Shown here: in pieces, positions 1-64,000 of the stretch | Position numbering within the stretch: the first letter of the stretch is position 1 | How the letters are laid out: the number at the start of each line of letters is the position of its first letter | Assembly: GCA_905479565.1 (NCBI GenBank) | Contig: CAJQMY010000018.1 | Coordinates: 1-64,000, forward strand | DNA from: an uncultured Candidatus Nitrosopumilus sp. | GTDB taxonomy: Archaea; Thermoproteota; Nitrososphaeria; Nitrososphaerales; Nitrosopumilaceae | Direction: 5' to 3' | DNA: 64,000 bases | Translations under genes and position numbers: made by a program | Notes under the pieces: model-generated | Told to the model about the DNA's origin: nothing | Seen by the model: the letters and a program-made list of their open reading frames with translations, nothing else | The model's database searches: none

Positions 1-67
1 ACTTGAAAAGAAAACAAACTTGTTCATATTAGAATCAAGAAATATGAGTAATTTAAGAATTCTTCAT

Positions 68-328
68 CTAAAGAGTGTCAATTATAGATTTTAGATTTTC
101 AGGTAAATCTGGCAATTCAGTATGGCTTTCATTATTTTGGAGATTTTCAGGACCTATTCTTCTAACTCGTTGAGTTCCAAGAAGTGTATCAATATTTCTT
201 TGAATATCTTTTTCAGATAGAATAGCCTTTAATTTTTCTGTGACAGTTGCTTCATTTTCGTATTTTTTAATCCCATACTGAACAAGGATGGTTTTTTCTT
301 CAAACGAAAATTTAGTCATGTTTTTCAA
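68..328 (-). CDS. Small hypothetical protein (86 aa)
   Basis: A short soluble protein rich in charged residues, with no signal peptide or membrane segment. The middle (residues 25-55) looks helical and amphipathic, followed by a loop rich in Asn, Pro and Glu. I recognise no family. It is divergent from the membrane protein starting at 377, with about 50 bases between the two starts that must hold both promoters. The start is the first ATG; a second Met at residue 4 is an equally good start. The function is unknown. Confidence 0.5.
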   Translation of the reverse strand: MKNMTKFSFEEKTILVQYGIKKYENEATVTEKLKAILSEKDIQRNIDTLLGTQRVRRIGPENLQNNESHTELPDLPENLKSIIDTL

Positions 329-376
329 GAGTAGTTTATGGCTAATAGTCTTTGGTTAATCAAAGATAGTTAAAAT

Positions 377-892
377 ATGATGAATTATGAATTGACTTAC
401 TTGGCAAGTAAATTACAATTAATTTCAAACGTATTAACAACAAAAAGATATGCCGCCATTGGAATAATTAGCGGTACAGGATTAGGAATAATTTATTATT
501 TTTTGACAATGTCAGTGCTACCATCCCACTTAAACACCACAATGGAAATAATGCCTTACTATATTTTAACATCAGTTGGATTAACGATAGGAATTTCAGC
601 ACTAGCTGGAATTAATTTTGCAATGATAGCATTTAAGATAAAAAGAATGAAGATGATGAATTCTGTAAAAACAAATTCTTCAGCAGTATTAGGTTGGGCA
701 TTTGCAGCATTCACCCCTGGTTGTCCAGCATGCACTGCACCTTTAGCAGTAATTTTGGGCGCAGTTGGAGGATTGTCATTATTTCCAATGCAAGGCTTAG
801 AATTGAAATTCATTTCAGTAGGAGTTTTAATTTTCTCAATTTGGTGGATTGCAAGGGGATTACAAAATAAAAGTTGCTGTAAAATAGGATAA
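377..892 (+). CDS. Four-helix membrane protein with CPAC motif
   Basis: An integral membrane protein of 171 aa with about four hydrophobic segments (near residues 25-45, 61-87, 102-131 and 142-160). The third segment carries TPGCPACTAPL, a Cys-Pro-x-Cys pair inside a membrane helix, and the C-terminus ends with a second Cys pair (KSCCK). Paired cysteines in this setting suggest thiol redox chemistry or metal binding, but this is inference and I cannot name a family. The start has two adjacent ATG codons and either is possible. A tRNA-like repeat follows right after the stop. Confidence 0.7.
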   Translation: MMNYELTYLASKLQLISNVLTTKRYAAIGIISGTGLGIIYYFLTMSVLPSHLNTTMEIMPYYILTSVGLTIGISALAGINFAMIAFKIKRMKMMNSVKTNSSAVLGWAFAAFTPGCPACTAPLAVILGAVGGLSLFPMQGLELKFISVGVLIFSIWWIARGLQNKSCCKIG

Positions 893-895
893 AAA

Positions 896-914
896 TGGAC
901 CCACGGGGATTTCG
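896..914. repeat. Short tRNA-Val 3'-end-like sequence
   Basis: This stretch reads TGGACCCACGGGGATTT and matches the 3' acceptor/T-arm end of the tRNA-Val gene at 6461-6535 (TGGGCCCACGGGGATTT) in about 16 of 19 positions and in the same orientation. The rest of a tRNA is absent. It lies just after the membrane protein gene and just before the stop codon of the DUF488 gene. It may be the outermost remnant of integration at the tRNA-Val gene. Confidence 0.5.
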
Positions 915-957
915 CTTATTAAATTGACAATAGAAGTGATGTAGACAGTCGTGGAAA

Positions 958-1317
958 TTAAGATTTGTCTTTTAGTTTCTGTTGCAAAACAATAGCATGG
1001 ATAGGTTTAGTATCTTTAGACGCAGAAAGAAGTGTGATGATTTTTTGATCATGTATAATTTTTTTAATTTCATTTAGTGAATCACAATTTTCCTCAATTT
1101 CTATAAGATATTTTTTCTGAAACTGTTCTCTTTTTTCTAAATTATCATGATACCATTTCCGTAAATTATTACTTGGAGTAATCTCTTTTATCCATAAATT
1201 AACTCTAGCATGTTCTTTGGATATTCCTCTTGGCCACAATCTATCTGCAAGTATCCTATAGCCATCTGTTTTAGTAGGCTTTTCATAGACTCTTTTGATT
1301 TGTATCATCTTTTTCAT
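958..1317 (-). CDS. DUF488 family protein
   Basis: A protein of 119 aa with the typical DUF488 (YeaO-like) pattern: the N-terminal KRVYE strand, DGYRILADRLWPRG around residues 18-31, then LWIKEITPSNNLRKWYH. The family is small, cytosolic and widespread in bacteria and archaea. Its biochemical role is not established. The length is normal for the family. Met4 is an alternative start. It stands alone on the minus strand between two probable accessory genes. Confidence 0.85.
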   Translation of the reverse strand: MKKMIQIKRVYEKPTKTDGYRILADRLWPRGISKEHARVNLWIKEITPSNNLRKWYHDNLEKREQFQKKYLIEIEENCDSLNEIKKIIHDQKIITLLSASKDTKPIHAIVLQQKLKDKS

Positions 1318-1379
1318 AATGAAAAATAATGAAAATTCCCTGTAAAAGTATTAAGATATTGCGTCATAGTAGAAAAAGA

Positions 1380-2654
1380 TTAAGAAACTATTATTGATCC
1401 TTGCATACTAGTATGCAATGCACAAAAATAGTCATAGTTACCTTTCTCATTTAGAGTAAGTTCAAACTTTTCTCCAGGCTGTAAAAGACTACTATCAAAT
1501 TTACCATCATATTCCGTGGTTCCAGATTTGACAGACGTTACTGTGTGTTGATTTCCATCAACATTGTCAAAAACAATTGTTTCGCCAATAGATGCTTGAA
1601 TAATATTTGGAACATAAAATGGAGATTCTAATCCAACAATGTCAACAGTATTTTCTTTTACTGAGTCTATTTGTTGCATAACATCTTTTGTTCCTTCATT
1701 ACCAAAGACCTGAATTACAAATCTTGTTGACGCTTCTCCAAATAATGGATTCGAATATGGTACAACATTAAGATCTGCTGTGATCAAGTATGTTCCCGCT
1801 TGAGAGAATGTATGAGTTGATGAAATTACACCACGATGACCATGATATGCACCGTTTAATGGAATTGGTATTGGTGCATTAGGTTGATCACCTGAAGTTG
1901 ATGGATAATGATAGTATCCTCTACTAATGGATAACAAACCATCAACGTGTCTTGCATCTTCTCCTGTTTTTGCGTTATTTACGTCTATGAGTAAGGTGGT
2001 TGGTTCTCCTACAACAATTCTCTCAGGTTGAGTAGAGAGAGTTACTATAATTTCAGTATCAGGTTCAGATCCTGCCAATGTGACAGTTTTGCCTTGGTTC
2101 ACTACATTTACAGAAAATTCAAAACTTCTTGAACCAAAGTTATTGATTGGATCTTCAGTGAATTTCAGTAAATCTCCAGACACTACAGCTCTAGTTTGAC
2201 CTAGTTCTGGTACCGGATCTCCAAGCATAAAGGGACCTGATGATGATACAGTGTATTTGACTGTGTATGTTCCTGCCTCAGAAAAACTATCTTTAAAGTT
2301 CATAATTCCAAAATGACCATGAAGGGTGGTAGTTTTGTGAACTATCTCCCCATTAGGACCAATTATTGCATATGCCCAATCTGTATGTGATAGATTTGCT
2401 AGACGACTTGAATCAGTAACTTTAGCATTTACTGGGACTAGAGTTCCTGCTACAATTGTTTCAGGTACGGTAAATTCTATAGATACATCATCTTGTGTTA
2501 GGGTTCGTTCAATTAATTTTACAGAATCTGTTTTCATAGAATTTTGTTCTGCAAAAACATTTTGTGAAAAATCAATTGAAGGCTGAACAAACAAGGCTAT
2601 CAAAGCAATTGATAGTACTGTTGTGGATATTCCCATGAATCTTGTGGTATTCAT
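1380..2654 (-). CDS. Secreted protein with C-terminal plastocyanin-like domain
   Basis: A 424-aa exported protein. Residues 1-35 form a signal peptide ending in VFA. The middle (about 45-320) is beta-rich and looks like two or three Ig-like/CARDB-type modules. The last 90 residues form a cupredoxin: GNQHTVTS supplies one copper His and CALHTSM the Cys, His and Met of a type 1 copper site. Thaumarchaea use many such blue copper proteins as extracytoplasmic electron carriers. The large N-terminal part suggests a cell-surface role rather than a free carrier; this is inference. An ArsR-type regulator lies upstream on the same strand. Confidence 0.85.
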   Translation of the reverse strand: MNTTRFMGISTTVLSIALIALFVQPSIDFSQNVFAEQNSMKTDSVKLIERTLTQDDVSIEFTVPETIVAGTLVPVNAKVTDSSRLANLSHTDWAYAIIGPNGEIVHKTTTLHGHFGIMNFKDSFSEAGTYTVKYTVSSSGPFMLGDPVPELGQTRAVVSGDLLKFTEDPINNFGSRSFEFSVNVVNQGKTVTLAGSEPDTEIIVTLSTQPERIVVGEPTTLLIDVNNAKTGEDARHVDGLLSISRGYYHYPSTSGDQPNAPIPIPLNGAYHGHRGVISSTHTFSQAGTYLITADLNVVPYSNPLFGEASTRFVIQVFGNEGTKDVMQQIDSVKENTVDIVGLESPFYVPNIIQASIGETIVFDNVDGNQHTVTSVKSGTTEYDGKFDSSLLQPGEKFELTLNEKGNYDYFCALHTSMQGSIIVS

Positions 2655-2746
2655 AAAAAATAAGATACAAAATTAGTTTAAGATACTTTTACCAAACAAT
2701 ACCCAAATTTTACCAAGATCAAAATAAAGAAAGAAAATTTTTGAAA

Positions 2747-3121
2747 TTATACCATAGATACAATTTCATCAAATATTTGTTGGTTCCCTTCAAATAGAGG
2801 AGAGACAAAGAATGTAGTTATTCCACCGCCTTGAAATCTTTCAACTAGATTGTTATCTTCCAAGGTCTTAAGATGATGTGAGGCATTTTTGTAATCAATC
2901 TTGATATTTTTTGATATTTGATTTGGATTACTTGGTCTGTTTCTTAGAAGTGAAATGATTTTTACGCGATTTGTTGCCCCTCTAGTTGAAACAAACAAAC
3001 TCCAAAAAACTTTTTCAATTCCGGATGTGCAGGTGTCTGGATGGATTTGACCGTGGTTTGGTACATAATTAATATATGATATCATGATAGCATATATTAA
3101 TATATCTATAATTGATATCAT
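2747..3121 (-). CDS. ArsR-family winged-helix regulator
   Basis: A small DNA-binding protein. The winged helix lies in the C-terminal two thirds (about residues 45-110): RVKIISLLRNRPSNPNQISK, then DYKNASHHLKTLEDNNLVER as recognition helix and wing. This matches the ArsR/HTH_20 type common in thaumarchaea. The first 35 residues are low-complexity and overlap an AT-rich inverted-repeat region that looks like a promoter/operator, so the true start is probably downstream (for example the ATG at 3085 or a non-ATG codon). It is divergent from the RHH gene at 3159; both may be controlled from the shared region. Confidence 0.75.
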   Translation of the reverse strand: MISIIDILIYAIMISYINYVPNHGQIHPDTCTSGIEKVFWSLFVSTRGATNRVKIISLLRNRPSNPNQISKNIKIDYKNASHHLKTLEDNNLVERFQGGGITTFFVSPLFEGNQQIFDEIVSMV

Positions 3122-3129
3122 GCTATCAT
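3078..3129. promoter_or_regulatory. Operator-like inverted/direct repeat in divergent promoter
   Basis: ATGATAGCAT at 3084-3093 and its exact reverse complement ATGCTATCAT at 3120-3129 form a 10-bp inverted repeat. Each arm is preceded by TGATATC, giving two near-identical 17-bp direct units as well. The whole lies between the ArsR and RHH reading frames, right where a dimeric regulator would control both. Which protein binds is unknown. Confidence 0.55.
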
Positions 3130-3139
3130 TTTATATATA
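3129..3139 (+). promoter_or_regulatory. TATA box of RHH regulator gene
   Basis: The sequence TTTTATATATA is centred about 25 bases before the ATG at 3159. This is the usual distance from an archaeal TATA box to the transcription start, so the mRNA is probably leaderless. The box directly abuts the operator-like inverted repeat. Confidence 0.5.
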
Positions 3140-3158
3140 GGCACGATATGCAGAAAAT

Positions 3159-3821
3159 ATGGCAAAAGATATGCTTGTTAGAGGCTTAGATGAGGAAATA
3201 TACTCATCATTAGGAAGTGCTGCAAAAGAAAAAGGAATTTCAATTAACTCACTAGTGAAAGATGCCATTGATTCATGGTTATCAAAAAAAGACAACACCG
3301 TAAAAATTCACCATCTAGTTTTGTACTCTGATGACAAATCCATGGTAAGTCTTTTAAAATCTCTGGATTATTTTGCAAAAAAAAGTGGATGGTTCAAATG
3401 CCATTGTGGTTCTAATAAAAATCCCGTAATAAAAATACTAGATGAGATGAAGTGGTACAATGGAACAATTATTCCGTATGATGCAAATTCAAAAAAAATA
3501 ATGAATTATTGTGAAGACGTTATGCAAAAAATATCTAAAAAAGCAAAAGGTCAACCAATTTGTTGTGTAGATTTCATGGTTAGAGATATTGCAAATCAAA
3601 AATCATTATCTCAAGCAGTGGAAATTGAACATCAGTATAATCAAAATCGAACTAGTGGGTTAATGTTTTGCCCATATAAAACACCAGATTTACTGTCAGC
3701 AGGAATTGAAGATATGATTGAATTGTTTGAAGAACATGATCAAATATTTATTTTAAAAGGAGACAAAGTATACAAACTTCATCTAACCCTGGAAAGTATT
3801 CATAAAATGATTATGAATTAA
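3159..3821 (+). CDS. Ribbon-helix-helix regulator with unknown C-terminal domain
   Basis: A 220-aa protein. Residues 1-45 have the Arc/MetJ-like ribbon-helix-helix form (DMLVRGLDEEIYSSLGSAAK, then a helix ending in AIDSWLSKK). The remaining 170 residues form a separate domain with a Cys/His cluster (KCHCGS near 87-92, CC near 143-144, CPYK near 179-182) that may bind metal or sense redox state; this is inference. The gene is divergent from an ArsR-type gene across a palindromic operator. A leaderless start is likely. I do not recognise the C-terminal domain. Confidence 0.75.
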   Translation: MAKDMLVRGLDEEIYSSLGSAAKEKGISINSLVKDAIDSWLSKKDNTVKIHHLVLYSDDKSMVSLLKSLDYFAKKSGWFKCHCGSNKNPVIKILDEMKWYNGTIIPYDANSKKIMNYCEDVMQKISKKAKGQPICCVDFMVRDIANQKSLSQAVEIEHQYNQNRTSGLMFCPYKTPDLLSAGIEDMIELFEEHDQIFILKGDKVYKLHLTLESIHKMIMN

Positions 3822-4255
3822 TATTTTCTAATAATTTTAAAATCAATCAAGACTCAGTTTAGCAATGGACTAGGATCCAATTTGCATCTAGTACTTCAAT
3901 TGATTTAATATTATTAAGAATGCTTTGCAAGTTAATCTCATATTACTTATTTTCTTTGATGAAGATAGTAACAACATCTAAAGCTGAATTCAGATCTTTT
4001 CTTGCAAATTCAACAAATAATTTAGCTAGAGTTTTAGTTCTCTATTTTTTAGAATTTTACCAAAATTATCAGTGAAATTTAGTTTGGAGCAAGCTCAAAA
4101 AAGGGATAAAGTGATTGTTGTATCTATATAGAGTTAAAAGGCCAAATTAAATTAAAAAATAATCAGTAAGGTTCTGAACGTAAATTTACTTTATCAAGAA
4201 ACATTTCTATACATTAAGCACAAGTGTGTCCTATTTGAGTACCAATATAGGATGT
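3822..4255. other. Gene-poor stretch with decayed coding fragments
   Basis: This stretch of about 430 bases has no intact gene. On the minus strand, two short frames separated by stops read like former protein. One has the pattern TLAKLFVEFARKDL near 3950-4050 and the other INLQSILNNIKSIEVLDANW near 3859-3935. They lie in different frames and are too short to assign. I read this as remnants of a lost gene, with low confidence. Confidence 0.3.
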
Positions 4256-4302
4256 TGGCACACAGGGATTCAACCACTGTTTTAGGGATGAAAGTGGACG
4301 CA
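4256..4302. repeat. Cassette boundary repeat, copy 1
   Basis: This is a copy of a repeat of about 47 bp that is also found at 4842-4890, with about 85-90% identity over the shared core (GGGATTCA, CCA.TGTTTTAGGGATGAAA, TGGA.GCA). Its first part resembles the tRNA-Val 3' end. Copies 1 and 2 are in direct orientation and bracket the GYD-repeat gene. Confidence 0.7.
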
Positions 4303-4348
4303 ACAAGTATGAAAATGCTTATCTAAATTGAATTTATGAAATTCTGTT

Positions 4349-4678
4349 ATGGGTTTGTTGGATAGATTTAGTCGTACGTTTGACAAGCATGGATATGACC
4401 TAGATGGGTATGACAAGAAAGGATACGACAAGAACGGGTATGACAAGAAAGGATACGACAAGAACGGGTATGACAGTGACGGGTATGACAGTGACGGGTA
4501 TGACAGTGACGGGTATGATGAAAACGGGTATGACAGTGACGGGTATGATGAAAACGGGTATGACAGTGACGGGTATGATGGACTAGGATACAATCACCTA
4601 GGTTACAACAAAGAAGGATACAACGAAGAAGGATACAACAAATTCAATAAAAAGAAAAACGAAGTACACGGAGATTAA
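4349..4678 (+). CDS. GYDxx pentapeptide tandem-repeat protein
   Basis: A 109-aa protein. After a short N-terminus (residues 1-14, LLDRFSRTFDKH) come 17 tandem five-residue units of the form G-Y-D/N-x-x (residues 15-99), then a Lys-rich tail. The variable pair is mostly KK, KN, SD or EN, so blocks are basic, acidic and mixed in turn. Periodic Gly-Tyr-Asp repeats occur in scattered proteins of bacteria, viruses and eukaryotes without a settled function. There is no signal peptide. The frame is preferred over the two other open frames across the repeat because it starts before the repeat and continues past it. It sits alone between two direct cassette-boundary repeats. Confidence 0.65.
   Translation: MGLLDRFSRTFDKHGYDLDGYDKKGYDKNGYDKKGYDKNGYDSDGYDSDGYDSDGYDENGYDSDGYDENGYDSDGYDGLGYNHLGYNKEGYNEEGYNKFNKKKNEVHGD
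4391..4645 (+). repeat. 15-bp minisatellite encoding the GYDxx repeats
   Basis: There are seventeen 15-bp units (GGNTATGACNNNNAN type), nearly identical in the middle (units GGGTATGACAGTGAC and GGGTATGATGAAAAC) and diverged at both ends. All are in frame with the protein. Unit number is likely to vary between strains by slippage. It is not a CRISPR: the units are contiguous and have no spacers. Confidence 0.85.
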
Positions 4679-4841
4679 AACAAACTTTTGACTGAATACA
4701 TTCAACAAAAATGTGCATCCTCACTGCCAACCTGTTTACTGAATCTGAAAAAGATAACAGTATGCATAAAAAATAATCTCAAATTTATAGAAGATCAAGT
4801 CGCACTAGAACCGTTTTCGAGTAGAAATTTCAAAAACTATA

Positions 4842-4890
4842 TGGGCCCACGGGGATTCAGCCATTGTTTTAGGGATGAAAATGGAAGCAG
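4842..4890. repeat. Cassette boundary repeat, copy 2
   Basis: The first 17 bases (TGGGCCCACGGGGATTC) are nearly identical to the 3' end of the tRNA-Val gene at 6461. The rest matches copy 1. The repeat ends exactly at the stop codon of the next minus-strand gene (4891). The order repeat-then-gene-stop recurs at copy 3, which suggests that each repeat is the left edge of a separately acquired unit. Confidence 0.7.
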
Positions 4891-5406
4891 TTAATCTAGT
4901 AGTTTAGGAATTTCACCAGAATAATCTATCCAAGAATTAGTACCCAGTAATTCAGACCCATTGACATTAGGTTCTTCATAACGCATTACAAAATTTTCTG
5001 GTCCATGAGCATAAGCTACAACCAAGCCATATTCTGCATCCAAAAATCCTCCATGAGGAATTAATCCAGGATAACTAATACGCCAAGCTTGTCCATCTAT
5101 AGGCACTGGTCCTAAAGTCAATTTACCAACAGTACTATCGGGCAATACAAAGAACCATGTCCACTGACCTCCGGATACAATTGTCATTACTTCATCGATA
5201 CCCATACCATTATCTGCACTGTTTACATGAAGCTTCCCAAATTTCTCTTGAAGATATACAATAGTTTCAGGGGTCATGGCCTTCATATCATACATTTTGG
5301 GATAAGGAGGAATACCATCTTCAGATGTGGTTAAAAACCCTCCTTGAGGGACTGCAGGAATTCTACCTGCTTTATCAATTTGTTCAAGCAGATCTTCTCT
5401 ATCCAT
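4891..5406 (-). CDS. Unknown protein of a two-gene cassette (171 aa)
   Basis: A soluble protein with no signal peptide. It is rich in Gly, Pro and aromatic residues and mostly beta by appearance (VPQGGFLTTSEDGIPPYPKM near 19-38; GGQWTWFFVLP near 79-89; IPHGGFLDAEYGLVVAY near 115-131). I recognise no family. It begins 10 bases after the stop of the membrane-anchored gene at 5416, so the two are co-transcribed and may work together on the outer membrane face, or may once have been one gene. Its stop lies directly against boundary repeat copy 2. Confidence 0.6.
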   Translation of the reverse strand: MDREDLLEQIDKAGRIPAVPQGGFLTTSEDGIPPYPKMYDMKAMTPETIVYLQEKFGKLHVNSADNGMGIDEVMTIVSGGQWTWFFVLPDSTVGKLTLGPVPIDGQAWRISYPGLIPHGGFLDAEYGLVVAYAHGPENFVMRYEEPNVNGSELLGTNSWIDYSGEIPKLLD

Positions 5407-5415
5407 AGAAAAAAT

Positions 5416-5730
5416 TTAGATTAATTCAGTGGTTTCATCAGAGTTAAGAGATCTTGTTTGTGAAGTTTTTAGTAAAGGCAAAGCCTTTTCTGGTAAAGGA
5501 AGTGTACTCACACGAACTCCTATTAAGTATAGTACTTTGTTTATATCATCTAGATTAGTTGTATCAGGTTTTCCATCACTGTATGAAAGGTTGATTTCTC
5601 CAGACGATAGCATTTCTACATTCTTGTTAAGAGATACTATAGATTCTGAAACATCAGAACTAAATAATATACCAAATATTATTGTCACAGATGCAATAAT
5701 GATTACTGCAATAATTATACTAGATTTCAT
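5416..5730 (-). CDS. Single-helix membrane-anchored protein (104 aa)
   Basis: Residues 1-27 are a hydrophobic anchor or signal (KSSIIIAVIIIASVTIIFGI). The rest is a polar tail with no recognised domain. Its stop is 10 bases before the start of the 171-aa gene, so the two form an operon. The tail would lie outside the cell. The opposite strand also has a long frame, but the clear N-terminal anchor and the operon layout favour this one. Confidence 0.5.
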   Translation of the reverse strand: MKSSIIIAVIIIASVTIIFGILFSSDVSESIVSLNKNVEMLSSGEINLSYSDGKPDTTNLDDINKVLYLIGVRVSTLPLPEKALPLLKTSQTRSLNSDETTELI

Positions 5731-5770
5731 GACTTTTTAATTTCATTACAACATTATATGTAGATTCAAT

Positions 5771-5814
5771 TCCGTAGAGGCTTGAACCTTTCTGGAGGAT
5801 TGAATTGGATGCAG
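5771..5814. repeat. Cassette boundary repeat, copy 3 (diverged)
   Basis: The right half (GGATTGAATTGGATGCAG) aligns with GGATGAAAATGGAAGCAG of copy 2 with one gap. The left half keeps TTGAACC, as in the tRNA-Val T-arm. It ends 7 bases before the stop codon of the next minus-strand gene, in the same arrangement as copy 2. The similarity is weaker and needs an alignment to confirm. Confidence 0.4.
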
Positions 5815-5820
5815 AAGAGA

Positions 5821-6327
5821 CTATTTTGAGACTTTGTAATGCAAATCAACTAATTGATCATGCTTTTCTGTTTTAATTAATTCAAGCTTCGTTTCATTTT
5901 TAATATTTTGGAATAGTGAAATTCCTTTTCCTAAAAGAACAGGAATTACAGTTATGATTATTTCATCTACAACACCTATCTTAAGAAAGGATGCAATGAT
6001 TTTGGCTCCTCCAACAAGCCAGATATCTTTTCCTGCTCCAGGAGAACCATCTTTGATAAATTTTTCAATATCAGATACAAATTCTACATTGTCATTGTTT
6101 TCCTTACTAGTTCTAGTGAAAACAAATGATTTCTTGTTCTTGTATGGATATTCTCCAAATGTTAATACTTGATCATACGTAGTTTTACCCATAATTACAG
6201 TATCAATGGATTTGTAAAATGTATCATAACTTGATTTCGAAGATTTTGGAAGCCAGTCGATACTGCCATTTTCTCTTGCAATGAAACCATCCAAGCTGGA
6301 TGCAATGTAAACCAAAATCTTTGTCAT
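5821..6327 (-). CDS. RibD C-terminal/dihydrofolate reductase-like protein
   Basis: A 168-aa reductase-fold protein. It starts with the strand KILVYIASSLDGFIARENGS, then WLPK and VIMGKTTYDQVL (residues 44-55), and carries the NADPH-site loop DIWLVGGAKI near residue 101. This is the YyaP/YwjB type of RibD_C-like proteins, often stand-alone and of unknown substrate. The length is complete for the family. It lies between boundary repeat copy 3 and tRNA-Val, so it would be the most recently inserted cassette under the tandem-integration model. Confidence 0.85.
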   Translation of the reverse strand: MTKILVYIASSLDGFIARENGSIDWLPKSSKSSYDTFYKSIDTVIMGKTTYDQVLTFGEYPYKNKKSFVFTRTSKENNDNVEFVSDIEKFIKDGSPGAGKDIWLVGGAKIIASFLKIGVVDEIIITVIPVLLGKGISLFQNIKNETKLELIKTEKHDQLVDLHYKVSK

Positions 6328-6460
6328 ATTGAATACTATGATGTTAGAGTTATAATCTTAGATTCAAGTCTTTTTGGGATTGAGCCTTTTTTAAGAAAAT
6401 GTTTGATTCAAAATATAGACTATTGTTTAAGGATAATCTGGATCTAAATGTGAATGATCA

Positions 6461-6535
6461 TGGGCCCACGGGGATTTGAACCCCGGATCTTCGCCGTGTA
6501 AGGGCGACGTCATAACCGACCTGGACTATGAGCCC
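6461..6535 (-). tRNA. tRNA-Val (anticodon UAC)
   Basis: A full cloverleaf can be drawn. The acceptor stem GGGCUCA pairs with UGGGCCC, the anticodon stem UCGCC/GGCGA holds loop CUUACAC (anticodon UAC), and the T-arm is CGGGG-UUCAAAU-CCCCG. The discriminator base is A and CCA is not encoded. The 3' end points to lower coordinates, where four partial copies of this end lie at 5771, 4842, 4256 and 896. This fits repeated site-specific integration at this tRNA gene. Confidence 0.95.
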
Positions 6536-6614
6536 AGAAACCTACCTTGTTAAAATCCATTTAAACTTTGAGACAAGAGAAAATCTAAAAATTTGATAAA
6601 AAATCAAGAAAATC

Positions 6615-7630
6615 ATGAAAGATTATAGTTTTTTTTCCAGCTCAATCGGATTAGGTCATGTAACTCGAGACATTGCAATTGTAAATAATTTTAAAAATGT
6701 TTCAATAAATTTTGTTACCGGAAACAGTGCTGCAAAAATTCTAAAAAAATAGATTATAAAACACAGGATGTTTACAACCCACCTTCGTTCATTATTGAAA
6801 ATGGAACTTTAAAAAATCCAGCAAAGTGGTTGTGGAATTATTATCAATATTATAAAGATTGTAAAAATATTTCAGAAAAATTACTTCAAAAGAATAAACC
6901 AGATTTAGTTATTAGTGATGAAGATTTTGCATCACTAACTGTTGCACATAATGTTAAAATTCCAACAGTGTTAATAACTGATATTTTTGAGACACATTTC
7001 ACTAAAGGTATAACATCATTTATTGAAAAAAAGATGAATAAATCAATGCAAGGAATTATGAAAAAATGTGATGTTGTAATATTTCCAGAAAACGGAGATG
7101 ACTATGACAATATCAAAATGGTAGGCCCCATAGTTAGACAAACAAATTATACAAGAGAAGAAATAAGGGGGGAAAATTCTTTTGAAAAAAAGACCATACT
7201 CATTTCTGTTGGAGGCACAAGTGCAGGATTATTTCTAATTGAAAAAGCATTAGAGAGTATCTTAAAAATTAATCAAGAACTAGACATAGTGTTAGTTTCA
7301 GGGCCAGCAATAAGCAAAAAATATGAAAATGTAAAAAATTTAGGATTTGTAGATAACTTGCATGAATTGATTTTAGCTGCAGATGTAATCATTTCATTGG
7401 CAGGGAAATCAACCATAGATGAAGCTAAAGCATATGGCACTCCGGCAATATTCATACCTATAAAGGGACATTTTGAACAAGAAGACAATGCAAAGAAACT
7501 AGGTTTTGTTTTTGAAGATATAAACAGATTGCATGAATTGATTTTAGAAAAACTAGAAGAAAAACGAATTAGAGTAAACACAGTAGGTGCAAAGATTGCA
7601 GCAGAAATTATTCAAAAATTAACAAAATAA
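6615..7630 (+). CDS. GT28/MurG-like glycosyltransferase, interrupted by a frameshift
   Basis: The protein begins at ATG 6615 (MKDYSFFSSSIGLGHVTRD, a nucleotide-sugar transferase N-terminus) and reads to TAG at 6750. The protein then continues in the -1 frame through 7630 with the GT28 C-terminal domain (VGGTSAGLF, FVDNLHELI, ISLAGKSTIDEAKAYGTPAIFI, then HFEQEDNAKKLG). The break lies in a run of seven A (6743-6749), read CTA AAA AAA TAG. Adding one A restores a continuous protein of about 338 aa. The cause could be a base-call error, a recent mutation, or -1 slippage on A-AAA-AAA. The downstream frame alone (from TTG 6830) would lack the N-terminal domain. Confidence 0.75.
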
Positions 7631-7675
7631 CAATCAAATGCTTAATAGAAGGCAATTTTGATTGGATAAGGTACC

Positions 7676-9091
7676 ATGACTAAGCTAATAGTTGCCAAAT
7701 TTGGTGGCAGTGCACTAGGTCCAAATGGGGAATTTATTCCAAAAATTATTCAAAGAATAGATAAATTGAAAACAGACTCTAAGGTGATTGCAGTTTTTTC
7801 AGCCCCATTAACAATTCACAATGAAAAAAAATGTTCATTGACGGACGTTATTTTGGAGCAGGGTAGAAATGCAGGAAATGGAGAAAAACCATCTTTAGAT
7901 ATCGTAAAATCAACTTATCAGAAAATTCTGGAAAAGGTAGATGAGGACAACAAAGAAAATTGCAAAAAAACAATTGATTATCATCTAGAAAAAACACAGA
8001 GTGCACTAGATGAGGCCTGTAAGAACAAAGAATTTGTAAATGAAATACGCTCTAAAGCATTAGCATTTTCAGGCGAAATTTTGATGTCCCACGTCATGAA
8101 CCATATTCTACGAAGCAACGGCATCAAAGCTGAAGCAGTGAAATTTGATAATTGGCCAATCATCACAGACAAAAATATAGAATTTACAAATTTTCTTACT
8201 ATAGAATCTAGAGAGAAAATGAACAATACCGTAGATCTAATAGAGAATAATGAAGTAGTAACCATAGGGGGATTTATTGGAAAAACAGTGGATAATATCA
8301 CTACAACATTCGAGCGTGGTGGTTCAGATAGAACTGCAGCTGATCTAGGAATATTATTTCATAAAAAATATGAAACAAGTATAGATTTTGAGAAAGATAG
8401 TTCAGTAGTTTCAGCAGATCCAAAAATTGTTAATTCTGATCTAAGAGAAATCATTCAATTATCATACAATGAGGCAAGACTCGCAGGGATGTTTGGAATG
8501 AAAATTTTAGATCCAATTGCAATTAAAGAAATTGTAGAAAATGGCGTGGACATACCAATTACCATTACAAATATGAAATCTCCAGAAAAAATAACTACCA
8601 TTAAGAGAAATTTAGAGGAACAAAAAGGACATCCAATAAAAATAGTCACAGGGAAAGAAAATTGTGCCATTTTCAGAATTGAGACAAGTGCTATTCAGAA
8701 ATTATTAACATCTTTAGAAAAAGATAAGCGGTATAGTGAATTCATCATTCTGTCACCATTCACAAAAGATGGGATTGAATTTTCAAGAATACTGTTTTTA
8801 GACGGAGAATATGTAAAAAGAAATGAAAAATATTTTTTGGCATTTGATTCACTGGCAACTATTACATACAACAGAGGAGTCATCACGTTGATCGGAGATG
8901 AAATGTGGAAAGTTCAGCAAGTAGTATCTAGAACTAGTGCAAAGATTGGTGAGTCTGGACTAAACATATTGAATATGGATGCACAAGAAGAAACATCACG
9001 AATAATTATTGTCATAGAAGATACACAGGACAACATTGCAAAAGCCATCAAAGCAATTCATCAAGAAATTTCTAACATAAATTTTGAATAA
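7676..9091 (+). CDS. lysC: Aspartate kinase
   Basis: This enzyme phosphorylates aspartate to 4-phospho-aspartate, the first step to threonine, methionine and lysine. The N-terminal amino-acid kinase domain has KFGGSA (residues 8-13), a long helical region and ERGGSDRTAADLG near 214-226. The C-terminal 160 residues contain ACT-type regulatory modules (VVSRTSAKIGESGLNIL), so allosteric feedback is likely. It is 471 aa and not fused to homoserine dehydrogenase. It follows the glycosyltransferase by 45 bases. The ATG start has the KLIVAKFGG strand directly behind it. Confidence 0.92.
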   Translation: MTKLIVAKFGGSALGPNGEFIPKIIQRIDKLKTDSKVIAVFSAPLTIHNEKKCSLTDVILEQGRNAGNGEKPSLDIVKSTYQKILEKVDEDNKENCKKTIDYHLEKTQSALDEACKNKEFVNEIRSKALAFSGEILMSHVMNHILRSNGIKAEAVKFDNWPIITDKNIEFTNFLTIESREKMNNTVDLIENNEVVTIGGFIGKTVDNITTTFERGGSDRTAADLGILFHKKYETSIDFEKDSSVVSADPKIVNSDLREIIQLSYNEARLAGMFGMKILDPIAIKEIVENGVDIPITITNMKSPEKITTIKRNLEEQKGHPIKIVTGKENCAIFRIETSAIQKLLTSLEKDKRYSEFIILSPFTKDGIEFSRILFLDGEYVKRNEKYFLAFDSLATITYNRGVITLIGDEMWKVQQVVSRTSAKIGESGLNILNMDAQEETSRIIIVIEDTQDNIAKAIKAIHQEISNINFE

Positions 9092-9098
9092 TGTAAAA

Positions 9099-9190
9099 GT
9101 GGCGTTACGGGCTTCCACCTGTAAACCGCCATCATGGGTTTATTCTTGGACCGTTATCTAGACTTAGTCCGGCGTTACCCAAAACACGCG
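9099..9190 (-). ncRNA. Candidate structured RNA of unknown type
   Basis: This is a GC-rich island in an AT-rich gap between two genes, with no credible reading frame. On the minus strand, TTTTAA at 9206-9201 lies about 24 bases before a GGG at 9180, as in an archaeal promoter. The putative transcript can form three hairpins (GGAC/GUCC, UAAACC/GGUUUA and GUGG/CCAC) and ends before a TTTT run near 9095. GGCGTTAC occurs at both ends. I could not match it to a known RNA family, and the strand is not certain. Confidence 0.4.
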
Positions 9191-9241
9191 ATAATATACC
9201 TTAAAATTTCTAGTATTTAGAGATGATCTATATAGATTCAT

Positions 9242-9448
9242 TCACATACGCTCAGCTACATACCAAAAAAAGATACCAATGCCTAACAAGGCATACCACT
9301 TGAAATTCTTCTTATTCATGAAGATGTTTGCCGAACCCAAATCTTCATCTCTGTATGTCGTTAATCGAATTTTTCTCATTTCAAATGCCTGACCAACCAA
9401 ACCCACTACTAAACACATGATTCCAGCAAAACCCAAAGTCCATTCCAT
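9242..9448 (-). CDS. Small two-helix membrane protein (68 aa)
   Basis: Two hydrophobic segments (residues 4-22 and 50-65) flank a polar loop with several Arg and Lys residues (RKIRLTTYRDEDLGSANIF). I recognise no domain. The compact regular layout and clean ATG start support a real gene. It is separate from its neighbours and would sit in the cytoplasmic membrane. The function is unknown. Confidence 0.65.
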   Translation of the reverse strand: MEWTLGFAGIMCLVVGLVGQAFEMRKIRLTTYRDEDLGSANIFMNKKNFKWYALLGIGIFFWYVAERM

Positions 9449-9544
9449 GGTAAAACTTACGACTAGTCAGATATGTAGCTTGAGATGGTTCAAAATTAGT
9501 GAAAAAAATAATTCTTTAAATTAGCATAGGTTTTTTGCTCTCCT

Positions 9545-10459
9545 ATGAAAGAGATTGGTAAAATTTGGATGAATGGAAAATTAGTACCATTCAAAGATGC
9601 CAAAGTTCACGTTTTAACCCACGCATTACACTATTCGACATCTATTTTTGAAGGAATCAGATGCTATAATACTCCAAACGGATCTGCAATTTTCAGATTA
9701 CCAGAACATGTTGATAGATTTTTCAAATCTGCAAAATTATATTCAATGAAAATGCAATTTTCAAAAAAAATAATTTCAGATGCAATCGTAAAAACAGTTC
9801 AAGCAGGAGGACTCAAAGAGTCATACATTAGACCACTAGCATATTACGGATATGGAATGATGGGATTAACTCCTACTACAAACAAAGTAGATGTTTCAAT
9901 TGCTTGTTGGGAATGGAAGATGGGGGAATCAAAAGCAGGTAAATTTTCTGGAGCAAAATGTAAAGTATCAAGTTGGGTAAAAATAGATTCAAGATCTCAA
10001 CCAATGCAAGCAAAAGCTGCATCAAACTATGCAAATGCCGCACTTGCAAGAATGGAAGCATTAGAAAATGGATATGATGAGGCAATCATGTTAAACTATC
10101 ATGGAAAAGTTGCAGAGGGTAGTGCTGAAAATATTTTCATAATTAAAGATGATATTATTCAAACTCCTCCACTTTCAGCAGGGGGATTAGAGGGAATTAC
10201 TAGAGATAGCATTATTCAAATTATTGAAGAGAATGGTGGCTTTGTAATTGAGCGCGATTTGGAACGAGATGATCTTTACAATGCAGATGAAATTTTCATG
10301 ACAGGTACTGCAGCTGAGGTAAAGTCAGTAACTCAGATAGACAAAGTAAAAATTGGAAATGGAAAGATGGGAAATATTACCAAAGCACTACAAAAATCAT
10401 TTACGGATGTAGTAATTGGTAAAGATGAGAGATTTTTGCCTTGGTTGACATTTATCTAA
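9545..10459 (+). CDS. ilvE: Branched-chain amino acid aminotransferase
   Basis: This enzyme transfers the amino group between glutamate and the 2-oxo acids of Leu, Ile and Val (PLP fold type IV). Diagnostic stretches are SIFEGIRCY (residues 33-41), MQAKAASNYANA near 157-168 with the PLP lysine, ENGYDEAIML, and GKVAEGSAENIFI with the cofactor Glu. GLEGITRD and EIFMTGTAAEV follow. At 304 aa it is full length. The ATG start directly precedes the conserved IGKIWMNGKLVPF strand. The gene is monocistronic by spacing. Confidence 0.95.
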   Translation: MKEIGKIWMNGKLVPFKDAKVHVLTHALHYSTSIFEGIRCYNTPNGSAIFRLPEHVDRFFKSAKLYSMKMQFSKKIISDAIVKTVQAGGLKESYIRPLAYYGYGMMGLTPTTNKVDVSIACWEWKMGESKAGKFSGAKCKVSSWVKIDSRSQPMQAKAASNYANAALARMEALENGYDEAIMLNYHGKVAEGSAENIFIIKDDIIQTPPLSAGGLEGITRDSIIQIIEENGGFVIERDLERDDLYNADEIFMTGTAAEVKSVTQIDKVKIGNGKMGNITKALQKSFTDVVIGKDERFLPWLTFI

Positions 10460-10499
10460 AATCCATGAAGTTTTTTACCTCCAACAAGGATTAGAGATT

Positions 10500-10661
10500 A
10501 TGGATTCATGCACACCTGGAGAAACGCCAGAAATCTGTTGGTTTTGCAGAAAAGGTCGCCATGATGATTGTATGAAAGAGATTCCTACACAGGGAAAATC
10601 TGATGGACCTCATGATTGTACATTTGACACAAAGCTTATTCCTTGTAAATGTCAGCATTAA
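10500..10661 (+). CDS. Small Cys-rich protein (53 aa)
   Basis: This small frame encodes eight Cys: C4, then CWFC at 13-16, C24, C40 and CKC at 49-51, with several His nearby (H21, H38, H53). The pattern suggests zinc binding or a small Fe-S/metal-binding fold. It lies between ilvE and a methyltransferase, both on the same strand, with 40 and 38 bases of spacing. It was probably missed by length cut-offs. I do not recognise a family; the regular cysteine spacing is the main support. Confidence 0.65.
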   Translation: MDSCTPGETPEICWFCRKGRHDDCMKEIPTQGKSDGPHDCTFDTKLIPCKCQH

Positions 10662-10699
10662 ACAACTAATGTCAAATATGGCTTTATTTTAAAAATACT

Positions 10700-11254
10700 A
10701 TGAGCTACAATGAAGAATTTTGGAACAAATATTCAGATGAGAATGAATCAAGATACAATGAAGAATTTGCAAAATTTGTTCGAGATTTAGCTATATCATT
10801 ACGTTGTACAAGTGTTTTAGAGATTGGTTGTGGTACAGGGATTGATTTGAGATTGTTTCCAGATACAATTCAATTTGGAGGAATTGATCTAAATGATCAT
10901 GCATTAGACATTGCAAAAGAAAAAGTACCAAATGGAAATTTTAAAAATGGCAAAATAACCGACCTACCTTTTGAGGATGCATCAATAGATTTTGTTTTTA
11001 CTCATGGATTAATGAACTATCTGGATGACGATACATTAGAAAAAGCGATTGCAGAAACGTTTAGAGTATCTAAAAGATGGATTATGAATTGTGAAAAATT
11101 TGAAGAAACAGAAAAATCCATTGACGAATACCAGAAATCACGTAACATGAAAAATAGATGGTTGAACTATAAAGTAAAATTTGTGAGTAATGTTGATATG
11201 CACGAAGATATTGAGCCTGACAAACCCAGATTTACGCTACTGAAAAAACTGTAA
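10700..11254 (+). CDS. Class I SAM-dependent methyltransferase
   Basis: Motif I VLEIGCGTGIDLRLF (residues 40-54), motif II FGGIDLNDHAL, and DLPFEDASIDFVFTHGLMNYL, the usual post-II/III region of Methyltransf_11 proteins. At 184 aa it is short but includes the whole Rossmann core. The substrate is unknown. The N-terminus (YNEEFWNKYSDENESRYNEE) resembles small-molecule methyltransferases of surface glycan or pseudaminic-acid type clusters, but no such cluster is adjacent. Confidence 0.85.
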   Translation: MSYNEEFWNKYSDENESRYNEEFAKFVRDLAISLRCTSVLEIGCGTGIDLRLFPDTIQFGGIDLNDHALDIAKEKVPNGNFKNGKITDLPFEDASIDFVFTHGLMNYLDDDTLEKAIAETFRVSKRWIMNCEKFEETEKSIDEYQKSRNMKNRWLNYKVKFVSNVDMHEDIEPDKPRFTLLKKL

Positions 11255-11528
11255 TTTTACTTATAACACGGCAAGAATTTTTGATAGAATAATTGTGATG
11301 GTTTGCCGTAAATAGTTTCAGTTTTTTGTAATTTTATTCTACTGAAAAATACTTGCAACGAATCATCATAGTTACAATGTCTAGTTTTGTAAATAAAAAA
11401 ATTGAACTGTTATAATTAGACATTGATACTTTTACAAATGTAATAATAAGAAATCTTTGTTAAAAAAAATTCCCGAGTTTTTTTATAATCAAGCGTGACA
11501 CGGTAAAAAAGTCCAAAATTCAAGAGAG
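11255..11528. other. Intergenic stretch with one inverted repeat
   Basis: There is no gene here. ACGGCAA at 11268-11274 and its reverse complement TTGCCGT at 11303-11309 could pair across a 28-base loop just after the methyltransferase stop and may act in 3'-end formation. The rest is AT-rich without recognisable signal. Confidence 0.4.
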
Positions 11529-11602
11529 CGGGTCTAAAGGGATTCGGACCCTTGACAACCGGATTAAGAGTCCGGTGCGCTACCTGGCTGCGCCATAGAC
11601 CC
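11529..11602 (-). tRNA. tRNA-Lys (anticodon CUU)
   Basis: The acceptor stem GGGUCUA/UAGACCC is complete. The D-arm is GCGC...GCGC, and the anticodon stem CCGGA/UCCGG holds loop CUCUUAA (anticodon CUU, codon AAG). The T-arm is AAGGG-UCCGAAU-CCCUU. The discriminator base is G and CCA is not encoded. No intron is visible. Confidence 0.95.
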
Positions 11603-11661
11603 ACCGAAATTAAAAGGCCTATAGTTGTTATTAATCTTAAGATTTTAAAATAAAAGAAAAA

Positions 11662-12264
11662 TTAGTTTTGTGCTTTAGCTTCAATTTCATTGTATTTTTC
11701 AATGATTGCAGTAAGTGCAGTTGAAACTGGAACATCATTCATCTTTTTCTTTTCGGCTAGAAGTTTTTGGTATGCATCCAATGTAATGTATACTGGAATT
11801 GAACCGTTTCCTTCTAGTAATCCTCTAACATTGTATAGAGCAGTTTCCATTCCTCTCTCAGCAGATTTTGCAAATTTTGCCTTATCCAAAATTGCTCCCA
11901 AAGGACCAAATGGCATGTCATAATCTACTGACATGGTTACTCTTGTAAGATTATTACCTAATGCCTTGAATTCATTGGTAATTTGCCAGCTCTTGAATGG
12001 ACCTTCAATTTGTTTGGCAGTGATTTTCTCATTTCTAATGAATTCAGTTGTTTCACAATCCCACTCTAAACGTTTACCGCTAAAGTCACCGATAATTCTG
12101 AAGGTTGTTCCAACACCCATTCCTTCTTTAATATCCATAGGAATCACGGTCATGCCTACTGCATCATTTTTGATTTGATCAGAAACGTGTTCTGGTCTTG
12201 CAAAGTAGGTGAAAACACTATCCACAGGTGTTCTAATATCGATTGATTTTGTAACGAGGGTCAA
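11662..12264 (-). CDS. SRPBCC (polyketide cyclase/START-like) protein with C-terminal extension
   Basis: Residues 1-150 form an SRPBCC ligand-binding fold: KSIDIRTPVDSVFTYFARPE at the start, GVGTTFRIIGDFSGKRLEW in the middle, and a long closing helix. The last 50 residues (VPVYITLDAYQKLLAEKK, then a helix ending at the C-terminus) are an extra small domain resembling a ribbon-helix-helix type. Such fusions are not usual for this fold. Ligand and role are unknown. It is divergent from the exported protein gene at 12362. Confidence 0.8.
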   Translation of the reverse strand: MTLVTKSIDIRTPVDSVFTYFARPEHVSDQIKNDAVGMTVIPMDIKEGMGVGTTFRIIGDFSGKRLEWDCETTEFIRNEKITAKQIEGPFKSWQITNEFKALGNNLTRVTMSVDYDMPFGPLGAILDKAKFAKSAERGMETALYNVRGLLEGNGSIPVYITLDAYQKLLAEKKKMNDVPVSTALTAIIEKYNEIEAKAQN

Positions 12265-12361
12265 CGATTGAGATTCTTGCCAATAAGGATTTAAAGGTTT
12301 TGAAGATTTTCCTATAAAAATTGATTTACAATATATTCATCGAATTTACATGATATTTTAA

Positions 12362-12883
12362 ATGGCTAAAGAGCGATCAGTTTTCTTGATCTTTATTTTG
12401 ATTTTTTCATCATTTTCAGGAATCAGTTCGGCATATGGGCATTCTATGTTCAATTCTGCTGAGCAATCAATAGGGGGTTACAGAGTTCAAGTGGCCACAG
12501 CACCAGAATTTCCACAAATTGATGAACCCTCACAATTTCTTATCAAAGTGACAAAGGGGTTTGATTATGATGAAGTCAAAGATTTTACTATGGGAATCAG
12601 GGTTTATTACAATGAACAACAGGTAGATGCAATTCCTCCAACATCAGTAAAAGGTTCCCATTGGGATTTTGATTATGTTTGGAAAAATATAGGAAATCAC
12701 ATTGTTAGGGTTGATTTGTACGACATGGACAATGCTGATGAGGTTTTAACATATACATTTAACATGGGAACACAAAGTCCATTTGGATTTTTATTTATTG
12801 GTGCAATTACCACAGGTGCTTTTGTATTTGTAGGGGTAATGTTGTATATTTATTTACCAAAAATATTAAAAAAATCTAAGTAG
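12362..12883 (+). CDS. Exported membrane-anchored protein near oxidase operon
   Basis: A signal peptide (residues 1-26, ending in SAYG), a beta-rich extracytoplasmic domain (VQVATAPEFPQIDEPSQFLI; then DVDLY-like strands), and a C-terminal helix (residues 143-165) with a basic tail. This is the layout of a surface domain held by one helix. It may be YtkA/CopC-like and linked to copper delivery for the oxidase, but no clear copper ligands are seen. Its end overlaps the end of the convergent ctaA gene by 8 bases. Confidence 0.65.
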   Translation: MAKERSVFLIFILIFSSFSGISSAYGHSMFNSAEQSIGGYRVQVATAPEFPQIDEPSQFLIKVTKGFDYDEVKDFTMGIRVYYNEQQVDAIPPTSVKGSHWDFDYVWKNIGNHIVRVDLYDMDNADEVLTYTFNMGTQSPFGFLFIGAITTGAFVFVGVMLYIYLPKILKKSK

Positions 12884-13316
12884 CAGATTTTGGAGATTTT
12901 GTAATTCTAAATGCAAATAACACAGTTAGTAATACCATAGCAAATAACCAAATTCCAATTCCTAAGTGAATTGCAACTAATACTGCGTGAAGTTTTGTGT
13001 CAATTACTAAAGCGCCTAAGGTAATTTGAGTAATTACTAAACCAGTTGCAAGTGAGCTTGTAATTTTAATTTTTAAATCAGAATTCTTGTTAACAAGACT
13101 TGCAACCATAGTTGCAATTACTAATACTCCAGTGGTTGCAGCAGTTGTTCTATGAATCCATTCAACAAGATATTCTTCAGAAGGCATCACTCCATTAGGA
13201 CATAGTGGCCATTCAGGACAAGTTAATCCAAGTCCAGCCGCTGAAATATATCCACCAATAAACATCAATGAATACAAAACAATTAATGTTGTTAATGCAA
13301 GATATTGAATTGCCAA
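12876..13316 (-). CDS. ctaA: Half-size heme A synthase (CtaA/Cox15 family)
   Basis: This enzyme oxidises a methyl group of heme O to make heme A for the terminal oxidase. The protein has four helices, with LGLTCPEWPLCPNG after helix 1 (the conserved Cys pair) and EWIHRTTAAT in helix 2 (catalytic Glu and a heme His); a second His pair lies in LHAVLVAIHLG. Bacterial CtaA has eight helices from two such halves. Four-helix archaeal forms are known and would need to dimerise. It is the last gene of the oxidase operon. Confidence 0.85.
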   Translation of the reverse strand: MAIQYLALTTLIVLYSLMFIGGYISAAGLGLTCPEWPLCPNGVMPSEEYLVEWIHRTTAATTGVLVIATMVASLVNKNSDLKIKITSSLATGLVITQITLGALVIDTKLHAVLVAIHLGIGIWLFAMVLLTVLFAFRITKSPKSAT

Positions 13317-13328
13317 AATTATTCGATT

Positions 13329-14261
13329 CTAATTTACCGTAATGTTACCAATCATCCAAGGATGAACCATGCAATAGTAAGGATATTCACCAGATTCGTC
13401 GAGAGTTACAGAGAATGTGTCGCCTGCCGTAAATATGCTACTATCAAAGATTCCATCAGGAGCTCCCGGTAATCCACTTGTAACTGTGTGAGCTGCAGAA
13501 TCATCATTTGACCAAGTAATTTCTTCACCTGATGAGACTGTAACATGATATGGGATATAGCATTCATACGTAGCATCACATCCAGGAACTCCAGAACCTT
13601 GTGGGAGAGATATTGGACCGTCATATGCTACAGGTTCTGGTGTCATTACTTCTTCCGCTACAGGTTCTGGTACAGCCTCCATTACCTTTTCTTCAATTGA
13701 AGCATTTCCTACAACGATTTTACCCACCATTCCTTGTTCTCTATGACCTGGAACTGTACAAATATAATAATAAACTCCATCTTCGCCTGCAATAAATTCA
13801 GAAGTTCCACTCTCACCTGCTTTTAGAGGATTTGATGCAGTTGCAATTTCACTACCTGGAATAATCCCTCCAAAACCTTCATCATCCGAAGTAACACCAA
13901 AAGAATGGAACGATACACCGGCATTAATTACATCAAAGACAATTTTGTCTCCAACTTCCATATTAATAGTTGGATTGTTATCTGATTCCCCAGGTAATGC
14001 ATTAAATGCCAAAGTCCTAAAGTCAGACGACTCTACAAACGAAAGAGCTGAATTGATAGTAGCACCTGTATGCACGGCTGCTTCACCACGATCATCGCCA
14101 CCTGCCATCATTGCCACAACTGGGGCGGGTTCTGATATCCAATAATCCCACATTCCAAAGAAGATTGCTCCACCAACAATGCAAATACCTAACATGATTA
14201 TCATCATTTTTCCAGTTCTAGCTGGAGTTGTTCGGTAAACTTGGGAATTATCGTGACTCAT
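13329..14261 (-). CDS. Membrane-anchored protein with two cupredoxin domains
   Basis: An N-terminal helix (residues 18-40) anchors two blue copper domains outside the cell. Domain 1 (about 85-190) has CTVPGHREQGM, giving Cys, His and Met ligands. Domain 2 (about 225-310) has AAHTVTSG and CMVHPWM. A Pro/Glu/Val-rich linker joins them. The gene sits between oxidase subunit I and CtaA with spacing of about 12 bases, so it is probably a bound electron donor to the oxidase that replaces cytochrome c; this follows from the context and from the scarcity of c-type cytochromes in thaumarchaea. Confidence 0.85.
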   Translation of the reverse strand: MSHDNSQVYRTTPARTGKMMIIMLGICIVGGAIFFGMWDYWISEPAPVVAMMAGGDDRGEAAVHTGATINSALSFVESSDFRTLAFNALPGESDNNPTINMEVGDKIVFDVINAGVSFHSFGVTSDDEGFGGIIPGSEIATASNPLKAGESGTSEFIAGEDGVYYYICTVPGHREQGMVGKIVVGNASIEEKVMEAVPEPVAEEVMTPEPVAYDGPISLPQGSGVPGCDATYECYIPYHVTVSSGEEITWSNDDSAAHTVTSGLPGAPDGIFDSSIFTAGDTFSVTLDESGEYPYYCMVHPWMIGNITVN

Positions 14262-14273
14262 TTCATATATCTC

Positions 14274-15800
14274 CTAATGTGATGGATTCTTTGCCTCAAA
14301 CGGATAATAGTATTTCCCACCGATTCCAAATGGATCTTCGGTATTTGCAAGTTTTCCTTTTCCGGAACTGTAAATCATGTTTGCTAAAAAGATTGCCATA
14401 CTGACACCAATAATCATTGCTCCTACTGTTGCAATTTGGTTCATAGCAATCCATTCTGGGATTGGCGGATAATCGAAAATTCTTCTTGGCATTCCATACA
14501 GGCCAAGTACGTGTTGTGTAAAGAATACTAGAACAGTCCCTACAAATGACATTATAAAATGAACTTTACCCATTGTTTCATTATACATTCTACCAGTTAC
14601 ATATGGGAACATGTAGTATAGATAACCAATTGAACCAAATGCGATTGTACCCATCACAAAGAGATGGAAGTGACCTACTACCCAGTATGTATCGTGTGTT
14701 GTAAAGTCCAATGGCATGGCAGCATTTGCAACACCACCTGCACCTGCAGAGAAGAATAGTGCAATACCACCAACTGCCCACATCATTGGAGTTGAGAATT
14801 TGATTCTACCATTCCACATTGTTGCAACAAAGTTGAATACGTGCATAGCAGATGCTGGAACTGCTGCAAGGGTTCCTACCATAAATACAGTTTTTTCAGT
14901 AAATGACATTCCGGTTGCGTACATGTGGTGTGCCCATGATGAGAAACCGACAATAGATAGCAAAACAAATGCAAAGACACCAGAGTTGTAGCTGTAAATC
15001 GGTTTTCTTGAAAACCTTGGAATGATTTCATACATCATACCAATTGCAGGGATTACCAATACATACACTTCAGGATGGAACGTAAACCAAAACAAGTGGG
15101 CATAAGCAATTGGATCTCCTCCCATTGCAGGATTGAAAAATCCACTTACACCAAGTCTGTCAGTTAACAACATCAAAAGTGCTGCTGCAAATGTTGGAAT
15201 TGCAACAAGTATAATCAAAGATGATGATAAGAAAGACCATGCTAATAATGGAACCTGGCCAATTGACATGTCAGGATGTTTACATTTTAGAATTGTAACT
15301 ACAAAATTAATTGCACCAAGGACTGATGAAATACCTAAGATTTTTAATCCAAATATCCACATATCTGCAGCAGGACCAGGAGCACTGATGATAGAGTATG
15401 GCGGTGTCGCATACCAAGTAAAATCTGCAAATCCTAACCAAATGAGTGCTCCAGCTGGAGGAATCATCCAAAATGCAATTGCATTAAGTTTTGGATAAGC
15501 CATGTCTTTGTATCTAACCATAATTGGAACATAGTAGTTACCAACTGCAGATGCAAACGGAATGATAAACAAGAAAATTAACGTTGTACCGTGAACCGTA
15601 AAAATTCTATTAAACGTCATAGCATCACCAATAATTTGTGCACCAGGTAAGAACAATTCTGCTCTAATTGCAAGAGCCAAAGAACCACCTAAGAACAAAA
15701 ATGCTAGGGACGAAATTAGATAGAGCAAACCAACATCAGTATGATGTGTTGAGAACATTATTTGCCAAATTGGACGTGGCTTTTGTAATTCTAGAACCAT
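14274..15800 (-). CDS. coxA: Heme-copper oxidase subunit I (A type)
   Basis: The catalytic subunit of the terminal oxidase, which reduces O2 to water and pumps protons. It has 12 hydrophobic segments in 508 aa. Key sites are TVHGTT (low-spin heme His), FTFHPEVYVLVIP (CuB His and the His-Tyr cross-link pair of A-type enzymes), WAHHMYATG (two CuB His) and YWVVGHFHLF (heme His ligands). The HPEVY motif separates it from B-, C- and nitric-oxide-reductase types. It lies within a five-gene operon. Confidence 0.95.
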   Translation of the reverse strand: MVLELQKPRPIWQIMFSTHHTDVGLLYLISSLAFLFLGGSLALAIRAELFLPGAQIIGDAMTFNRIFTVHGTTLIFLFIIPFASAVGNYYVPIMVRYKDMAYPKLNAIAFWMIPPAGALIWLGFADFTWYATPPYSIISAPGPAADMWIFGLKILGISSVLGAINFVVTILKCKHPDMSIGQVPLLAWSFLSSSLIILVAIPTFAAALLMLLTDRLGVSGFFNPAMGGDPIAYAHLFWFTFHPEVYVLVIPAIGMMYEIIPRFSRKPIYSYNSGVFAFVLLSIVGFSSWAHHMYATGMSFTEKTVFMVGTLAAVPASAMHVFNFVATMWNGRIKFSTPMMWAVGGIALFFSAGAGGVANAAMPLDFTTHDTYWVVGHFHLFVMGTIAFGSIGYLYYMFPYVTGRMYNETMGKVHFIMSFVGTVLVFFTQHVLGLYGMPRRIFDYPPIPEWIAMNQIATVGAMIIGVSMAIFLANMIYSSGKGKLANTEDPFGIGGKYYYPFEAKNPSH

Positions 15801-15849
15801 TAGATAATCTCCTTAAAGTTTCTGATTAAAAGTTGTGATAAAAGCGTTG

Positions 15850-16281
15850 TCAAGCTTTTGGATCCTCCACAATTAAAGTTCCACGCATATTATAGTGAAT
15901 TAGACCACAGTACTCTCTACATTGAATATCATGAGTTCCTACATCAGTTGGAGCAAACCATACAGTATTTACTCTACCAGGAATTGCATCCATCAAAACA
16001 ACATAATCGTGAATATTAAAAGCATGATTAACATCTTTAGAATGGATTTCAAACTTGTAAGCCTTGCCTACTTCTACATGCAATTCTCCAATCTCTTTAG
16101 TTCCATCTTCGTGTTCAAAAGTCCAGAACCACTGTTGTCCTGTTACAATAATTGTTTTGGCATCCTCTGGAACATGTTCCACAAGTCTTTCTGCTTCCCA
16201 AGCTTCTGCTCCTACCCAAACCATTAGAGCCACTACAACACCAATGTAAACCCATTCTGGCCAGTTAGAGTGTCCGCTCAT
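15850..16281 (-). CDS. coxB: Oxidase subunit II, second helix plus CuA domain
   Basis: One helix (residues 9-27) is followed by the CuA cupredoxin. GQQWFWTFEHEDG is the entry strand, DVNHAFNIHDY supplies a copper His, and CREYCGLIHYNM supplies two Cys, His and Met of the CuA site. A normal subunit II has two helices before this domain; here only one is present, and the missing first helix appears to be encoded by the gene just upstream (16284-16544), 2 bases away. CuA accepts electrons from the blue copper donor. Confidence 0.92.
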   Translation of the reverse strand: MSGHSNWPEWVYIGVVVALMVWVGAEAWEAERLVEHVPEDAKTIIVTGQQWFWTFEHEDGTKEIGELHVEVGKAYKFEIHSKDVNHAFNIHDYVVLMDAIPGRVNTVWFAPTDVGTHDIQCREYCGLIHYNMRGTLIVEDPKA

Positions 16282-16283
16282 TA

Positions 16284-16544
16284 TTACCAGTCCGTGCCCT
16301 CATATGGAGTGGGTTTGGCTTTTGGATGAGATTCTCTAAATCTCCAACATTGCCAAATCATTGTTCCAGATACTACTGCACCCACAGTAAATCCAACTGT
16401 CATTAATCTATAAAATAAATTCCAAATAACCACTCTACGATCAAGATATTCTCCTGGTTCATCACCTGCAGCAAATACTAAGTCTACAGCTGGCACTATC
16501 ATCAAAACTGCCAATACTAAGAATAATCCAACGAATTTCTTCAT
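16284..16544 (-). CDS. Small oxidase protein, likely the detached first helix of subunit II
   Basis: An 86-aa protein with a cleavable signal (residues 1-26, ending in VFA) and one helix (about 43-65, ending in IWQCWRFRESHPKAKP). The pattern of hydrophobic helix followed by a W-R-F-R-E basic edge is that of the first membrane helix of oxidase subunit II, including the usual export signal before it. It is the first gene of the oxidase operon and is directly followed by the one-helix CuA protein. The split is inferred from layout and motif. Confidence 0.75.
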   Translation of the reverse strand: MKKFVGLFLVLAVLMIVPAVDLVFAAGDEPGEYLDRRVVIWNLFYRLMTVGFTVGAVVSGTMIWQCWRFRESHPKAKPTPYEGTDW

Positions 16545-16599
16545 AGTGACTGAATGACGTGACCTATAATTTCTATTTAAGGGTTTTCAAGATTACTAG

Positions 16600-17232
16600 C
16601 TACCAACTCTGATCGAATCGGGATGGATGCATTACATTAAGTCCAGATAGTGAGAATTTTTGTTCTTTTTCTCTAAATATGTTAAGAGAGGCATTTGCAA
16701 TGATTAACTCAAAGAGATTAACAGGAGACAAATTTACAATAGTTGAAAGCATTATTTTGATCGGATCCATATGAGTCACTAGTACAACATTTTCATCTGG
16801 ATGCTTTTCAGTAACATAATTTACAATTTCTAAAACTCGTTTTTTGACTTGATCAAAAGTTTCGACTCCGTTATGAGCAATTTCCAGTTCACCACTATAG
16901 AATTTCATAAAGACATTGCCATGACTAGTAAAAATTTCATCATATCGCATTCCAGTAAATTTTCCCATGTCAAGTTCAATTAATCTCTCATCAATGGTTA
17001 CATCAATTAAATTATGTTTACCAACAATTTCTGCAGTATGTTTTGCTCTTTGTATAGGACTAGAATAAATTGCTGAGACATTCATATGTTCTAGTAATTC
17101 AGCAGTATGTTCTGCTTGTGTGATTCCAGTATCAGTTAATGGAACACCTTCTGTTCGTCCAGCTAGTATTCTTTCAGTGTTATTTGTTGCCTGTCCGTGT
17201 CTAAGGAAGATAATCTGTCCCAAATTGATCAA
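16600..17232 (-). CDS. Histidine phosphatase/phosphoglycerate mutase family protein
   Basis: IIFLRHGQATNNTERI (residues 7-22) carries the catalytic RHG. AIYSSPIQRAKHTAEI (54-69), ELDMGKFTGM with the acid, and VVLVTHMDPIK with the second His complete the active site. At 210 aa it is a full-length member. Members act on 3-phosphoglycerate, alpha-ribazole phosphate or other phosphate esters; I cannot choose. The start is TTG at 17232 or TTG at 17223. It is divergent from the F420 oxidoreductase gene. Confidence 0.85.
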   Translation of the reverse strand: MINLGQIIFLRHGQATNNTERILAGRTEGVPLTDTGITQAEHTAELLEHMNVSAIYSSPIQRAKHTAEIVGKHNLIDVTIDERLIELDMGKFTGMRYDEIFTSHGNVFMKFYSGELEIAHNGVETFDQVKKRVLEIVNYVTEKHPDENVVLVTHMDPIKIMLSTIVNLSPVNLFELIIANASLNIFREKEQKFSLSGLNVMHPSRFDQSW

Positions 17233-17274
17233 TTTTCAAATAAAGATAATAATAACATTGTCTGGGAGATAATC

Positions 17275-17946
17275 ATGAAAGTCGGAATAATTGGTGGAAC
17301 CGGGGGAATGGGCAAAGGTTTTGCTCTAAGATGGTCCCAAAACAATGATGTAATAATTGGTTCAAGAGATGCTGCAAGAGCATCTGAATCAGCCGTAGAA
17401 TATACCAATCTTGCAAAAGAAGCATTTGGAGAAATTAAAGGAACAATCACTGGAAACGATAATGTTTCAGTTGCAAAAGAAAGTGACGTTTTGATTTTAT
17501 CAATCCCATATGAAAATATCGATGCAGTATGTTCAGGGATACTATCAGAAGTAAAAGATAGTTGTGTTGTTGTGTCTCCTATTGTTCCAATGACAAAGAC
17601 AGATGTTGGATTTGAATGTGTTTCAATTAAAGATAACAAACCATTTTCATACAAACTAGTTTCAGAACACATGAAAGATAAATCAAAACTTGTATCCGCA
17701 TTTCATGTGATTTCGGAAAAGAAGCTAATCAATCCAACACTGGAACTAGATTATGATATCTTTGTTTGTGGAGATGATAAAGAATCAGTTGCAGTAGTAA
17801 ATAGTTTGATTGATGAAATCAAGGGATTAAGATCAATTTATCTGGGACCAATCGAGTTATCATATCTTGCAGAAATGTCTACTCCGTTGTTGCTAAATGC
17901 AATGATTAGAAACAAGATAAAGAATCCAGGCATCAAAATTATCTAA
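17275..17946 (+). CDS. npdG: F420H2:NADP oxidoreductase
   Basis: This enzyme exchanges hydride between reduced F420 and NADP+. It starts MKVGIIGGTGGMGKGFALRW, the NADP-binding GxxGxxG strand and helix; IIGSRDAARA (residues 25-34) supplies the NADP phosphate contacts. VLILSIPYE and the helical C-terminal part fit Fno/NpdG (224 aa from this start). An in-frame ATG at 17197 lies upstream, but it overlaps the start of the divergent phosphatase gene, so ATG 17275 is preferred. Thaumarchaea make F420. Confidence 0.85.
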   Translation: MKVGIIGGTGGMGKGFALRWSQNNDVIIGSRDAARASESAVEYTNLAKEAFGEIKGTITGNDNVSVAKESDVLILSIPYENIDAVCSGILSEVKDSCVVVSPIVPMTKTDVGFECVSIKDNKPFSYKLVSEHMKDKSKLVSAFHVISEKKLINPTLELDYDIFVCGDDKESVAVVNSLIDEIKGLRSIYLGPIELSYLAEMSTPLLLNAMIRNKIKNPGIKII

Positions 17947-17961
17947 GTTCTAGTATTTGTC

Positions 17962-18195
17962 ATGAGTCACGAATATTACAGACGGGGTAAAAATTGGTTT
18001 ACTGCAATTGGTGTGCTTTTTTGCGTCATGGGAGGAATAGTTCTCATACAGCAATTACTCATATGGGGAATAGACTTTGTTGAAGATTTTTTATTTAATG
18101 CAGAATTTACAAATGAAAAAGTATCGGCTGCAATGCTAGGATTTGGGATTTTTATGATAGCATTAGGATTTACAAAACATGAAGAAAAGAGATGA
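17962..18195 (+). CDS. Small two-helix membrane protein (77 aa)
   Basis: Two hydrophobic helices (residues 11-35 and 52-70) with basic ends and an acidic loop between them (DFVEDFLFNAEFTNEK). I recognise no family. It starts 15 bases after npdG and overlaps the next gene by 17 bases, so the three are probably one transcript. The function is unknown. Confidence 0.65.
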   Translation: MSHEYYRRGKNWFTAIGVLFCVMGGIVLIQQLLIWGIDFVEDFLFNAEFTNEKVSAAMLGFGIFMIALGFTKHEEKR

Positions 18196-18580
18196 ATTTC
18201 TGAGAGACCAAAAAATATTACGATTAGCAACAATTGGTAAAAATAAAACTCTACATATTGCACCTGTATGGTACAGATATAGCGGAAAAAAATTATACAT
18301 TGGAACAAACACTAAAACAAAAAAAATACAAAATATTAAGAAAAATAATCAAGTCTCATGTTGTATAGATGTGGGAGTTAATGCACCAAACATTTACGGT
18401 GTACTGGTACAAGGAAATGCTAATCTCATTATAGGAAATTCCAAAGTCAAGACAATTGCAAAGAAAATTCTATCAAGATATTTTAAAACATTGAAGAATA
18501 AATCTGCAATAGAACTACTAGATGATACTAATTGTATAATAGAAATCGTTCCTGAAAAGTTTACGGTTTGGAATTACTAA
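18179..18580 (+). CDS. PNPOx-fold (FMN- or F420-binding) protein
   Basis: A 133-aa split-barrel flavin-binding protein: RLATIGKNKTLHIAPVWYRY (residues 15-34), LYIGTNTKTKK and NNQVSCCIDVG strands, then VLVQGNANLI. This matches the pyridoxamine 5'-phosphate oxidase-like class, many archaeal members of which use F420. Being behind the F420H2:NADP oxidoreductase supports an F420-linked role; this is inference. It overlaps the end of the convergent aminotransferase gene by 20 bases. Confidence 0.8.
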   Translation: MKKRDEFLRDQKILRLATIGKNKTLHIAPVWYRYSGKKLYIGTNTKTKKIQNIKKNNQVSCCIDVGVNAPNIYGVLVQGNANLIIGNSKVKTIAKKILSRYFKTLKNKSAIELLDDTNCIIEIVPEKFTVWNY

Positions 18581-19745
18581 CAAATTCTTCAATTTTATTC
18601 ATTGCAGAATCTAATACTTCAATATTTGGCAAATACACCAATCTGAAATGTCCACTCCCATATTGTTCACCAAATCCAGAACCATGAACAGTAAGTACAC
18701 CCTTTTGTTCTAACAGTTTAGTTACAAATTCCTTATCAGTTCCAAATTTATTGTCTTCAATTTTTGGGAATGCATAAAATGCACCTTTTGGATTTGAACA
18801 TGATAATCCAGGCATTTCATTTAGTCGTTTAACAACCAGATCACGATGTTTTTTCATTTCTGAAACAAAGTTACCAACGTAATCTTGAGGTCCGCGAAGT
18901 GATTCCAAAGCTGCATATTGAACAGGAAGACTAGTTGCAATTCTAACTCTTGCTAGTTTTGGTAAATGTTCACGTAACTCGTCAAGTTGAGGAGATTGAT
19001 TAAATACTATATATCCAATTCTCCAGCCAGACATTAGATGGACTTTGGAGAATCCATTAAGAACAATTACAGGTGAATCACCAGCTACTTTTCCAATTCC
19101 AACAAATTTATCATCAAAAATTATTTGATCATAAATTTCATCACAAATAATGTAGAGATTATGTTGATTTGCAATATCTACTAGTTCTTTGAGTGCTTTT
19201 TCATTAAATACAACTCCAGTAGGATTGTTTGGACTGATTAGACAGATAGCAATAGTCTTTGATGTAATTTTAGATTTAATATCTTCAATATTTGGTGTAG
19301 AATTATTCAAATCCACTGCAAACTCTATAGGCACTCCACCATGCAATCTTACATAGGAAGCATAAGGGGGGTAATAGGGTCCAGGTAGTAATACCTCATC
19401 ACCATCCTCAACTATGGAGGAAATGACCATATCAAGTCCTTCAGAAACCCCATTCGTAATCAAAATATCGTCAGCTGTAATTGAAAGTCCTTTGGCATTT
19501 TCTTTTTTAGCAATTTCTTGCCTTAATTCTAAAAGACCTTCAGATGAAGAATAGAAATTATTTCCATTGTTAATAGCATCAATCAAAGCTTGTTTTACAT
19601 TGTTAGGAGGCTGAAATCCAAATTGGACAGGATCACCAATGTTAAGGTAATCAACTTTCATTCCTTTTTGTTCAACTTCTCTAGCAGCTAGAACAATATC
19701 TCTAATTGCGTATTCAACTCCAACTACTTTTTTTGATACTTTCAA
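18561..19745 (-). CDS. Class I/II aminotransferase (alanine/aspartate type)
   Basis: A PLP fold type I transaminase: VEYAIRDI near the start, YLNIGDPVQFGFQPP, ITNGVSEGLD, SPNNPTGVVF, ICDEIYDQI and the lysine loop NGFSKVHLMSGWRIGY. The best match by motif is the archaeal AlaT/AspC group, probably glutamate-pyruvate transaminase. The frame is open up to GTG 19802, but that start would lie inside the tRNA-Arg gene. TTG at 19745 gives KVSKKVVGVEYAIRD, the usual N-terminus, and is preferred (394 aa). Confidence 0.88.
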   Translation of the reverse strand: MKVSKKVVGVEYAIRDIVLAAREVEQKGMKVDYLNIGDPVQFGFQPPNNVKQALIDAINNGNNFYSSSEGLLELRQEIAKKENAKGLSITADDILITNGVSEGLDMVISSIVEDGDEVLLPGPYYPPYASYVRLHGGVPIEFAVDLNNSTPNIEDIKSKITSKTIAICLISPNNPTGVVFNEKALKELVDIANQHNLYIICDEIYDQIIFDDKFVGIGKVAGDSPVIVLNGFSKVHLMSGWRIGYIVFNQSPQLDELREHLPKLARVRIATSLPVQYAALESLRGPQDYVGNFVSEMKKHRDLVVKRLNEMPGLSCSNPKGAFYAFPKIEDNKFGTDKEFVTKLLEQKGVLTVHGSGFGEQYGSGHFRLVYLPNIEVLDSAMNKIEEFVSNSKP

Positions 19746-19789
19746 AGTATCTAGACAGATATTTAGACCCGTTAAAATCTTACTTGTTT

Positions 19790-19864
19790 GGACTCGTTGC
19801 ACAGTCTGGATAGTGCGAGCGGCTTCGAACCGCTAGGTCGAGGGATCGAAGCCCTCCGAGCCCT
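19790..19864 (+). tRNA. tRNA-Arg (anticodon UCG), with atypical bases
   Basis: The cloverleaf has acceptor GGACUCG/CGAGCCC, D-arm GCAC/GUGC, anticodon stem AGCGG/CCGCU with loop CUUCGAA (anticodon UCG), and T-stem GAGGG/CCCUC. Three features are unusual: an A-C mismatch at the third acceptor pair, A instead of U at position 54 of the T-loop (AUCGAAG), and U as the discriminator base. It may still be functional, or may be edited or degenerate. It is divergent from the aminotransferase. Confidence 0.8.
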
Positions 19865-19906
19865 TTAGATTATCTTATAAAGTAAATTATTTCTCTGCAT
19901 GATGAA

Positions 19907-20398
19907 ATGAATATATCTCCATTCAAACTAGGATTAGCATTAGTAATAATTGGAATAGTTTGGACATCATTTATTTTTGATGAAACCGAAAAAAAATATG
20001 ATTCAATTCTGTTAAAACAATCAAACTCTTTTGAAGTGAAATCAGAATTTTCTGGTATAGATATTGGATATTACAAATTATACATGCCTCAATTTGCAGG
20101 AGAGGGGATTTTTGTTCAGATTTTAGATACAAAAAAGAATGTCATTGCAGAACAAATAGTACAAACAAAATTATCAGTCGGATATTTTGATTTTGATGAA
20201 AATGGGGAACATATTCTAAAGATTACAAATATTGCAAAAAATCAAATTGATGTACAGATAGAATTTGGAAATACAAATTCTCAGAAAATGCTTCCATCAG
20301 GAATAATAGTTCTTGTCGGTGCTGTAATAATGATGATTATGGCATATATAAAAATAAAAAATTACAATATAGAGCAACCTGAAGAAAATATTTCATAG
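19907..20398 (+). CDS. Two-helix membrane protein with extracytoplasmic domain
   Basis: An N-terminal helix (residues 8-25), a beta-rich domain of about 100 residues (ending near DVQIEFGN) and a second helix (128-147) with a charged tail. The middle looks like a small jelly-roll domain outside the membrane (GYYKLYMPQFAGEGIFVQIL; FDFDENGEHILKI). I recognise no named family. Its end overlaps the end of the convergent membrane protein gene by 37 bases. Confidence 0.6.
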   Translation: MNISPFKLGLALVIIGIVWTSFIFDETEKKYDSILLKQSNSFEVKSEFSGIDIGYYKLYMPQFAGEGIFVQILDTKKNVIAEQIVQTKLSVGYFDFDENGEHILKITNIAKNQIDVQIEFGNTNSQKMLPSGIIVLVGAVIMMIMAYIKIKNYNIEQPEENIS

Positions 20399-20955
20399 AT
20401 TTGGATGCATTGAATTGTATGTCCAAAGAATAACACTAGATTGAAAATCAACCAGGTGCTAAAAAATAAAAATGCTACAATTGAGAAAGGAAGAAATATT
20501 TTGAGTTTAGTATGTTCTCTATTTTTTAAAATTAATACTGCACCTAATGATGCAAGTACCAATCCTAATTCCAGTGGTTGATGTGACCATGAAATTAATC
20601 CATCAATTCCAAATAAATCATGAGACAAGGAATCTCCAAAACCTGAAACAATTTGAAGAATAGAGCCTACAATGACTAGTTTAATTCCAATTTTAAGAGA
20701 ACCGTGAACCGATTTTCTAATTATTAACATGCTCCCCATAATTGCAGCACAGACGGTCATAGATACTCCAAAGTATACTACAATGTGAGACGGACTCCAA
20801 AAAAATTCTGGCTCTTTTTGAAGATGGGATATAGCATCCCAAAATCCTGCTGAAACAATTACAATTGAACCAATAACTGCTAAAATAGATACAAGTGAAA
20901 CAAGCGTGGTAGATTTTGTAAATGAGGAATTTGAAAGTCTTGCGATTAGTTTCAT
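20362..20955 (-). CDS. Multi-helix membrane protein (197 aa)
   Basis: About five hydrophobic helices. His residues lie in or near helices (FWDAISHLQKEPEFFWSPSH near 37-56; SLSHDLFG; SWSHQPLELG), an arrangement seen in metal- or heme-linked membrane proteins, but I cannot name a family. It is rather short. The gene is alone on its strand. The function is unknown. Confidence 0.6.
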   Translation of the reverse strand: MKLIARLSNSSFTKSTTLVSLVSILAVIGSIVIVSAGFWDAISHLQKEPEFFWSPSHIVVYFGVSMTVCAAIMGSMLIIRKSVHGSLKIGIKLVIVGSILQIVSGFGDSLSHDLFGIDGLISWSHQPLELGLVLASLGAVLILKNREHTKLKIFLPFSIVAFLFFSTWLIFNLVLFFGHTIQCIQIYEIFSSGCSIL

Positions 20956-21052
20956 TTTGTTTCTATGATGTCATAGGGCTATTTGAAATATTGTAAGGAT
21001 GTTAATTAGAAAAATTCAATCTGAGAGTAATTTTATGAATTAACTATATTAG

Positions 21053-21313
21053 ATGAATCGTTCTAGAAAAAATATGAGTCCAGGAATAGGATTAATGAAA
21101 AGACGCCTAGAAAAAGAAAAGGACGCAATAGCACTTGCAGTTTCGGGTATTGCTAGAAAATATGATGTAAAACCTGATAATATCAAGATACTAGAGACAA
21201 AATATCATGATGATGCGGGAGATTGGTATGTTGCACTAGGATGGAATGAGAAAAGAGCAATAGCTCAAATGGATTCAATATTAGGAACTATAACAGAAAT
21301 TAAAGAAATTTAA
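21053..21313 (+). CDS. Conserved-looking small protein (86 aa)
   Basis: A basic helical N-terminus (residues 1-30) is followed by an alpha/beta C-terminal part (VKPDNIKILETKYHDDAGDW, then VALGWNEKRAIAQMDSILG). The order of strands looks like a small ACT- or PepSY-like fold, but I cannot confirm it. It lies 24 bases before the SDR gene on the same strand and may be co-transcribed. Confidence 0.6.
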   Translation: MNRSRKNMSPGIGLMKRRLEKEKDAIALAVSGIARKYDVKPDNIKILETKYHDDAGDWYVALGWNEKRAIAQMDSILGTITEIKEI

Positions 21314-21336
21314 TTATCAATATTTTAGAGAATAAT

Positions 21337-21984
21337 ATGACTTATGCAATTGTTCTTGGAGGCTCGCGAGGAATTGGAAAAGCAATTTCAGATTCTCTTA
21401 AATCAATTAAAATTGATGTTTTTGCTGCATCCAAAAAGGATATTGACACTTCAAATTTAGAAAGTGTAAAAAAATTTTTAGAAAATCATAAAAAAACAGA
21501 TATCTTAGTTTTGAATACAGGAGGTCCAGATCCAAAACCATTTTCAAGTATTACTGAAGAGGATTGGAAACTATACCATAATCAATTATTTTTAGGATTT
21601 TGTACCATATTACAAAATATCAAAATTAACAATGATGGATACATATTTTTGATCAGCTCAAATGTAATTAAAGAACCAAATACCAAACTAATAATTTCAT
21701 CAGCATATCGTGCGGCTTTTGCCGAAGTTTTCAAAGTACTGAGTAAAGAATATGCTCAAAACAATATTAATTGTATCAATATTGCACCAGGCCCAATAAA
21801 CACAGATAGAACTCAAGAATTAATTGAGAATGTAAAAGAATTTGAAAAAACATTACCCATGAAGAGATTAGGCAAACCGGAAGAAATTGGAAACTTTGTT
21901 AAATCAATAGTTGAAAATAATATAAAATATCTTTCAGGCGTTACAATAAACTTTGATGGTGCAAACTCAAACAGTATTTTTTAA
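21337..21984 (+). CDS. Short-chain dehydrogenase/reductase
   Basis: The N-terminal AIVLGGSRGIGKAISDSL is the SDR cofactor motif TGxxxGIG in variant form. VLNTGGPDPKPF replaces the usual NNAG with NTGG, and FLISS, SAYRAAFAEV (the catalytic Tyr in YRAA rather than YxxxK) and NIAPGPINTDR follow. The last resort-type sequence change at the YxxxK site (Y-R-A-A-F) means the Lys is not at the usual place, so activity is uncertain. At 215 aa it is a normal single domain. Confidence 0.85.
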   Translation: MTYAIVLGGSRGIGKAISDSLKSIKIDVFAASKKDIDTSNLESVKKFLENHKKTDILVLNTGGPDPKPFSSITEEDWKLYHNQLFLGFCTILQNIKINNDGYIFLISSNVIKEPNTKLIISSAYRAAFAEVFKVLSKEYAQNNINCINIAPGPINTDRTQELIENVKEFEKTLPMKRLGKPEEIGNFVKSIVENNIKYLSGVTINFDGANSNSIF

Positions 21985-21986
21985 GA

Positions 21987-22625
21987 CTATTTTTTAAATT
22001 CAACATTTGGAGTATCAGGCTGACCAGCTATTGCAATCAATCCACCATCACGTAGTTGTTGTAATAATTGCATGACTTCTTTTTCAACTTGTTTTCTTTG
22101 TAATCCTGTTTGTTGTGCAAACACTTCTACAAGTTCAGTAACCTTACGTTCACCATTACAAGACTTCCAAAAGTCAACAATTGCTTGATTTACCATAAAT
22201 CCTTGTTCATGTTCATTAGCTAGTACCATTGAACCATCATCTTGTTTGACTAGTTTTCCAACTCCTTGAGGTAATGCAGTTTCATAGTTAATTGGCGCAG
22301 GCGTATTCATAGCAGCTCCCATATTTTTGATTTTTAATTTTCCTTCTTCGGTCATTTTATCCATTGACCATGCAGGTTCCCATACAATGTCAATTTTGAC
22401 GTTATTTACTCCAGGGACTTTTTTGGCATATCTTGTTGCATCTTCAACTAAAGTCTCATGTAAAGGACAACCCTGAGTAGTCATTGTCATTTTAATATTA
22501 ACATCATTGTTTTCCGTAACATCAATCCCATAGATTAATCCCATTTCTACAATGTTTAGAGGGACTTCAGGATCCATACATTGTTTTAATGAATCTTCAA
22601 TTGCTTGTGGAGAAACAGCACTCAT
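21987..22625 (-). CDS. DUF59 (MIP18)-PqqD-like fusion protein
   Basis: Residues 1-95 form a DUF59/PaaD-like domain: DSLKQCMDPEVPLNIVEMGL, MTMTTQGCPLHETL with the conserved Cys, and VWEPAWSMDKMTEEGK. This domain acts in Fe-S cluster assembly and targeting. Residues about 140-205 look like a PqqD-type winged domain (MVNQAIVDFWKSCNGERKVTEL, then LLQQLRDGGLIAI). PqqD proteins bind peptide substrates for radical SAM enzymes. The combination suggests a protein adaptor in Fe-S delivery or an enzyme-substrate scaffold; this is inference. Confidence 0.8.
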   Translation of the reverse strand: MSAVSPQAIEDSLKQCMDPEVPLNIVEMGLIYGIDVTENNDVNIKMTMTTQGCPLHETLVEDATRYAKKVPGVNNVKIDIVWEPAWSMDKMTEEGKLKIKNMGAAMNTPAPINYETALPQGVGKLVKQDDGSMVLANEHEQGFMVNQAIVDFWKSCNGERKVTELVEVFAQQTGLQRKQVEKEVMQLLQQLRDGGLIAIAGQPDTPNVEFKK

Positions 22626-22661
22626 ATTGTATACAGCAGTTTGAAAATCAATAAAAACTTT

Positions 22662-23738
22662 CTAATTATTAGCTTGAAATAATTTTAGGATTGATTCCTC
22701 GTATGATGCAGTAGCCACACCTTTTTCAGTAATAATTCCAGAAATCAGTTCAGGCGGGGTCATATCAAATGCAGGATTAATCACCCCAATATCATCAGGT
22801 GCTGTTTTTTTCTCTCCAATTCCTGTTACTTCATTCCCGTTACGCATCTCAATAATTACATCTTCAGCCTTCGTTTTGAGATCAATTGTAGATAATGGTG
22901 CCGCAACATAAAATGGAATTCCGTGTTGTTTTGCCATGGTTGCCACTTGATATGTTCCAATTTTGTTAAATACATGACCAGTTTGTACAATTCTATCAGC
23001 ACCAACTACAACTTTATTTACCAAACCATTTGCCATTGAATACCCAACAGCAGTATCAGGAACTAGACTTACATCAAAACCATCATGTTTTAATTCAAAT
23101 GCTGTTAATCGTGAACCTTGTTGAATGGGTCTTGTTTCAGTTGCAATAACTTTGACATTTTTTCCACTCTCTCTAGCTGCTCTAATTACACCTAGTGCTG
23201 TTCCATATGCAACAGTTGCTAATGCACCTGCATTACAGTGAGTCATGATTGTATCGTTATCATCAAAAAGAGCAGAACCATTCTTTCCCATTGCTTTGTT
23301 TATTTCGATATCTTCTTCCGCCATTTTTTTAGCAGTTTCAATTACCAGCTTTCTAATTTGTTCTGCTGTTTCCCCAGTCTTTCCAACATTCATTATTTTT
23401 TCCAATCCCCAACCTAGATTTACTGCAGTCGGTCTTGTTGCAAAAAGAATTTTTCTTGCATCTTCTAAATCGGAGAGTAATTTCTCTTTTGTTGTAGCCT
23501 TACTTTGTAATGCGGCTAAGCCCAACCCAAATGCTCCTGATACTCCAATTGCAGGAGCACCTCTAACTATCAAAGTTTTGATAGCATTTGCAACTTGATT
23601 AAAATCATCATATTCTACAAATACTAGTTCATTTGGAAGCTTGGTTTGTTCAATCATAATCACTTTATTATTTTTCCATTCAACAGTTCTAAGCGAAGAA
23701 TCAATTGCAATATTATCCATAAAGTGAAAATTTTTCAT
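22662..23738 (-). CDS. mtnA: S-methyl-5-thioribose-1-phosphate isomerase
   Basis: This enzyme isomerises methylthioribose-1-phosphate to the ribulose form in methionine salvage. RGAPAIGVSGAFG (residues 59-71), THCNAGALATVAYGTALGV (near 166-184) with the catalytic Cys, ETRPIQQGSRLTAFEL and VVVGADRIVQTGHVFNKIGT are those of the eIF2B-related MtnA group. The length (358 aa) is typical. Some archaeal relatives act on ribose-1,5-bisphosphate or 5'-deoxyribose esters, so the exact substrate is not certain. The ATG at 23720 is an alternative start. Confidence 0.9.
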   Translation of the reverse strand: MKNFHFMDNIAIDSSLRTVEWKNNKVIMIEQTKLPNELVFVEYDDFNQVANAIKTLIVRGAPAIGVSGAFGLGLAALQSKATTKEKLLSDLEDARKILFATRPTAVNLGWGLEKIMNVGKTGETAEQIRKLVIETAKKMAEEDIEINKAMGKNGSALFDDNDTIMTHCNAGALATVAYGTALGVIRAARESGKNVKVIATETRPIQQGSRLTAFELKHDGFDVSLVPDTAVGYSMANGLVNKVVVGADRIVQTGHVFNKIGTYQVATMAKQHGIPFYVAAPLSTIDLKTKAEDVIIEMRNGNEVTGIGEKKTAPDDIGVINPAFDMTPPELISGIITEKGVATASYEESILKLFQANN

Positions 23739-23767
23739 CCATATTTAAAATAATTAGTTTGCATTTA

Positions 23768-23902
23768 ATGGAACTTTATATCACCAAAAAATTTATGTTG
23801 ATTCACCTTTTGAATCATGCCAGTATTTACCTTGTAGTAAAATTAAAAATTGATCCTACACCTGTAAATACAGTAGAATATCTAAAGGAAAAGATCAATT
23901 AA
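23768..23902 (+). CDS. Possible small ORF (44 aa), doubtful
   Basis: A short frame in the gap between mtnA and the epimerase gene. The C-terminal half (VVKLKIDPTPVNTVEYLKEK) has protein-like composition and looks like an acidic small-domain end, while the first part (HLLNHASIYLV) is less convincing. A second frame, MPVFTL then stop, starts inside it, so a frameshifted remnant is as likely as a real gene. Confidence 0.25.
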   Translation: MELYITKKFMLIHLLNHASIYLVVKLKIDPTPVNTVEYLKEKIN

Positions 23903-24807
23903 TCAAAAAATTGTTTTAATCCTTTTTCCAATGAGATTTTAGGAGTAAAACCCATGTCAGTAGCAATGTGTTCTATAGATGTCAAACTTTGAATAATATC
24001 TCCGTCCAATTCTGGTTTATGAATAATTTTAAGATCCTTCTTAGATATTTGCAAAATAGATTGAGCTAATTCCAATATGGTTATACTTTGTCCACTTCCA
24101 ACATTGTATATTTCTCCTATTTTTTGATTAATATTTTTTATTGCTAGATCAAAAGTAGAAATTGCATCATCAACATGAATAAAGTCTCTTGTTTGTTCAC
24201 CTGTCCCATAAATCGTTAAATTTGAATTATTTTTAATATTTTCTAAGAATTTTGTAATCACTCCTGCATATTGAATAGATTGTCCAAGACCATACAGATT
24301 AAAAAATCTTAGAATTATAGAATTAAAATTATTTTGTTTTGAAAATTCTAAAATTTTTTCTTCCATGAGAAGTTTACTTTTTCCATAAGGAGAAATAGGA
24401 TTTTTGGGAGATTCTTCAGTTAAAGGCATAACAGATTGATCTCCAAAAATAGCAGCAGATGATGCAGCTATGAAATTTTTAATTTTATTTTCTATACAAG
24501 ATTTTAAAAGATTTTGTGTTCCATCGACATTAATTTTAATAGTATTTTTTGGATTTTTTAAAGAATCTTTAACACTAATTTGAGCAGCAAGATGAATTAC
24601 AAGTTCAATGTTATTCATAGATTTAGATAATTTAGAATAATTAATAATATCACCTTCAATGAGTTTTACTTTATCATCATTTAGGAATATTTTTGAATTT
24701 GAATTAGTAAAATTATCAAAAATGGTAACAGTGTGACCTTGATCAATCAGAAATTGTGTAAGGTGAGAACCCAAAAACCCAGCTCCGCCGGTGATAAAAA
24801 TATTCAT
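23899..24807 (-). CDS. NAD-dependent sugar epimerase/dehydratase (GalE-like)
   Basis: An extended SDR with NIFITGGAGFLGSHLTQFL (residues 2-20), VIHLAAQISV, the catalytic SSAAIFG and YGKSK (Tyr-x3-Lys), and RFFNLYG. This is the UDP-glucose 4-epimerase type, 302 aa, and it makes an activated sugar for the glycan island of which it is the first gene. The exact substrate (UDP-Glc, UDP-GlcNAc or uronic acid) cannot be read from sequence alone. Base composition falls sharply from here to 38 kb. Confidence 0.88.
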   Translation of the reverse strand: MNIFITGGAGFLGSHLTQFLIDQGHTVTIFDNFTNSNSKIFLNDDKVKLIEGDIINYSKLSKSMNNIELVIHLAAQISVKDSLKNPKNTIKINVDGTQNLLKSCIENKIKNFIAASSAAIFGDQSVMPLTEESPKNPISPYGKSKLLMEEKILEFSKQNNFNSIILRFFNLYGLGQSIQYAGVITKFLENIKNNSNLTIYGTGEQTRDFIHVDDAISTFDLAIKNINQKIGEIYNVGSGQSITILELAQSILQISKKDLKIIHKPELDGDIIQSLTSIEHIATDMGFTPKISLEKGLKQFFD

Positions 24808-24870
24808 AATCTAAAATCTATTTCACACTAAATATGTTAAATCTTTAAACACAAACCAATTTTTAAAGAA

Positions 24871-25677
24871 TTATTTATCATATGATTGCTTTCCTTTTAC
24901 ATATTTTTTTGCAATTGTTTTTGCATTTTTGACTTTTTTTGAATAAATATTGTTAATATTGTCAATTTCCCATAAAGAGTCTTCATTGATTAAACTAAGA
25001 TTTGGAATTACACAATGACCTCCAATGAATCCTGGAAACATTTTTGGTCGATTTCCTAGATACTTGTGAATTTCATCTGCAAAAGACCACATTTCATCAT
25101 AATCAATATTATGTTTTTTAGCAATAAGATTAGAAATTTGTGCATAGTTTATCAACCAACCATAGTACGAAGTATCAACAACAATTTTAGATAATTCTAA
25201 AGTTATAGGATCAGTTAATTTTTTAGTTTTTACACCAGATTTTTTCATTAATTTTGAAAATTCTTTTGAAGCCCATTGTTTTTTTGGAGCATTTTTTTCT
25301 AGAGCATAAAATTTTGTATATTTTTTAAGATCTGAAAGCATTCTTTTGTGAACACCTCTTGTGGCACTGTAAATAATAGGAATTTTGATTTTTGATTGGA
25401 TTTTTTGAGTTGTATATGGACTGATTGTACTATGAATAACAATCAATTCAGGGCGAAATTTAGAGTTAAGAGAATAAACATTATCTTCAAAATTTTTTCC
25501 AAATGGAATACAAATATGTAAAAAATTGGTTTCTATTTTTGAAAGTCTATTAAATTTTGCAGTATTCATTAATTTTTCATCAGTATCAAAACCAACAGTT
25601 AAGCTATGTTTCGATAAAATTTTCAAAATTGGATTTCCTATTTCTCCTAATCCAACAACAATATTTTTTTTCATCAT
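24871..25677 (-). CDS. Nucleotide-sugar dehydrogenase-like protein, short form
   Basis: The N-terminus NIVVGLGEIGNPILKIL is a Rossmann strand, and FPGFIGGHCVIPNLSL (near 221-236) has the GGHC active-site Cys motif of the UDP-Glc/GDP-Man dehydrogenase family. At 268 aa it is much shorter than the 400-450 aa of WecC/Ugd, lacking the C-terminal UDP-binding domain. It may be a specialised oxidase or reductase, or a non-catalytic relative. It probably works with the WecB-type epimerases nearby on a ManNAc-type sugar; this is inference. Confidence 0.8.
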   Translation of the reverse strand: MMKKNIVVGLGEIGNPILKILSKHSLTVGFDTDEKLMNTAKFNRLSKIETNFLHICIPFGKNFEDNVYSLNSKFRPELIVIHSTISPYTTQKIQSKIKIPIIYSATRGVHKRMLSDLKKYTKFYALEKNAPKKQWASKEFSKLMKKSGVKTKKLTDPITLELSKIVVDTSYYGWLINYAQISNLIAKKHNIDYDEMWSFADEIHKYLGNRPKMFPGFIGGHCVIPNLSLINEDSLWEIDNINNIYSKKVKNAKTIAKKYVKGKQSYDK

Positions 25678-25705
25678 AAAATATTTAATATATCTTCAAA
25701 TTTAG

Positions 25706-26647
25706 TTATTTCCATCCATAATTCTGATTCAATAGTGAATAAAGTTTTTCATTATACGAAATAAAAAAATCATATAATTTGTTTCTAGTTTCTGTATTTA
25801 TAGAACTGTATTTTCCAATATTTTTTTTTAAAAAATTTATCTTTACGTGATCAATATCCAAAAAAATTTCTACTTCTTTGAAAATTTTATTTTGATTATT
25901 TTCAAAATCATCACTGTTAATAATTAAAAACTGGTTTTTTGGAAAATAATTCATCCATGATTTTAATTGATCCACATAGATTCCACTTGTTAAATATGAA
26001 TAAATTTGTCTTGCATAACTATAATAATTTGGATTTTGAAACATTTTTTCTGATTCACCCTCCAATCTAGAAGTCTCAAGATTAATTGCTTCTTCAAATG
26101 TAAGTTCTTCATATCCTAATCTTTTTTCCATCTGATAATGTGAATATGCTCTATCTATAGGATTTCTTAATAATATAATTAATTTGATGTTTGGTAAAAG
26201 TTCAAAAATTCTTTTTGCTGTAAGAGGATGATGAAGATATGTAGGTGTAGCTTCCCCTGTAAGAAATTTTTTTTTCAAGATTTTTGTCGAAAAAAATTTT
26301 TGAATTTTATATGGGAAATTAGATCTATACCAATTTATTCCTCTAGGAAAATACCTATCAAAAAAATAAATCTCTTTCCATAAAGCTGAATGAACGGAAG
26401 GATGTTGAGATAAATAATCATATAATGAGGTTGTTCCAGATTTTGCAGCTCCTATAATGATAAAATCAGGTAAAGTTCTGAATTTTCCTGTCAAAGCTCG
26501 AAAAATACTAGAAATTGAAAGTGGATTTGTCCAAAGACTTGGATGTCGAAGTAACCATAAAGTGATAAACCATTTTAGTTTTTTTAATGGATTTTTAGGA
26601 ATTGGCTCAAGAATCGAAGATAGTGAATCTTCTTGACTACCTTTCAT
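25706..26647 (-). CDS. PAPS-dependent sulfotransferase
   Basis: The 5'-phosphosulfate loop FIIIGAAKSGTTSLYDYLSQ (near 61-80) and the 3'-phosphate site ILLRNPIDRAYSHYQM (158-173) are those of the sulfotransferase family (heparan/NodH type), 313 aa. It would move sulfate from PAPS to a hydroxyl of a surface glycan. No PAPS synthesis gene lies in this window. The gene overlaps no other; it starts 2 bases before the stop of the glycosyltransferase at 26650. Confidence 0.9.
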   Translation of the reverse strand: MKGSQEDSLSSILEPIPKNPLKKLKWFITLWLLRHPSLWTNPLSISSIFRALTGKFRTLPDFIIIGAAKSGTTSLYDYLSQHPSVHSALWKEIYFFDRYFPRGINWYRSNFPYKIQKFFSTKILKKKFLTGEATPTYLHHPLTAKRIFELLPNIKLIILLRNPIDRAYSHYQMEKRLGYEELTFEEAINLETSRLEGESEKMFQNPNYYSYARQIYSYLTSGIYVDQLKSWMNYFPKNQFLIINSDDFENNQNKIFKEVEIFLDIDHVKINFLKKNIGKYSSINTETRNKLYDFFISYNEKLYSLLNQNYGWK

Positions 26648-26649
26648 CT

Positions 26650-27465
26650 TTAAACTAAAAATTCCCTATAAAATGAATTTAGCTGTTTAATGCTATTGAT
26701 AGGATCATGTTCAGTTGGAAATATTTTTAAAAAAAATCCATTATGGTATACATTACATCCACATGAAAGTGCTTGTAATGCCGTAGTACTCAAATCAGAA
26801 AGTGTGTCACCCCAAGGCATAATTTTGATATCAACATATGTTTCGAATTTTGATAAATAATCAGGCATACAAGAATATAGGATTTGTTGATTATCTAAAT
26901 CAATTATTTCTATTTTATCAAAAGTTTCTATTGATTTCATAGTTTTTTCTTTATCCAAATTATTAGAAATAAAAATAAGGTTATTAGAACGAGTGTCTTT
27001 TCTCGGATGGAAATGTTCAGTATCTATTGGATTAGGTAGAAATTTTTTAGGAACGCTCCTAAAAGTGATAATATTTTTTTCCATATTTTTTCCGTTATAT
27101 ACAATCAAATCAGCTAAACTTCTACAAAAGATTCTTTTTTTATTTAATGAACGTTCTTTTTGGTTAATATCACTTCCATGGTAATGAAGAACTATTTTTT
27201 TTCTGGTAAGTTTAAAAACAGGTACTAATGTTTCTGCACCATGAATATGAATTATATCATAATGTTTACTTTTTAAAATCGCATATTTAATTAAATCTCT
27301 ATATTTTCTGAAGGATTTTCCACCATAAAATGTTGATATGTTATATGAAAAATTATTTTTTTTATGAAAAATAATATCGCTATGACCATAACCATATTTA
27401 TTATGAAAATGAGATAATATTGAAGGTACTCCAGCAATATCCAATACATGTAATACATTGATCAT
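26650..27465 (-). CDS. GT4-type glycosyltransferase
   Basis: The N-terminus INVLHVLDIAGVPSILSHF is a GT-B strand and loop. KIVLHYHGSDI, ADLIVYNGKN, VPKKFLPNPIDTEHF (the usual acceptor-sugar junction) and the nucleotide-sugar site STTALQALSCGCNVY follow. At 271 aa it is short, with a reduced C-terminal domain, but the pattern is intact. Donor and acceptor are unknown. It is transcribed with the sulfotransferase. Confidence 0.8.
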   Translation of the reverse strand: MINVLHVLDIAGVPSILSHFHNKYGYGHSDIIFHKKNNFSYNISTFYGGKSFRKYRDLIKYAILKSKHYDIIHIHGAETLVPVFKLTRKKIVLHYHGSDINQKERSLNKKRIFCRSLADLIVYNGKNMEKNIITFRSVPKKFLPNPIDTEHFHPRKDTRSNNLIFISNNLDKEKTMKSIETFDKIEIIDLDNQQILYSCMPDYLSKFETYVDIKIMPWGDTLSDLSTTALQALSCGCNVYHNGFFLKIFPTEHDPINSIKQLNSFYREFLV

Positions 27466-27638
27466 TTTTGATTATTTCCTTCTAAATTATTTTTAATATA
27501 AATTAAAAAAAATAATTTTGACATAATTTGTATTTCTTTATAGCAATTACAACATAATTGATTTATTAAATTTTCAGTGAACATGATTGAGTTAAATTTT
27601 ATAATTAAGAAAACCATTAAGAATATCCAATTAAAATT
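27466..27638. other. AT-rich spacer, no gene seen
   Basis: This gap of 173 bases separates two minus-strand blocks of the glycan island. It must hold the promoter of the glycosyltransferase-sulfotransferase unit. I see no frame or hairpin worth naming. Confidence 0.5.
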
Positions 27639-28607
27639 TCATGAATTAACCATATCATATTGAATCATATTACCTCCCCATTTTTTTTTATATCGAAAAA
27701 TTCCTTCTTCTTTAGAATTTTTTGGATTAGGATTTGCTCCTGTGAGATCAAAATATCTAAATTTATTATTATTTCCCCATTCAATAATTTTCCATTTTAT
27801 CAAATCTTGAGAATATAGTTTTTCATCTCTATCAAGATCTGATCTTGCTACACCCCATTCATTTACATAATTATTAAAAAAAGATACCATAATGCTACCA
27901 ACAGGTAAACCATCTTTCCAAGCTAAAAATCCAGTAAATCCTAGAGGGTGAAGTAAATCCCATTGAATTTCTATGTTTGATAAAAGAGATTTATGACCAA
28001 CTTTAGCTTTTGTATCAGCAAGAATAGAATGATGATATTTGAGATCATTTTTTGTAATTTCTTTAACTATAACATTTCGTTTTAAAGATCTTTCAACATT
28101 TTTTCGAGCTGAATGTTTGTCACAGTTTTTCCATAATTCTTCTTTAGATAATGACAAATCAATCAAAAATGTAGACCAATTTTTGATCTTGCATGAAGTC
28201 TTAGAATTAAAAAATGATCCAGATAGTAAAGGGTGTTCTGAACCAAAAATTTTAGTTTTTTTTGATTTAAGATAAAAAAATAATTGTTCGTTAATTTCAT
28301 ATGTTTTAGATTCATCAAAAATTACAGGTCCATAAACCCATCTATAGAGAGAATTATTTTTCAATAAAAAATTTTTCAATATGCCTTTAACAGATTTATT
28401 TTTAGAAATATTATGTTTTGAAAGTAATATTTGTCCAACAATAGTTCCAGATTGATCTAAAAATTGTAAAAATGAATTTTTAAATTTACTTGTTTTTTCA
28501 AAGTATTGAGCAATTTCTTTTGTTTGATAAATAGTTCCATATTTAGAATCTAAAAGACGTTTGTTCCAATTTAAATCAGGTTCAGAAAGATATTCGATGG
28601 TAATCAT
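27639..28607 (-). CDS. FemAB/GNAT-fold transferase
   Basis: A 322-aa protein with the double-GNAT pattern of the FemAB-like group: GTIYQTKEIAQYFEK at the start, WSTFLIDLSLSKEELWKNCDKHSARKNVERS (in two parts around residue 150), FTGFLAWKDGLPVGSIMV, and YFDLTGANPNPKNSKEEGIFRYKKKWGG at the end (each family-typical). In bacteria such enzymes build peptide bridges from aminoacyl-tRNA or acylate sugars. Archaea lack murein, so here it may add an amino acid or acyl group to a surface glycan; this is inference. Confidence 0.82.
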   Translation of the reverse strand: MITIEYLSEPDLNWNKRLLDSKYGTIYQTKEIAQYFEKTSKFKNSFLQFLDQSGTIVGQILLSKHNISKNKSVKGILKNFLLKNNSLYRWVYGPVIFDESKTYEINEQLFFYLKSKKTKIFGSEHPLLSGSFFNSKTSCKIKNWSTFLIDLSLSKEELWKNCDKHSARKNVERSLKRNVIVKEITKNDLKYHHSILADTKAKVGHKSLLSNIEIQWDLLHPLGFTGFLAWKDGLPVGSIMVSFFNNYVNEWGVARSDLDRDEKLYSQDLIKWKIIEWGNNNKFRYFDLTGANPNPKNSKEEGIFRYKKKWGGNMIQYDMVNS

Positions 28608-28628
28608 TTTATTAAATTAATAATGATA

Positions 28629-30131
28629 TTATATCTCCTTTTTTGGCATAAATTCCATTACTATTGCTCGAAATAAAACTCTAGTTTTATTATCAATTAA
28701 ATACGTCACACCAAGATATGTAGAAAAACATAGTATAAACTCAATAAATACGCCTGGTAGAAATTCATAGATACTAATTTTATAAAATATTATAAAATCA
28801 GATGTAAACAAAAATACAATAATCATAGAAATAGCGCCTACAAAATATTTTAATGCGGTAATATATGGTAATGAGAAAGTCATGTATTTTTTCAAAAGAA
28901 ATACAGAGTATACTAAAAAAGGAATGGAAAGAACAAAAGATATACCAGTCCATGCAGAAACTAGTTCAAAATTGGATGCATTTTGATTGGTTAAAACAAA
29001 TGTAGTAATTGCAAGAATTATGATGTATGATGTATGATGAATAATATTTACAGTTGGTAAGTAGAATAATTTACTTTTAATCAAGGATTTAAAAGACGGC
29101 TTCATTTCTTCATCTACTCGCTCAGTTCCAAGCAAAACTTGGTAAAAAAATCCAGTAATTACATAAAAAAATGTTCTAAAACCTAAAAGAATTACTGGAA
29201 TTGAAAGATGATCATATAATGGATTTAAAGCAAATAATGCAGGCTTTGAAAATAAAATAACAATTACAAGAAGAGGGATTGCAAAATAGATCAATCGATT
29301 AAAGTTATCTTCTACATGATCAAGGCTTCCTTTTGATAATAATTTAGGATATAATCCCTGAGATATCATTCCAGCATGAGCAATTAATGCAGTTATTGTA
29401 ACAGATATTGAATAAAATGCAACACCTATCACAGAATTTGTAATGATAGTAAAAATTAAAACATCTAAAGTCCAAATTAAACTAGAAATATTTCGATATA
29501 GTGGAATCCAAGATATTTTAATCCATTGAGTAATTAGAGATACTTTAAGTTTATTTTTTAATTGTGGTTTAGCAAAATATAGTTGTATTATTAATTTACC
29601 AAGATACGCTACAAAAGTAGCAAGAATAGCTCCATCAAGTCCCAAATCAAATACAACTACAAGTAATATTCCTACTGGAATTTTTAATATTTCAAAAACC
29701 AAAAATCCATAGCTTGTCGCATGTGGTTTATGGGCCTGATTGATACCAACTAATGTTTGGCTTACAAAAGCTACAGGTAATAAAATCACAGCCAAAATTA
29801 TAGAATAAGTGTAATCAGTACCAATCGATGGAAGGAAAAAAACAGTGTATAGATAAATCGGAATTTGAACAAGAGCAAAAATCACACTATAAAATATAGA
29901 AGTAGATGCAATTGATTCACCTCGTGCAATTTGACGTGTTGTCCAATAAGATATGATAGGTTCTACTATCAAAAAATAACCAATTAGACTTCCAACAAGT
30001 GCCCATACACCGAATTCTTCAGGAGTCAATCTCCTTGTAACTATAAGCGTAAAAACTATTCCAGTAAGTACACTAATCATTGAGATAAGAAACCCAATTA
30101 GGCCAGAATAGGTTACACGAATGCTACTCAT
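28629..30131 (-). CDS. Polysaccharide flippase (Wzx/MOP superfamily)
   Basis: There are 12-14 hydrophobic helices over 500 aa. The start VTYSGLIGFLISMISVLTGI and the LVTRRLTPEEFGVWALVGSL loop (near 29-50) are typical of the Wzx/RfbX group, which flips lipid-linked sugar chains across the membrane. It is the only export gene in the island and probably serves the whole pathway. Its stop is 22 bases before the start of no other gene; the FemAB-like gene follows at 21 bases. Confidence 0.9.
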   Translation of the reverse strand: MSSIRVTYSGLIGFLISMISVLTGIVFTLIVTRRLTPEEFGVWALVGSLIGYFLIVEPIISYWTTRQIARGESIASTSIFYSVIFALVQIPIYLYTVFFLPSIGTDYTYSIILAVILLPVAFVSQTLVGINQAHKPHATSYGFLVFEILKIPVGILLVVVFDLGLDGAILATFVAYLGKLIIQLYFAKPQLKNKLKVSLITQWIKISWIPLYRNISSLIWTLDVLIFTIITNSVIGVAFYSISVTITALIAHAGMISQGLYPKLLSKGSLDHVEDNFNRLIYFAIPLLVIVILFSKPALFALNPLYDHLSIPVILLGFRTFFYVITGFFYQVLLGTERVDEEMKPSFKSLIKSKLFYLPTVNIIHHTSYIIILAITTFVLTNQNASNFELVSAWTGISFVLSIPFLVYSVFLLKKYMTFSLPYITALKYFVGAISMIIVFLFTSDFIIFYKISIYEFLPGVFIEFILCFSTYLGVTYLIDNKTRVLFRAIVMEFMPKKEI

Positions 30132-30285
30132 TTGTATATTTACTCATAAATTTCTATAAAAAGAAAGATATTCAGGATTCTAATCATTTACAATTAAATA
30201 GATTATTTTAATATCAATAAAAAATAAGAATTAATCATGAAAAACATTAGATATCAAATTTTTTTACATAAATAGTAACAAAAAC

Positions 30286-31020
30286 ATGAATGAACGCAAT
30301 AGAATCAAATCTAAAATTTTGAAATATAATACAAATAGATGGTGGGGAGATGACTTTGATGTTAGATTTTTTTTAATCTCTAAAATTAAAAAATTGCAAA
30401 ATAAAAAAATTTTAGATTTAGGGGGAGGAATTGGAATAATTTCTTCAGAATTAAAGAAATCAAATTTTTGTATAAATCTTGACATAGAGAGAAAAGATCT
30501 AAAAAAATGTGAAGTATCTTTTAATAAATTAATTCATGTAATAGAAGGCTCAATGTTAAAAATCCCATTAAAAGAAGACTCACTTGATTATGTGATTTGT
30601 GCAAACATATTAGAAGTTGCCAAATCAATAGATATTAAAAATAATCACATAGTGAAAGGTGATATTGTTATATACCCAAGTCTAAAAAATATTTTATTAG
30701 AAATTAATAGAATTTTAAAACCTAAAGGAGTATTATTAATTACAACACCAAACAATTCCTATTATGAGTCTTCAAAATTGACTTATGATGAATTAGTATA
30801 TCATCTAAATAGAAATTTTAAAAATTTCTCAGTGAATTTTTATAATACATTTCCAAGATTAAGTAAAAAGTATAAAAAACTAAACTTAGCAAATATCGTT
30901 CCAAAAATATTATCAAAGATTAAAAATCCTGATTCAATAATTCAATTATTAATTAAAGAAAATACTGTAAAAAATAAAAATAGTGTTTCTTTTTATGTAG
31001 AAGCCGTTAAAAAAGAATGA
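30286..31020 (+). CDS. Class I methyltransferase of the glycan island
   Basis: KKILDLGGGIGIISSELKKS (residues 38-57) is motif I, followed by EGSMLKIPLKEDSLDYVICANILEVAK and a GVLLITTPNNSYYE strand. The fold is Methyltransf_11/23, 244 aa, and the substrate is probably a sugar or lipid-linked glycan. Its stop overlaps the start of the glycosyltransferase at 31017 (ATGA), so translation is coupled. It is divergent from the flippase. Confidence 0.85.
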   Translation: MNERNRIKSKILKYNTNRWWGDDFDVRFFLISKIKKLQNKKILDLGGGIGIISSELKKSNFCINLDIERKDLKKCEVSFNKLIHVIEGSMLKIPLKEDSLDYVICANILEVAKSIDIKNNHIVKGDIVIYPSLKNILLEINRILKPKGVLLITTPNNSYYESSKLTYDELVYHLNRNFKNFSVNFYNTFPRLSKKYKKLNLANIVPKILSKIKNPDSIIQLLIKENTVKNKNSVSFYVEAVKKE

Positions 31021-32153
31021 AAATGAAATTATGTGTTTTTCCAAACGATCCTCTATCATCATATTATAAGAAAGGTGAAATAAAAGAAAGATATTTCAAT
31101 CCAAAAAATATATTCGATGAGATTCACGTAATTAGCTTATTTGATTCTGACATTAACGAAGAAAAAGTAAAAAAAGTTGCAGGCAATGCTAATTTTAAAA
31201 TTCATGCAGTAGGAAAAGTAAATTTATTAAATAAGAATAAAATGAAAAAAAAGATCGTTAGATTAATTAGTGAAATTAAACCAGATGTAATTAGATCATA
31301 TAATCCACTTTTGCAAGGTTGGATAGCAGCTCATGTAAAAAAAGAATTAGGCATACCTTTAGTAATATCATTACATGGAAATTATGATTTAGATCTAAGA
31401 CATCAAGCAAGAATTAAAAAAGATTACAAATCTTTTTTACGACTTCAAATAACTAGACAAATTCTGGAAAAATTTGCACTACGTAATGCTGACGAAATAA
31501 TAATTGTTTATGAATTTGTTAGGAACTATGCAGAAAAATTAGGGGGGAAAAATATCAATCTGATATATAATAAAATTGATTTATCAAAGTTTTCACCAGA
31601 TGTTATTCCAAAAATAGTTGAAAAAAAACCAATAATCATTTGTGTTGGAAGATTAATGAAAGAAAAAAATCAAGAATGCTTAATTCATGCGATAAAAGAT
31701 CTTGATGTTATTTTAGTTCTAATTGGAGATGGTCCACAATATTCAGATTTAAATAAATTAGTAGAAAAATTAAATATAAAACACAAAGTAAGATTTGAAA
31801 GATCTGTTTCAAATGATGAAATTAATAGTTATTATACATCAGCAGATATTTTCGCATTGCCCATAAAATATGGAGGATTTGCCATTCCTGTTTTGGAAGC
31901 AGCAGCATCAGGAATTCCAGTAATTTTACCAAAGCCAGAATTTGACTCTGATTCAGAAATAATTGAAAAATTTGCCATGTTAGTTGATAATTCAATAAAT
32001 TCATTTCAGTTAGCAATAAAAAAAATTCTTTCAAACAAGTTACTAAAAAATAAAATGCAAAAAAATGGGATAGATACAATTAAAAAAATTAGTGGCGATA
32101 TAATGGAAGAAAAGGAAAAAGAACTGTATCTAAAAGTTATTTCGAAGGATTGA
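31017..32153 (+). CDS. GT4-type glycosyltransferase
   Basis: A 378-aa GT-B enzyme: RSYNPLLQGWIAAHVKKELG (near 94-113), LHGNYD, IYNKIDLSKFSP, IICVGRLMKEKNQE (nucleotide-sugar domain) and the E-x7-E-like loop YGGFAIPVLEAAASGIPVI. It retains the donor configuration as GT4 enzymes do. Start overlap ATGA with the methyltransferase shows a two-gene operon. Its end overlaps the end of the convergent wecB-like gene by 24 bases. Confidence 0.87.
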   Translation: MKMKLCVFPNDPLSSYYKKGEIKERYFNPKNIFDEIHVISLFDSDINEEKVKKVAGNANFKIHAVGKVNLLNKNKMKKKIVRLISEIKPDVIRSYNPLLQGWIAAHVKKELGIPLVISLHGNYDLDLRHQARIKKDYKSFLRLQITRQILEKFALRNADEIIIVYEFVRNYAEKLGGKNINLIYNKIDLSKFSPDVIPKIVEKKPIIICVGRLMKEKNQECLIHAIKDLDVILVLIGDGPQYSDLNKLVEKLNIKHKVRFERSVSNDEINSYYTSADIFALPIKYGGFAIPVLEAAASGIPVILPKPEFDSDSEIIEKFAMLVDNSINSFQLAIKKILSNKLLKNKMQKNGIDTIKKISGDIMEEKEKELYLKVISKD

Positions 32154-33179
32154 AACCATTTTTTTTGAGGCATGACCATTTCCAAATAAAGATTTAGTTT
32201 TTTTACGAATTTTAGAATCAATTATTTTATTGATTTGTTTGATACTTGAAGTTGTAATTGAATCTAAAAGAATATTGTTATTCTCTAATGTTTCAATCCA
32301 TTCGGTACTTTTTCTGATCGTAACACAGGGGGTATTCATCCAATAAGCTTCTTTCTGTAATCCACCTGAGTCGGTAATCATCATTTTAGAATTACCAAGT
32401 AATGAAAGAATTTTTGAATAATTTACAGGTTTGATGGCATTTATTTTATTAAGAGATATGTTGAATAATTTTAATTGTTTTTGAGTATGTGGATGCATTG
32501 GGAAAATAACCTCATAGCCTAATTTTGTTATTTCATTTGCCAATCCAATGATTTTTTTCATTTTGGATGCATTTTCTACATTTGTTTTTCTATGAATTGT
32601 CATTAAAATTTGGTTATTTCTTTTTCTTTTATGATTTAATTTTTTATTAAATTCTAAAAACACATCATACATTGAATCACCTGTGAAATATGATTTTCCA
32701 AGAACATTTTCATTTTGTAAATTAGTCAAACAGTTTTTTGTAGGTGCAAATAAAATATTTGAACTATGATCAATTATTCGTCGATTAATTTCCTCTTCTA
32801 GAGTAATATCATTACTACGCGCACCAGCCTCAATATGTACAAGAGTGAATCCCATTCGTGAGGCAGTTAAACCAGATCCTAATGCAGATCTAGTATCTCC
32901 AGGAACTAAAACAAAATCAGGTGAGGATTTTAGTAACAATTTTTCAAGTTTTTTAATTATTTCTGATAATTGATGAGGAGAAGAACCTTGTCCAATATTC
33001 AAATTTAGATGAGGATCTTTAATAGATAATTCTTCAAAAAAAGATTGAGACATTTTATAATCATAGTGTTGGCCAGTGTGAATTATTTCAAGATCAATTT
33101 TTTTAGATAATAATTCTTTTACAATGGGTTGAGATTTAATGATTTGTGGTCTTGTTCCAACAATTAAAATTACTTTCAT
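32130..33179 (-). CDS. wecB: UDP-GlcNAc 2-epimerase (WecB family), copy 1
   Basis: This enzyme converts UDP-GlcNAc to UDP-ManNAc. ILIVGTRPQIIKSQPIVKEL (residues 4-23), TGQHYDYKMSQ, VHIEAGARS, EEEINRRIIDH and ITDSGGLQKEAYW are family signatures. The length, 349 aa, is normal. A second family member lies at 36184; the two differ clearly (for example GTRPQI against GTRPEI, and EAGARS against EAGLRS), so they are not a recent copy and may act on different sugars. Confidence 0.88.
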   Translation of the reverse strand: MKVILIVGTRPQIIKSQPIVKELLSKKIDLEIIHTGQHYDYKMSQSFFEELSIKDPHLNLNIGQGSSPHQLSEIIKKLEKLLLKSSPDFVLVPGDTRSALGSGLTASRMGFTLVHIEAGARSNDITLEEEINRRIIDHSSNILFAPTKNCLTNLQNENVLGKSYFTGDSMYDVFLEFNKKLNHKRKRNNQILMTIHRKTNVENASKMKKIIGLANEITKLGYEVIFPMHPHTQKQLKLFNISLNKINAIKPVNYSKILSLLGNSKMMITDSGGLQKEAYWMNTPCVTIRKSTEWIETLENNNILLDSITTSSIKQINKIIDSKIRKKTKSLFGNGHASKKMVSILRNNF

Positions 33180-33369
33180 ATATTTTTTAATAGAAACTAG
33201 AGTTAATAATTAAGATTTTGTACATAAAATATTTTTCATTAACCTAAATTACAAGTAATAAGAGAATATTATGATTTTTTCAAAAAGCCGTTAAAATAAT
33301 TAGAATATTCACAAATTTTCAATTGATAACACAGGTTAAAAACAATTTTGATTATTGAGGAAAATTAAA
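33180..33369. other. AT-rich spacer, no gene seen
   Basis: This 190-base gap lies between two minus-strand genes. It holds the promoter of wecB copy 1. I see no frame, repeat or tRNA-like sequence. Confidence 0.5.
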
Positions 33370-34506
33370 TCAATATAGATAATGAATTGATTTAAGATTA
33401 AATTTTTCATAGTTTTCAAACCAATTAATTGCCTGAAGAGAAAACATTGAACCCCAGGAATTAATTCGAGAGTTTTTTTTCCATCCAAAAATAGATTTAG
33501 TTATTTCTTCAATAAAACCACCACTAGCATGTGGATTAGGATTTTCTACCTGAAATGAAATTAAAAAATTCATTAATTTAATTATAATTTCTTTATATTT
33601 TATATTATTTTCACATGAATCAAACAATATCATCAAACGAATTAATTGTGCAATTGGATAACTTGCTTTTGATTTATACTTGTTGCCAAACCATAATCTA
33701 ATACTACCATCATTTTCAATATTATTTACACACCAGTCCAATGATTTTTCACAGGCTTCAAGATATCTTTGTTCTTTTGTTACATAATATGCAAAAAATA
33801 ATCCTTCTAAAGCATAACATTGAGTGTGTAAATTAGTAACAGAGCTATCAATATGCATTGAAAAGCTACCATCGTTTCTTTGAAATAATAAATATGAGTC
33901 ACAAATTCTTTTGGCCAATTCAAGAAATTCAATGGAATTCGAAATTTTATAGTAACGAAAAAATGGAATTGCTGTTTTTATATTTAAACATCCTTTTTTC
34001 TTATACCATACATCATTATTTTCTAAAAAAGTCTTTTTGTTATGATCAAAGAATGGAAGAATAGTACCATCGTTTTCAATAGAACCAGAATTTATCCAAT
34101 TTAACAGAGATACTCCAAAATTAAGATATTTTTTGTTATTGGTTAACTCGTAACACTTGAACATTGAGGTAGAACATATTCCAGTATCAAATGAAAATGA
34201 TAAATTTTGAGTAGGAGCATTATTTTCAATGCCCATTACAATTCCACCATATTTTTCATAAACCATTATCAGCCAATTCGCTGATGCTTCAGCTAATAGT
34301 TTGTATTTTTCTTGTTTTTCTGTATTATACAAAAAATGCATTGTATCTATAAAATATCCAGTTATTTCAGGATAAAGAAAACCAAAGGCGTTATTTTTTA
34401 AATCATAAAATGAATGAACTGCTCCATTTACTAAAGGATCATTTGAAGATTCGCTGATTCCAGAATTTATTATCCAATTTTTTAGTTTGTCATTTGATTT
34501 TTTCAA
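33370..34506 (-). CDS. Predicted alpha/alpha-toroid protein (378 aa)
   Basis: The sequence has a repeating pattern of helix pairs with aromatic, Gly and Asp turns: FLYPEITGYFIDTMHFLYN, FDTGICSTSMFKCYELTNNK, YLNFGVSLLNWINSGSIEND, LHTQCYALEGLFFAYYVTKE, YLEACEKSLDWCVNNIENDG. This fits the six-hairpin glycosidase/N-acylglucosamine 2-epimerase type of fold. No signal peptide is seen. It may hydrolyse or isomerise a glycan made in this island; the exact family is not clear. Confidence 0.7.
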   Translation of the reverse strand: MKKSNDKLKNWIINSGISESSNDPLVNGAVHSFYDLKNNAFGFLYPEITGYFIDTMHFLYNTEKQEKYKLLAEASANWLIMVYEKYGGIVMGIENNAPTQNLSFSFDTGICSTSMFKCYELTNNKKYLNFGVSLLNWINSGSIENDGTILPFFDHNKKTFLENNDVWYKKKGCLNIKTAIPFFRYYKISNSIEFLELAKRICDSYLLFQRNDGSFSMHIDSSVTNLHTQCYALEGLFFAYYVTKEQRYLEACEKSLDWCVNNIENDGSIRLWFGNKYKSKASYPIAQLIRLMILFDSCENNIKYKEIIIKLMNFLISFQVENPNPHASGGFIEEITKSIFGWKKNSRINSWGSMFSLQAINWFENYEKFNLKSIHYLY

Positions 34507-34547
34507 ACCAGGATAACCTTTTAGTTCTTGTTTAAAAGTTTAAACTT

Positions 34548-35699
34548 GTGAATATCTTAGTAACCGTATTTCATTTTCCTCCAATGAGTGGTGGAGGATC
34601 TGTTATTTCATCGGAGATTGCAGATTCATTATCTAAACAAGGTCACAATGTCTTTGTTGTTGTACCAAAAATCAACTGGAAGGAAGTAAGATTTGAGCCT
34701 GTATTAGATTCAAGAATTAAAATTATTAGAGTTAAGACTCCCTTAGAAAATAATATTAAATTTGCAGCAAGATTATGTAAAAATAATTTAGAAAAAGAAA
34801 TAGAAACAGTTTGTAAAAATAATAACATTGAGTTAATTTTTTCAATTTTTCATCCATTTCATAGGGTTCCACATGCAGCAGTCAAGGTTGGACAAAAATT
34901 AAAAATCCCAACATTGATAAAAATAGATGATGCGACATATGCAAAATCATCAGGAGTGAAATCCTTACAACATAGAATTGAAGATTCATCCAATAGAAAA
35001 ATATTGCAAAATGCGGATAAAATTTTTGTAGTAAATGAATCAGTAAAAAAAATCATAATAAATGAATATAAAATTGGAGAAGAAAATATTTCAGTAATTC
35101 CAAATGGGATCGATCTAAAAAAATTTGAGAATAGAATTGAAAATAAACAGGATTTTACAATAATTTTTTCTGGTGTAATGTATTATCATAGAGGAATAGA
35201 TATTTTATTAGATAGTATTTCCAAAATTATTTTAAAAATTCCAAATATCAAAGTGACATTATTAGGAGATGGACCGGAAATGGAAAAATTAAAAGAGATT
35301 TCACAAAAAAAAAATCTAATAGATAATATTGAATTTAAAGGATGGATTAACAGAAATGATATTCCAAATTATCTAGTTGCATCTTCGATAGGCATAGGAC
35401 CATTAATGTTAACAGAAGTTACAAAAAACGCATTACCGATTAAAGTTTTAGAATATATGGCATCCTCACTTCCAATAATAGCCAAATCAGGTACATTGTC
35501 TAATGATATTCTTAATGATGGAAAAAATGGTTTTTTTATTAATGACTCAAAAGAACTAGCGGCAAAATTAGAATTGCTTTCTTTAGACGAGAAATTATTA
35601 ACAAAAATGGGAAAAGAATCGTTTAATATGGTACAAAAATTTGATTGGAAAAATATTATATCGATGATTTTAGATGAATATCAAAAAATTAAAAAATAA
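34548..35699 (+). CDS. GT4-type glycosyltransferase
   Basis: A 383-aa GT-B enzyme. VFHFPPMSGGGSVISSEIAD (near 7-26) is the acceptor-side loop, VIPNGIDLKKFENR the domain junction, IIFSGVMYYHRGIDIL and LGDGPEMEKL the donor domain, and LPIKVLEYMASSLPIIAK (the E of the ExxxxxxxE type site). The start is GTG at 34548 with the ILVTVFHFPP strand directly behind it. It is divergent from the toroid protein, with only about 40 bases between the starts. Confidence 0.87.
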   Translation: MNILVTVFHFPPMSGGGSVISSEIADSLSKQGHNVFVVVPKINWKEVRFEPVLDSRIKIIRVKTPLENNIKFAARLCKNNLEKEIETVCKNNNIELIFSIFHPFHRVPHAAVKVGQKLKIPTLIKIDDATYAKSSGVKSLQHRIEDSSNRKILQNADKIFVVNESVKKIIINEYKIGEENISVIPNGIDLKKFENRIENKQDFTIIFSGVMYYHRGIDILLDSISKIILKIPNIKVTLLGDGPEMEKLKEISQKKNLIDNIEFKGWINRNDIPNYLVASSIGIGPLMLTEVTKNALPIKVLEYMASSLPIIAKSGTLSNDILNDGKNGFFINDSKELAAKLELLSLDEKLLTKMGKESFNMVQKFDWKNIISMILDEYQKIKK

Positions 35700-35893
35700 C
35701 TCATAAGTTGTAAATTATTTTTTGTTAAAAGAAAAAATATATCTTTGATATAACTAACTCATCATTTTTTAAAAGTTTATACATTCCTTAGCAAAAAATT
35801 CAATACTATCGATATGCTCTACAAAATAAAAATTTACAATAAAATTAAAAATTTATTACTAAATGGAAAATATTGAAATTAATATTTACTTTA

Positions 35894-36108
35894 TCAACTT
35901 ATTACAGATTTTGTATCAATTTGAAATAATGCATAAACAAAGCCATCAATTCTATAAGTACCAATACTCAAATTATTTATGTAATAAACAAATTTTTTGA
36001 CAGCACACCAAATATCTAAAACAGTATTAAAATGGAATTTTTCTTTTACAAATTGTGCATGTCATATCTACATTCAAATGGTCTCATGATTTCTAAAACA
36101 ATCATCAT
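35894..36108 (-). pseudogene. Frameshifted remnant of unknown gene
   Basis: On the minus strand, ATG 36108 reads MMIVLEIMRPFECRYDMH and then stops. A neighbouring frame continues from about 36058 as QFVKEKFHFNTVLDIWCAV and runs to TGA 35894, ending in FVYALFQIDTKSVIS. A single shift near 36056 would join them into one protein-like piece of about 70 residues. No family is recognised. It is the only coding-like content of the 484-base gap 35700-36183, the rest of which is plain AT-rich sequence. Confidence 0.4.
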
Positions 36109-36183
36109 AGAAATTTTATAAATCTGCATCATCGTAATTTTTTGTCAAGACACATTATCATATAGACTAATTTACAAATTTTT

Positions 36184-37275
36184 CTAAAAATTATTAATAT
36201 TTTTTTCAATTATTTTTAATATTTTATCAGATGATCTTCCATCTCCATAAGGAGTTTTTTTTGAAACTAGTTGGGGATTTTCTAATGTTTTGTTAATTGA
36301 TCGGCTAATTTTTGTAGAGTTTGTGCCCATTATTTCTGCTAGTCCTGCATCTACTGCCTCTTGTCTATCCGTAGATTTTCTGACAATTAGCACTTTTTTA
36401 CTAATTAAGGGAGAAGTAGCTTCTTCTTGAATTCCTCCCGAATCCGTTAAAATGAAGGTGCATTTTTTCATTAAATATAACATGTCAAAATATCCTACAG
36501 ATGGAATAAGTTTAATTTTCTTTGAATTTTTTATTTTTTCATAAAGACCAAATTCTTTTAAACGATTAACAGTTCTGGGATGAATTGGGAATAGAAATGA
36601 TCCTTTAGAATTTAACAACCCAGAAATTATTGATTTGAGAGTTTTTTTATTATCAACGTTTTCACCTCTGTGAACAGTAGTTAGAATGAAATCATGATTA
36701 ATATTTAATTTTGATTTTTTTTCTGCTTTTTTGATAAACTCTGAAACAGCATCAATTGATGTATTGCCTGTTACATGAATATTGCCATGAACATGTTCAT
36801 TTTTGAGAATAGTTGCAGTTTGTTTAGTAGGTGCAAAAAGAAGTTCCGATATATGATCTACAGCTATTCTGTTATGTTCTTCAGGCATTCTCCAATCATA
36901 GCTCCGTAATCCTGCTTCTACATGAAAGACTGGGATTCCACATTTGATAGATGTGATTGCAGCTGCCAAAACAGTATTTGTGTCTCCTTGTACAACTATA
37001 GAATCAGGATTAATTTTATTAAGAATTTTTGCTAGTTTTAGAATTATTTCACCAGTTTGTGTGGCTTTATCACTTGTGTTGTTTTGAAGTTTTGTCAATT
37101 TCATCTTAAAGTCTGGTGAACGTAATCCCAAATCCTCTATAAATCGCAGACTCATATCAAAATCGTAATGCTGACCAGTAAAGATTAATGAACTATTTTT
37201 TGCAGTAGTTTTTTTAATAATAGGAGCTAGTTTGATTATTTCAGGTCTTGTTCCAAAAACATAAGCAATTTTCAA
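36184..37275 (-). CDS. wecB: UDP-GlcNAc 2-epimerase (WecB family), copy 2
   Basis: AYVFGTRPEIIKLAPIIKK (residues 4-22), FTGQHYDFDMSLRF, VQGDTNTVLAA, VFHVEAGLRSYDWRMPEEHNR, VTGNTSIDAV and LTDSGGIQEEA are the full set of epimerase signatures; 363 aa. It is closer to the classical WecB pattern than copy 1. It follows a GT4 gene on the same strand with a 25-base gap, so the two form a unit that would make a ManNAc-type donor and use it. Confidence 0.9.
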   Translation of the reverse strand: MKIAYVFGTRPEIIKLAPIIKKTTAKNSSLIFTGQHYDFDMSLRFIEDLGLRSPDFKMKLTKLQNNTSDKATQTGEIILKLAKILNKINPDSIVVQGDTNTVLAAAITSIKCGIPVFHVEAGLRSYDWRMPEEHNRIAVDHISELLFAPTKQTATILKNEHVHGNIHVTGNTSIDAVSEFIKKAEKKSKLNINHDFILTTVHRGENVDNKKTLKSIISGLLNSKGSFLFPIHPRTVNRLKEFGLYEKIKNSKKIKLIPSVGYFDMLYLMKKCTFILTDSGGIQEEATSPLISKKVLIVRKSTDRQEAVDAGLAEIMGTNSTKISRSINKTLENPQLVSKKTPYGDGRSSDKILKIIEKNINNF

Positions 37276-37300
37276 TACATTCTTCTTTTCATTTCATTGA

Positions 37301-38329
37301 CTATTTTGATTTATCTAGAACAAATTCATAGATATTCAAGTAAAGATTTCCGATCTGATTCCAATCATATTTTTTAACTGTATTTTGTGCCTGATTTTCA
37401 AGAGATTGTCGTAATTCAGTATTGTTAAACAAAGTAATAATTTCTTCAACAAAAGAATCAGAATCATTTGAATCTTTAATGATTCCATTAACTCTATTTT
37501 CAATTAATTCGGTATTTCCTCCAACATTAGATGCAATAACTATAGTACCACAAGCCATAGATTCTAAAATTGTTGAACTTATTCCTTCTTTCAGCGATGG
37601 TTGGATTAGAATATCAGAACCACGAATTAAGGAAATGGTATTTTTTTTGTTTTGATATCCAAGATAATGAACATTTTTTTTGTTTTTAGCAAGATCTTTT
37701 ATTTTTTGTTCTTCTGGACCTGTTCCTAAAATTATTAATTGTATATCAGAAGGCAATTTTTTGCCAATTTCAATCAAAGTGTTAATACCTTTTTCAATAG
37801 ATAATCTTCCTGCGAAAATTACTTGTTTAAGATATCTTCTATCTTCATTTTCAGATAAAGATGTAATATCAAGAGCATTAGGAACTTGAAATACTTTGTA
37901 TCCTAATGATGTATAGTAATCAAATGCTTCTTTAGATATTACAGTTATCGCATCTGCCCATGTTAATGCATCTTGTTCATATTTTTTTGATATATTTCCA
38001 GTTATTTTTCCATGTAATTGATCAATCTGTTGTGAAAAGACACCGTGTAACGAAAGAATCTTTTTTCCAGAAGCATTTTTCATTGCAAAAGCTGCAGGAA
38101 TGTTATGAGCATGTACAATATCTGAATGTTTTTTAAATTTGGTTTTTAGAAAGGATGAAATCATAAAGCTTGGATTTTTCAACCCTTTGATGGGAATTGT
38201 GAGTGTATTTTCTGAAGAGATTATTTCAACTTGATGGGAATTTTTTTCTAAGAATTTTGTCAATCCTTGTACATGTTGTGCAATTCCTCCTATTCCTGAT
38301 TGTGTAGGAGATATGATTAAGATCCTCAC
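37301..38329 (-). CDS. GT4-type glycosyltransferase
   Basis: A 342-aa enzyme with ISPTQSGIGGIAQHVQGLTK (near 6-25), VHAHNIPAAFA, LSLHGVF, VIFAGRLSIEKGINTL, IILGTGPEEQKIKDL and PSLKEGISSTILESMACG (donor site with two Glu). All parts of the GT4 family are present. It is the promoter-proximal gene of the unit with wecB copy 2. Donor sugar is unknown. Confidence 0.9.
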   Translation of the reverse strand: MRILIISPTQSGIGGIAQHVQGLTKFLEKNSHQVEIISSENTLTIPIKGLKNPSFMISSFLKTKFKKHSDIVHAHNIPAAFAMKNASGKKILSLHGVFSQQIDQLHGKITGNISKKYEQDALTWADAITVISKEAFDYYTSLGYKVFQVPNALDITSLSENEDRRYLKQVIFAGRLSIEKGINTLIEIGKKLPSDIQLIILGTGPEEQKIKDLAKNKKNVHYLGYQNKKNTISLIRGSDILIQPSLKEGISSTILESMACGTIVIASNVGGNTELIENRVNGIIKDSNDSDSFVEEIITLFNNTELRQSLENQAQNTVKKYDWNQIGNLYLNIYEFVLDKSK

Positions 38330-38449
38330 AAAACAAAATTGGTAAAGAAGCTTTTAAGGTATTGGATTATTAAATTGAATCAAGATCAATTTAGATATTA
38401 AAAAAAGTAAACTAGATAGTTCTTAATTTATACAATTCTTTTAAAAAAT

Positions 38450-38836
38450 ATGGATATTCCGTGGTTTAGAAGACGATGGTATGATTTTCGTCAAGGTCAT
38501 GGAATGTATCTAGTATTTGCTATGACATTTACAAATTTTGTTTTAATTTTTTATAGATTATTAATTGAGCAAATTGAATTTCTAGAAGACGTAATTACAA
38601 ATCTATGGATTTTCGTTGTTATATTTTTGAGTGCATACATACCAGTTGCAATACTAATTGGGAATTGGCATAGGAAGACCCAAATGAAAATTGAACATGA
38701 ACAAGTAATGAAACAAAATCCATTAATGGCAAAAAATTTTAGAATAATGTTGGATCTGTTAGAAGGTAAAGCATCAGCAAAAGAAGTCGAAGACTTCAGA
38801 AAATTTCTAAAATCAATTGAAAATGGAAATAATTAG
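38450..38836 (+). CDS. Two-helix membrane protein with cytosolic tail (128 aa)
   Basis: MDIPWFRRRWYDFRQGHGMY forms an aromatic/basic N-terminus, followed by helices at about 21-40 and 47-70 and a cytosolic helical tail rich in Glu and Lys (EHEQVMKQNPLMAKNFRIML; GKASAKEVEDFRKF). I cannot assign a family. It marks the right edge of the glycan island and returns to normal base composition. Confidence 0.7.
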   Translation: MDIPWFRRRWYDFRQGHGMYLVFAMTFTNFVLIFYRLLIEQIEFLEDVITNLWIFVVIFLSAYIPVAILIGNWHRKTQMKIEHEQVMKQNPLMAKNFRIMLDLLEGKASAKEVEDFRKFLKSIENGNN

Positions 38837-38856
38837 AAAAGAAAATCAAATTTCTT

Positions 38857-40521
38857 CTACATTGTTGCCTGAGAAGCATCATGGAACATCTGACTTTTTG
38901 CACAGCCAGCAGCAAGCTCGTCACCTGCTCCACGTCTCATAAGGCCTCTGTAAAGACCATCTTCTAGTTTAACACCTTCTCTTTCTTCCCATTCCTCTAC
39001 AGTTATAGAATATTTCTTTTGGATTCTATCTCTATACCATTCTGGAATTACATTAAATGCACAGAATGGAACGATTCTAAGGTCTGGAGTTACATAGTGA
39101 ATATCACATCTTTGTAATCTTTCAAGATCTTCATTGTATTTGTCTTGAAAGTGCATCATACCAAGGAATAGTCCTTTGACGTGCCACGAACCAACTGAAT
39201 CAAATGATCTCTTCATCAAGATATTACCGAACATTTTTGCCAAATCCAATCCTGCTGGTTGTTTCTTTGTATCAACAAAGCCTTTGAGTTTTCTAACAAC
39301 TTCAAGCATTGTGAAGTACTTGTTTTTACCAGAACGAATTTCTTCTGCTTTATCTTCAAATAATTCTAACATTCCTTGAATGTCACAGAATTTTGTTAAT
39401 GGAACAAACTTCTTTGTATCTGCATCTTCAAAGATGTATGTTCCTGCACCACAAGCAAAGTGAATTGATAATTCATATTTTGGCTTACTTGAGAATGCTT
39501 CAATTACATTTGTTAGTGGCATACAACTTGGAACTGGGAACCAATCATCAATGGTTACTTCACCATTTGTTTGTTCTTCAATTCTTTGAACACAATCAGG
39601 AACTGTGATTCTGTATTTTTCACGTTCAGTTTTACCCATTCTTCCAGTTAATGATACTGGTTGGAAGTTTACTGCATGGACAACATCCATGTTCTTTTGT
39701 GCATATCTGATAATTCCGCCTAATTCGTGGTCATTAATTGATTTGATTACTGTTGGGACAAATACTACTGTAGTGCCTGTTTTTCTGCAACTATCAAGTG
39801 CATATGGAATTTCCCAGTGATTCTTGGGGTTTGTTCTTGCAGTTACACCATCAAACGATAGATACAAGTTGTTGCATCCAGCAAGTCTAACCTCTCTTGC
39901 AGCTTCTGGATCCATTGCGTGTCTAATACCATTGGTATTCATTTGAATATGATCAACGCCTTCCTCTTTCATAATTTTGATAACATCAGCAATATCTTCT
40001 CTTAGCATCGGTTCACCACCGGTAATTTGCATAGAGTTTCCTGGAATTGGTCTCTCGGCTCTTAGAGTTTTCATCATTCCTCTAACTTGAGTATGATCTG
40101 GCTCATACATGTAAGCGCCTTCAAGTCCCTTCTTTACATAAAAGAAACAATACCAGCATGTTAAATCACATCTGTTAGTTACGATCATGTTTGCTAATCC
40201 ACTGTGAGACAAGTGATTTGAGCATAATCCACAGTTATTTGGACATGAACATTTGTCAATCATTACGTTTGGAGAATGAGCACCTTTGCCATCCACCCAG
40301 TATGTACTGAATTTCTTGTACATTTCATAAGAACCAAAGTATAATTCCTCACATTCACCGTGAGTTGGACAAACTTTTGACATAAACACTTGATTATCTC
40401 TCTCAAAGACTTCAGCATCCAAAATCATGTTACAATCTGGACAAATACTTTGAGTGAATCTAATTGTAGATTTCTTACCTAAATTTTTAATTGACTGATT
40501 GGATATCTGAATTAATGCCAT
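38857..40521 (-). CDS. tes: Radical SAM enzyme, tetraether lipid synthase (Tes) type
   Basis: This probably joins two archaeol lipid tails by C-C bonds to make the GDGT membrane lipids of thaumarchaea. An N-terminal metal site (CPDC, then CPTHGEC) and a CSCPNNCGLC cluster precede the radical SAM core TNRCDLTCWYCFFYVKKG (CxxxCxxC) and TGGEPML. More Cys follow at PSCMP, FACGAG and RCDIHY. This layout is that of the MJ0619/Tes family. An in-frame ATG exists at 40638, but ATG 40521 (MALIQISNQ) leaves room for the divergent promoter and is preferred (554 aa). Confidence 0.78.
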   Translation of the reverse strand: MALIQISNQSIKNLGKKSTIRFTQSICPDCNMILDAEVFERDNQVFMSKVCPTHGECEELYFGSYEMYKKFSTYWVDGKGAHSPNVMIDKCSCPNNCGLCSNHLSHSGLANMIVTNRCDLTCWYCFFYVKKGLEGAYMYEPDHTQVRGMMKTLRAERPIPGNSMQITGGEPMLREDIADVIKIMKEEGVDHIQMNTNGIRHAMDPEAAREVRLAGCNNLYLSFDGVTARTNPKNHWEIPYALDSCRKTGTTVVFVPTVIKSINDHELGGIIRYAQKNMDVVHAVNFQPVSLTGRMGKTEREKYRITVPDCVQRIEEQTNGEVTIDDWFPVPSCMPLTNVIEAFSSKPKYELSIHFACGAGTYIFEDADTKKFVPLTKFCDIQGMLELFEDKAEEIRSGKNKYFTMLEVVRKLKGFVDTKKQPAGLDLAKMFGNILMKRSFDSVGSWHVKGLFLGMMHFQDKYNEDLERLQRCDIHYVTPDLRIVPFCAFNVIPEWYRDRIQKKYSITVEEWEEREGVKLEDGLYRGLMRRGAGDELAAGCAKSQMFHDASQATM

Positions 40522-40638
40522 GCCCGTATTGTTGACTTTTCTGAGATGATATATAATCCATTTCCTACTTGCCCCCGTGTGGAATTTAGGAGGGGGCATA
40601 CCTGATTTAAATATCAAAACTGATCGACAAGATCGCAT

Positions 40639-41406
40639 ATGAGTATATCAGATAAAACACGAAAGTCATTGGAAAAAATTGGTCTTACCAGTTACGAAAT
40701 TAGAACATTTTCAGCTTTACTAAAGTCAGGAGAATTAACAGCATCAGATCTTAGTCAGAAATCAGGAGTTCCATATTCAAAAATTTATGAAGTGCTAGGG
40801 ACTCTAGAAGAAAAAGGATGGATTGGTTCAGATGATGCAAGACCAACAAAATATTTTGCAAAATCACCATCAACAGGACTAGAAACTACAAAACAAAAGA
40901 TGGAAAATGATTTTTCACAGAATCAAAATATAATTCTAAACGAATTAGTTCCGTTATATGAAAAAAGTGGCACTAGTGAAAAACCAGATATTTGGGTTTT
41001 ATCTGGTGCAGTAAATATTGCAGCTAAAATTTTGGAAATGGTAGATACATGTAGAAATGAGGTGATGATTGCATTACCCGAAGCAGGAGTAGATCTAGTT
41101 AAACAAGCATTGCCAAAACTAAGATCACTTCACGATAAAGGAGTAAAAATTACAATACTTGCATCAGACAAAATGGATAAAGAATCAATCAAGGCAATTA
41201 AAAGAGTTGCCACAGTAACAATCAAAAAAGGATTGTTTGGAGGAGGTATAATTTCAGATAAAAAGTATGTAGTGATTCTATTAGGACCAGAATTAGGTGG
41301 AATAAATTCTTCGGAAGTTGTTGCTATTTGGGCAGATCACGCAGGATTGGCAGGTTTTGCACGTCAATACTTTGAATATTTATTAAAAGATTCAAAGAAG
41401 GTATAG
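40639..41406 (+). CDS. TrmB-family transcriptional regulator
   Basis: The N-terminal winged helix LEKIGLTSYEIRTFSALLKS (residues 12-31), then SQKSGVPYSKIYEVLGTLEE, is that of TrmB. The C-terminal part (near 110-250: KPDIWVLSGAVNIAAKILEM) is a PLD-like/effector domain with no clear sugar-site motif. It is divergent from the Tes-like gene, which it may control, and lies 2 bases before the DtxR-type gene in one operon. Confidence 0.9.
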   Translation: MSISDKTRKSLEKIGLTSYEIRTFSALLKSGELTASDLSQKSGVPYSKIYEVLGTLEEKGWIGSDDARPTKYFAKSPSTGLETTKQKMENDFSQNQNIILNELVPLYEKSGTSEKPDIWVLSGAVNIAAKILEMVDTCRNEVMIALPEAGVDLVKQALPKLRSLHDKGVKITILASDKMDKESIKAIKRVATVTIKKGLFGGGIISDKKYVVILLGPELGGINSSEVVAIWADHAGLAGFARQYFEYLLKDSKKV

Positions 41407-41408
41407 AT

Positions 41409-41858
41409 ATGGATGCATTAGATGAAGAAACTCTCTTTGTAGGTACTGCAGAAGCAGAACATGTAGAGATGTATCTTAAGGCAATTTGGCACATCAAAGA
41501 AAGAGGAGAAGACGTGAAAATTAGCACAATTGCAAAAATGCTCAATGTAAGACAACCAAGTGTTGTTCAAATGCTCAAAAAATTAAATTTAAAAGATCTT
41601 GTAAATTACAACAAAGCAGGTGTTAGGCTTACAGAGGACGGGGAAAGAATAGGTTCCAGCATGATGAGAAACAGTAGATTACTAGAAGTACTTATGGATA
41701 GTGCACTCAAAGTAGAAATTGATGAGGAAATGGTTTGTGGAATTGAACATCATATGAACAAACAATTTACAGATGCTCTTTGTACCATGCTAAAACATCC
41801 AAGAAAATGTCCACATGATCATGAAATTCCAATGGGCGAATGTTGCAAGTCAGCATAA
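41409..41858 (+). CDS. DtxR/MntR-family metal-dependent regulator
   Basis: A winged helix (AEAEHVEMYLKAIWHIKERG, then AKMLNVRQPSVVQMLKKLN) and a dimerisation/metal domain (GIEHHMNKQFTDALCTMLKH). His, Cys and Glu at the family metal sites are present (EEMVCGIEHH), and the tail ends HPRKCPHDHEIPMGECC, a Cys/His-rich region that could be an extra metal site. At 149 aa it lacks the SH3-like C-terminal domain. It is co-transcribed with the TrmB gene. Confidence 0.9.
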   Translation: MDALDEETLFVGTAEAEHVEMYLKAIWHIKERGEDVKISTIAKMLNVRQPSVVQMLKKLNLKDLVNYNKAGVRLTEDGERIGSSMMRNSRLLEVLMDSALKVEIDEEMVCGIEHHMNKQFTDALCTMLKHPRKCPHDHEIPMGECCKSA

Positions 41859-41901
41859 TCAATACCCAAAAGATATATCATCTTAGAAATCATGTTTTAT
41901 A

Positions 41902-42066
41902 ATGGCATGTTTCTGTGGTTGCGAAACCTATGAAAAAAATGAAGATGGATTCAAAATTGCATGTGTAGCATGTGGACATGGACCTCAAAATCACAATGAT
42001 GAATTCAGAGACGCTGCAAGAAAGAATGAATCACAAAGTCAAAAACGTGATGCAGACTTTGGATAA
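41902..42066 (+). CDS. Small zinc-ribbon-like protein (54 aa)
   Basis: MACFCGCETYEKN at the start and IACVACGHGPQNHN in the middle give two CxC/CxxC knuckles (C3, C5, C7; C23, C26) with a His nearby, followed by a polar charged helix. This fits a small zinc-binding protein. It lies right after the DtxR-type gene and ends one base before the stop of the convergent YjbQ gene. Start ATG 41902 is clear. Confidence 0.6.
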   Translation: MACFCGCETYEKNEDGFKIACVACGHGPQNHNDEFRDAARKNESQSQKRDADFG

Positions 42067-42486
42067 TTATTCTCCAATAATTTTAACTAAAACCCTTTTT
42101 GGTCTTTTACCATCAAATTCACCGTAAAAGATTTCTTCCCATGGTCCAAAATCCAATTTACCATTGGTAATAGCAACTACAACTTCTCTTCCCATTACTT
42201 GTCGTTTTAGATGAGCATCAGCATTGTCCTCACCAGTATTGTTATGATCATATTGTGTAGTTGGCGCATGGGGAGCCAATCCTTCTAACCATTTTTCATA
42301 ATCATGTAACAATCCACCTTCATTATCATTAATGAAAACACTAGCTGTGATATGCATTGCATTTACAAGACAAAGACCATCCTGAACTTCACTTTTTGTT
42401 ACCAGTTTACTTACATCAGATGTAATATTAACAAAAGATCTTCTAGTTTTAACTTCAAAAGTTAAATATTCAGTAAGGGATTTCAT
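42067..42486 (-). CDS. yjbQ: YjbQ/UPF0047 family protein
   Basis: A 139-aa protein of the YjbQ group, which has weak thiamin phosphate synthase activity in some members. [20 protein letters not shown] (residues about 39-58), [27 protein letters not shown] in two parts, and [20 protein letters not shown] are signatures. ATG 42486 ([10 protein letters not shown]) is preferred to ATG 42507, since the family normally starts there and the divergent gene begins at 42516. Confidence 0.88.
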
Positions 42487-42515
42487 GATTTTTTTAATTA
42501 TTCTCATTAATTAAA

Positions 42516-43073
42516 ATGCTAAGCAGGCTCAGAACTCAAGATCCTCATCATCGTCAGAGGGATAGGTACATCACTGCCTGCAAGGCGTATTTCAGACAGT
42601 TTCCTATTGAGTCTTTCAAGAAGCTTGATAAATGGCCAATAGTTCAATCATTCCAAATGGTTGCAATAGATACTCCTTCTTCATTAGAAAGTTTTAGACG
42701 ATTTGTTATTTCAAGTACATGCATGTCTTACGCACCAAGAGCTTATTTGGAAGATTCAGAGGTTTTCGCTGAAAGAGAAGATAATCTCGGGGCGATTTAT
42801 GTTGAAGCAGCTGATAAAGTTACTTTAAAAAAAATTAGAGATGTTACTTTTGTTAATGGCAAAGATGTTTTAGGAATAATCTATAATTCAAAAAGTGGTA
42901 ATACATCACTAAAATGGAGACAATTAAAAAGAAATAATGGTAAAGTTACAGGGGAAGCATCTGCAAATTCTTTAGCAAATTTATCAGAATCAGGTGTTCT
43001 CACTTTAGAATGGGTTGAAAATTATCTAAAAAAGAAATCAGAAGAAACAAAAACTGAAGAAACTACAAGTTAA
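42516..43073 (+). CDS. Uncharacterised protein (185 aa)
   Basis: The N-terminus (LRTQDPHHRQRDRYITACKA) is basic; the middle (AIYVEAADKVTLKKIRDVTF and then DVLGIIYNSKSGNTSLKWRQ) looks like a small beta domain, and the tail is acidic. I recognise no family. A position next to the pelota gene (33 bases, same strand) suggests a shared transcript and perhaps a role in translation or RNA quality control, but this is only context. Confidence 0.7.
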   Translation: MLSRLRTQDPHHRQRDRYITACKAYFRQFPIESFKKLDKWPIVQSFQMVAIDTPSSLESFRRFVISSTCMSYAPRAYLEDSEVFAEREDNLGAIYVEAADKVTLKKIRDVTFVNGKDVLGIIYNSKSGNTSLKWRQLKRNNGKVTGEASANSLANLSESGVLTLEWVENYLKKKSEETKTEETTS

Positions 43074-43105
43074 ACTCTTTTCTTTTTGCAAATTAGAATA
43101 ATATC

Positions 43106-44158
43106 ATGATTATAAAGACAATAGATGAGAATTCAATATCCGTTATTCCAGAAGACTCAGAAGATCTTTTGAACCTGCGTCGGATTGTTAAAAAAGATGA
43201 CAAAGTGATCGGAGATACAACAAGAGTTCTAAAACAAGACAAGGATTATGCAAGACCAGATAAAGGTGAGAGAATCAAAATTAGAATTGCATTAACTGTA
43301 GAAAAAATTTCACTTGATGATGTCTTAGATAAATTAAGAGTAGGTGGTACAATTTTTGAATCAAGTAATGAATCAGTACCACATGGATCACATCATTCAT
43401 TTATTCTAAAACTAAATGATGGAATTACAATTTCAAAGAAAAAATGGTTGCCTATAGAAAAAAAACTTTTAGAATCAAGTAATGATCAAATTAGTTTTGT
43501 TCTAGTAGCAATTGACACTAGTGATAGTGGTATTGCTAGATTAAGAGGTACACATTTGGAATTTATGCCAAATATTTATTCAGGTTCTGGCGGAAAAAGA
43601 TACAAAACTAATTTCAATATTGAAAAATTCTTTGAGCAGATACAGCAAGCACTATCATCTACTCTCAAAGAAGGGGATACAATGGTAATTTTTGGCCCAG
43701 GTGAAACAAAGAAAAGATTTGCAAATTTCATAGAAAAATCTCAAAAACTTCATAAATTTAAAATTCAAATTATTGATGGAATTGATTCAGGTGGAGAAGA
43801 TGGAATTTACATATTTACAAAATCACATGCAATGCAAGAAATAATGTCAGATAGTAAATTGGCTAAAGTTTCATCAATAATTGACAAAGTTATGATTTTG
43901 GCAAACAAGAAAAGTAAAAAATTCACTATGGGATATAACGAAACTTTTAATGCAAATCAAATAGGTGCAGTTGAATCACTGGTATTTTCTGATAAAGCAA
44001 TACAAGATAATGATGAACAAGAAATAATGGATTTTCTAAATGATGCAGAAAACAAGGGAGTAGAAATTTACAGTGTTGACTCTTCTACGGATATTGGTCT
44101 TAGAGTTACAGGTTTGGGCGGGATTGTTTCCTTGTTAAGATACACACTAGAATCCTAA
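43106..44158 (+). CDS. pelA: mRNA surveillance protein pelota
   Basis: The archaeal homologue of Dom34/pelota, which with aEF1A or aABCE1 releases stalled ribosomes. It has a three-domain plan at 350 aa: an Sm-like N-terminus (EDSEDLLNLRRIVKKDDKVI, residues 17-36), a central domain (VLVAIDTSDSGIARLRGTHLE) and a C-terminal eRF1-3-like domain (ENKGVEIYSVDSSTDIGLRV; LGGIVSLLRY). It lacks the GGQ of release factors, as expected. Its end overlaps the end of cutA by four bases. Confidence 0.93.
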   Translation: MIIKTIDENSISVIPEDSEDLLNLRRIVKKDDKVIGDTTRVLKQDKDYARPDKGERIKIRIALTVEKISLDDVLDKLRVGGTIFESSNESVPHGSHHSFILKLNDGITISKKKWLPIEKKLLESSNDQISFVLVAIDTSDSGIARLRGTHLEFMPNIYSGSGGKRYKTNFNIEKFFEQIQQALSSTLKEGDTMVIFGPGETKKRFANFIEKSQKLHKFKIQIIDGIDSGGEDGIYIFTKSHAMQEIMSDSKLAKVSSIIDKVMILANKKSKKFTMGYNETFNANQIGAVESLVFSDKAIQDNDEQEIMDFLNDAENKGVEIYSVDSSTDIGLRVTGLGGIVSLLRYTLES

Positions 44159-44466
44159 GTAGTAGATTCTACTAACCATTTAAAATAGAATTTATCAATT
44201 GAAGTAACATCAATTTCCACTACTTCGGGAACATCATAAGGATGAGTTTCCTTTATTTTCTTTTTTAATATAGTCTTGTTTTTTGTAATTGTTTTGAATA
44301 TAGCAAGATATTCTGATGAATTTTCTACTTTCCCCTTCCAAGCATAAATTGACAAAATTTTAGAGATATTGACACAGGCAACTATTTTGCTTTTTACAAG
44401 TTGATTTGCAAATTTAGAGATAGATTTTTTGTTAGGATATGTTGAGATAATTATTACTGGTTTCAT
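44155..44466 (-). CDS. cutA: Divalent cation tolerance protein CutA1
   Basis: A 103-aa trimeric ferredoxin-like protein: VIIISTYPNKKSISKFANQL, then KIVACVNISKILSIYAWKGK with the conserved Cys and Trp-Lys-Gly, and KETHPYDVPEVVEID near 78-92. These are the signature stretches of CutA1. The role is linked to metal ions in bacteria and remains uncertain in archaea. Confidence 0.93.
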   Translation of the reverse strand: MKPVIIISTYPNKKSISKFANQLVKSKIVACVNISKILSIYAWKGKVENSSEYLAIFKTITKNKTILKKKIKETHPYDVPEVVEIDVTSIDKFYFKWLVESTT

Positions 44467-44509
44467 AGTAAACGATAAATGGCCGTACTTTAAAAAATTA
44501 ACAATTAGT

Positions 44510-45730
44510 TTGGAACTTGATTTTATTACTCAGAATTCGATAATCTATGTCTTGATGGCTTGGGTGATAATTATTGTAATTGCAAAAGCTCTAAAATTAG
44601 AAAAATATGGTTTTGAACTAAAAGCGTACAGTCTAGTATACAAGAATAAAAGCGTAAACGAGATATTAATCAAAATTTTAGGAAAAACAAAAAGAAGCAT
44701 TAAGATTTTTGCAGATCTCAGTGTGATAGCAGGATTCATAATGATGGGATTTGCATTTTACTTTTTGTTAAACAATGTATCAAACTATTTTGTTGCACAA
44801 TCAAATTTTTCAGAATTAACAGTACTTATCCCAGGAGTTACATTAACTTCAGCACCAGCTATTGCATACTTCTTACTTTCAATTCCAATTGTATTAGTAA
44901 TGCATGAAGGGGCACACGGTATAGTAGCTGCATTAGAAAAAATTAAAATTAAGACCGGAGGATTTGCCATATTCATTGCACTATTTGCAGGATTTGTAGA
45001 ACCAGATGAGGAAGAATTTGAAAAAGCTAAAAAGATTTCAAAATTAAGAGTAATTGGCGCAGGTGCTACATCGAATGTATTATTTGCAATTATTTTAGGT
45101 GCAATTATGTTAACAAATCCACTATTTGGAATGGTTATAGAAAGCATTCCACTATTTGGAGATCCTATTTTAGGTACGTTCTATGAATTATCACAGGGAG
45201 TTTTAATAATTTCAATAATTCCAAATTCAGGTGCAGAACAAGCAGGATTACTTCCAAATGATATCATTACTTCAATTAATGATATACCGACCCATGGTCC
45301 AGCTGATTTTCCTGTCTTAAATCCAGGAGAAATAGCTGATGTTTCCGTAATTAGAGATGGTCAAATATTAGAATTTGAATTAGAGGTAATGCCAGATCCA
45401 GCTGATCCGGAAAGAGGATTGATAGGAATTATGAGAGATACTTCAATCCCATACAAACCTGTAATGAATTTCATTGATTGGACAAATGTTGACTTCAACA
45501 TTTCAATGTTCTTAGTATGGCTTTGGATGATTTCATTTTTCATCGGAATTATCAACATGCTGCCTCTACCAATTTTAGATGGAGGAAAATTCATTCATAC
45601 AATTATTGATAAAAGATTTTCAGATAAATTAGTCAACATAGTAATGTGGGGAATATACGCATTCACCTTTGTCTTATTTGGCCTCAACATTGCCTTATCA
45701 TATTTGAAATCTGGATGGTTTACAATCTAA
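44510..45730 (+). CDS. Site-2-type intramembrane metalloprotease with PDZ domain
   Basis: An M50 family protease that cuts membrane proteins within the bilayer. VMHEGAHGIVAALEK (HExxH) and NMLPLPILDGGKFIH (the LDG zinc Asp motif) form the active site; between them lies a PDZ domain (VLIISIIPNSGAEQAGLLPNDI). There are about seven hydrophobic segments. The frame is open up to 44429, but that would overlap the start of the divergent cutA gene, so TTG 44510 (about 406 aa) is preferred. Confidence 0.87.
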   Translation: MELDFITQNSIIYVLMAWVIIIVIAKALKLEKYGFELKAYSLVYKNKSVNEILIKILGKTKRSIKIFADLSVIAGFIMMGFAFYFLLNNVSNYFVAQSNFSELTVLIPGVTLTSAPAIAYFLLSIPIVLVMHEGAHGIVAALEKIKIKTGGFAIFIALFAGFVEPDEEEFEKAKKISKLRVIGAGATSNVLFAIILGAIMLTNPLFGMVIESIPLFGDPILGTFYELSQGVLIISIIPNSGAEQAGLLPNDIITSINDIPTHGPADFPVLNPGEIADVSVIRDGQILEFELEVMPDPADPERGLIGIMRDTSIPYKPVMNFIDWTNVDFNISMFLVWLWMISFFIGIINMLPLPILDGGKFIHTIIDKRFSDKLVNIVMWGIYAFTFVLFGLNIALSYLKSGWFTI

Positions 45731-45773
45731 AAACACCTAAAGAATCATTAATGAAAAAAACTTAGTTGATTTC

Positions 45774-46688
45774 ATGAATTGTGACAGATGTGAAAATTCT
45801 GCAGCATATACAAGAAAATATTCTGGAGAAAAACTTTGCTCACAATGTTTCTCAAAGTCTATTGTAAGAAAAACTGCAAAAACCATTTCAAAATACAATA
45901 TGATCAAACATAACGATTTAGTAGCCGTTGCAGTATCTGGAGGAAAAGATTCTCTAGCACTATTAAAAATTATCAATGAAATGGCATTAACTCATAGTTT
46001 CAAAATAAAAGCAATTACCATTGATGAAGGAATTCCAGGGTATAGAAATGAAGCATTGGAGATTGTTGAAAAATTTTGTGCAGAATTAAATGTAGAACAC
46101 AAGGTTTACGCATACAAAGATCTTTTTGAATTAACACTAGATGAAGCCCTTGATTTACGAGAAAGTGAGAAAACATCATCATGTTCAATCTGTGGAACGC
46201 TAAGAAGAAGAGCAATAGATTATGCAGCAAAAGACATTGGTGCAGATGTAATTGCAACAGGTCACAATCTTGATGACACATTACAAACATTTGTCATAAA
46301 CATGTTATCAGGAGATACAACCAAGATCGGATGGATGGATCCTGATACGTCTACAAATAATTTAAGAAAAATAAAACCATTTTGTGAGATTTATGAATCT
46401 GAAATAGTTTTTTATGCATTTACAAATGATATACCGTTTCAATCTGAACCATGTCCGCACATGAATGAAGGAATACGAACAGAAATTCGTGGATTTTTAA
46501 ATTCATTAGAAAATCAGCATAGTGGAATTAAAAATAATTTTTATCAATCAATTCTCAAAATTTCAACAGCAGTAAAAAATTCTAGTTTTAAAAAAAAAAT
46601 AAAATGTAAAAAATGTGGAAACGATTGTACAGGAAATGTATGCTCAGTATGTAATGTAGTTTTAAAACTAAAAGAAAATCAAACCTAA
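45774..46688 (+). CDS. ncsA: tRNA 2-thiolation protein (NcsA/TtuA/Ctu1 family)
   Basis: A PP-loop ATP-pyrophosphatase (VAVSGGKDSLALLKI, residues 54-68) that thiolates U34 or U54 of tRNA. An N-terminal zinc finger CDRCENSAAYTRKYSGEKLC (two CxxC-type pairs), the catalytic CSICGTLRRRAID, GHNLDDTLQTFVINML and a C-terminal zinc ribbon (CKKCGNDCTGNVCSVC) complete the 304-aa family plan. Sulfur would come from a ubiquitin-like carrier. SRP RNA follows on the same strand. Confidence 0.93.
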   Translation: MNCDRCENSAAYTRKYSGEKLCSQCFSKSIVRKTAKTISKYNMIKHNDLVAVAVSGGKDSLALLKIINEMALTHSFKIKAITIDEGIPGYRNEALEIVEKFCAELNVEHKVYAYKDLFELTLDEALDLRESEKTSSCSICGTLRRRAIDYAAKDIGADVIATGHNLDDTLQTFVINMLSGDTTKIGWMDPDTSTNNLRKIKPFCEIYESEIVFYAFTNDIPFQSEPCPHMNEGIRTEIRGFLNSLENQHSGIKNNFYQSILKISTAVKNSSFKKKIKCKKCGNDCTGNVCSVCNVVLKLKENQT

Positions 46689-46691
46689 TGC

Positions 46692-46698
46692 AAATATA
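46692..46698 (+). promoter_or_regulatory. TATA box of SRP RNA gene
   Basis: AAATATA is centred 25 bases before the first paired base of the SRP RNA (46720), at the standard archaeal TATA-to-start distance. No other TATA-like sequence lies in the gap after ncsA. Confidence 0.5.
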
Positions 46699-46719
46699 AC
46701 ATACTTTCTTAGGAAAATT

Positions 46720-47035
46720 GGTAGTAGGTAGGATCAGGGTGCCAGCCGTGCCCTATTCTGAAACCGGCTATATGCAGAGATCAGCAACTGTTGGGTAAAT
46801 CTCTAGATGGGTAATTCCCGCTTGGTGTGCGGAAATGAAATCACGCCGAGGCGGGTGGTTGTAGGACTAGAAATATCCGAAGGGATAACTTCTAAGACCG
46901 AGCCATCGAAAGGGATGAGGTCCGGGAGGGAGCAATCCTAAGGTGGAGCATCCACGCTTCCTCGTCAACGTGGCGGATCTTGTACACCTTGAAATGGGGC
47001 TATTCATCTAGACTGGAGCCAACAGATCTACTACC
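46720..47035 (+). ncRNA. ffs: Signal recognition particle (7S) RNA
   Basis: The RNA core of the SRP, which targets membrane and export proteins. Ends pair (GGUAGUAG at the 5' end with CUACUACC-like 3' end). The SRP54-binding helix 8 region GAGGUCCGGGAGGGAGCAAU with CCUAAGG behind it is clear at about 46917-46945, and GUGGAGCAUCCACG forms a further hairpin. It is 316 nt, in the archaeal range, and GC-rich compared with flanking DNA. No protein frame covers it. Confidence 0.92.
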
Positions 47036-47064
47036 TTTATAATTAAAACAAAAATTGCAATTTC

Positions 47065-47397
47065 ATGGAAGAAATTATCTCATTTGGAACTAAAAGAAGT
47101 TATGAAGACTTTAAGAAACAAATTCCAACTTCAGTATTACCATTATTTGATTCAATTAGGAAATTTTGCTTTTCTTTAAGTAGTAAAGTGATTGAAGATA
47201 TACGAATGCATAGAGTGGTTTTTTGTAAATCAATGACATTCAGATGGTTTGCAGATGTTGAACCAGAAAGAGAAGGAGTTATTATAAAAATTCAAAAAAG
47301 CAGAAAAGATCCAATCCAAATTATTCAAGTAAAAATAAACCAAGAAATTTCAGAAATTACTCAAACCATTAAGAATGCATTTGAAGAAATTCACTAG
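47065..47397 (+). CDS. DUF5655-like small protein (110 aa)
   Basis: A helix-then-strand protein with KQIPTSVLPLFDSIRKFCFSL near 19-39, IEDIRMHRVVFCKSMTFRWF and PEREGVIIKIQKS. The pattern of a helix, then a strand with aromatic residues and basic patch looks like the DUF5655/DUF1801 type of small uncharacterised domain. The fold guess is of medium strength. Its end overlaps acylphosphatase by 4 bases. Confidence 0.7.
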   Translation: MEEIISFGTKRSYEDFKKQIPTSVLPLFDSIRKFCFSLSSKVIEDIRMHRVVFCKSMTFRWFADVEPEREGVIIKIQKSRKDPIQIIQVKINQEISEITQTIKNAFEEIH

Positions 47398-47672
47398 TAC
47401 AACACGTCAAATTTTGAAAATTCTCCAGTAAATTTTTCATTATGTATCTCTACATCCTCAACTCTTGCATTAGCAGGACCACTATGAGCCCATTTAATTA
47501 ATAAATCAATTTTTTCCACTTCACCTTCTAAAACAGATTCCACTTTACCATCTTTGAGATTTTTTATCCAACCAAAAACATCATTTTTCTTTGCCATTAC
47601 TTTTAATGTTTGTCGGAAAAAAACACCCTGTACCTTTCCAGTTACAAAAAGTCTAACACGTTGTTTCGACAT
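47394..47672 (-). CDS. acyP: Acylphosphatase
   Basis: A 92-aa enzyme that hydrolyses acyl phosphates. RVRLFVTGKVQGVFFRQTL (residues 4-22) is the catalytic loop with the phosphate-binding Arg, followed by VFGWIKNLKDGKVESVLEGE with the catalytic Asn. The full ferredoxin-like fold is present. The Ser-Lys-Gln start and ATG are in place. Confidence 0.95.
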   Translation of the reverse strand: MSKQRVRLFVTGKVQGVFFRQTLKVMAKKNDVFGWIKNLKDGKVESVLEGEVEKIDLLIKWAHSGPANARVEDVEIHNEKFTGEFSKFDVLY

Positions 47673-47721
47673 TAAGATAATAATTTACTGAGCTATTAAT
47701 CAATTTTAGGTTAAAGAAAAA

Positions 47722-48456
47722 TTACTTTCTTTCTTTGATTCTAGCTCTACCAGTCTTTCTTGCAGCAATACTACCTACTTTCGCACCAGGAGGAGCATCT
47801 CTTGAAACTGTAGAACTTTGTCCAACGTGTTGATGTCTACCACCACCGTGTGGGTGTACATATGCTGCTTGAGCAACACCTCTTACAATTGGATATTTCT
47901 TTCCTTTAGCTTTAAAACTACGCCACTTGTTACCTGCACTCATAAAATGTCTTTCAGTTGCTCCACCACCAGCTAAAGTACCAATCATGGCTCTGTTTTT
48001 AGGATTAAGAGTAGCAAATTTTCCAGATGGAAGTTTGACTGTTACACCATCATCACCATGTGAAAAGATAGTTGCATCGGTACCTGCAGATTTTACAATA
48101 GCACCGCCATCACCAAAATGTTTTTCAATATTACATACGATTGTGCCATCAGGGATATTTTGAACACTGATAACATTTCCTTTTTTAATTTCTGATTTTA
48201 ATCCAAATTGTAAAGTTCCACCTACTGTAGTTCCAAGAACTGCGGGTACAAACGATACAGAGCCATCTTCAAATCTGATTTTAGATAATGGAGCTTCTCT
48301 TCCACGTTCATGAACTAGATCAATAATTTCGCCTGTATGTTGTTCAGATAGTGGAAAACGTGGATAATTTGCTTTTGTGCCTACTTTACCAGTAGATGTT
48401 GATCTAAATTGATTACCTCCACGGCCTCGTCTTCTTACTAATGGTCTCTTACCCAA
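47722..48456 (-). CDS. rpl2: 50S ribosomal protein L2
   Basis: A core large-subunit protein near the peptidyl transferase centre. KRPLVRRRGRGGNQFRS at the start, LIHERGREAPLSK-like loop (VHERGREAPLSKIRFEDGS) and the C-terminal GVAQAAYVHPHGGGRHQHVG are diagnostic. The family's key His in HPHGGG is present. It is 244 aa. It stands apart from the usual S10/spc ribosomal cluster, as often seen in thaumarchaea. Confidence 0.96.
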   Translation of the reverse strand: MGKRPLVRRRGRGGNQFRSTSTGKVGTKANYPRFPLSEQHTGEIIDLVHERGREAPLSKIRFEDGSVSFVPAVLGTTVGGTLQFGLKSEIKKGNVISVQNIPDGTIVCNIEKHFGDGGAIVKSAGTDATIFSHGDDGVTVKLPSGKFATLNPKNRAMIGTLAGGGATERHFMSAGNKWRSFKAKGKKYPIVRGVAQAAYVHPHGGGRHQHVGQSSTVSRDAPPGAKVGSIAARKTGRARIKERK

Positions 48457-48572
48457 GTTGATCGTTTCCGACGCAAAGAGAATTTTAAGCTTGTGGTGTG
48501 ACTTGCTAGTTCTACCTATTAGTTTTTGAAATTACCACAAAGGTATAAAAATTAGAATTGAAGTCATTGAGT

Positions 48573-50759
48573 ATGAGTCAAAATGCTCTTTCTCTTAAAG
48601 TACTTGAAGCATATACACGAGATGTAGGAAGAGGAGTAGCAAGAATTGATTATGATTCAATGGATACCTTAAATGCCTCAACAGGAGACGTTATTGAAAT
48701 TAAAGGTAAAAGAAGAACAGTAGCAAAATGTCTTCCACTTTATCCTTCAGATGAGGGTAAAGGAATTATCAGAATTGATGGACTCGGGCGAAATAATTCA
48801 GGAATAGCAATTGGAGATACAATATCAGTTAGAAAAATAAAAGCAGTTGCAGCAGAAAAAGTAGTAGTTGCACCACTTGAAGCAATTCCTCCAATCGATG
48901 AAAGATATCTTGCAGATGCTTTAGAGAGCGTCCCTTTGATTAAAGGTGATAATGTGATGGTACCATACTTTGGTGGACGTTTAACTTTTCAAGTTATTGG
49001 AGTTAATCCAGCAGCTGATGCTGTTTTAGTAACTCAAAAAACGGTTTTCCATATTGCAGAAAAAGGAGAAACATTACGTGGAGTTCCTCAAGTAACCTAT
49101 GAAGATATTGGTGGAATTTCAAATGAAATTAAAAAAGTTAGAGAAATGATTGAGCTTCCATTAAGACATCCTGAAATATTTGAAAAGTTAGGAATTGAAG
49201 CTCCAAAAGGAGTGTTATTGTATGGTCCACCAGGAACTGGTAAAACACTACTTGCAAAAGCAGTAGCAAATGAAAGTCAAGCTCATTTTATCAGTATTTC
49301 AGGTCCAGAAATTATGAGTAAGTTTTATGGTGAAAGTGAAGCAAGGTTAAGAGAAATTTTCAAAGAAGCAAGAGAAAAAGCTCCGTCAATAATTTTTGTT
49401 GATGAGATTGATTCTATTGCTCCAAAAAGAGAAGAAGTCACAGGAGAGGTTGAAAGAAGAGTTGTTTCTCAAATGTTATCATTAATGGATGGTCTAGAAT
49501 CTAGAGGAAAAGTTATTGTCATATCGGCAACAAACAGACCAAATGCAATTGATCCTGCATTAAGAAGACCAGGAAGATTTGATAGAGAAATTGAGATTAA
49601 AGTTCCAGATAAAAAAGGAAGAGGAGACATTCTTGCAATTCACAGTAGAAACATGCCATTATCAGATGATGTAGACATGAAAAAAATATCAGCAGTTAGC
49701 CATGGATATGTTGGTGCAGATTTAGAATACCTCTGTAAAGAAGCAGCAATGAAATGTTTGAGAAGGTTATTACCAGTTTTGAATTTAGAAGAAGAAAAAC
49801 TTCCACCAGAAACTTTGGATAAACTAATTGTAAATCATGAAGATTTCCAAAAAGCATTGATTGAGGTAACACCATCAGGAATGCGAGAAGTTTTCATCGA
49901 AAATCCAGATGTAAAATGGGAAGACGTTGGCGGCTTAGATGAAGTCAAACAAGAGTTACAAGAAGCTGTAGAATGGCCAATGAAATATCCTGGTCTTTAT
50001 GATAAACTAGGGCATAGTATGCCAAGAGGAATATTACTTCACGGTCCAAGTGGTACTGGTAAAACTCTACTTGCAAAAGCAGTGGCTACTCAGAGTGAAG
50101 CAAACTTTGTTTCAGTTAGAGGCCCCGAACTCTTATCAAAATGGGTAGGAGAATCAGAACGAGGAATTAGAGAAATTTTCAAACGTGCACGTCAATCTGC
50201 ACCATGTGTCGTATTCTTTGATGAGATTGATTCTATTGCTCCAATAAGAGGTGCCGGTGGAGAAACTGCAGTTACTGAAAGAGTAGTAAGTCAATTACTA
50301 ACAGAATTAGATGGAATGGAAAATATGCACGGCGTTATAGTATTAGCAGCAACAAATAGAGCAGACATGATTGATCCTGCATTATTAAGACCAGGAAGAT
50401 TTGATAAAATTATTCAAATCCCACTTCCAGATAAAGAAAGTAGAAAGAGTATATTAAAAATTAATGCTGAAAAGATTCCAACCATTACTGATGAGAACGA
50501 TCCGAATCATATTAATTTCGATAAACTATCAGAACTAACTGATGGACTTAGTGGCGCAGACACATCATCTATTGCAAATACTGCAGTATCTCTAGTTATT
50601 CATGAATTCTTAGATAAAAATCCAGATGTAAAAGATATCGAAAAGAAAGATGTCGATGCCAAGGTTTCCATGAAACACTTTGAAGAAGCAGTAAAGAAAG
50701 TAAGAGAACAAAAAGACCTCAAGATAGGTGAAAAATTAGTGGCTTCCTATTACAGGTAG
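48573..50759 (+). CDS. cdc48: Cdc48/VCP-type AAA ATPase
   Basis: A double AAA+ unfoldase. The N-domain (residues 1-190) is followed by D1 with Walker A GPPGTGKT, Walker [16 protein letters not shown] and [17 protein letters not shown], and D2 with [20 protein letters not shown] and [19 protein letters not shown]. The 728-aa length is typical. The frame is open to TTG 48558, but ATG 48573 ([17 protein letters not shown]) is the normal family start. It probably feeds proteasomal degradation. Confidence 0.95.
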
Positions 50760-50791
50760 TTTTAATAAAATAACAAATCTAATTCTCGTAA

Positions 50792-52111
50792 ATGTCAGAA
50801 TATACTGGATATAAAGGAAGATCCTTAGAATTTCTCAAAACAAACAAAATTTTAATTGGAGATTCTGTAAAAATTCTGGCAGATATCATCTATTCGGGAA
50901 TTATAATGCCTAGGTACGAACATAGTGACAATAAACATATTGTTTTGAAATTAAAGAATGGGTACAATATTGGTTTAGAAATATCTAAAATTGAAAAGAT
51001 TGAGAAAAACGAGATCCCAAAAAAAATTGTTGAAAAGATTGAGAAAAACGAGATCCCAAAAAAAATTGTTGAAAAGATTGAGAAAAACGAAAAATTACCA
51101 AACATTCTATTATTGTCAACTGGAGGCACAATTGCAAGCAAAATTGACTATAGAACTGGAGCAGTTACACCGATATTAACTGCTGAAGAACTAAATTCTT
51201 CAGTTCCTGAACTTGCAAAAATTGCAAATATAGACACTAAGGCATTATTTGCAGAATATTCTGAAAATATTATGCCTAACCATTGGTTAAAAATTGCTGA
51301 AACAGTAAATGAACATCTAAATTCAGATTACGCTGGAATAATAATTGCGCATGGGACAGATACTATACATTACACATCATCCTACCTTTCTTTTTCATTA
51401 GAAGGATTCCCAATTCCAATCGCATTAGTTGGTTCACAAAGATCATCAGATCGTGCATCTTCAGATGCTGCACTCAATCTTATTGGAGCCATAAAATTCC
51501 TCACAGAATGTAAAACAAACGGAATCTACATAGCAATGCATAAAGATGAAAATGATGAAACAATTGCTTGTCATATTGGAACAAGAGTAAGAAAAAATCA
51601 TACAAGTAAAAGAGGGGCATTCCAAACAGTAGGAAATGATCCTGCATTCTTAATTGTTAATAATGAAATTCATAAAAATATGAAAGACGATTTTTTTACA
51701 ATGAATGAATACAATCCTAAAATAAAAATAAATGAAAAAGTTGCTCTAGTAAAATATTATCCTGGATATGATCCAATTATGTTAAAAAATATCATAAATG
51801 AAGAATACAAAGCAATAATTTTTGAAGGTACTGGGTTAGGTCACATAGGAAAAAACATGTATCCAATGGTAAAAATGGCAAATGAAAAAGGCATCTTTAT
51901 GGGAATGACTTCACAATGTATAGATGGAAGAGTAAGAATGACAGTTTATGAAAGTGGCAGAGATCTTCTTAATTTAGGAATAATTCCTCTAGAAAATATG
52001 ATACCTGAAATTGCCTTGATAAAGGCAATGTGGGCTTCAGGAAACACTGAAAATCGTGAAGAAATTAAAGAAATCATGCTAAAAAGAATTGCATCAGAAT
52101 TTTCAACATAA
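50792..52111 (+). CDS. gatD: Glutamyl-tRNA(Gln) amidotransferase subunit D
   Basis: The asparaginase-like subunit of the archaeal GatDE complex, which releases ammonia from Gln or Asn for Gln-tRNA(Gln) synthesis. An N-terminal small barrel (GYKGRSLEFLKTNKILIGDS) precedes the catalytic part: LLLSTGGTIASKIDYRTGAV, IIIAHGTDTIHYTSSYLSF and SQRSSDRASSDAALNL. The linker between them (about residues 65-100) contains a 13-residue tandem repeat (EKIEKNEIPKKIV). It is 12 bases before gatE in one operon. Confidence 0.94.
   Translation: MSEYTGYKGRSLEFLKTNKILIGDSVKILADIIYSGIIMPRYEHSDNKHIVLKLKNGYNIGLEISKIEKIEKNEIPKKIVEKIEKNEIPKKIVEKIEKNEKLPNILLLSTGGTIASKIDYRTGAVTPILTAEELNSSVPELAKIANIDTKALFAEYSENIMPNHWLKIAETVNEHLNSDYAGIIIAHGTDTIHYTSSYLSFSLEGFPIPIALVGSQRSSDRASSDAALNLIGAIKFLTECKTNGIYIAMHKDENDETIACHIGTRVRKNHTSKRGAFQTVGNDPAFLIVNNEIHKNMKDDFFTMNEYNPKIKINEKVALVKYYPGYDPIMLKNIINEEYKAIIFEGTGLGHIGKNMYPMVKMANEKGIFMGMTSQCIDGRVRMTVYESGRDLLNLGIIPLENMIPEIALIKAMWASGNTENREEIKEIMLKRIASEFST
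50991..51090 (+). repeat. Exact 39-bp tandem repeat within gatD
   Basis: Two perfect 39-bp units (50991-51029 and 51030-51068) and a partial third (51069 to about 51090) start with TTGAAAAGATTGAGAAAAAC. They are in frame and encode EKIEKNEIPKKIV. Perfect identity at DNA level means a recent expansion. The region is a flexible charged linker between two domains, where length changes are tolerated. Confidence 0.9.
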
Positions 52112-52123
52112 CTAGGTGTCAAT

Positions 52124-54022
52124 ATGGAAGAATTTTCAATAAAAAACATAGGCGTTAAAGTTGGATTAGAAATTCATCAACAGTTAGCAACAAACAAAAA
52201 ATTATTTTGCAGTTGCAATCCAATAGAAACTGATGAGTATTCGATTAAATTTCAAAGAAAATTACGTGCATCTAAAAGTGAATTAGGTGAATATGATCCT
52301 GCAGTGTTATTTGAAAGTACAAAATCAAAAACAATAATGTACTATGCAAATGATGAGAGTAGTTGTTTAGTTGAACAAGATGAAGAACCACCACATGAAT
52401 TAGATGAAGATGCAAAAAAAATATCATTGATTATTTCTTCAGCTTTAAAATCAAATATTTTTAGTGAAATTTATCCGATGAGAAAAACAGTAATTGATGG
52501 CTCCAATACGACTGGATTTCAACGTACAATGCTAATTTCTCAAGGAGGGTTTTTTGATACAGGAGGAATAAAGATAGGAGTTCAGTCAATTTGTTTAGAA
52601 GAGGATGCTGCCAAAAATTTGGGAGATGAGGGTTCTGTAAGAAAATTTGGTTTAGAACGTTTAGGAGTTCCTTTAGTTGAAATTGCAACAGAGCCTTTTG
52701 AAGTTGAATTAACAGAGATTAAAAAAATTGCATTGTCATTAGGAAGAATTTTGAGAAGTACAAAAAAAGTAAAAAGAGGATTAGGTTCAATAAGACAAGA
52801 TGTCAACATATCAATAAAAGATGGTGGTGGAGTTGTAATTGAGGTAAAAGGTGTACAACAATTAGATCAATTAGAAAAAGTTGTAGAATATGAAGCAAAA
52901 AGACAACATGGTTTATTAAAAATTTCAAAAAAAATTCAAGAAAAAAATTGGATCTATGATAACAGAGATATCACAGAATTATTTTCAGAATGTAAATCAA
53001 AAATTATTCAATCTGCTATAAAGAAAAATCAGAAAATTATGGCAATTACATTTAGAAATATGGCTGGAATTTTTGGATTTTCACCATATGAAGGCATAAG
53101 ATTAGGTAAAGAAGTAGCAGAACTAGTCAGATTTTTTGGAATTGGTGGAGTTTTTCATTCAGATGAATTACCCAACTACGGAGTAGAAAAAACAGATTTA
53201 GAAAAATTAAAGAAATTTTCTAAAATCAGTGAAAATGATGCTTTTTTAATTTTAGCATCTCCTGAGAAAAAAATTCTTACCATAATTGATCAAATTATTT
53301 TGAGAATTGAGTATATCAAAAATCATGGAATACCAATAGATACAAGATTAGCCACTCAATCAGGTGAAACGAAATTCCTCAGACCAAGACCAGGGAATGC
53401 AAGAATGTATCCAGAAACGGATATACCCCCAATAATTATTACAAACGAAGAATTATCGGAAGCCCAAAATAATATTCCAAAGTCTTGGGATGATTCCATC
53501 AAAGAATTAGAAACAAAATACAAACTTAATCTACAATTAGCTGAACAAATTTTTGATTCACGTTATATTGGATTATTTGAAAAAATTATTGAAAAAATTA
53601 AAATTAATCCTACATTTGTTGCATCAATTCTTTGTTCAACAATTACAAATTTAGAAAGAAATGGATTAAATTCAAATTTATTAAAAAATGATGAAATTTT
53701 CAAATTGTTTAGTTTATTAGAAGACGGTAAAATTTCTAAAGAATCAATTGAAATTATATTTGAAAGCATAATGTCTGGAAAATCAAAAAATACAGAAGAA
53801 GCAATGAAAAATGCATCGATTGAATCAGTTAATGAAGAAGAAATAGAGAAGATCATTGTAGGTATAGTAGATAAAAATGAAATAATAATTAAAAATCAAA
53901 AAGAAAGAGCAATTGGACCTTTGATGGGCATAGTCATGAAGGAATTAAGAGGAAAAGCTTCTGGTGAAATAATTAACAGACTACTTTTAGAAAATATCAA
54001 GAATAAATTAGAAAAAATTTAG
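52124..54022 (+). CDS. gatE: Glutamyl-tRNA(Gln) amidotransferase subunit E
   Basis: The tRNA-binding kinase/transamidase subunit. VGLEIHQQLATNKKLFCSCN (near 11-30) holds the GatB/E signature and a zinc site. DGSNTTGFQRTMLISQGG and GSIRQDVNISI follow, then an AspRS-like insert (near 270-400), which marks GatE against GatB, and a C-terminal helical and YqeY-like tail (near 500-632). The insert and 632-aa length are typical. It makes Gln-tRNA(Gln) from Glu-tRNA(Gln); a tRNA-Gln(UUG) gene lies at 60742. Confidence 0.95.
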   Translation: MEEFSIKNIGVKVGLEIHQQLATNKKLFCSCNPIETDEYSIKFQRKLRASKSELGEYDPAVLFESTKSKTIMYYANDESSCLVEQDEEPPHELDEDAKKISLIISSALKSNIFSEIYPMRKTVIDGSNTTGFQRTMLISQGGFFDTGGIKIGVQSICLEEDAAKNLGDEGSVRKFGLERLGVPLVEIATEPFEVELTEIKKIALSLGRILRSTKKVKRGLGSIRQDVNISIKDGGGVVIEVKGVQQLDQLEKVVEYEAKRQHGLLKISKKIQEKNWIYDNRDITELFSECKSKIIQSAIKKNQKIMAITFRNMAGIFGFSPYEGIRLGKEVAELVRFFGIGGVFHSDELPNYGVEKTDLEKLKKFSKISENDAFLILASPEKKILTIIDQIILRIEYIKNHGIPIDTRLATQSGETKFLRPRPGNARMYPETDIPPIIITNEELSEAQNNIPKSWDDSIKELETKYKLNLQLAEQIFDSRYIGLFEKIIEKIKINPTFVASILCSTITNLERNGLNSNLLKNDEIFKLFSLLEDGKISKESIEIIFESIMSGKSKNTEEAMKNASIESVNEEEIEKIIVGIVDKNEIIIKNQKERAIGPLMGIVMKELRGKASGEIINRLLLENIKNKLEKI

Positions 54023-54030
54023 TTATCAAA

Positions 54031-54115
54031 TGCGGGAAGTGGGATTTGAACCCACGAACTCCTAGAAGATAAGGATCTGAACCTTACACCGTTGACCAGG
54101 CTGGGTGACTCCCGC
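54031..54115 (-). tRNA. tRNA-Leu (anticodon CAG)
   Basis: An 85-nt class II tRNA with a long variable arm. The acceptor GCGGGAG/UUCCCGC is complete except for a G-U pair, the anticodon stem UAAGG/CCUUA holds UUCAGAU (anticodon CAG), and the T-arm is GUGGG-UUCAAAU-CCCAC. The discriminator is A. It is convergent with gatE, 8 bases from the gatE stop. Confidence 0.95.
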
Positions 54116-54177
54116 ATTAGAAAAATTTGAGATCTAGAATAAGTTTCTTTATTATACTAAAATAATTAAGAAATAAA

Positions 54178-54342
54178 ATGGAATTTAGTGAAGTATATTG
54201 TTTCAATTGTAAGAAAATTTTGGGGCGTTATAATACTAAATTCTATAGTGAAGATAGAATTAATGAATTAGTGAATACAACATATTCTACACATATTAGA
54301 AATGGTCATCAAGTTAACATTAGAAAATTTGAAAAGAATTAA
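54178..54342 (+). CDS. Small protein with CFNC motif (54 aa)
   Basis: MEFSEVYCFNCKKILGRYNT at the start has a single CxxC (C8, C11), followed by a polar helix and HIRNGH and a basic tail. With His near the end it could bind one zinc ion, possibly as a dimer. It ends by overlapping the stop of the HAD-family gene by 4 bases. It is missed when only long frames are kept. The family is unknown. Confidence 0.55.
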   Translation: MEFSEVYCFNCKKILGRYNTKFYSEDRINELVNTTYSTHIRNGHQVNIRKFEKN

Positions 54343-54878
54343 AAAGATTCTATTTTTTTAATTACTTCTGAAAGACTTGAAATCCGATTGATATTATTTT
54401 CAGAAAAATTTTGGTTCCATGGTTGTGAATAAAGAATCATTTTTTTCTTATTTGTAAGAAATTTCATAGCATTTAACGGAGAATCATCAATAAAAATATC
54501 ATAATCTAAATCAGCTTTCATTGGACCATCAATCACTGATACATAATTATGATATGCAATATCATGATGATCCAACCAAGATTTTACAAATGAATCAGTT
54601 GAACGTTCCCTTGCAGTAACAATATCTACCTGACCAATTTCAGTAAGAGATTTTGTTATTGATGGTAAATTTTTTTCAGTAGTAGGAATGGAAGACCAAT
54701 TTTTCCAACAAGAGCTAAGCTCAGTGTAAAAATCATAACGATCTATATTAAATTTATTCCAAAATTCCCAACTAGTTATCTGATGTTTAGCAATTTCGGG
54801 TCTAATAGAATTGCTATAATTTAACCAGGAAATTATAACATCTGCAAGTACACCATCAACATCTAATGCAATTTTCAT
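54339..54878 (-). CDS. HAD-like 5'(3')-nucleotidase family protein
   Basis: KIALDVDGVLADVIISWLNYS (residues 2-22) is the HAD nucleophile motif DxDGxL; DIVTARERSTDSFVKSWLD is motif II; DYDIFIDDSPLNAMKF is the motif IV region. The size (179 aa) and order match the NT5C/deoxyribonucleotidase-like group. The substrate is not certain. It is 6 bases from the DnaJ gene on the same strand. Confidence 0.85.
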   Translation of the reverse strand: MKIALDVDGVLADVIISWLNYSNSIRPEIAKHQITSWEFWNKFNIDRYDFYTELSSCWKNWSSIPTTEKNLPSITKSLTEIGQVDIVTARERSTDSFVKSWLDHHDIAYHNYVSVIDGPMKADLDYDIFIDDSPLNAMKFLTNKKKMILYSQPWNQNFSENNINRISSLSEVIKKIESF

Positions 54879-54883
54879 ATTAT

Positions 54884-55948
54884 TTATTGATCACTAGTTT
54901 TTCTAAATTCATCTAAAAGATTTTTTTGATGTTTGTTGAGTTTTTTAGGAACGTTTACTACAATTCTTACAAATTGATCCCCTTTTCCTCTATAATTGAG
55001 ATGAGGTACCCCTTTTCCTTTTAATTTAATGATTGTATTTGGTTGACTACCCGCATTAACCTTAATTTTTTCTGTTCCCTCTAAAGTTGGAACCGTAATT
55101 TCACAACCTAAAGCAGCGTCAATCATAGAAACATCATGATCATAAAAAATATCTTTTCCATCTCGATTAAACTTTGAATGTGGTTGTACTCGTACTCTAA
55201 CAATTAAATCACCATTCACACCATCAGGAATTTCATTTCCTTCCCCAGACACAGTGTAATCTCCTGAATCAATCCCAGGAGGAATATCAAATGTTACAGT
55301 TTTAGAACCTTTTTTCTTTCCTTGTCCTTTACATTCATTGCACGGTGTTTCAATTATAGATCCTTGACCCCTACAAGCAGAACACGGTGCAGCAGTAACA
55401 AATGAAGCAAATCCCATGTTGCGAGTTTGTCTTACTTGTCCTTGACCATTACATGTTCCACACGTTTTCTTGTTAGTACCAGGCTTTGCGCCAGAGCCAT
55501 TGCAAGTATCACATTGAACTTGTTTTTGTAAATTAATTTCCACTTTTTTTCCATGCAATACATCTTCTAATGTTACATGAGTTTCATAGAGAAGATCAGA
55601 ACCTTGTTGTTGCTGTTGATTAAAACCAAATCCTCCTCCACCACGACCAAAAATGGAATCAAAGATGGAATCAAAACCGCCTCCCTGTGTTCCTTGAAAA
55701 ATATCTTCACTAGAATATCGTCCATCTACACCAGCATGACCGTGTTGATCATAGACTTGTTTTTTTTCAGGATCTGAAATAACTGCATATGCTTCAGAAA
55801 TTTCTTTAAAATGTTCTCCAGCTTCTGAAGATTTGTTTCGATCAGGGTGAAATTTTAACGCCAATTTTCTATACTGTTGTTTGATTTCATCTGGCGAAGA
55901 TGTTTTTGAGACACCTAAAACCTCATAATAGTCACGTTTTGCAGCCAT
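54884..55948 (-). CDS. dnaJ: Chaperone DnaJ (Hsp40)
   Basis: The J domain (residues 4-70) has [20 protein letters not shown] and HPDRN (HPD, essential for DnaK stimulation). A Gly/Phe/Gln-rich region (85-120) and four CxxCxGxG zinc repeats ([32 protein letters not shown]) follow, then the substrate-binding beta domains. It is 354 aa, class A. It is last in the operon grpE-dnaK-dnaJ, with 48 bases to dnaK. Confidence 0.96.
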
Positions 55949-55996
55949 GAATTATTCCTTTATCATAATTACAGTATAAATGATTGAATTAGAAAA

Positions 55997-57835
55997 CTAG
56001 TTGGTTTTTTGGTCATCAGTTGAAGATGAGTCATTGGTTTGTCCTTCCGCACCTTGCTGTCCTTCCGCACCGGGTGGAGGTGATGCATTTTTGTAAAGTT
56101 CTGTTGTAACTTCATTTACCAATGTTTGTAATGCTTCAAGTTTAGGTTTTAATTCATCTGATTCTTTATCTAAAACTTCTCTGACTTCCTTAACAGCATC
56201 AGTGATTTTAATTCCTTGTTCTTGTGAAATTTTATCTTTAAGATCATGATTGACTAATTTTTCAGTAGTGTAAATGTAACTTTCGGCTTCATTCTTTAAA
56301 TCAATTTTCTTTTTCTTCAATTTGTCTTCATCAGAAAACTTTTCTGCATCTTCTTTCAGTTTTTCAATTTCTTCTTTAGATAGTTTTGATGTAGATTCAA
56401 TAGTAATTTTTGCTTCTTTCTGTGTTCCAAGATCTTTTGCCGTAACATTGATTATCCCATTTGCATCAATATCAAATTTGACTTCAATTTGAGGAATTCC
56501 TCTAGGTGCCGGTGGTAAATCTGTAAGATTAAAACTTCCTAATGATACGTTATCGGTTGCCATAGGTCTTTCACCTTGAACGACATGGATTGTAACCGCA
56601 GTTTGATTATCAGCCGCAGTAGTGAAAACTTTGCTCTTTGATGTAGGTATGGTAGTATTTCTTTCAATTAATGGCTCTCTAACGCCACCCAATGTTTCAA
56701 TTCCTAATGTCAGAGGAGTTACATCAAGTAAAACAATATCACTACTTACATCCCCAGCAATGATTCCAGCCTGAATTGCTGCACCCATAGCTACTGCTTC
56801 CATTGGATCCACACCTGATTCAGATTCCTGACCAATTAACTCACTAACAAATTTTTTCACCAGTGGGATTCTTGTTGGTCCGCCAACCATCACAATTTTA
56901 TTAATATCAGAATTGGAAAGTTTTGCATCTTCAAGTGCTTTGAGTACAGAAGGTTTGCATCGATCAACAATAGGACCAATTAATTCATCTAATTTTGCTC
57001 TAGTGATTCTAAATTCTAAATTTTTAGCACCTGATGAAGGATCATGTGCAATAAATGGTAAATTAACATCGGTTTCCATTACAGTAGATAATTCAATTTT
57101 AGCTTTTTCAGAAGCTTCTCTAATTCTAGTCATTGCAGTTGAATCTTGAGAAAGATCAACGCCTTCCTTTTTCTTAAACTCATCAATAAGGAAATCAATT
57201 AGGACTTTATCCATATCTGTACCACCCAGTTGTGTATCACCAGATGTACTAAGAACTTCAAAAACACCTCCACCCATTTCCATTATAGTGACATCTAACG
57301 TACCACCGCCAAAATCAAAAACAAGGATTTTCATGTCTTCTTTTGCTTTATCTAATCCGAACGCTAAAGATGCAGCAGTTGGTTCATTTATTATTCTAAC
57401 AACATCAAGACCAGCGATTGTTCCAGCATCTTTAGTAGCCTGTCGTTGATTATCATCAAAATATGCAGGAACAGTAATGACTGCTTTGCTAACTGGTTCA
57501 CCAATAAATGCTTCAGCATCTTTTTTGATTTTCTGAAGAATGAATGCAGAAATTTGTTGAGGTTTGTATTCTTTGTCTAAAATTTTGAATGTATGATCAG
57601 TGCCCATTTTTCTTTTAGCAGCAACTATTGTACTATCAGGATTGGTAACTGCTTGTCTGCGTGCGGGTTCCCCAACCAAAAGATCACTATCTTTAGAAAA
57701 TGCTACTACTGATGGGAATGCTTTACCACCCACTGTGGCACCTTCTGCTGCAGGAATAATCGTAGGTTTTCCACCCATTACAACTGCTGCTGCAGAGTTA
57801 CTTGTTCCTAAATCAATACCAATTATTTTAACCAT
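55997..57835 (-). CDS. dnaK: Chaperone DnaK (Hsp70)
   Basis: [20 protein letters not shown] (residues 4-23), [36 protein letters not shown]-like [20 protein letters not shown], and [16 protein letters not shown] are the nucleotide-domain signatures; the 612-aa length and C-terminal acidic tail (ending STDDQKTN) are normal. The N-terminus has GTSNS rather than the common GTTNS. Archaeal hsp70 genes are widely seen as acquired from bacteria. It starts 2 bases after the stop of grpE. Confidence 0.97.
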
Positions 57836-57837
57836 AT

Positions 57838-58416
57838 TTAATCATCATCCCTTTTTGAAATTTCTACTAATGTCGGTCTTATAACTCTCTCATGAGAAAT
57901 ATATCCTTTTCTGAGCTCTTTTATAATCGTATTATCGTCCAAAGCAAGATCTTTAACTATTGATATTGCCTCATGGAAATTTGGATCAAAAATTTCTCCT
58001 AATGCATCAATTTGTTTAATATGATATTTTTGTAATAATGAATCCATATTTTTTAAAATCGAATCAAGACCATCAGAATTAATTTTACTTTCAGAAAAAA
58101 CTTCTTTTGCTCTAACGAAATCATCATAAATTTGTAAAAAATCTAATGCAAATTCATTAATTTTTGAATTTATTCCATTTTCTATATCAGTTTGTGTTTT
58201 TCTACTTAAATTTTGAAAGTCAGCCAATACAAGTTTTAATTTTTCTTCATATTCAGATGATCTTTGTTTTTCTAATTCTAATTCTGTAGTTAATTCATCA
58301 ATAGGGGATTCTGAAGACTTTGATTCAACCGTAGAGGGATTGTTTTCTTCTTCATTTTTAGATACTACATTAACTGGTATTTCATCAGAATTAGATTCAT
58401 TAGACAATTGAACCAA
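57838..58416 (-). CDS. grpE: Nucleotide exchange factor GrpE
   Basis: A 192-aa cofactor that exchanges ADP on DnaK. The N-terminus (1-45) is acidic and flexible; a long coiled coil (about 45-110, [20 protein letters not shown]) is followed by a four-helix part and the beta domain with [14 protein letters not shown] and [20 protein letters not shown]. The pattern is complete. It leads the operon; the gene at 58430 is 13 bases upstream on the same strand and may share transcription. Confidence 0.95.
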
Positions 58417-58429
58417 GATGGTAATTTAG

Positions 58430-59581
58430 CTAATTTATACCATTATTGATCATTTCACATAAAGGGTTGGCTTTAACAATAATTAAATCAGAGTCCTGTT
58501 TTGTTTTTTCAATATTATTAAAATCAGATTTTGAACAAGCTACAACTATTGTTGTTTTATCACTATGGAAAAGATCAAAGTTTGGATCTTCGTAAGCTTC
58601 AACATCACCGATATAATCACGCAATCTAGATGTTAGATTTTGAAGCATCTCAATTTTATCTCCACGCATTGCATGTTGATCAAGTGTCCAAGACAATGCA
58701 ATCTTTGTCCTACTTGCTTTTAGATCATTTTTCTTCAATGTTGAACGAATCTCGTCAATTAAACGCTTGATGTACCCATCAATTCCTTTAACACTTCCAT
58801 TAATTAAATACATGAGAGAATTTGCACCTTCAAAAGATGAGCCTAGAGATTTCAAATCAAATAGTCCACTAACCATATCATCTAAGAATATCTCCTGAAA
58901 ATCATCTGAAGAAAGATCATTTTTGTTAATATCATCTTGAGCGTATTTACAAACTTCCAAAATACTACATAAACTAGAAAATCTGGATAAAACATCAATT
59001 GCATGGAAATGTTCAGACGATGAAATTGCTACAAATTTTTTCTCTTTTTTACCTACTGCAAGTAATTCTGCTAAAATTGAATCTACTTTTCCATTAAAGG
59101 ATCCAATAATTTTTGGTTGTTCTTTAAGATCTTCAAGAGGATAATAAAAATAGGAAATATGTTTTCCGGTCTCAAGGCCCGTTACATGTTCAAGTAATGA
59201 AATATTTTCATTATTGCCTCCAAATCCTGTTGGAAGTGTAAAAATTACCGAGCTGTTTCTTTTCATTGATGCAACTGCATCCTTAAATTTTGAATGAATT
59301 TCAGTTTTAATATCTTGTCCGGTTTTTCTAATTCTTGGAGTGAAGAAAAGATATTGTGCTTTTGAAATTGCTACATCAATCGGTTGCATAGCTAATAGAG
59401 GTTCATCTTCTTTAAGAGAAGATACATTTGGATATGTTTTGGCAATTTCAGCTTTTAATGAAATTGCTGATGGAGTTGATTCATCAATTATGTAAACATC
59501 TGCACCCTTGATTGCCATTTGGGATGCAATTGCATATCCTTCTGTGCTAAGACCATAAACTACAACTTTTGCTTCCCCCAT
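58430..59581 (-). CDS. Nucleotide-sugar-dehydrogenase-like Rossmann protein (383 aa)
   Basis: The N-terminus VVVYGLSTEGYAIASQMAIK (residues 6-25) is a dinucleotide-binding motif with an unusual GLSTEG loop, followed by YFFTPRIRKTGQD and SVIFTLPTGFGGNNENISLL, as in UDP-Glc/ManNAc dehydrogenases. The catalytic Cys (GGHC type) is absent, and the C-terminal half is helical with no known match. It may be a regulatory or binding relative. It is upstream of grpE; a role in stress response is not supported by sequence. Confidence 0.7.
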   Translation of the reverse strand: MGEAKVVVYGLSTEGYAIASQMAIKGADVYIIDESTPSAISLKAEIAKTYPNVSSLKEDEPLLAMQPIDVAISKAQYLFFTPRIRKTGQDIKTEIHSKFKDAVASMKRNSSVIFTLPTGFGGNNENISLLEHVTGLETGKHISYFYYPLEDLKEQPKIIGSFNGKVDSILAELLAVGKKEKKFVAISSSEHFHAIDVLSRFSSLCSILEVCKYAQDDINKNDLSSDDFQEIFLDDMVSGLFDLKSLGSSFEGANSLMYLINGSVKGIDGYIKRLIDEIRSTLKKNDLKASRTKIALSWTLDQHAMRGDKIEMLQNLTSRLRDYIGDVEAYEDPNFDLFHSDKTTIVVACSKSDFNNIEKTKQDSDLIIVKANPLCEMINNGIN

Positions 59582-59643
59582 ACATTACAGCTAGTATTGG
59601 ACTAAGAAAAACTTATTGAACTTACCATAATTAGAGCAATTAC

Positions 59644-60672
59644 TTGAAAATTTGGATAGACATTCTTACACCAAAACAATTGTTGTTTTCTGAACCAATA
59701 GTTGAAAAATTAAGTAAAAAACACAATATTTTGTGTACATCTAGAAATTATGGCGAAATTACTAAATTAGCACAAATTCGAAATTTTGACCTCATTCTTG
59801 TTGGAAAACACGGTGGTAAAGACAATGAAAGTAAACTCAAATCAAGTATTGATAGAATGTCAAAACTAACTCAAAAAATTAAAAAATTTTCTCCAGATAT
59901 AACAATAAGCTTTTGTTCTCCAGAAGCTGCAAGAATTTCTTTTGGATTAAAAGTAAAACATATTGCATTTTGTGATTCGCCTCATGCAAATGCCGTAATG
60001 CGATTAACATTGCCATTAATTCAAAAATTACTCATTCCAAAAATCATACCAAAAGAAGAATTTTCTAAATATGGAATTAGTAAAGAAAACATTATTTCGT
60101 ACAAATCCATTGATGCTGCAGTTACAATAAAAAGAAAATTTAATGAAAATGAACCATTGCCATTTAGAAAAAATGGGAAAAAAAATATTTTGATTAGAAT
60201 GGAAGAAGAACATGCATCATACGTAAGAAAATCAAGTAAAATTTTATCCATACTAAAAAACATCACAGATAATTTTGAGAATGAAAATATTGTTATTTTA
60301 GGAAGATATTCAAAACAAATTAAAAATCTTCAAAGACATTTTGGTCAAAAAGCAAATATTGTAAAAATGTCTTTTGATGGAAAACACTTGTTAAAAAATA
60401 CCAATGTGTTCATTGGATCAGGTGGAACCATGACTGCAGAATCTGCTTTATTAGGAATTCCAACAATTTCTTACAACGCTGTACCAAATATTATCGAAAA
60501 TTATTTAGTAAAAAAACATCTTGTAAAAAGAGAAACAAATCCAAGTAAAATCAGTAAAAATATTAACAGAATTTTTACGTCATCAAATAAAAAACATGAA
60601 AAAAGAGTAAAAAAGATTATTTCTGAAATGGAAGATCCTATCAAGACACTAGTCAAAGAATTGAAACAATAA
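59644..60672 (+). CDS. DUF354 glycosyltransferase-like protein
   Basis: A GT-B fold protein of the DUF354 family, which is common in archaea. IWIDILTPKQLLFSEPIVEK (residues 3-22) is the family start; NFDLILVGKHGGKDNESKLK, then SPDITISFCSPEAARISFGL and GSGGTMTAESALLGIPTISY (donor domain) follow. The start is TTG at 59644. It is divergent from the Rossmann gene at 58430. Role in sugar or lipid metabolism is not settled. Confidence 0.85.
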   Translation: MKIWIDILTPKQLLFSEPIVEKLSKKHNILCTSRNYGEITKLAQIRNFDLILVGKHGGKDNESKLKSSIDRMSKLTQKIKKFSPDITISFCSPEAARISFGLKVKHIAFCDSPHANAVMRLTLPLIQKLLIPKIIPKEEFSKYGISKENIISYKSIDAAVTIKRKFNENEPLPFRKNGKKNILIRMEEEHASYVRKSSKILSILKNITDNFENENIVILGRYSKQIKNLQRHFGQKANIVKMSFDGKHLLKNTNVFIGSGGTMTAESALLGIPTISYNAVPNIIENYLVKKHLVKRETNPSKISKNINRIFTSSNKKHEKRVKKIISEMEDPIKTLVKELKQ

Positions 60673-60741
60673 ATTTTTCACATATTAAATATGATAAAAT
60701 GAAAAAAAGTTCATTAAGGGAGTGCCAGTGTTCGATTTAGC

Positions 60742-60814
60742 AGCCCGGTAGTGTAGCGGTCAAGCATAGAGGCCTTTGAAGCCTTTGACCCCAGTTCGAG
60801 TCTGGGCCGGGCTA
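60742..60814 (+). tRNA. tRNA-Gln (anticodon UUG)
   Basis: Acceptor AGCCCGG/CCGGGCU has the A1-U72 pair typical of tRNA-Gln. The anticodon stem AGGC/GCCU holds CUUUGAA (anticodon UUG). The T-arm CCCAG-UUCGAGU-CUGGG is complete. The discriminator is A. In archaea this tRNA is charged with Glu and converted by GatDE, which is encoded at 50.8-54.0 kb. Confidence 0.94.
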
Positions 60815-60817
60815 CTT

Positions 60818-61579
60818 TTAAAAATCTAATTTTGTAAGAAGTCGTGATGCAACGACAAATAATGTTGATGCAATCGCCACTAGAACAATCATTTCAATAA
60901 TTACAAACTCATTGATAGTTCCAAAAATTCCAGCTCTAATTACATCGACAAGATATGTCAATGGATTTAGATAAAATGCAGTTCGCAATGGTTCTGGAAC
61001 ACCGCCAACTGGATAAAATGCGGTACTGACAAAAGCAAAAAAAAGAAAAACAGTGTTGATAATTACATTAAATCCCTCACTTGAGCGTATCCTAGTTGAG
61101 ATAATTGATGCCAATGAACCAAAAAGGACTGAGCCTGTAATAGCGCCAAAAATGATTATTGGAATTGTAACAAGTGAAAATTCTACGGATTCAAAGAATA
61201 CTGGATACCCCACTACAGCTATTAATCCAGCACTAACTAATCCAATTATTCCAATGGTACAGATATTACTTAAAATGTAATGACTCCTAGTAAACGGTCC
61301 AGACATAATTTGTTCAAACATTCCGTGTTTTCTATCATTCCAGATAATGATACCAGAAATTAGTGTACTATTCATTATGTTAAACCCAATCATGCCAGAT
61401 GCCAAAAATGCTGGATAATCAAGATCTTTATTTCCAAATGGAACAGCATTGATTAATGGTGCATAAGCAAAACCAGCTACAAAAATATAGATTAAAGGAA
61501 AAATTATTTGCCAAATTAAAAAACCAGGATTAAGAGAAATCGTGAGATTTCTATTTACGAGTCTAATTATGGGATGTAT
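60818..61579 (-). CDS. ABC-2 type permease with probable AUA start
   Basis: The membrane part of an ABC exporter. The coding frame clearly extends upstream of ATG 61405 through HPIIRLVNRNLTISLNPGFL, then FLIWQIIFPLIYIFVAGFAY, which is the expected first region and helix of an ABC-2 permease. There is no ATG, GTG or TTG until the helix has passed, and a stop (TGA) lies just before 61585. ATA at 61579 lies 6-7 bases after GGTGA, a ribosome binding site inside the ATPase gene. From here the protein is 253 aa with six helices. If ATG 61405 were the start, only 195 aa without the first helix would be made. Confidence 0.72.
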   Translation of the reverse strand: MHPIIRLVNRNLTISLNPGFLIWQIIFPLIYIFVAGFAYAPLINAVPFGNKDLDYPAFLASGMIGFNIMNSTLISGIIIWNDRKHGMFEQIMSGPFTRSHYILSNICTIGIIGLVSAGLIAVVGYPVFFESVEFSLVTIPIIIFGAITGSVLFGSLASIISTRIRSSEGFNVIINTVFLFFAFVSTAFYPVGGVPEPLRTAFYLNPLTYLVDVIRAGIFGTINEFVIIEMIVLVAIASTLFVVASRLLTKLDF

Positions 61580-62501
61580 TTTCTCTCACCATATTCAAAA
61601 AGACTTCTTCAAGATTTGTAGGTACTGCAGATAAATCTTCGATATCAATTCCATTATCATTAAGTATTTTTAATATTTTTAACAATATTAATTCAGATTG
61701 CTCTGAACGAATAATGATATTTGTTCCAGTTTCAAAATCAATTTTACAATCAATTACATCAGATAAAAGAGAATTGATTTTAGGTTGTTTTTCTAACAAA
61801 TGAATTTTAATAGTTTTTTCTTTCCCAAATCTATTTTTTAAAGCATCAGGTGAATCAACAGTAACAATTTTACCTTTATCAATAATAGCTATTTGATCAC
61901 ATAGATATTCTGCTTCAGATAGAATATGCGTAGTGTAAAAAATTGTTAAACCTGTTTTGACTTTATTTTTTAAATAATCTAATAATTTTCTTCTAGCACT
62001 TGGATCTAATCCTACTGTAGGTTCATCCAAAAATAACAATTCCATATCATGCATGAATTCACGTGCCACTTGGACTCTTCTTCTTTGACCAATAGATAGA
62101 TCTTCATTTCTTTTTTTACGAATTTTAACTAGATCAAAGTCATTCAAGAGTTGTTCCATTCTTTTTTTACGTTCAGTTTTAGGAACATTCCACATCATCC
62201 CATATTTCTCAAGAGATTTTTCAACTGACAATGTAGGCTCGTAGCTAGGTTGTTGTAAGACTACTCCAATTTTATGGCGAATTTTGAGAGGTTCTGCTAT
62301 AGCATCTACACCCAAAATAGATAGTGAACCACTTGATGGCGGAATAAGAGTTGTAAGGAGCTTGATTGTGGTAGATTTTCCCGCACCATTTGGGCCTAAA
62401 AATCCAAAAACTTGACCTGATTTTACTGATAGATTAAGATCATCGACTGCATGAACTGAGCCATATGATTTTGATAAATGGTTAACATCAATGCATGACA
62501 T
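61563..62501 (-). CDS. ABC transporter ATPase (DrrA-type)
   Basis: The 312-aa ATP-binding partner of the permease that follows. Walker A GPNGAGKST (residues 35-43), signature LSIGQRRRVQVAREF, Walker B LLFLDEPTVGLDP and TTHILSEAEYLCD (H-loop) are all present, with a C-terminal domain (LEKQPKINSLL to VFLNMV) as in daunorubicin-resistance and lipid exporters. Its end overlaps the probable permease start by 17 bases, so the two are translationally coupled. Confidence 0.94.
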   Translation of the reverse strand: MSCIDVNHLSKSYGSVHAVDDLNLSVKSGQVFGFLGPNGAGKSTTIKLLTTLIPPSSGSLSILGVDAIAEPLKIRHKIGVVLQQPSYEPTLSVEKSLEKYGMMWNVPKTERKKRMEQLLNDFDLVKIRKKRNEDLSIGQRRRVQVAREFMHDMELLFLDEPTVGLDPSARRKLLDYLKNKVKTGLTIFYTTHILSEAEYLCDQIAIIDKGKIVTVDSPDALKNRFGKEKTIKIHLLEKQPKINSLLSDVIDCKIDFETGTNIIIRSEQSELILLKILKILNDNGIDIEDLSAVPTNLEEVFLNMVRENTSHN

Positions 62502-62720
62502 ACCAAAGCTGCGATCTTCCTATTAATTTAGTTAGTGAGATAAATCAAGACGTTTTAAGAGGAATTTAAATGGATTATGATAAACCATGTAGGGGTTTAA
62601 AAAATAAGTTAACTTCTAAATTTTAGAATTGGATAAAAATATGTTCTAGCGATCATTCTGTTAAAAAAAATATCACTAGAATGAAATTTTTATTAATAGA
62701 ACAAGTTATCAAAAAATGAA
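62502..62720. other. Intergenic promoter region
   Basis: This gap of 219 bases holds the divergent promoters of the ABC ATPase gene and the RPA gene. It is AT-rich; I see no RNA gene, repeat or small reading frame in it. Confidence 0.5.
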
Positions 62721-64000
62721 TTGTCTGAGTTTGAAAATCTTATTGATAAATTACTTGCACAAAAGCCAGAATTAACTAAAAATGATCTTGAAGAGCAGAT
62801 TAAACAAAAGAAAGAAAAAATTGGTGCAGGTTATCTAACAGATCAGGGAGCATTATTTTTAATTGCATCAGATTACGGGATCACATTATCAGAACCAGAA
62901 AAAGTTGGAATTGGTTTAAAAGATCTATACGCTGGAGCAAAAGAAATTTCGTTAAAGACAAGAGTTTTGAATCTTTCACCTGCAAAACAATTTTCTAGAA
63001 AGGATGGCTCTCCATTCTATTTGAGAACGATGACCGTATATGATACAAATTCTACAGCTAGTGTAAAATTATGGGATGAAAAAGCAAATCTCCCTGATGT
63101 TGAAAATCTAAAACCTGGAGATTTAATTAAAATAATCAAAGCTTATGTAAAATCTGATCTAGATGGCTCTCCAACAATTAACATTGGTTCTGGATCAAAT
63201 ATAGAAACCACAGATACCAAAAGTGAAATTCCAACTATCGATACCATTACAAAAGATGTTAGTGAATCTAAAGAAGGTCAAAAAGATTTAGTAATTTCTG
63301 GAACTATTGATGGAGCAATTAGTGGAATGGAATTTACAAATTCTCGCGGGATGCCTGGAAAAGCACTAAAAATGAGGCTAAAAGGAAAAGATGGGAGTGG
63401 AATGAGAGTAGTTCTATGGGGGAAAGATGAATCCACCATACCAAATATGATTTCACAATCTGCCAAAGCAAGATTGCTTGGTGTTAGAGTAAAATCTGGA
63501 AATCAAGGCCTTGAAATTCATGGAAATGATTCTACAATAATTGAAATTGAAGGCGGTAAAGAAGCAGAGCCAATAATTACAAGAATTCTTTCTATAATAC
63601 CAACAGAAAATGGTAAAAATATGATTTTAGCAGTTGACAGTAAAAAGAATTTGTTCAACATCAATGATTCATCAAATTCAACTAGCATTTGTGTAGAAGG
63701 AGATGTCATTGAATGCATGCCATCAAAAATTTATGGAAATTCAATATTATTAGATGAGAATTCGTTTGTAAGAAAATTAGATAATGATGAGTCTATTCCT
63801 TCATTGTCCCAACTCAGAACAAAAATTAATGACATCAAAGTAAATGCAAGTTATTGTATTGAAGCAATAGTTTTGAAAGTTCCTGAAAGACGTGAAGTTC
63901 AAACAAAATCAGGTGAATCCATAGCACTTTCAGAAATGTTTGTTGAAGATGATACAGGTCAAATTTGGGTAAAAGGTTGGAGAAATCAAGCAAGAATTAT
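62721..64000 (+). CDS. RPA-type single-strand DNA-binding protein, 5' part
   Basis: It binds single-stranded DNA in replication and repair. It starts at TTG 62721 with SEFENLIDKLLAQKPELTKN and a helical N-terminus (YLTDQGALFLIASDYG), followed by OB-fold units: VLNLSPAKQFSRKDGSPFYL and VKLWDEK, then MRVVLWGKDES with RLLGVRVKSGNQGLE, and a third ending at the window edge with EDDTGQIWVKGW. The repeated W-D/G strands are those of archaeal RPA1-like proteins. No ATG is available in frame. The window ends after about 426 codons, so the C-terminus is not seen. Confidence 0.88.
   Translation, partial: MSEFENLIDKLLAQKPELTKNDLEEQIKQKKEKIGAGYLTDQGALFLIASDYGITLSEPEKVGIGLKDLYAGAKEISLKTRVLNLSPAKQFSRKDGSPFYLRTMTVYDTNSTASVKLWDEKANLPDVENLKPGDLIKIIKAYVKSDLDGSPTINIGSGSNIETTDTKSEIPTIDTITKDVSESKEGQKDLVISGTIDGAISGMEFTNSRGMPGKALKMRLKGKDGSGMRVVLWGKDESTIPNMISQSAKARLLGVRVKSGNQGLEIHGNDSTIIEIEGGKEAEPIITRILSIIPTENGKNMILAVDSKKNLFNINDSSNSTSICVEGDVIECMPSKIYGNSILLDENSFVRKLDNDESIPSLSQLRTKINDIKVNASYCIEAIVLKVPERREVQTKSGESIALSEMFVEDDTGQIWVKGWRNQARI

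Follow-up and report, generated by a model that had tools for sequence, protein, structure and literature searches.

The window analysed here is a stretch of 64,000 nucleotides from an uncultured Candidatus Nitrosopumilus sp. (contig CAJQMY010000018.1), and its minus strand carries a run of five genes encoding an 86-aa protein (16284..16544), a CuA protein of 143 aa (15850..16281), subunit I of a terminal oxidase (CoxA, 508 aa; 14274..15800), a double cupredoxin/plastocyanin of 310 aa that is the likely electron donor (13329..14261), and a short CtaA-like haem A synthase of 146 aa (12876..13316; PF02628, 6.8e-17). Subunit I is of the A-type, as it displays the helix VI motif HPEVY and matches TIGR02891 at 1.9e-154, though under that model's cut-off, and it lacks a COX3 part. 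Half-size haem A synthases occur in archaea, and the CtaA-like protein (12876-13316 (-)) covers only positions 73-170 of 322 in PF02628. In addition, a 173-aa protein on the opposite strand (12362-12883 (+)) faces the oxidase cluster and displays a signal-like start and a C-terminal helix, while Pfam and NCBIfam scans returned no notable family match for it.

The original prediction held that subunit II of this oxidase is split into a helix-1 protein and a helix-2/CuA protein, and both frames display the features it described. The 86-aa protein, SoxI-like by homology searches and profiles, begins with a signal-peptide-like N terminus (residues 1-25; 16470..16544, minus strand) with an AxA-like cut site recognised by eye (DLVFA/AGDEP), followed by a single membrane helix (residues 41-67; 16344..16424, minus strand) assigned to helix 1 of subunit II by its CoxB match and by profiles. 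The helix ends in a W67-R-F-R-E71 edge (16332..16346, minus strand) expected on the cytoplasmic side, and the flanking charges, two positive and four negative before the helix and two positive and one negative after it, show a weak bias. The frame ends in TGG-TAA, and the two bases TA separate this stop from the ATG of the CuA frame. The CuA protein, SoxH-like by family matches and AlphaFold, contains one hydrophobic membrane helix, on which hydropathy and AlphaFold agree, instead of the two in one chain that define CoxB; with its CoxB match, this helix (residues 10-29; 16195..16254, minus strand) corresponds to helix 2. The complete ligand set is present (H86, C121-x-E-x-C125 with E123, H129 and M132), residues that we take to have the usual CuA ligand roles, and most of it lies in the stretch CREYCGLIHYNM (residues 121-132; 15886..15921, minus strand). 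The protein matches PF00116 at 4.3e-14, and its AlphaFold model, of modest quality with a mean pLDDT of 69, places a helix at residues 8-31 followed by strands. Using this model, Foldseek returned mostly subunit II chains as best matches, at E 9e-4 or weaker.

The genome of origin (1.42 Mb, 64 contigs, 95% complete) contains one archaeal amoA, one COX1, and one COX2, and its amoA marks it as that of an ammonia oxidiser. A second subunit II was not found in this 95%-complete genome, and neither was an intact two-helix one, which would speak against the split; COX3 had no match there, although subunit I is A-type and unfused.

Two-helix CoxB as modelled by TIGR02866 is a single chain, and here both halves align to it in order as two chains. 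Residues 40-81 of the small protein match model positions 9-50 (E 0.0017, 17.9 bits) and residues 10-140 of the CuA protein match positions 60-193 (E 2e-28, 99.3 bits), each half scoring below the cut-off of 147.7 bits. The break falls between positions 50 and 60, that is, between the helices, and the joint order is that of a normal subunit II, as had been anticipated. Positions 2-47 of this model are covered by four related small proteins, of which two from ammonia oxidisers reach E-values of 2e-4 and 0.0036, one from a Pyrobaculum-like archaeon 0.0081, and one from a marine heterotroph 0.054. These modest values for single proteins reflect that only one helix is compared. No TIGR02866 match was obtained for SoxI, for the small proteins of families f8 and f35, or for the one B-type subunit IIa scanned; the f35 protein matches another subunit II model, NF050117, at E 0.0063. 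The Pfam model COX2_TM does not reach the 86-aa protein of the window. SoxI has no meaningful Pfam or NCBIfam match and the f8 small protein no family match of its own, and both join the small-protein family through profiles only.

Searches with whole families extend this picture. Using phmmer, the small protein of the window recovered two-helix subunit II proteins among the ORFs of related loci (L053, L059, and L062; E 1.5e-4 to 1.9e-3), and these were matched by the CuA query too. In hhalign, where the E-values stand for single comparisons of alignments chosen by us, the small family aligned with the N termini of fused subunit II at a probability of 96.7 (E 4e-10), the small proteins from outside the ammonia oxidisers did so at 91.1 (1e-6), and the ammonia-oxidiser family aligned with the other small family, which contains SoxI, at 93.9 (1.5e-7). 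Specificity was assessed by running both small-family profiles against 13,895 distinct ORFs of at least 40 aa from the collected loci. Below E 0.1, everything that the ammonia-oxidiser profile retrieved was either a small protein, from one family or the other, or helix 1 of a two-helix subunit II, with more than a dozen fused proteins ranking above the first unrelated match, which appeared at E 0.14 among the 13,895 ORFs (0.19 for the other profile). In every two-helix protein, the matched stretch was the helix directly before helix 2 and the CuA domain. A six-frame search of 152 whole genomes, using a profile built without any ammonia oxidiser, gave this gene as the best match in 23 of 23 f1 genomes at E 3.7e-7 to 0.034 (0.008 in the genome of origin), although the 23 genes are orthologues and the individual scores are weak; the weight of this result lies in the constant place of the match, because chance matches of similar size occur in other genomes. 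Among solved structures, the small protein alone gave no useful match and profile A2 none, while the best match of profile A1 was helix 1 of Thermus caa3 subunit II (E 0.088). Together, the collinear CoxB matches, the hhalign match to the N terminus of two-helix subunit II, and the specificity among the 13,895 ORFs support the reading that the small protein is probably helix 1 of subunit II, by its sequence and not by gene layout alone, and it would then sit at the helix-1 site in the complex.

The two genes also travel together. Of 300 genomes of the class, 199 yielded the small protein and 238 yielded COX2, and by comparing the listings by eye, 198 of the 200 genomes of families f1, f2, f3, and f5 with either gene have both, a pairing that exceeds chance. 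The exceptions with one gene only, G298 and G210, are drafts of hundreds of contigs, and a second COX2 match occurs in nine genomes of these four families. The fetched loci contain 48 distinct pairs of the kind seen in ammonia oxidisers, each adjacent and with the small gene first. The gap between them is 2 nt in 34 pairs, -1 in seven, 0 in four, and -7, 3, and 15 once each, and the frame offset is 2 in 42 pairs and 0 in six.

The original prediction raised the question of whether all thaumarchaea have the split; it is neither universal among them nor particular to them. Many relatives that do not oxidise ammonia carry a normal two-helix subunit II of ~190-270 aa, and their complete loci show CoxA-COX3 fusions. 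A confinement of the split to ammonia oxidisers was likewise rejected, as other lineages, to which names were assigned by inference from gene content and papers, encode a small protein with two helices, in frames of 82-110 aa, beside a CuA protein with one helix and a subunit I of the A-type. These include marine heterotrophic thaumarchaea (L087-L092, with YSHPAVY where subunit I is present in the record), the f8 genome G189 (L058), f35 (L199-L202, L239, and L243), the Pyrobaculum-like f31 (L211, L222-L224, and L242), in which subunit I is fused to COX3, and f66 (L240; in L241, the contig stops before any CuA gene). In the other lineages, a first helix that looks uncleaved takes the place of the signal peptide of the ammonia oxidisers. 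The split also occurs in Sulfolobales: in a locus of the Sulfolobales-like f40 (L219), genes for a Rieske protein, cytochrome b, a CuA protein, and a 148-aa protein follow each other, and the N-terminal part of the 148-aa protein belongs to the small-protein family. This cluster is soxF-G-H-I, and CuA and SoxI-like genes are adjacent in L244 and L245 too. In the available part of PMC7820114, soxI (Sso2968), soxG (Sso2970), and soxF (Sso2971) are placed within the SoxM cluster. At a cut-off of 1e-8, which excludes ammonia oxidisers, the profile of the other small proteins had matches in 29 of the 398 genomes from the phylum, which belong without exception to f31, f35, f40, and f66. Taken more widely, helix 1 probably forms a subunit of its own, of the SoxI type, throughout one branch of archaeal A-type oxidases.

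Small accessory subunits with a single helix are found in many oxidases, and it could be argued that the 86-aa protein is one of these, or an assembly factor, with no relation to subunit II and with one helix and a basic edge by chance, for which the modest single-sequence E-values leave some room. This is improbable, as phmmer, TIGR02866, hhalign, and the profile search of the 13,895 ORFs all return matches specific to helix 1, and the CuA protein lacks precisely that part wherever the small gene occurs. A closer relative in layout is subunit IIa of B-type (ba3) oxidases, in which a separate helix occupies the place of A-type helix 1 next to a one-helix subunit II, and a small protein of this kind would lie at the helix-1 site in opposite polarity and without common descent (PMC3141039 and PMC3128077, each in its available part). 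As far as accessible, PMC3141039 describes the IIa helix as inverted, and PMC3128077 gives it the opposite polarity and no sequence similarity to the A-type or B-type membrane segment. The genomic position and the one-helix CuA partner are the same as described in the latter, yet subunit I is A-type with HPEVY, the helix is homologous to helix 1, and the signal peptide and basic C-terminal edge point to normal polarity, by rule. Moreover, the f31 genomes G320 and G355 carry both kinds of small protein, a IIa of 39-41 aa with a B-type oxidase and a small protein with a frame of 85-86 aa with an A-type oxidase. Together with the scanned IIa lacking a CoxB match, these differences make the IIa reading highly improbable.

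Since the two genes lie 2 bases apart, they might also be read as two frames joined by a frameshift, stop readthrough, or a sequencing error. The gaps and frame offsets vary among the 48 pairs, which in practice excludes a conserved frameshift or readthrough, and in the Sulfolobales operon soxI comes after soxH, so that no readthrough could put helix 1 before helix 2. A joined product was rejected on these two grounds, and we give it next to no credence. The preferred reading is a subunit II made as two separate chains.

The subunit I tree comprises 64 rows, 24 split and 40 fused, with the SoxM row L210 scored as split because soxH and soxI were found about 4 kb away. On this COX1 tree, the trait needs one change, with a branch support of 100/99, a result shared by each of the 200 bootstrap trees examined; one change likewise sufficed in an earlier tree from which the f35, f31, and Sulfolobales rows were absent. 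As in the available part of PMC3512248, SoxM is sister to Pyrobaculum CoxAC. Two genomes, G189 (L058 and L167) and G366 (L199 and L214), each contain one split and one fused A-type oxidase, located on opposite sides of the change. Among the bacterial A-type relatives included in the tree, at least two helices precede the CuA domain, except in L120, to which the hydropathy rule assigns one. It is thus well supported that a single event, fission or fusion, separates split from fused. With a B-type outgroup, the fused rows nest within the split rows in the best tree (88/99), and the alternative of the split rows as a single clade has a p-AU of 0.098, which does not reach rejection. This rooting is not decisive, and the outgroup branches that meet there are long. 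It could be speculated, as a tentative and rather doubtful proposal, that the split is the original A-type state, kept by archaea, and that a single fusion of a SoxI-like and a SoxH-like gene gave rise to the two-helix form known from bacteria and mitochondria. For B-type subunit II and IIa, fission between the two helices, or fusion, is proposed in the accessible part of PMC3128077. As the split and the whole form lie across one branch, the direction of the change is testable and bears on the origins of A-type oxidases.

The known system closest to the locus is SoxM. In both, a one-helix CuA protein is combined with a separate helix-1 protein of one family, and the A-type subunits I fall on the same side of the single change. 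SoxI is reportedly present in the purified SoxM complex, in work from 2002 attributed to Komorowski. Unlike the 86-aa protein, SoxI has a first helix that looks uncleaved and extra C-terminal helices, and the SoxM system also differs in that soxI follows soxH in L219 and subunit I is fused to COX3. We consider it very probable that the oxidase has a two-chain subunit II, in which a secreted helix 1 pairs with helix 2 beside subunit I, the same arrangement as SoxI with SoxH in SoxM. The small protein would be exported via Sec, lose its signal peptide, and be kept in the membrane as helix 1, with the N terminus outside and W-R-F-R-E on the cytoplasmic side. Helix 2 and the CuA domain would come from the second gene, with the N terminus inside and the CuA domain outside, a predicted topology equal to that of a normal subunit II cut within the cytoplasmic loop. 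The near-overlap of the genes suggests coupled translation, which may yield roughly equal amounts of both chains, and the two helices would pair beside subunit I like the hairpin of a normal subunit II. CuA would then accept electrons from plastocyanin, the likely donor being the double cupredoxin encoded nearby, and hand them to haem a.

A subunit II encoded by two complementary genes is also seen in COX2A/COX2B of green algae, alveolates, and Campsomeris wasps, but COX2A of these eukaryotes contains both helices and the break lies in the soluble part (PMC5374615, available part), whereas here it lies between the helices. No description was found of an A-type subunit II split between its helices, or of SoxI as helix 1, in a search with the primary SoxM paper and most subscription papers outside its range; if the SoxM biochemistry paper already has SoxI as helix 1 of subunit II, this part is already known. 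In its accessible part, PMC10030591 describes a coxB of Nitrososphaera viennensis with one helix, lists no helix-1 partner by that name, and names NVIE_027520, for which one helix is listed, and NCAV_1587 as oxidase subunits, which may or may not be counterparts of the small protein. In the accessible sections of a BN-PAGE study where coxA and coxB were seen, no such small subunit is named. The available parts of two further sources describe the oxidase of marine heterotrophs as three-subunit and A2-like (PMC7300363) and treat coxAB of the class without mention of a split (PMC10833072). The present reading would identify the helix so far lacking from the terminal oxidase of an archaeal group that is among the commonest, and give SoxI, for which no family model was found, a definite role. 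Counts of two or three subunits for the oxidases of these archaea would be one gene short, and the locus would offer a clear example of a core respiratory subunit found split on one side of a single branch and whole on the other.

Finally, two further observations concern CuA proteins elsewhere in the class. In the Nitrososphaeraceae-like f3, CuA proteins carry a C-terminal plastocyanin-like domain (L046, 3596-4580; L048, 3529-4351 (-); L049, 3555-4395 (-)), so subunit II may include a fused electron donor there. In marine heterotrophic thaumarchaea (L075, L076, L079, and L080), a second CuA-like match, in a 123-aa frame, is located on another contig.
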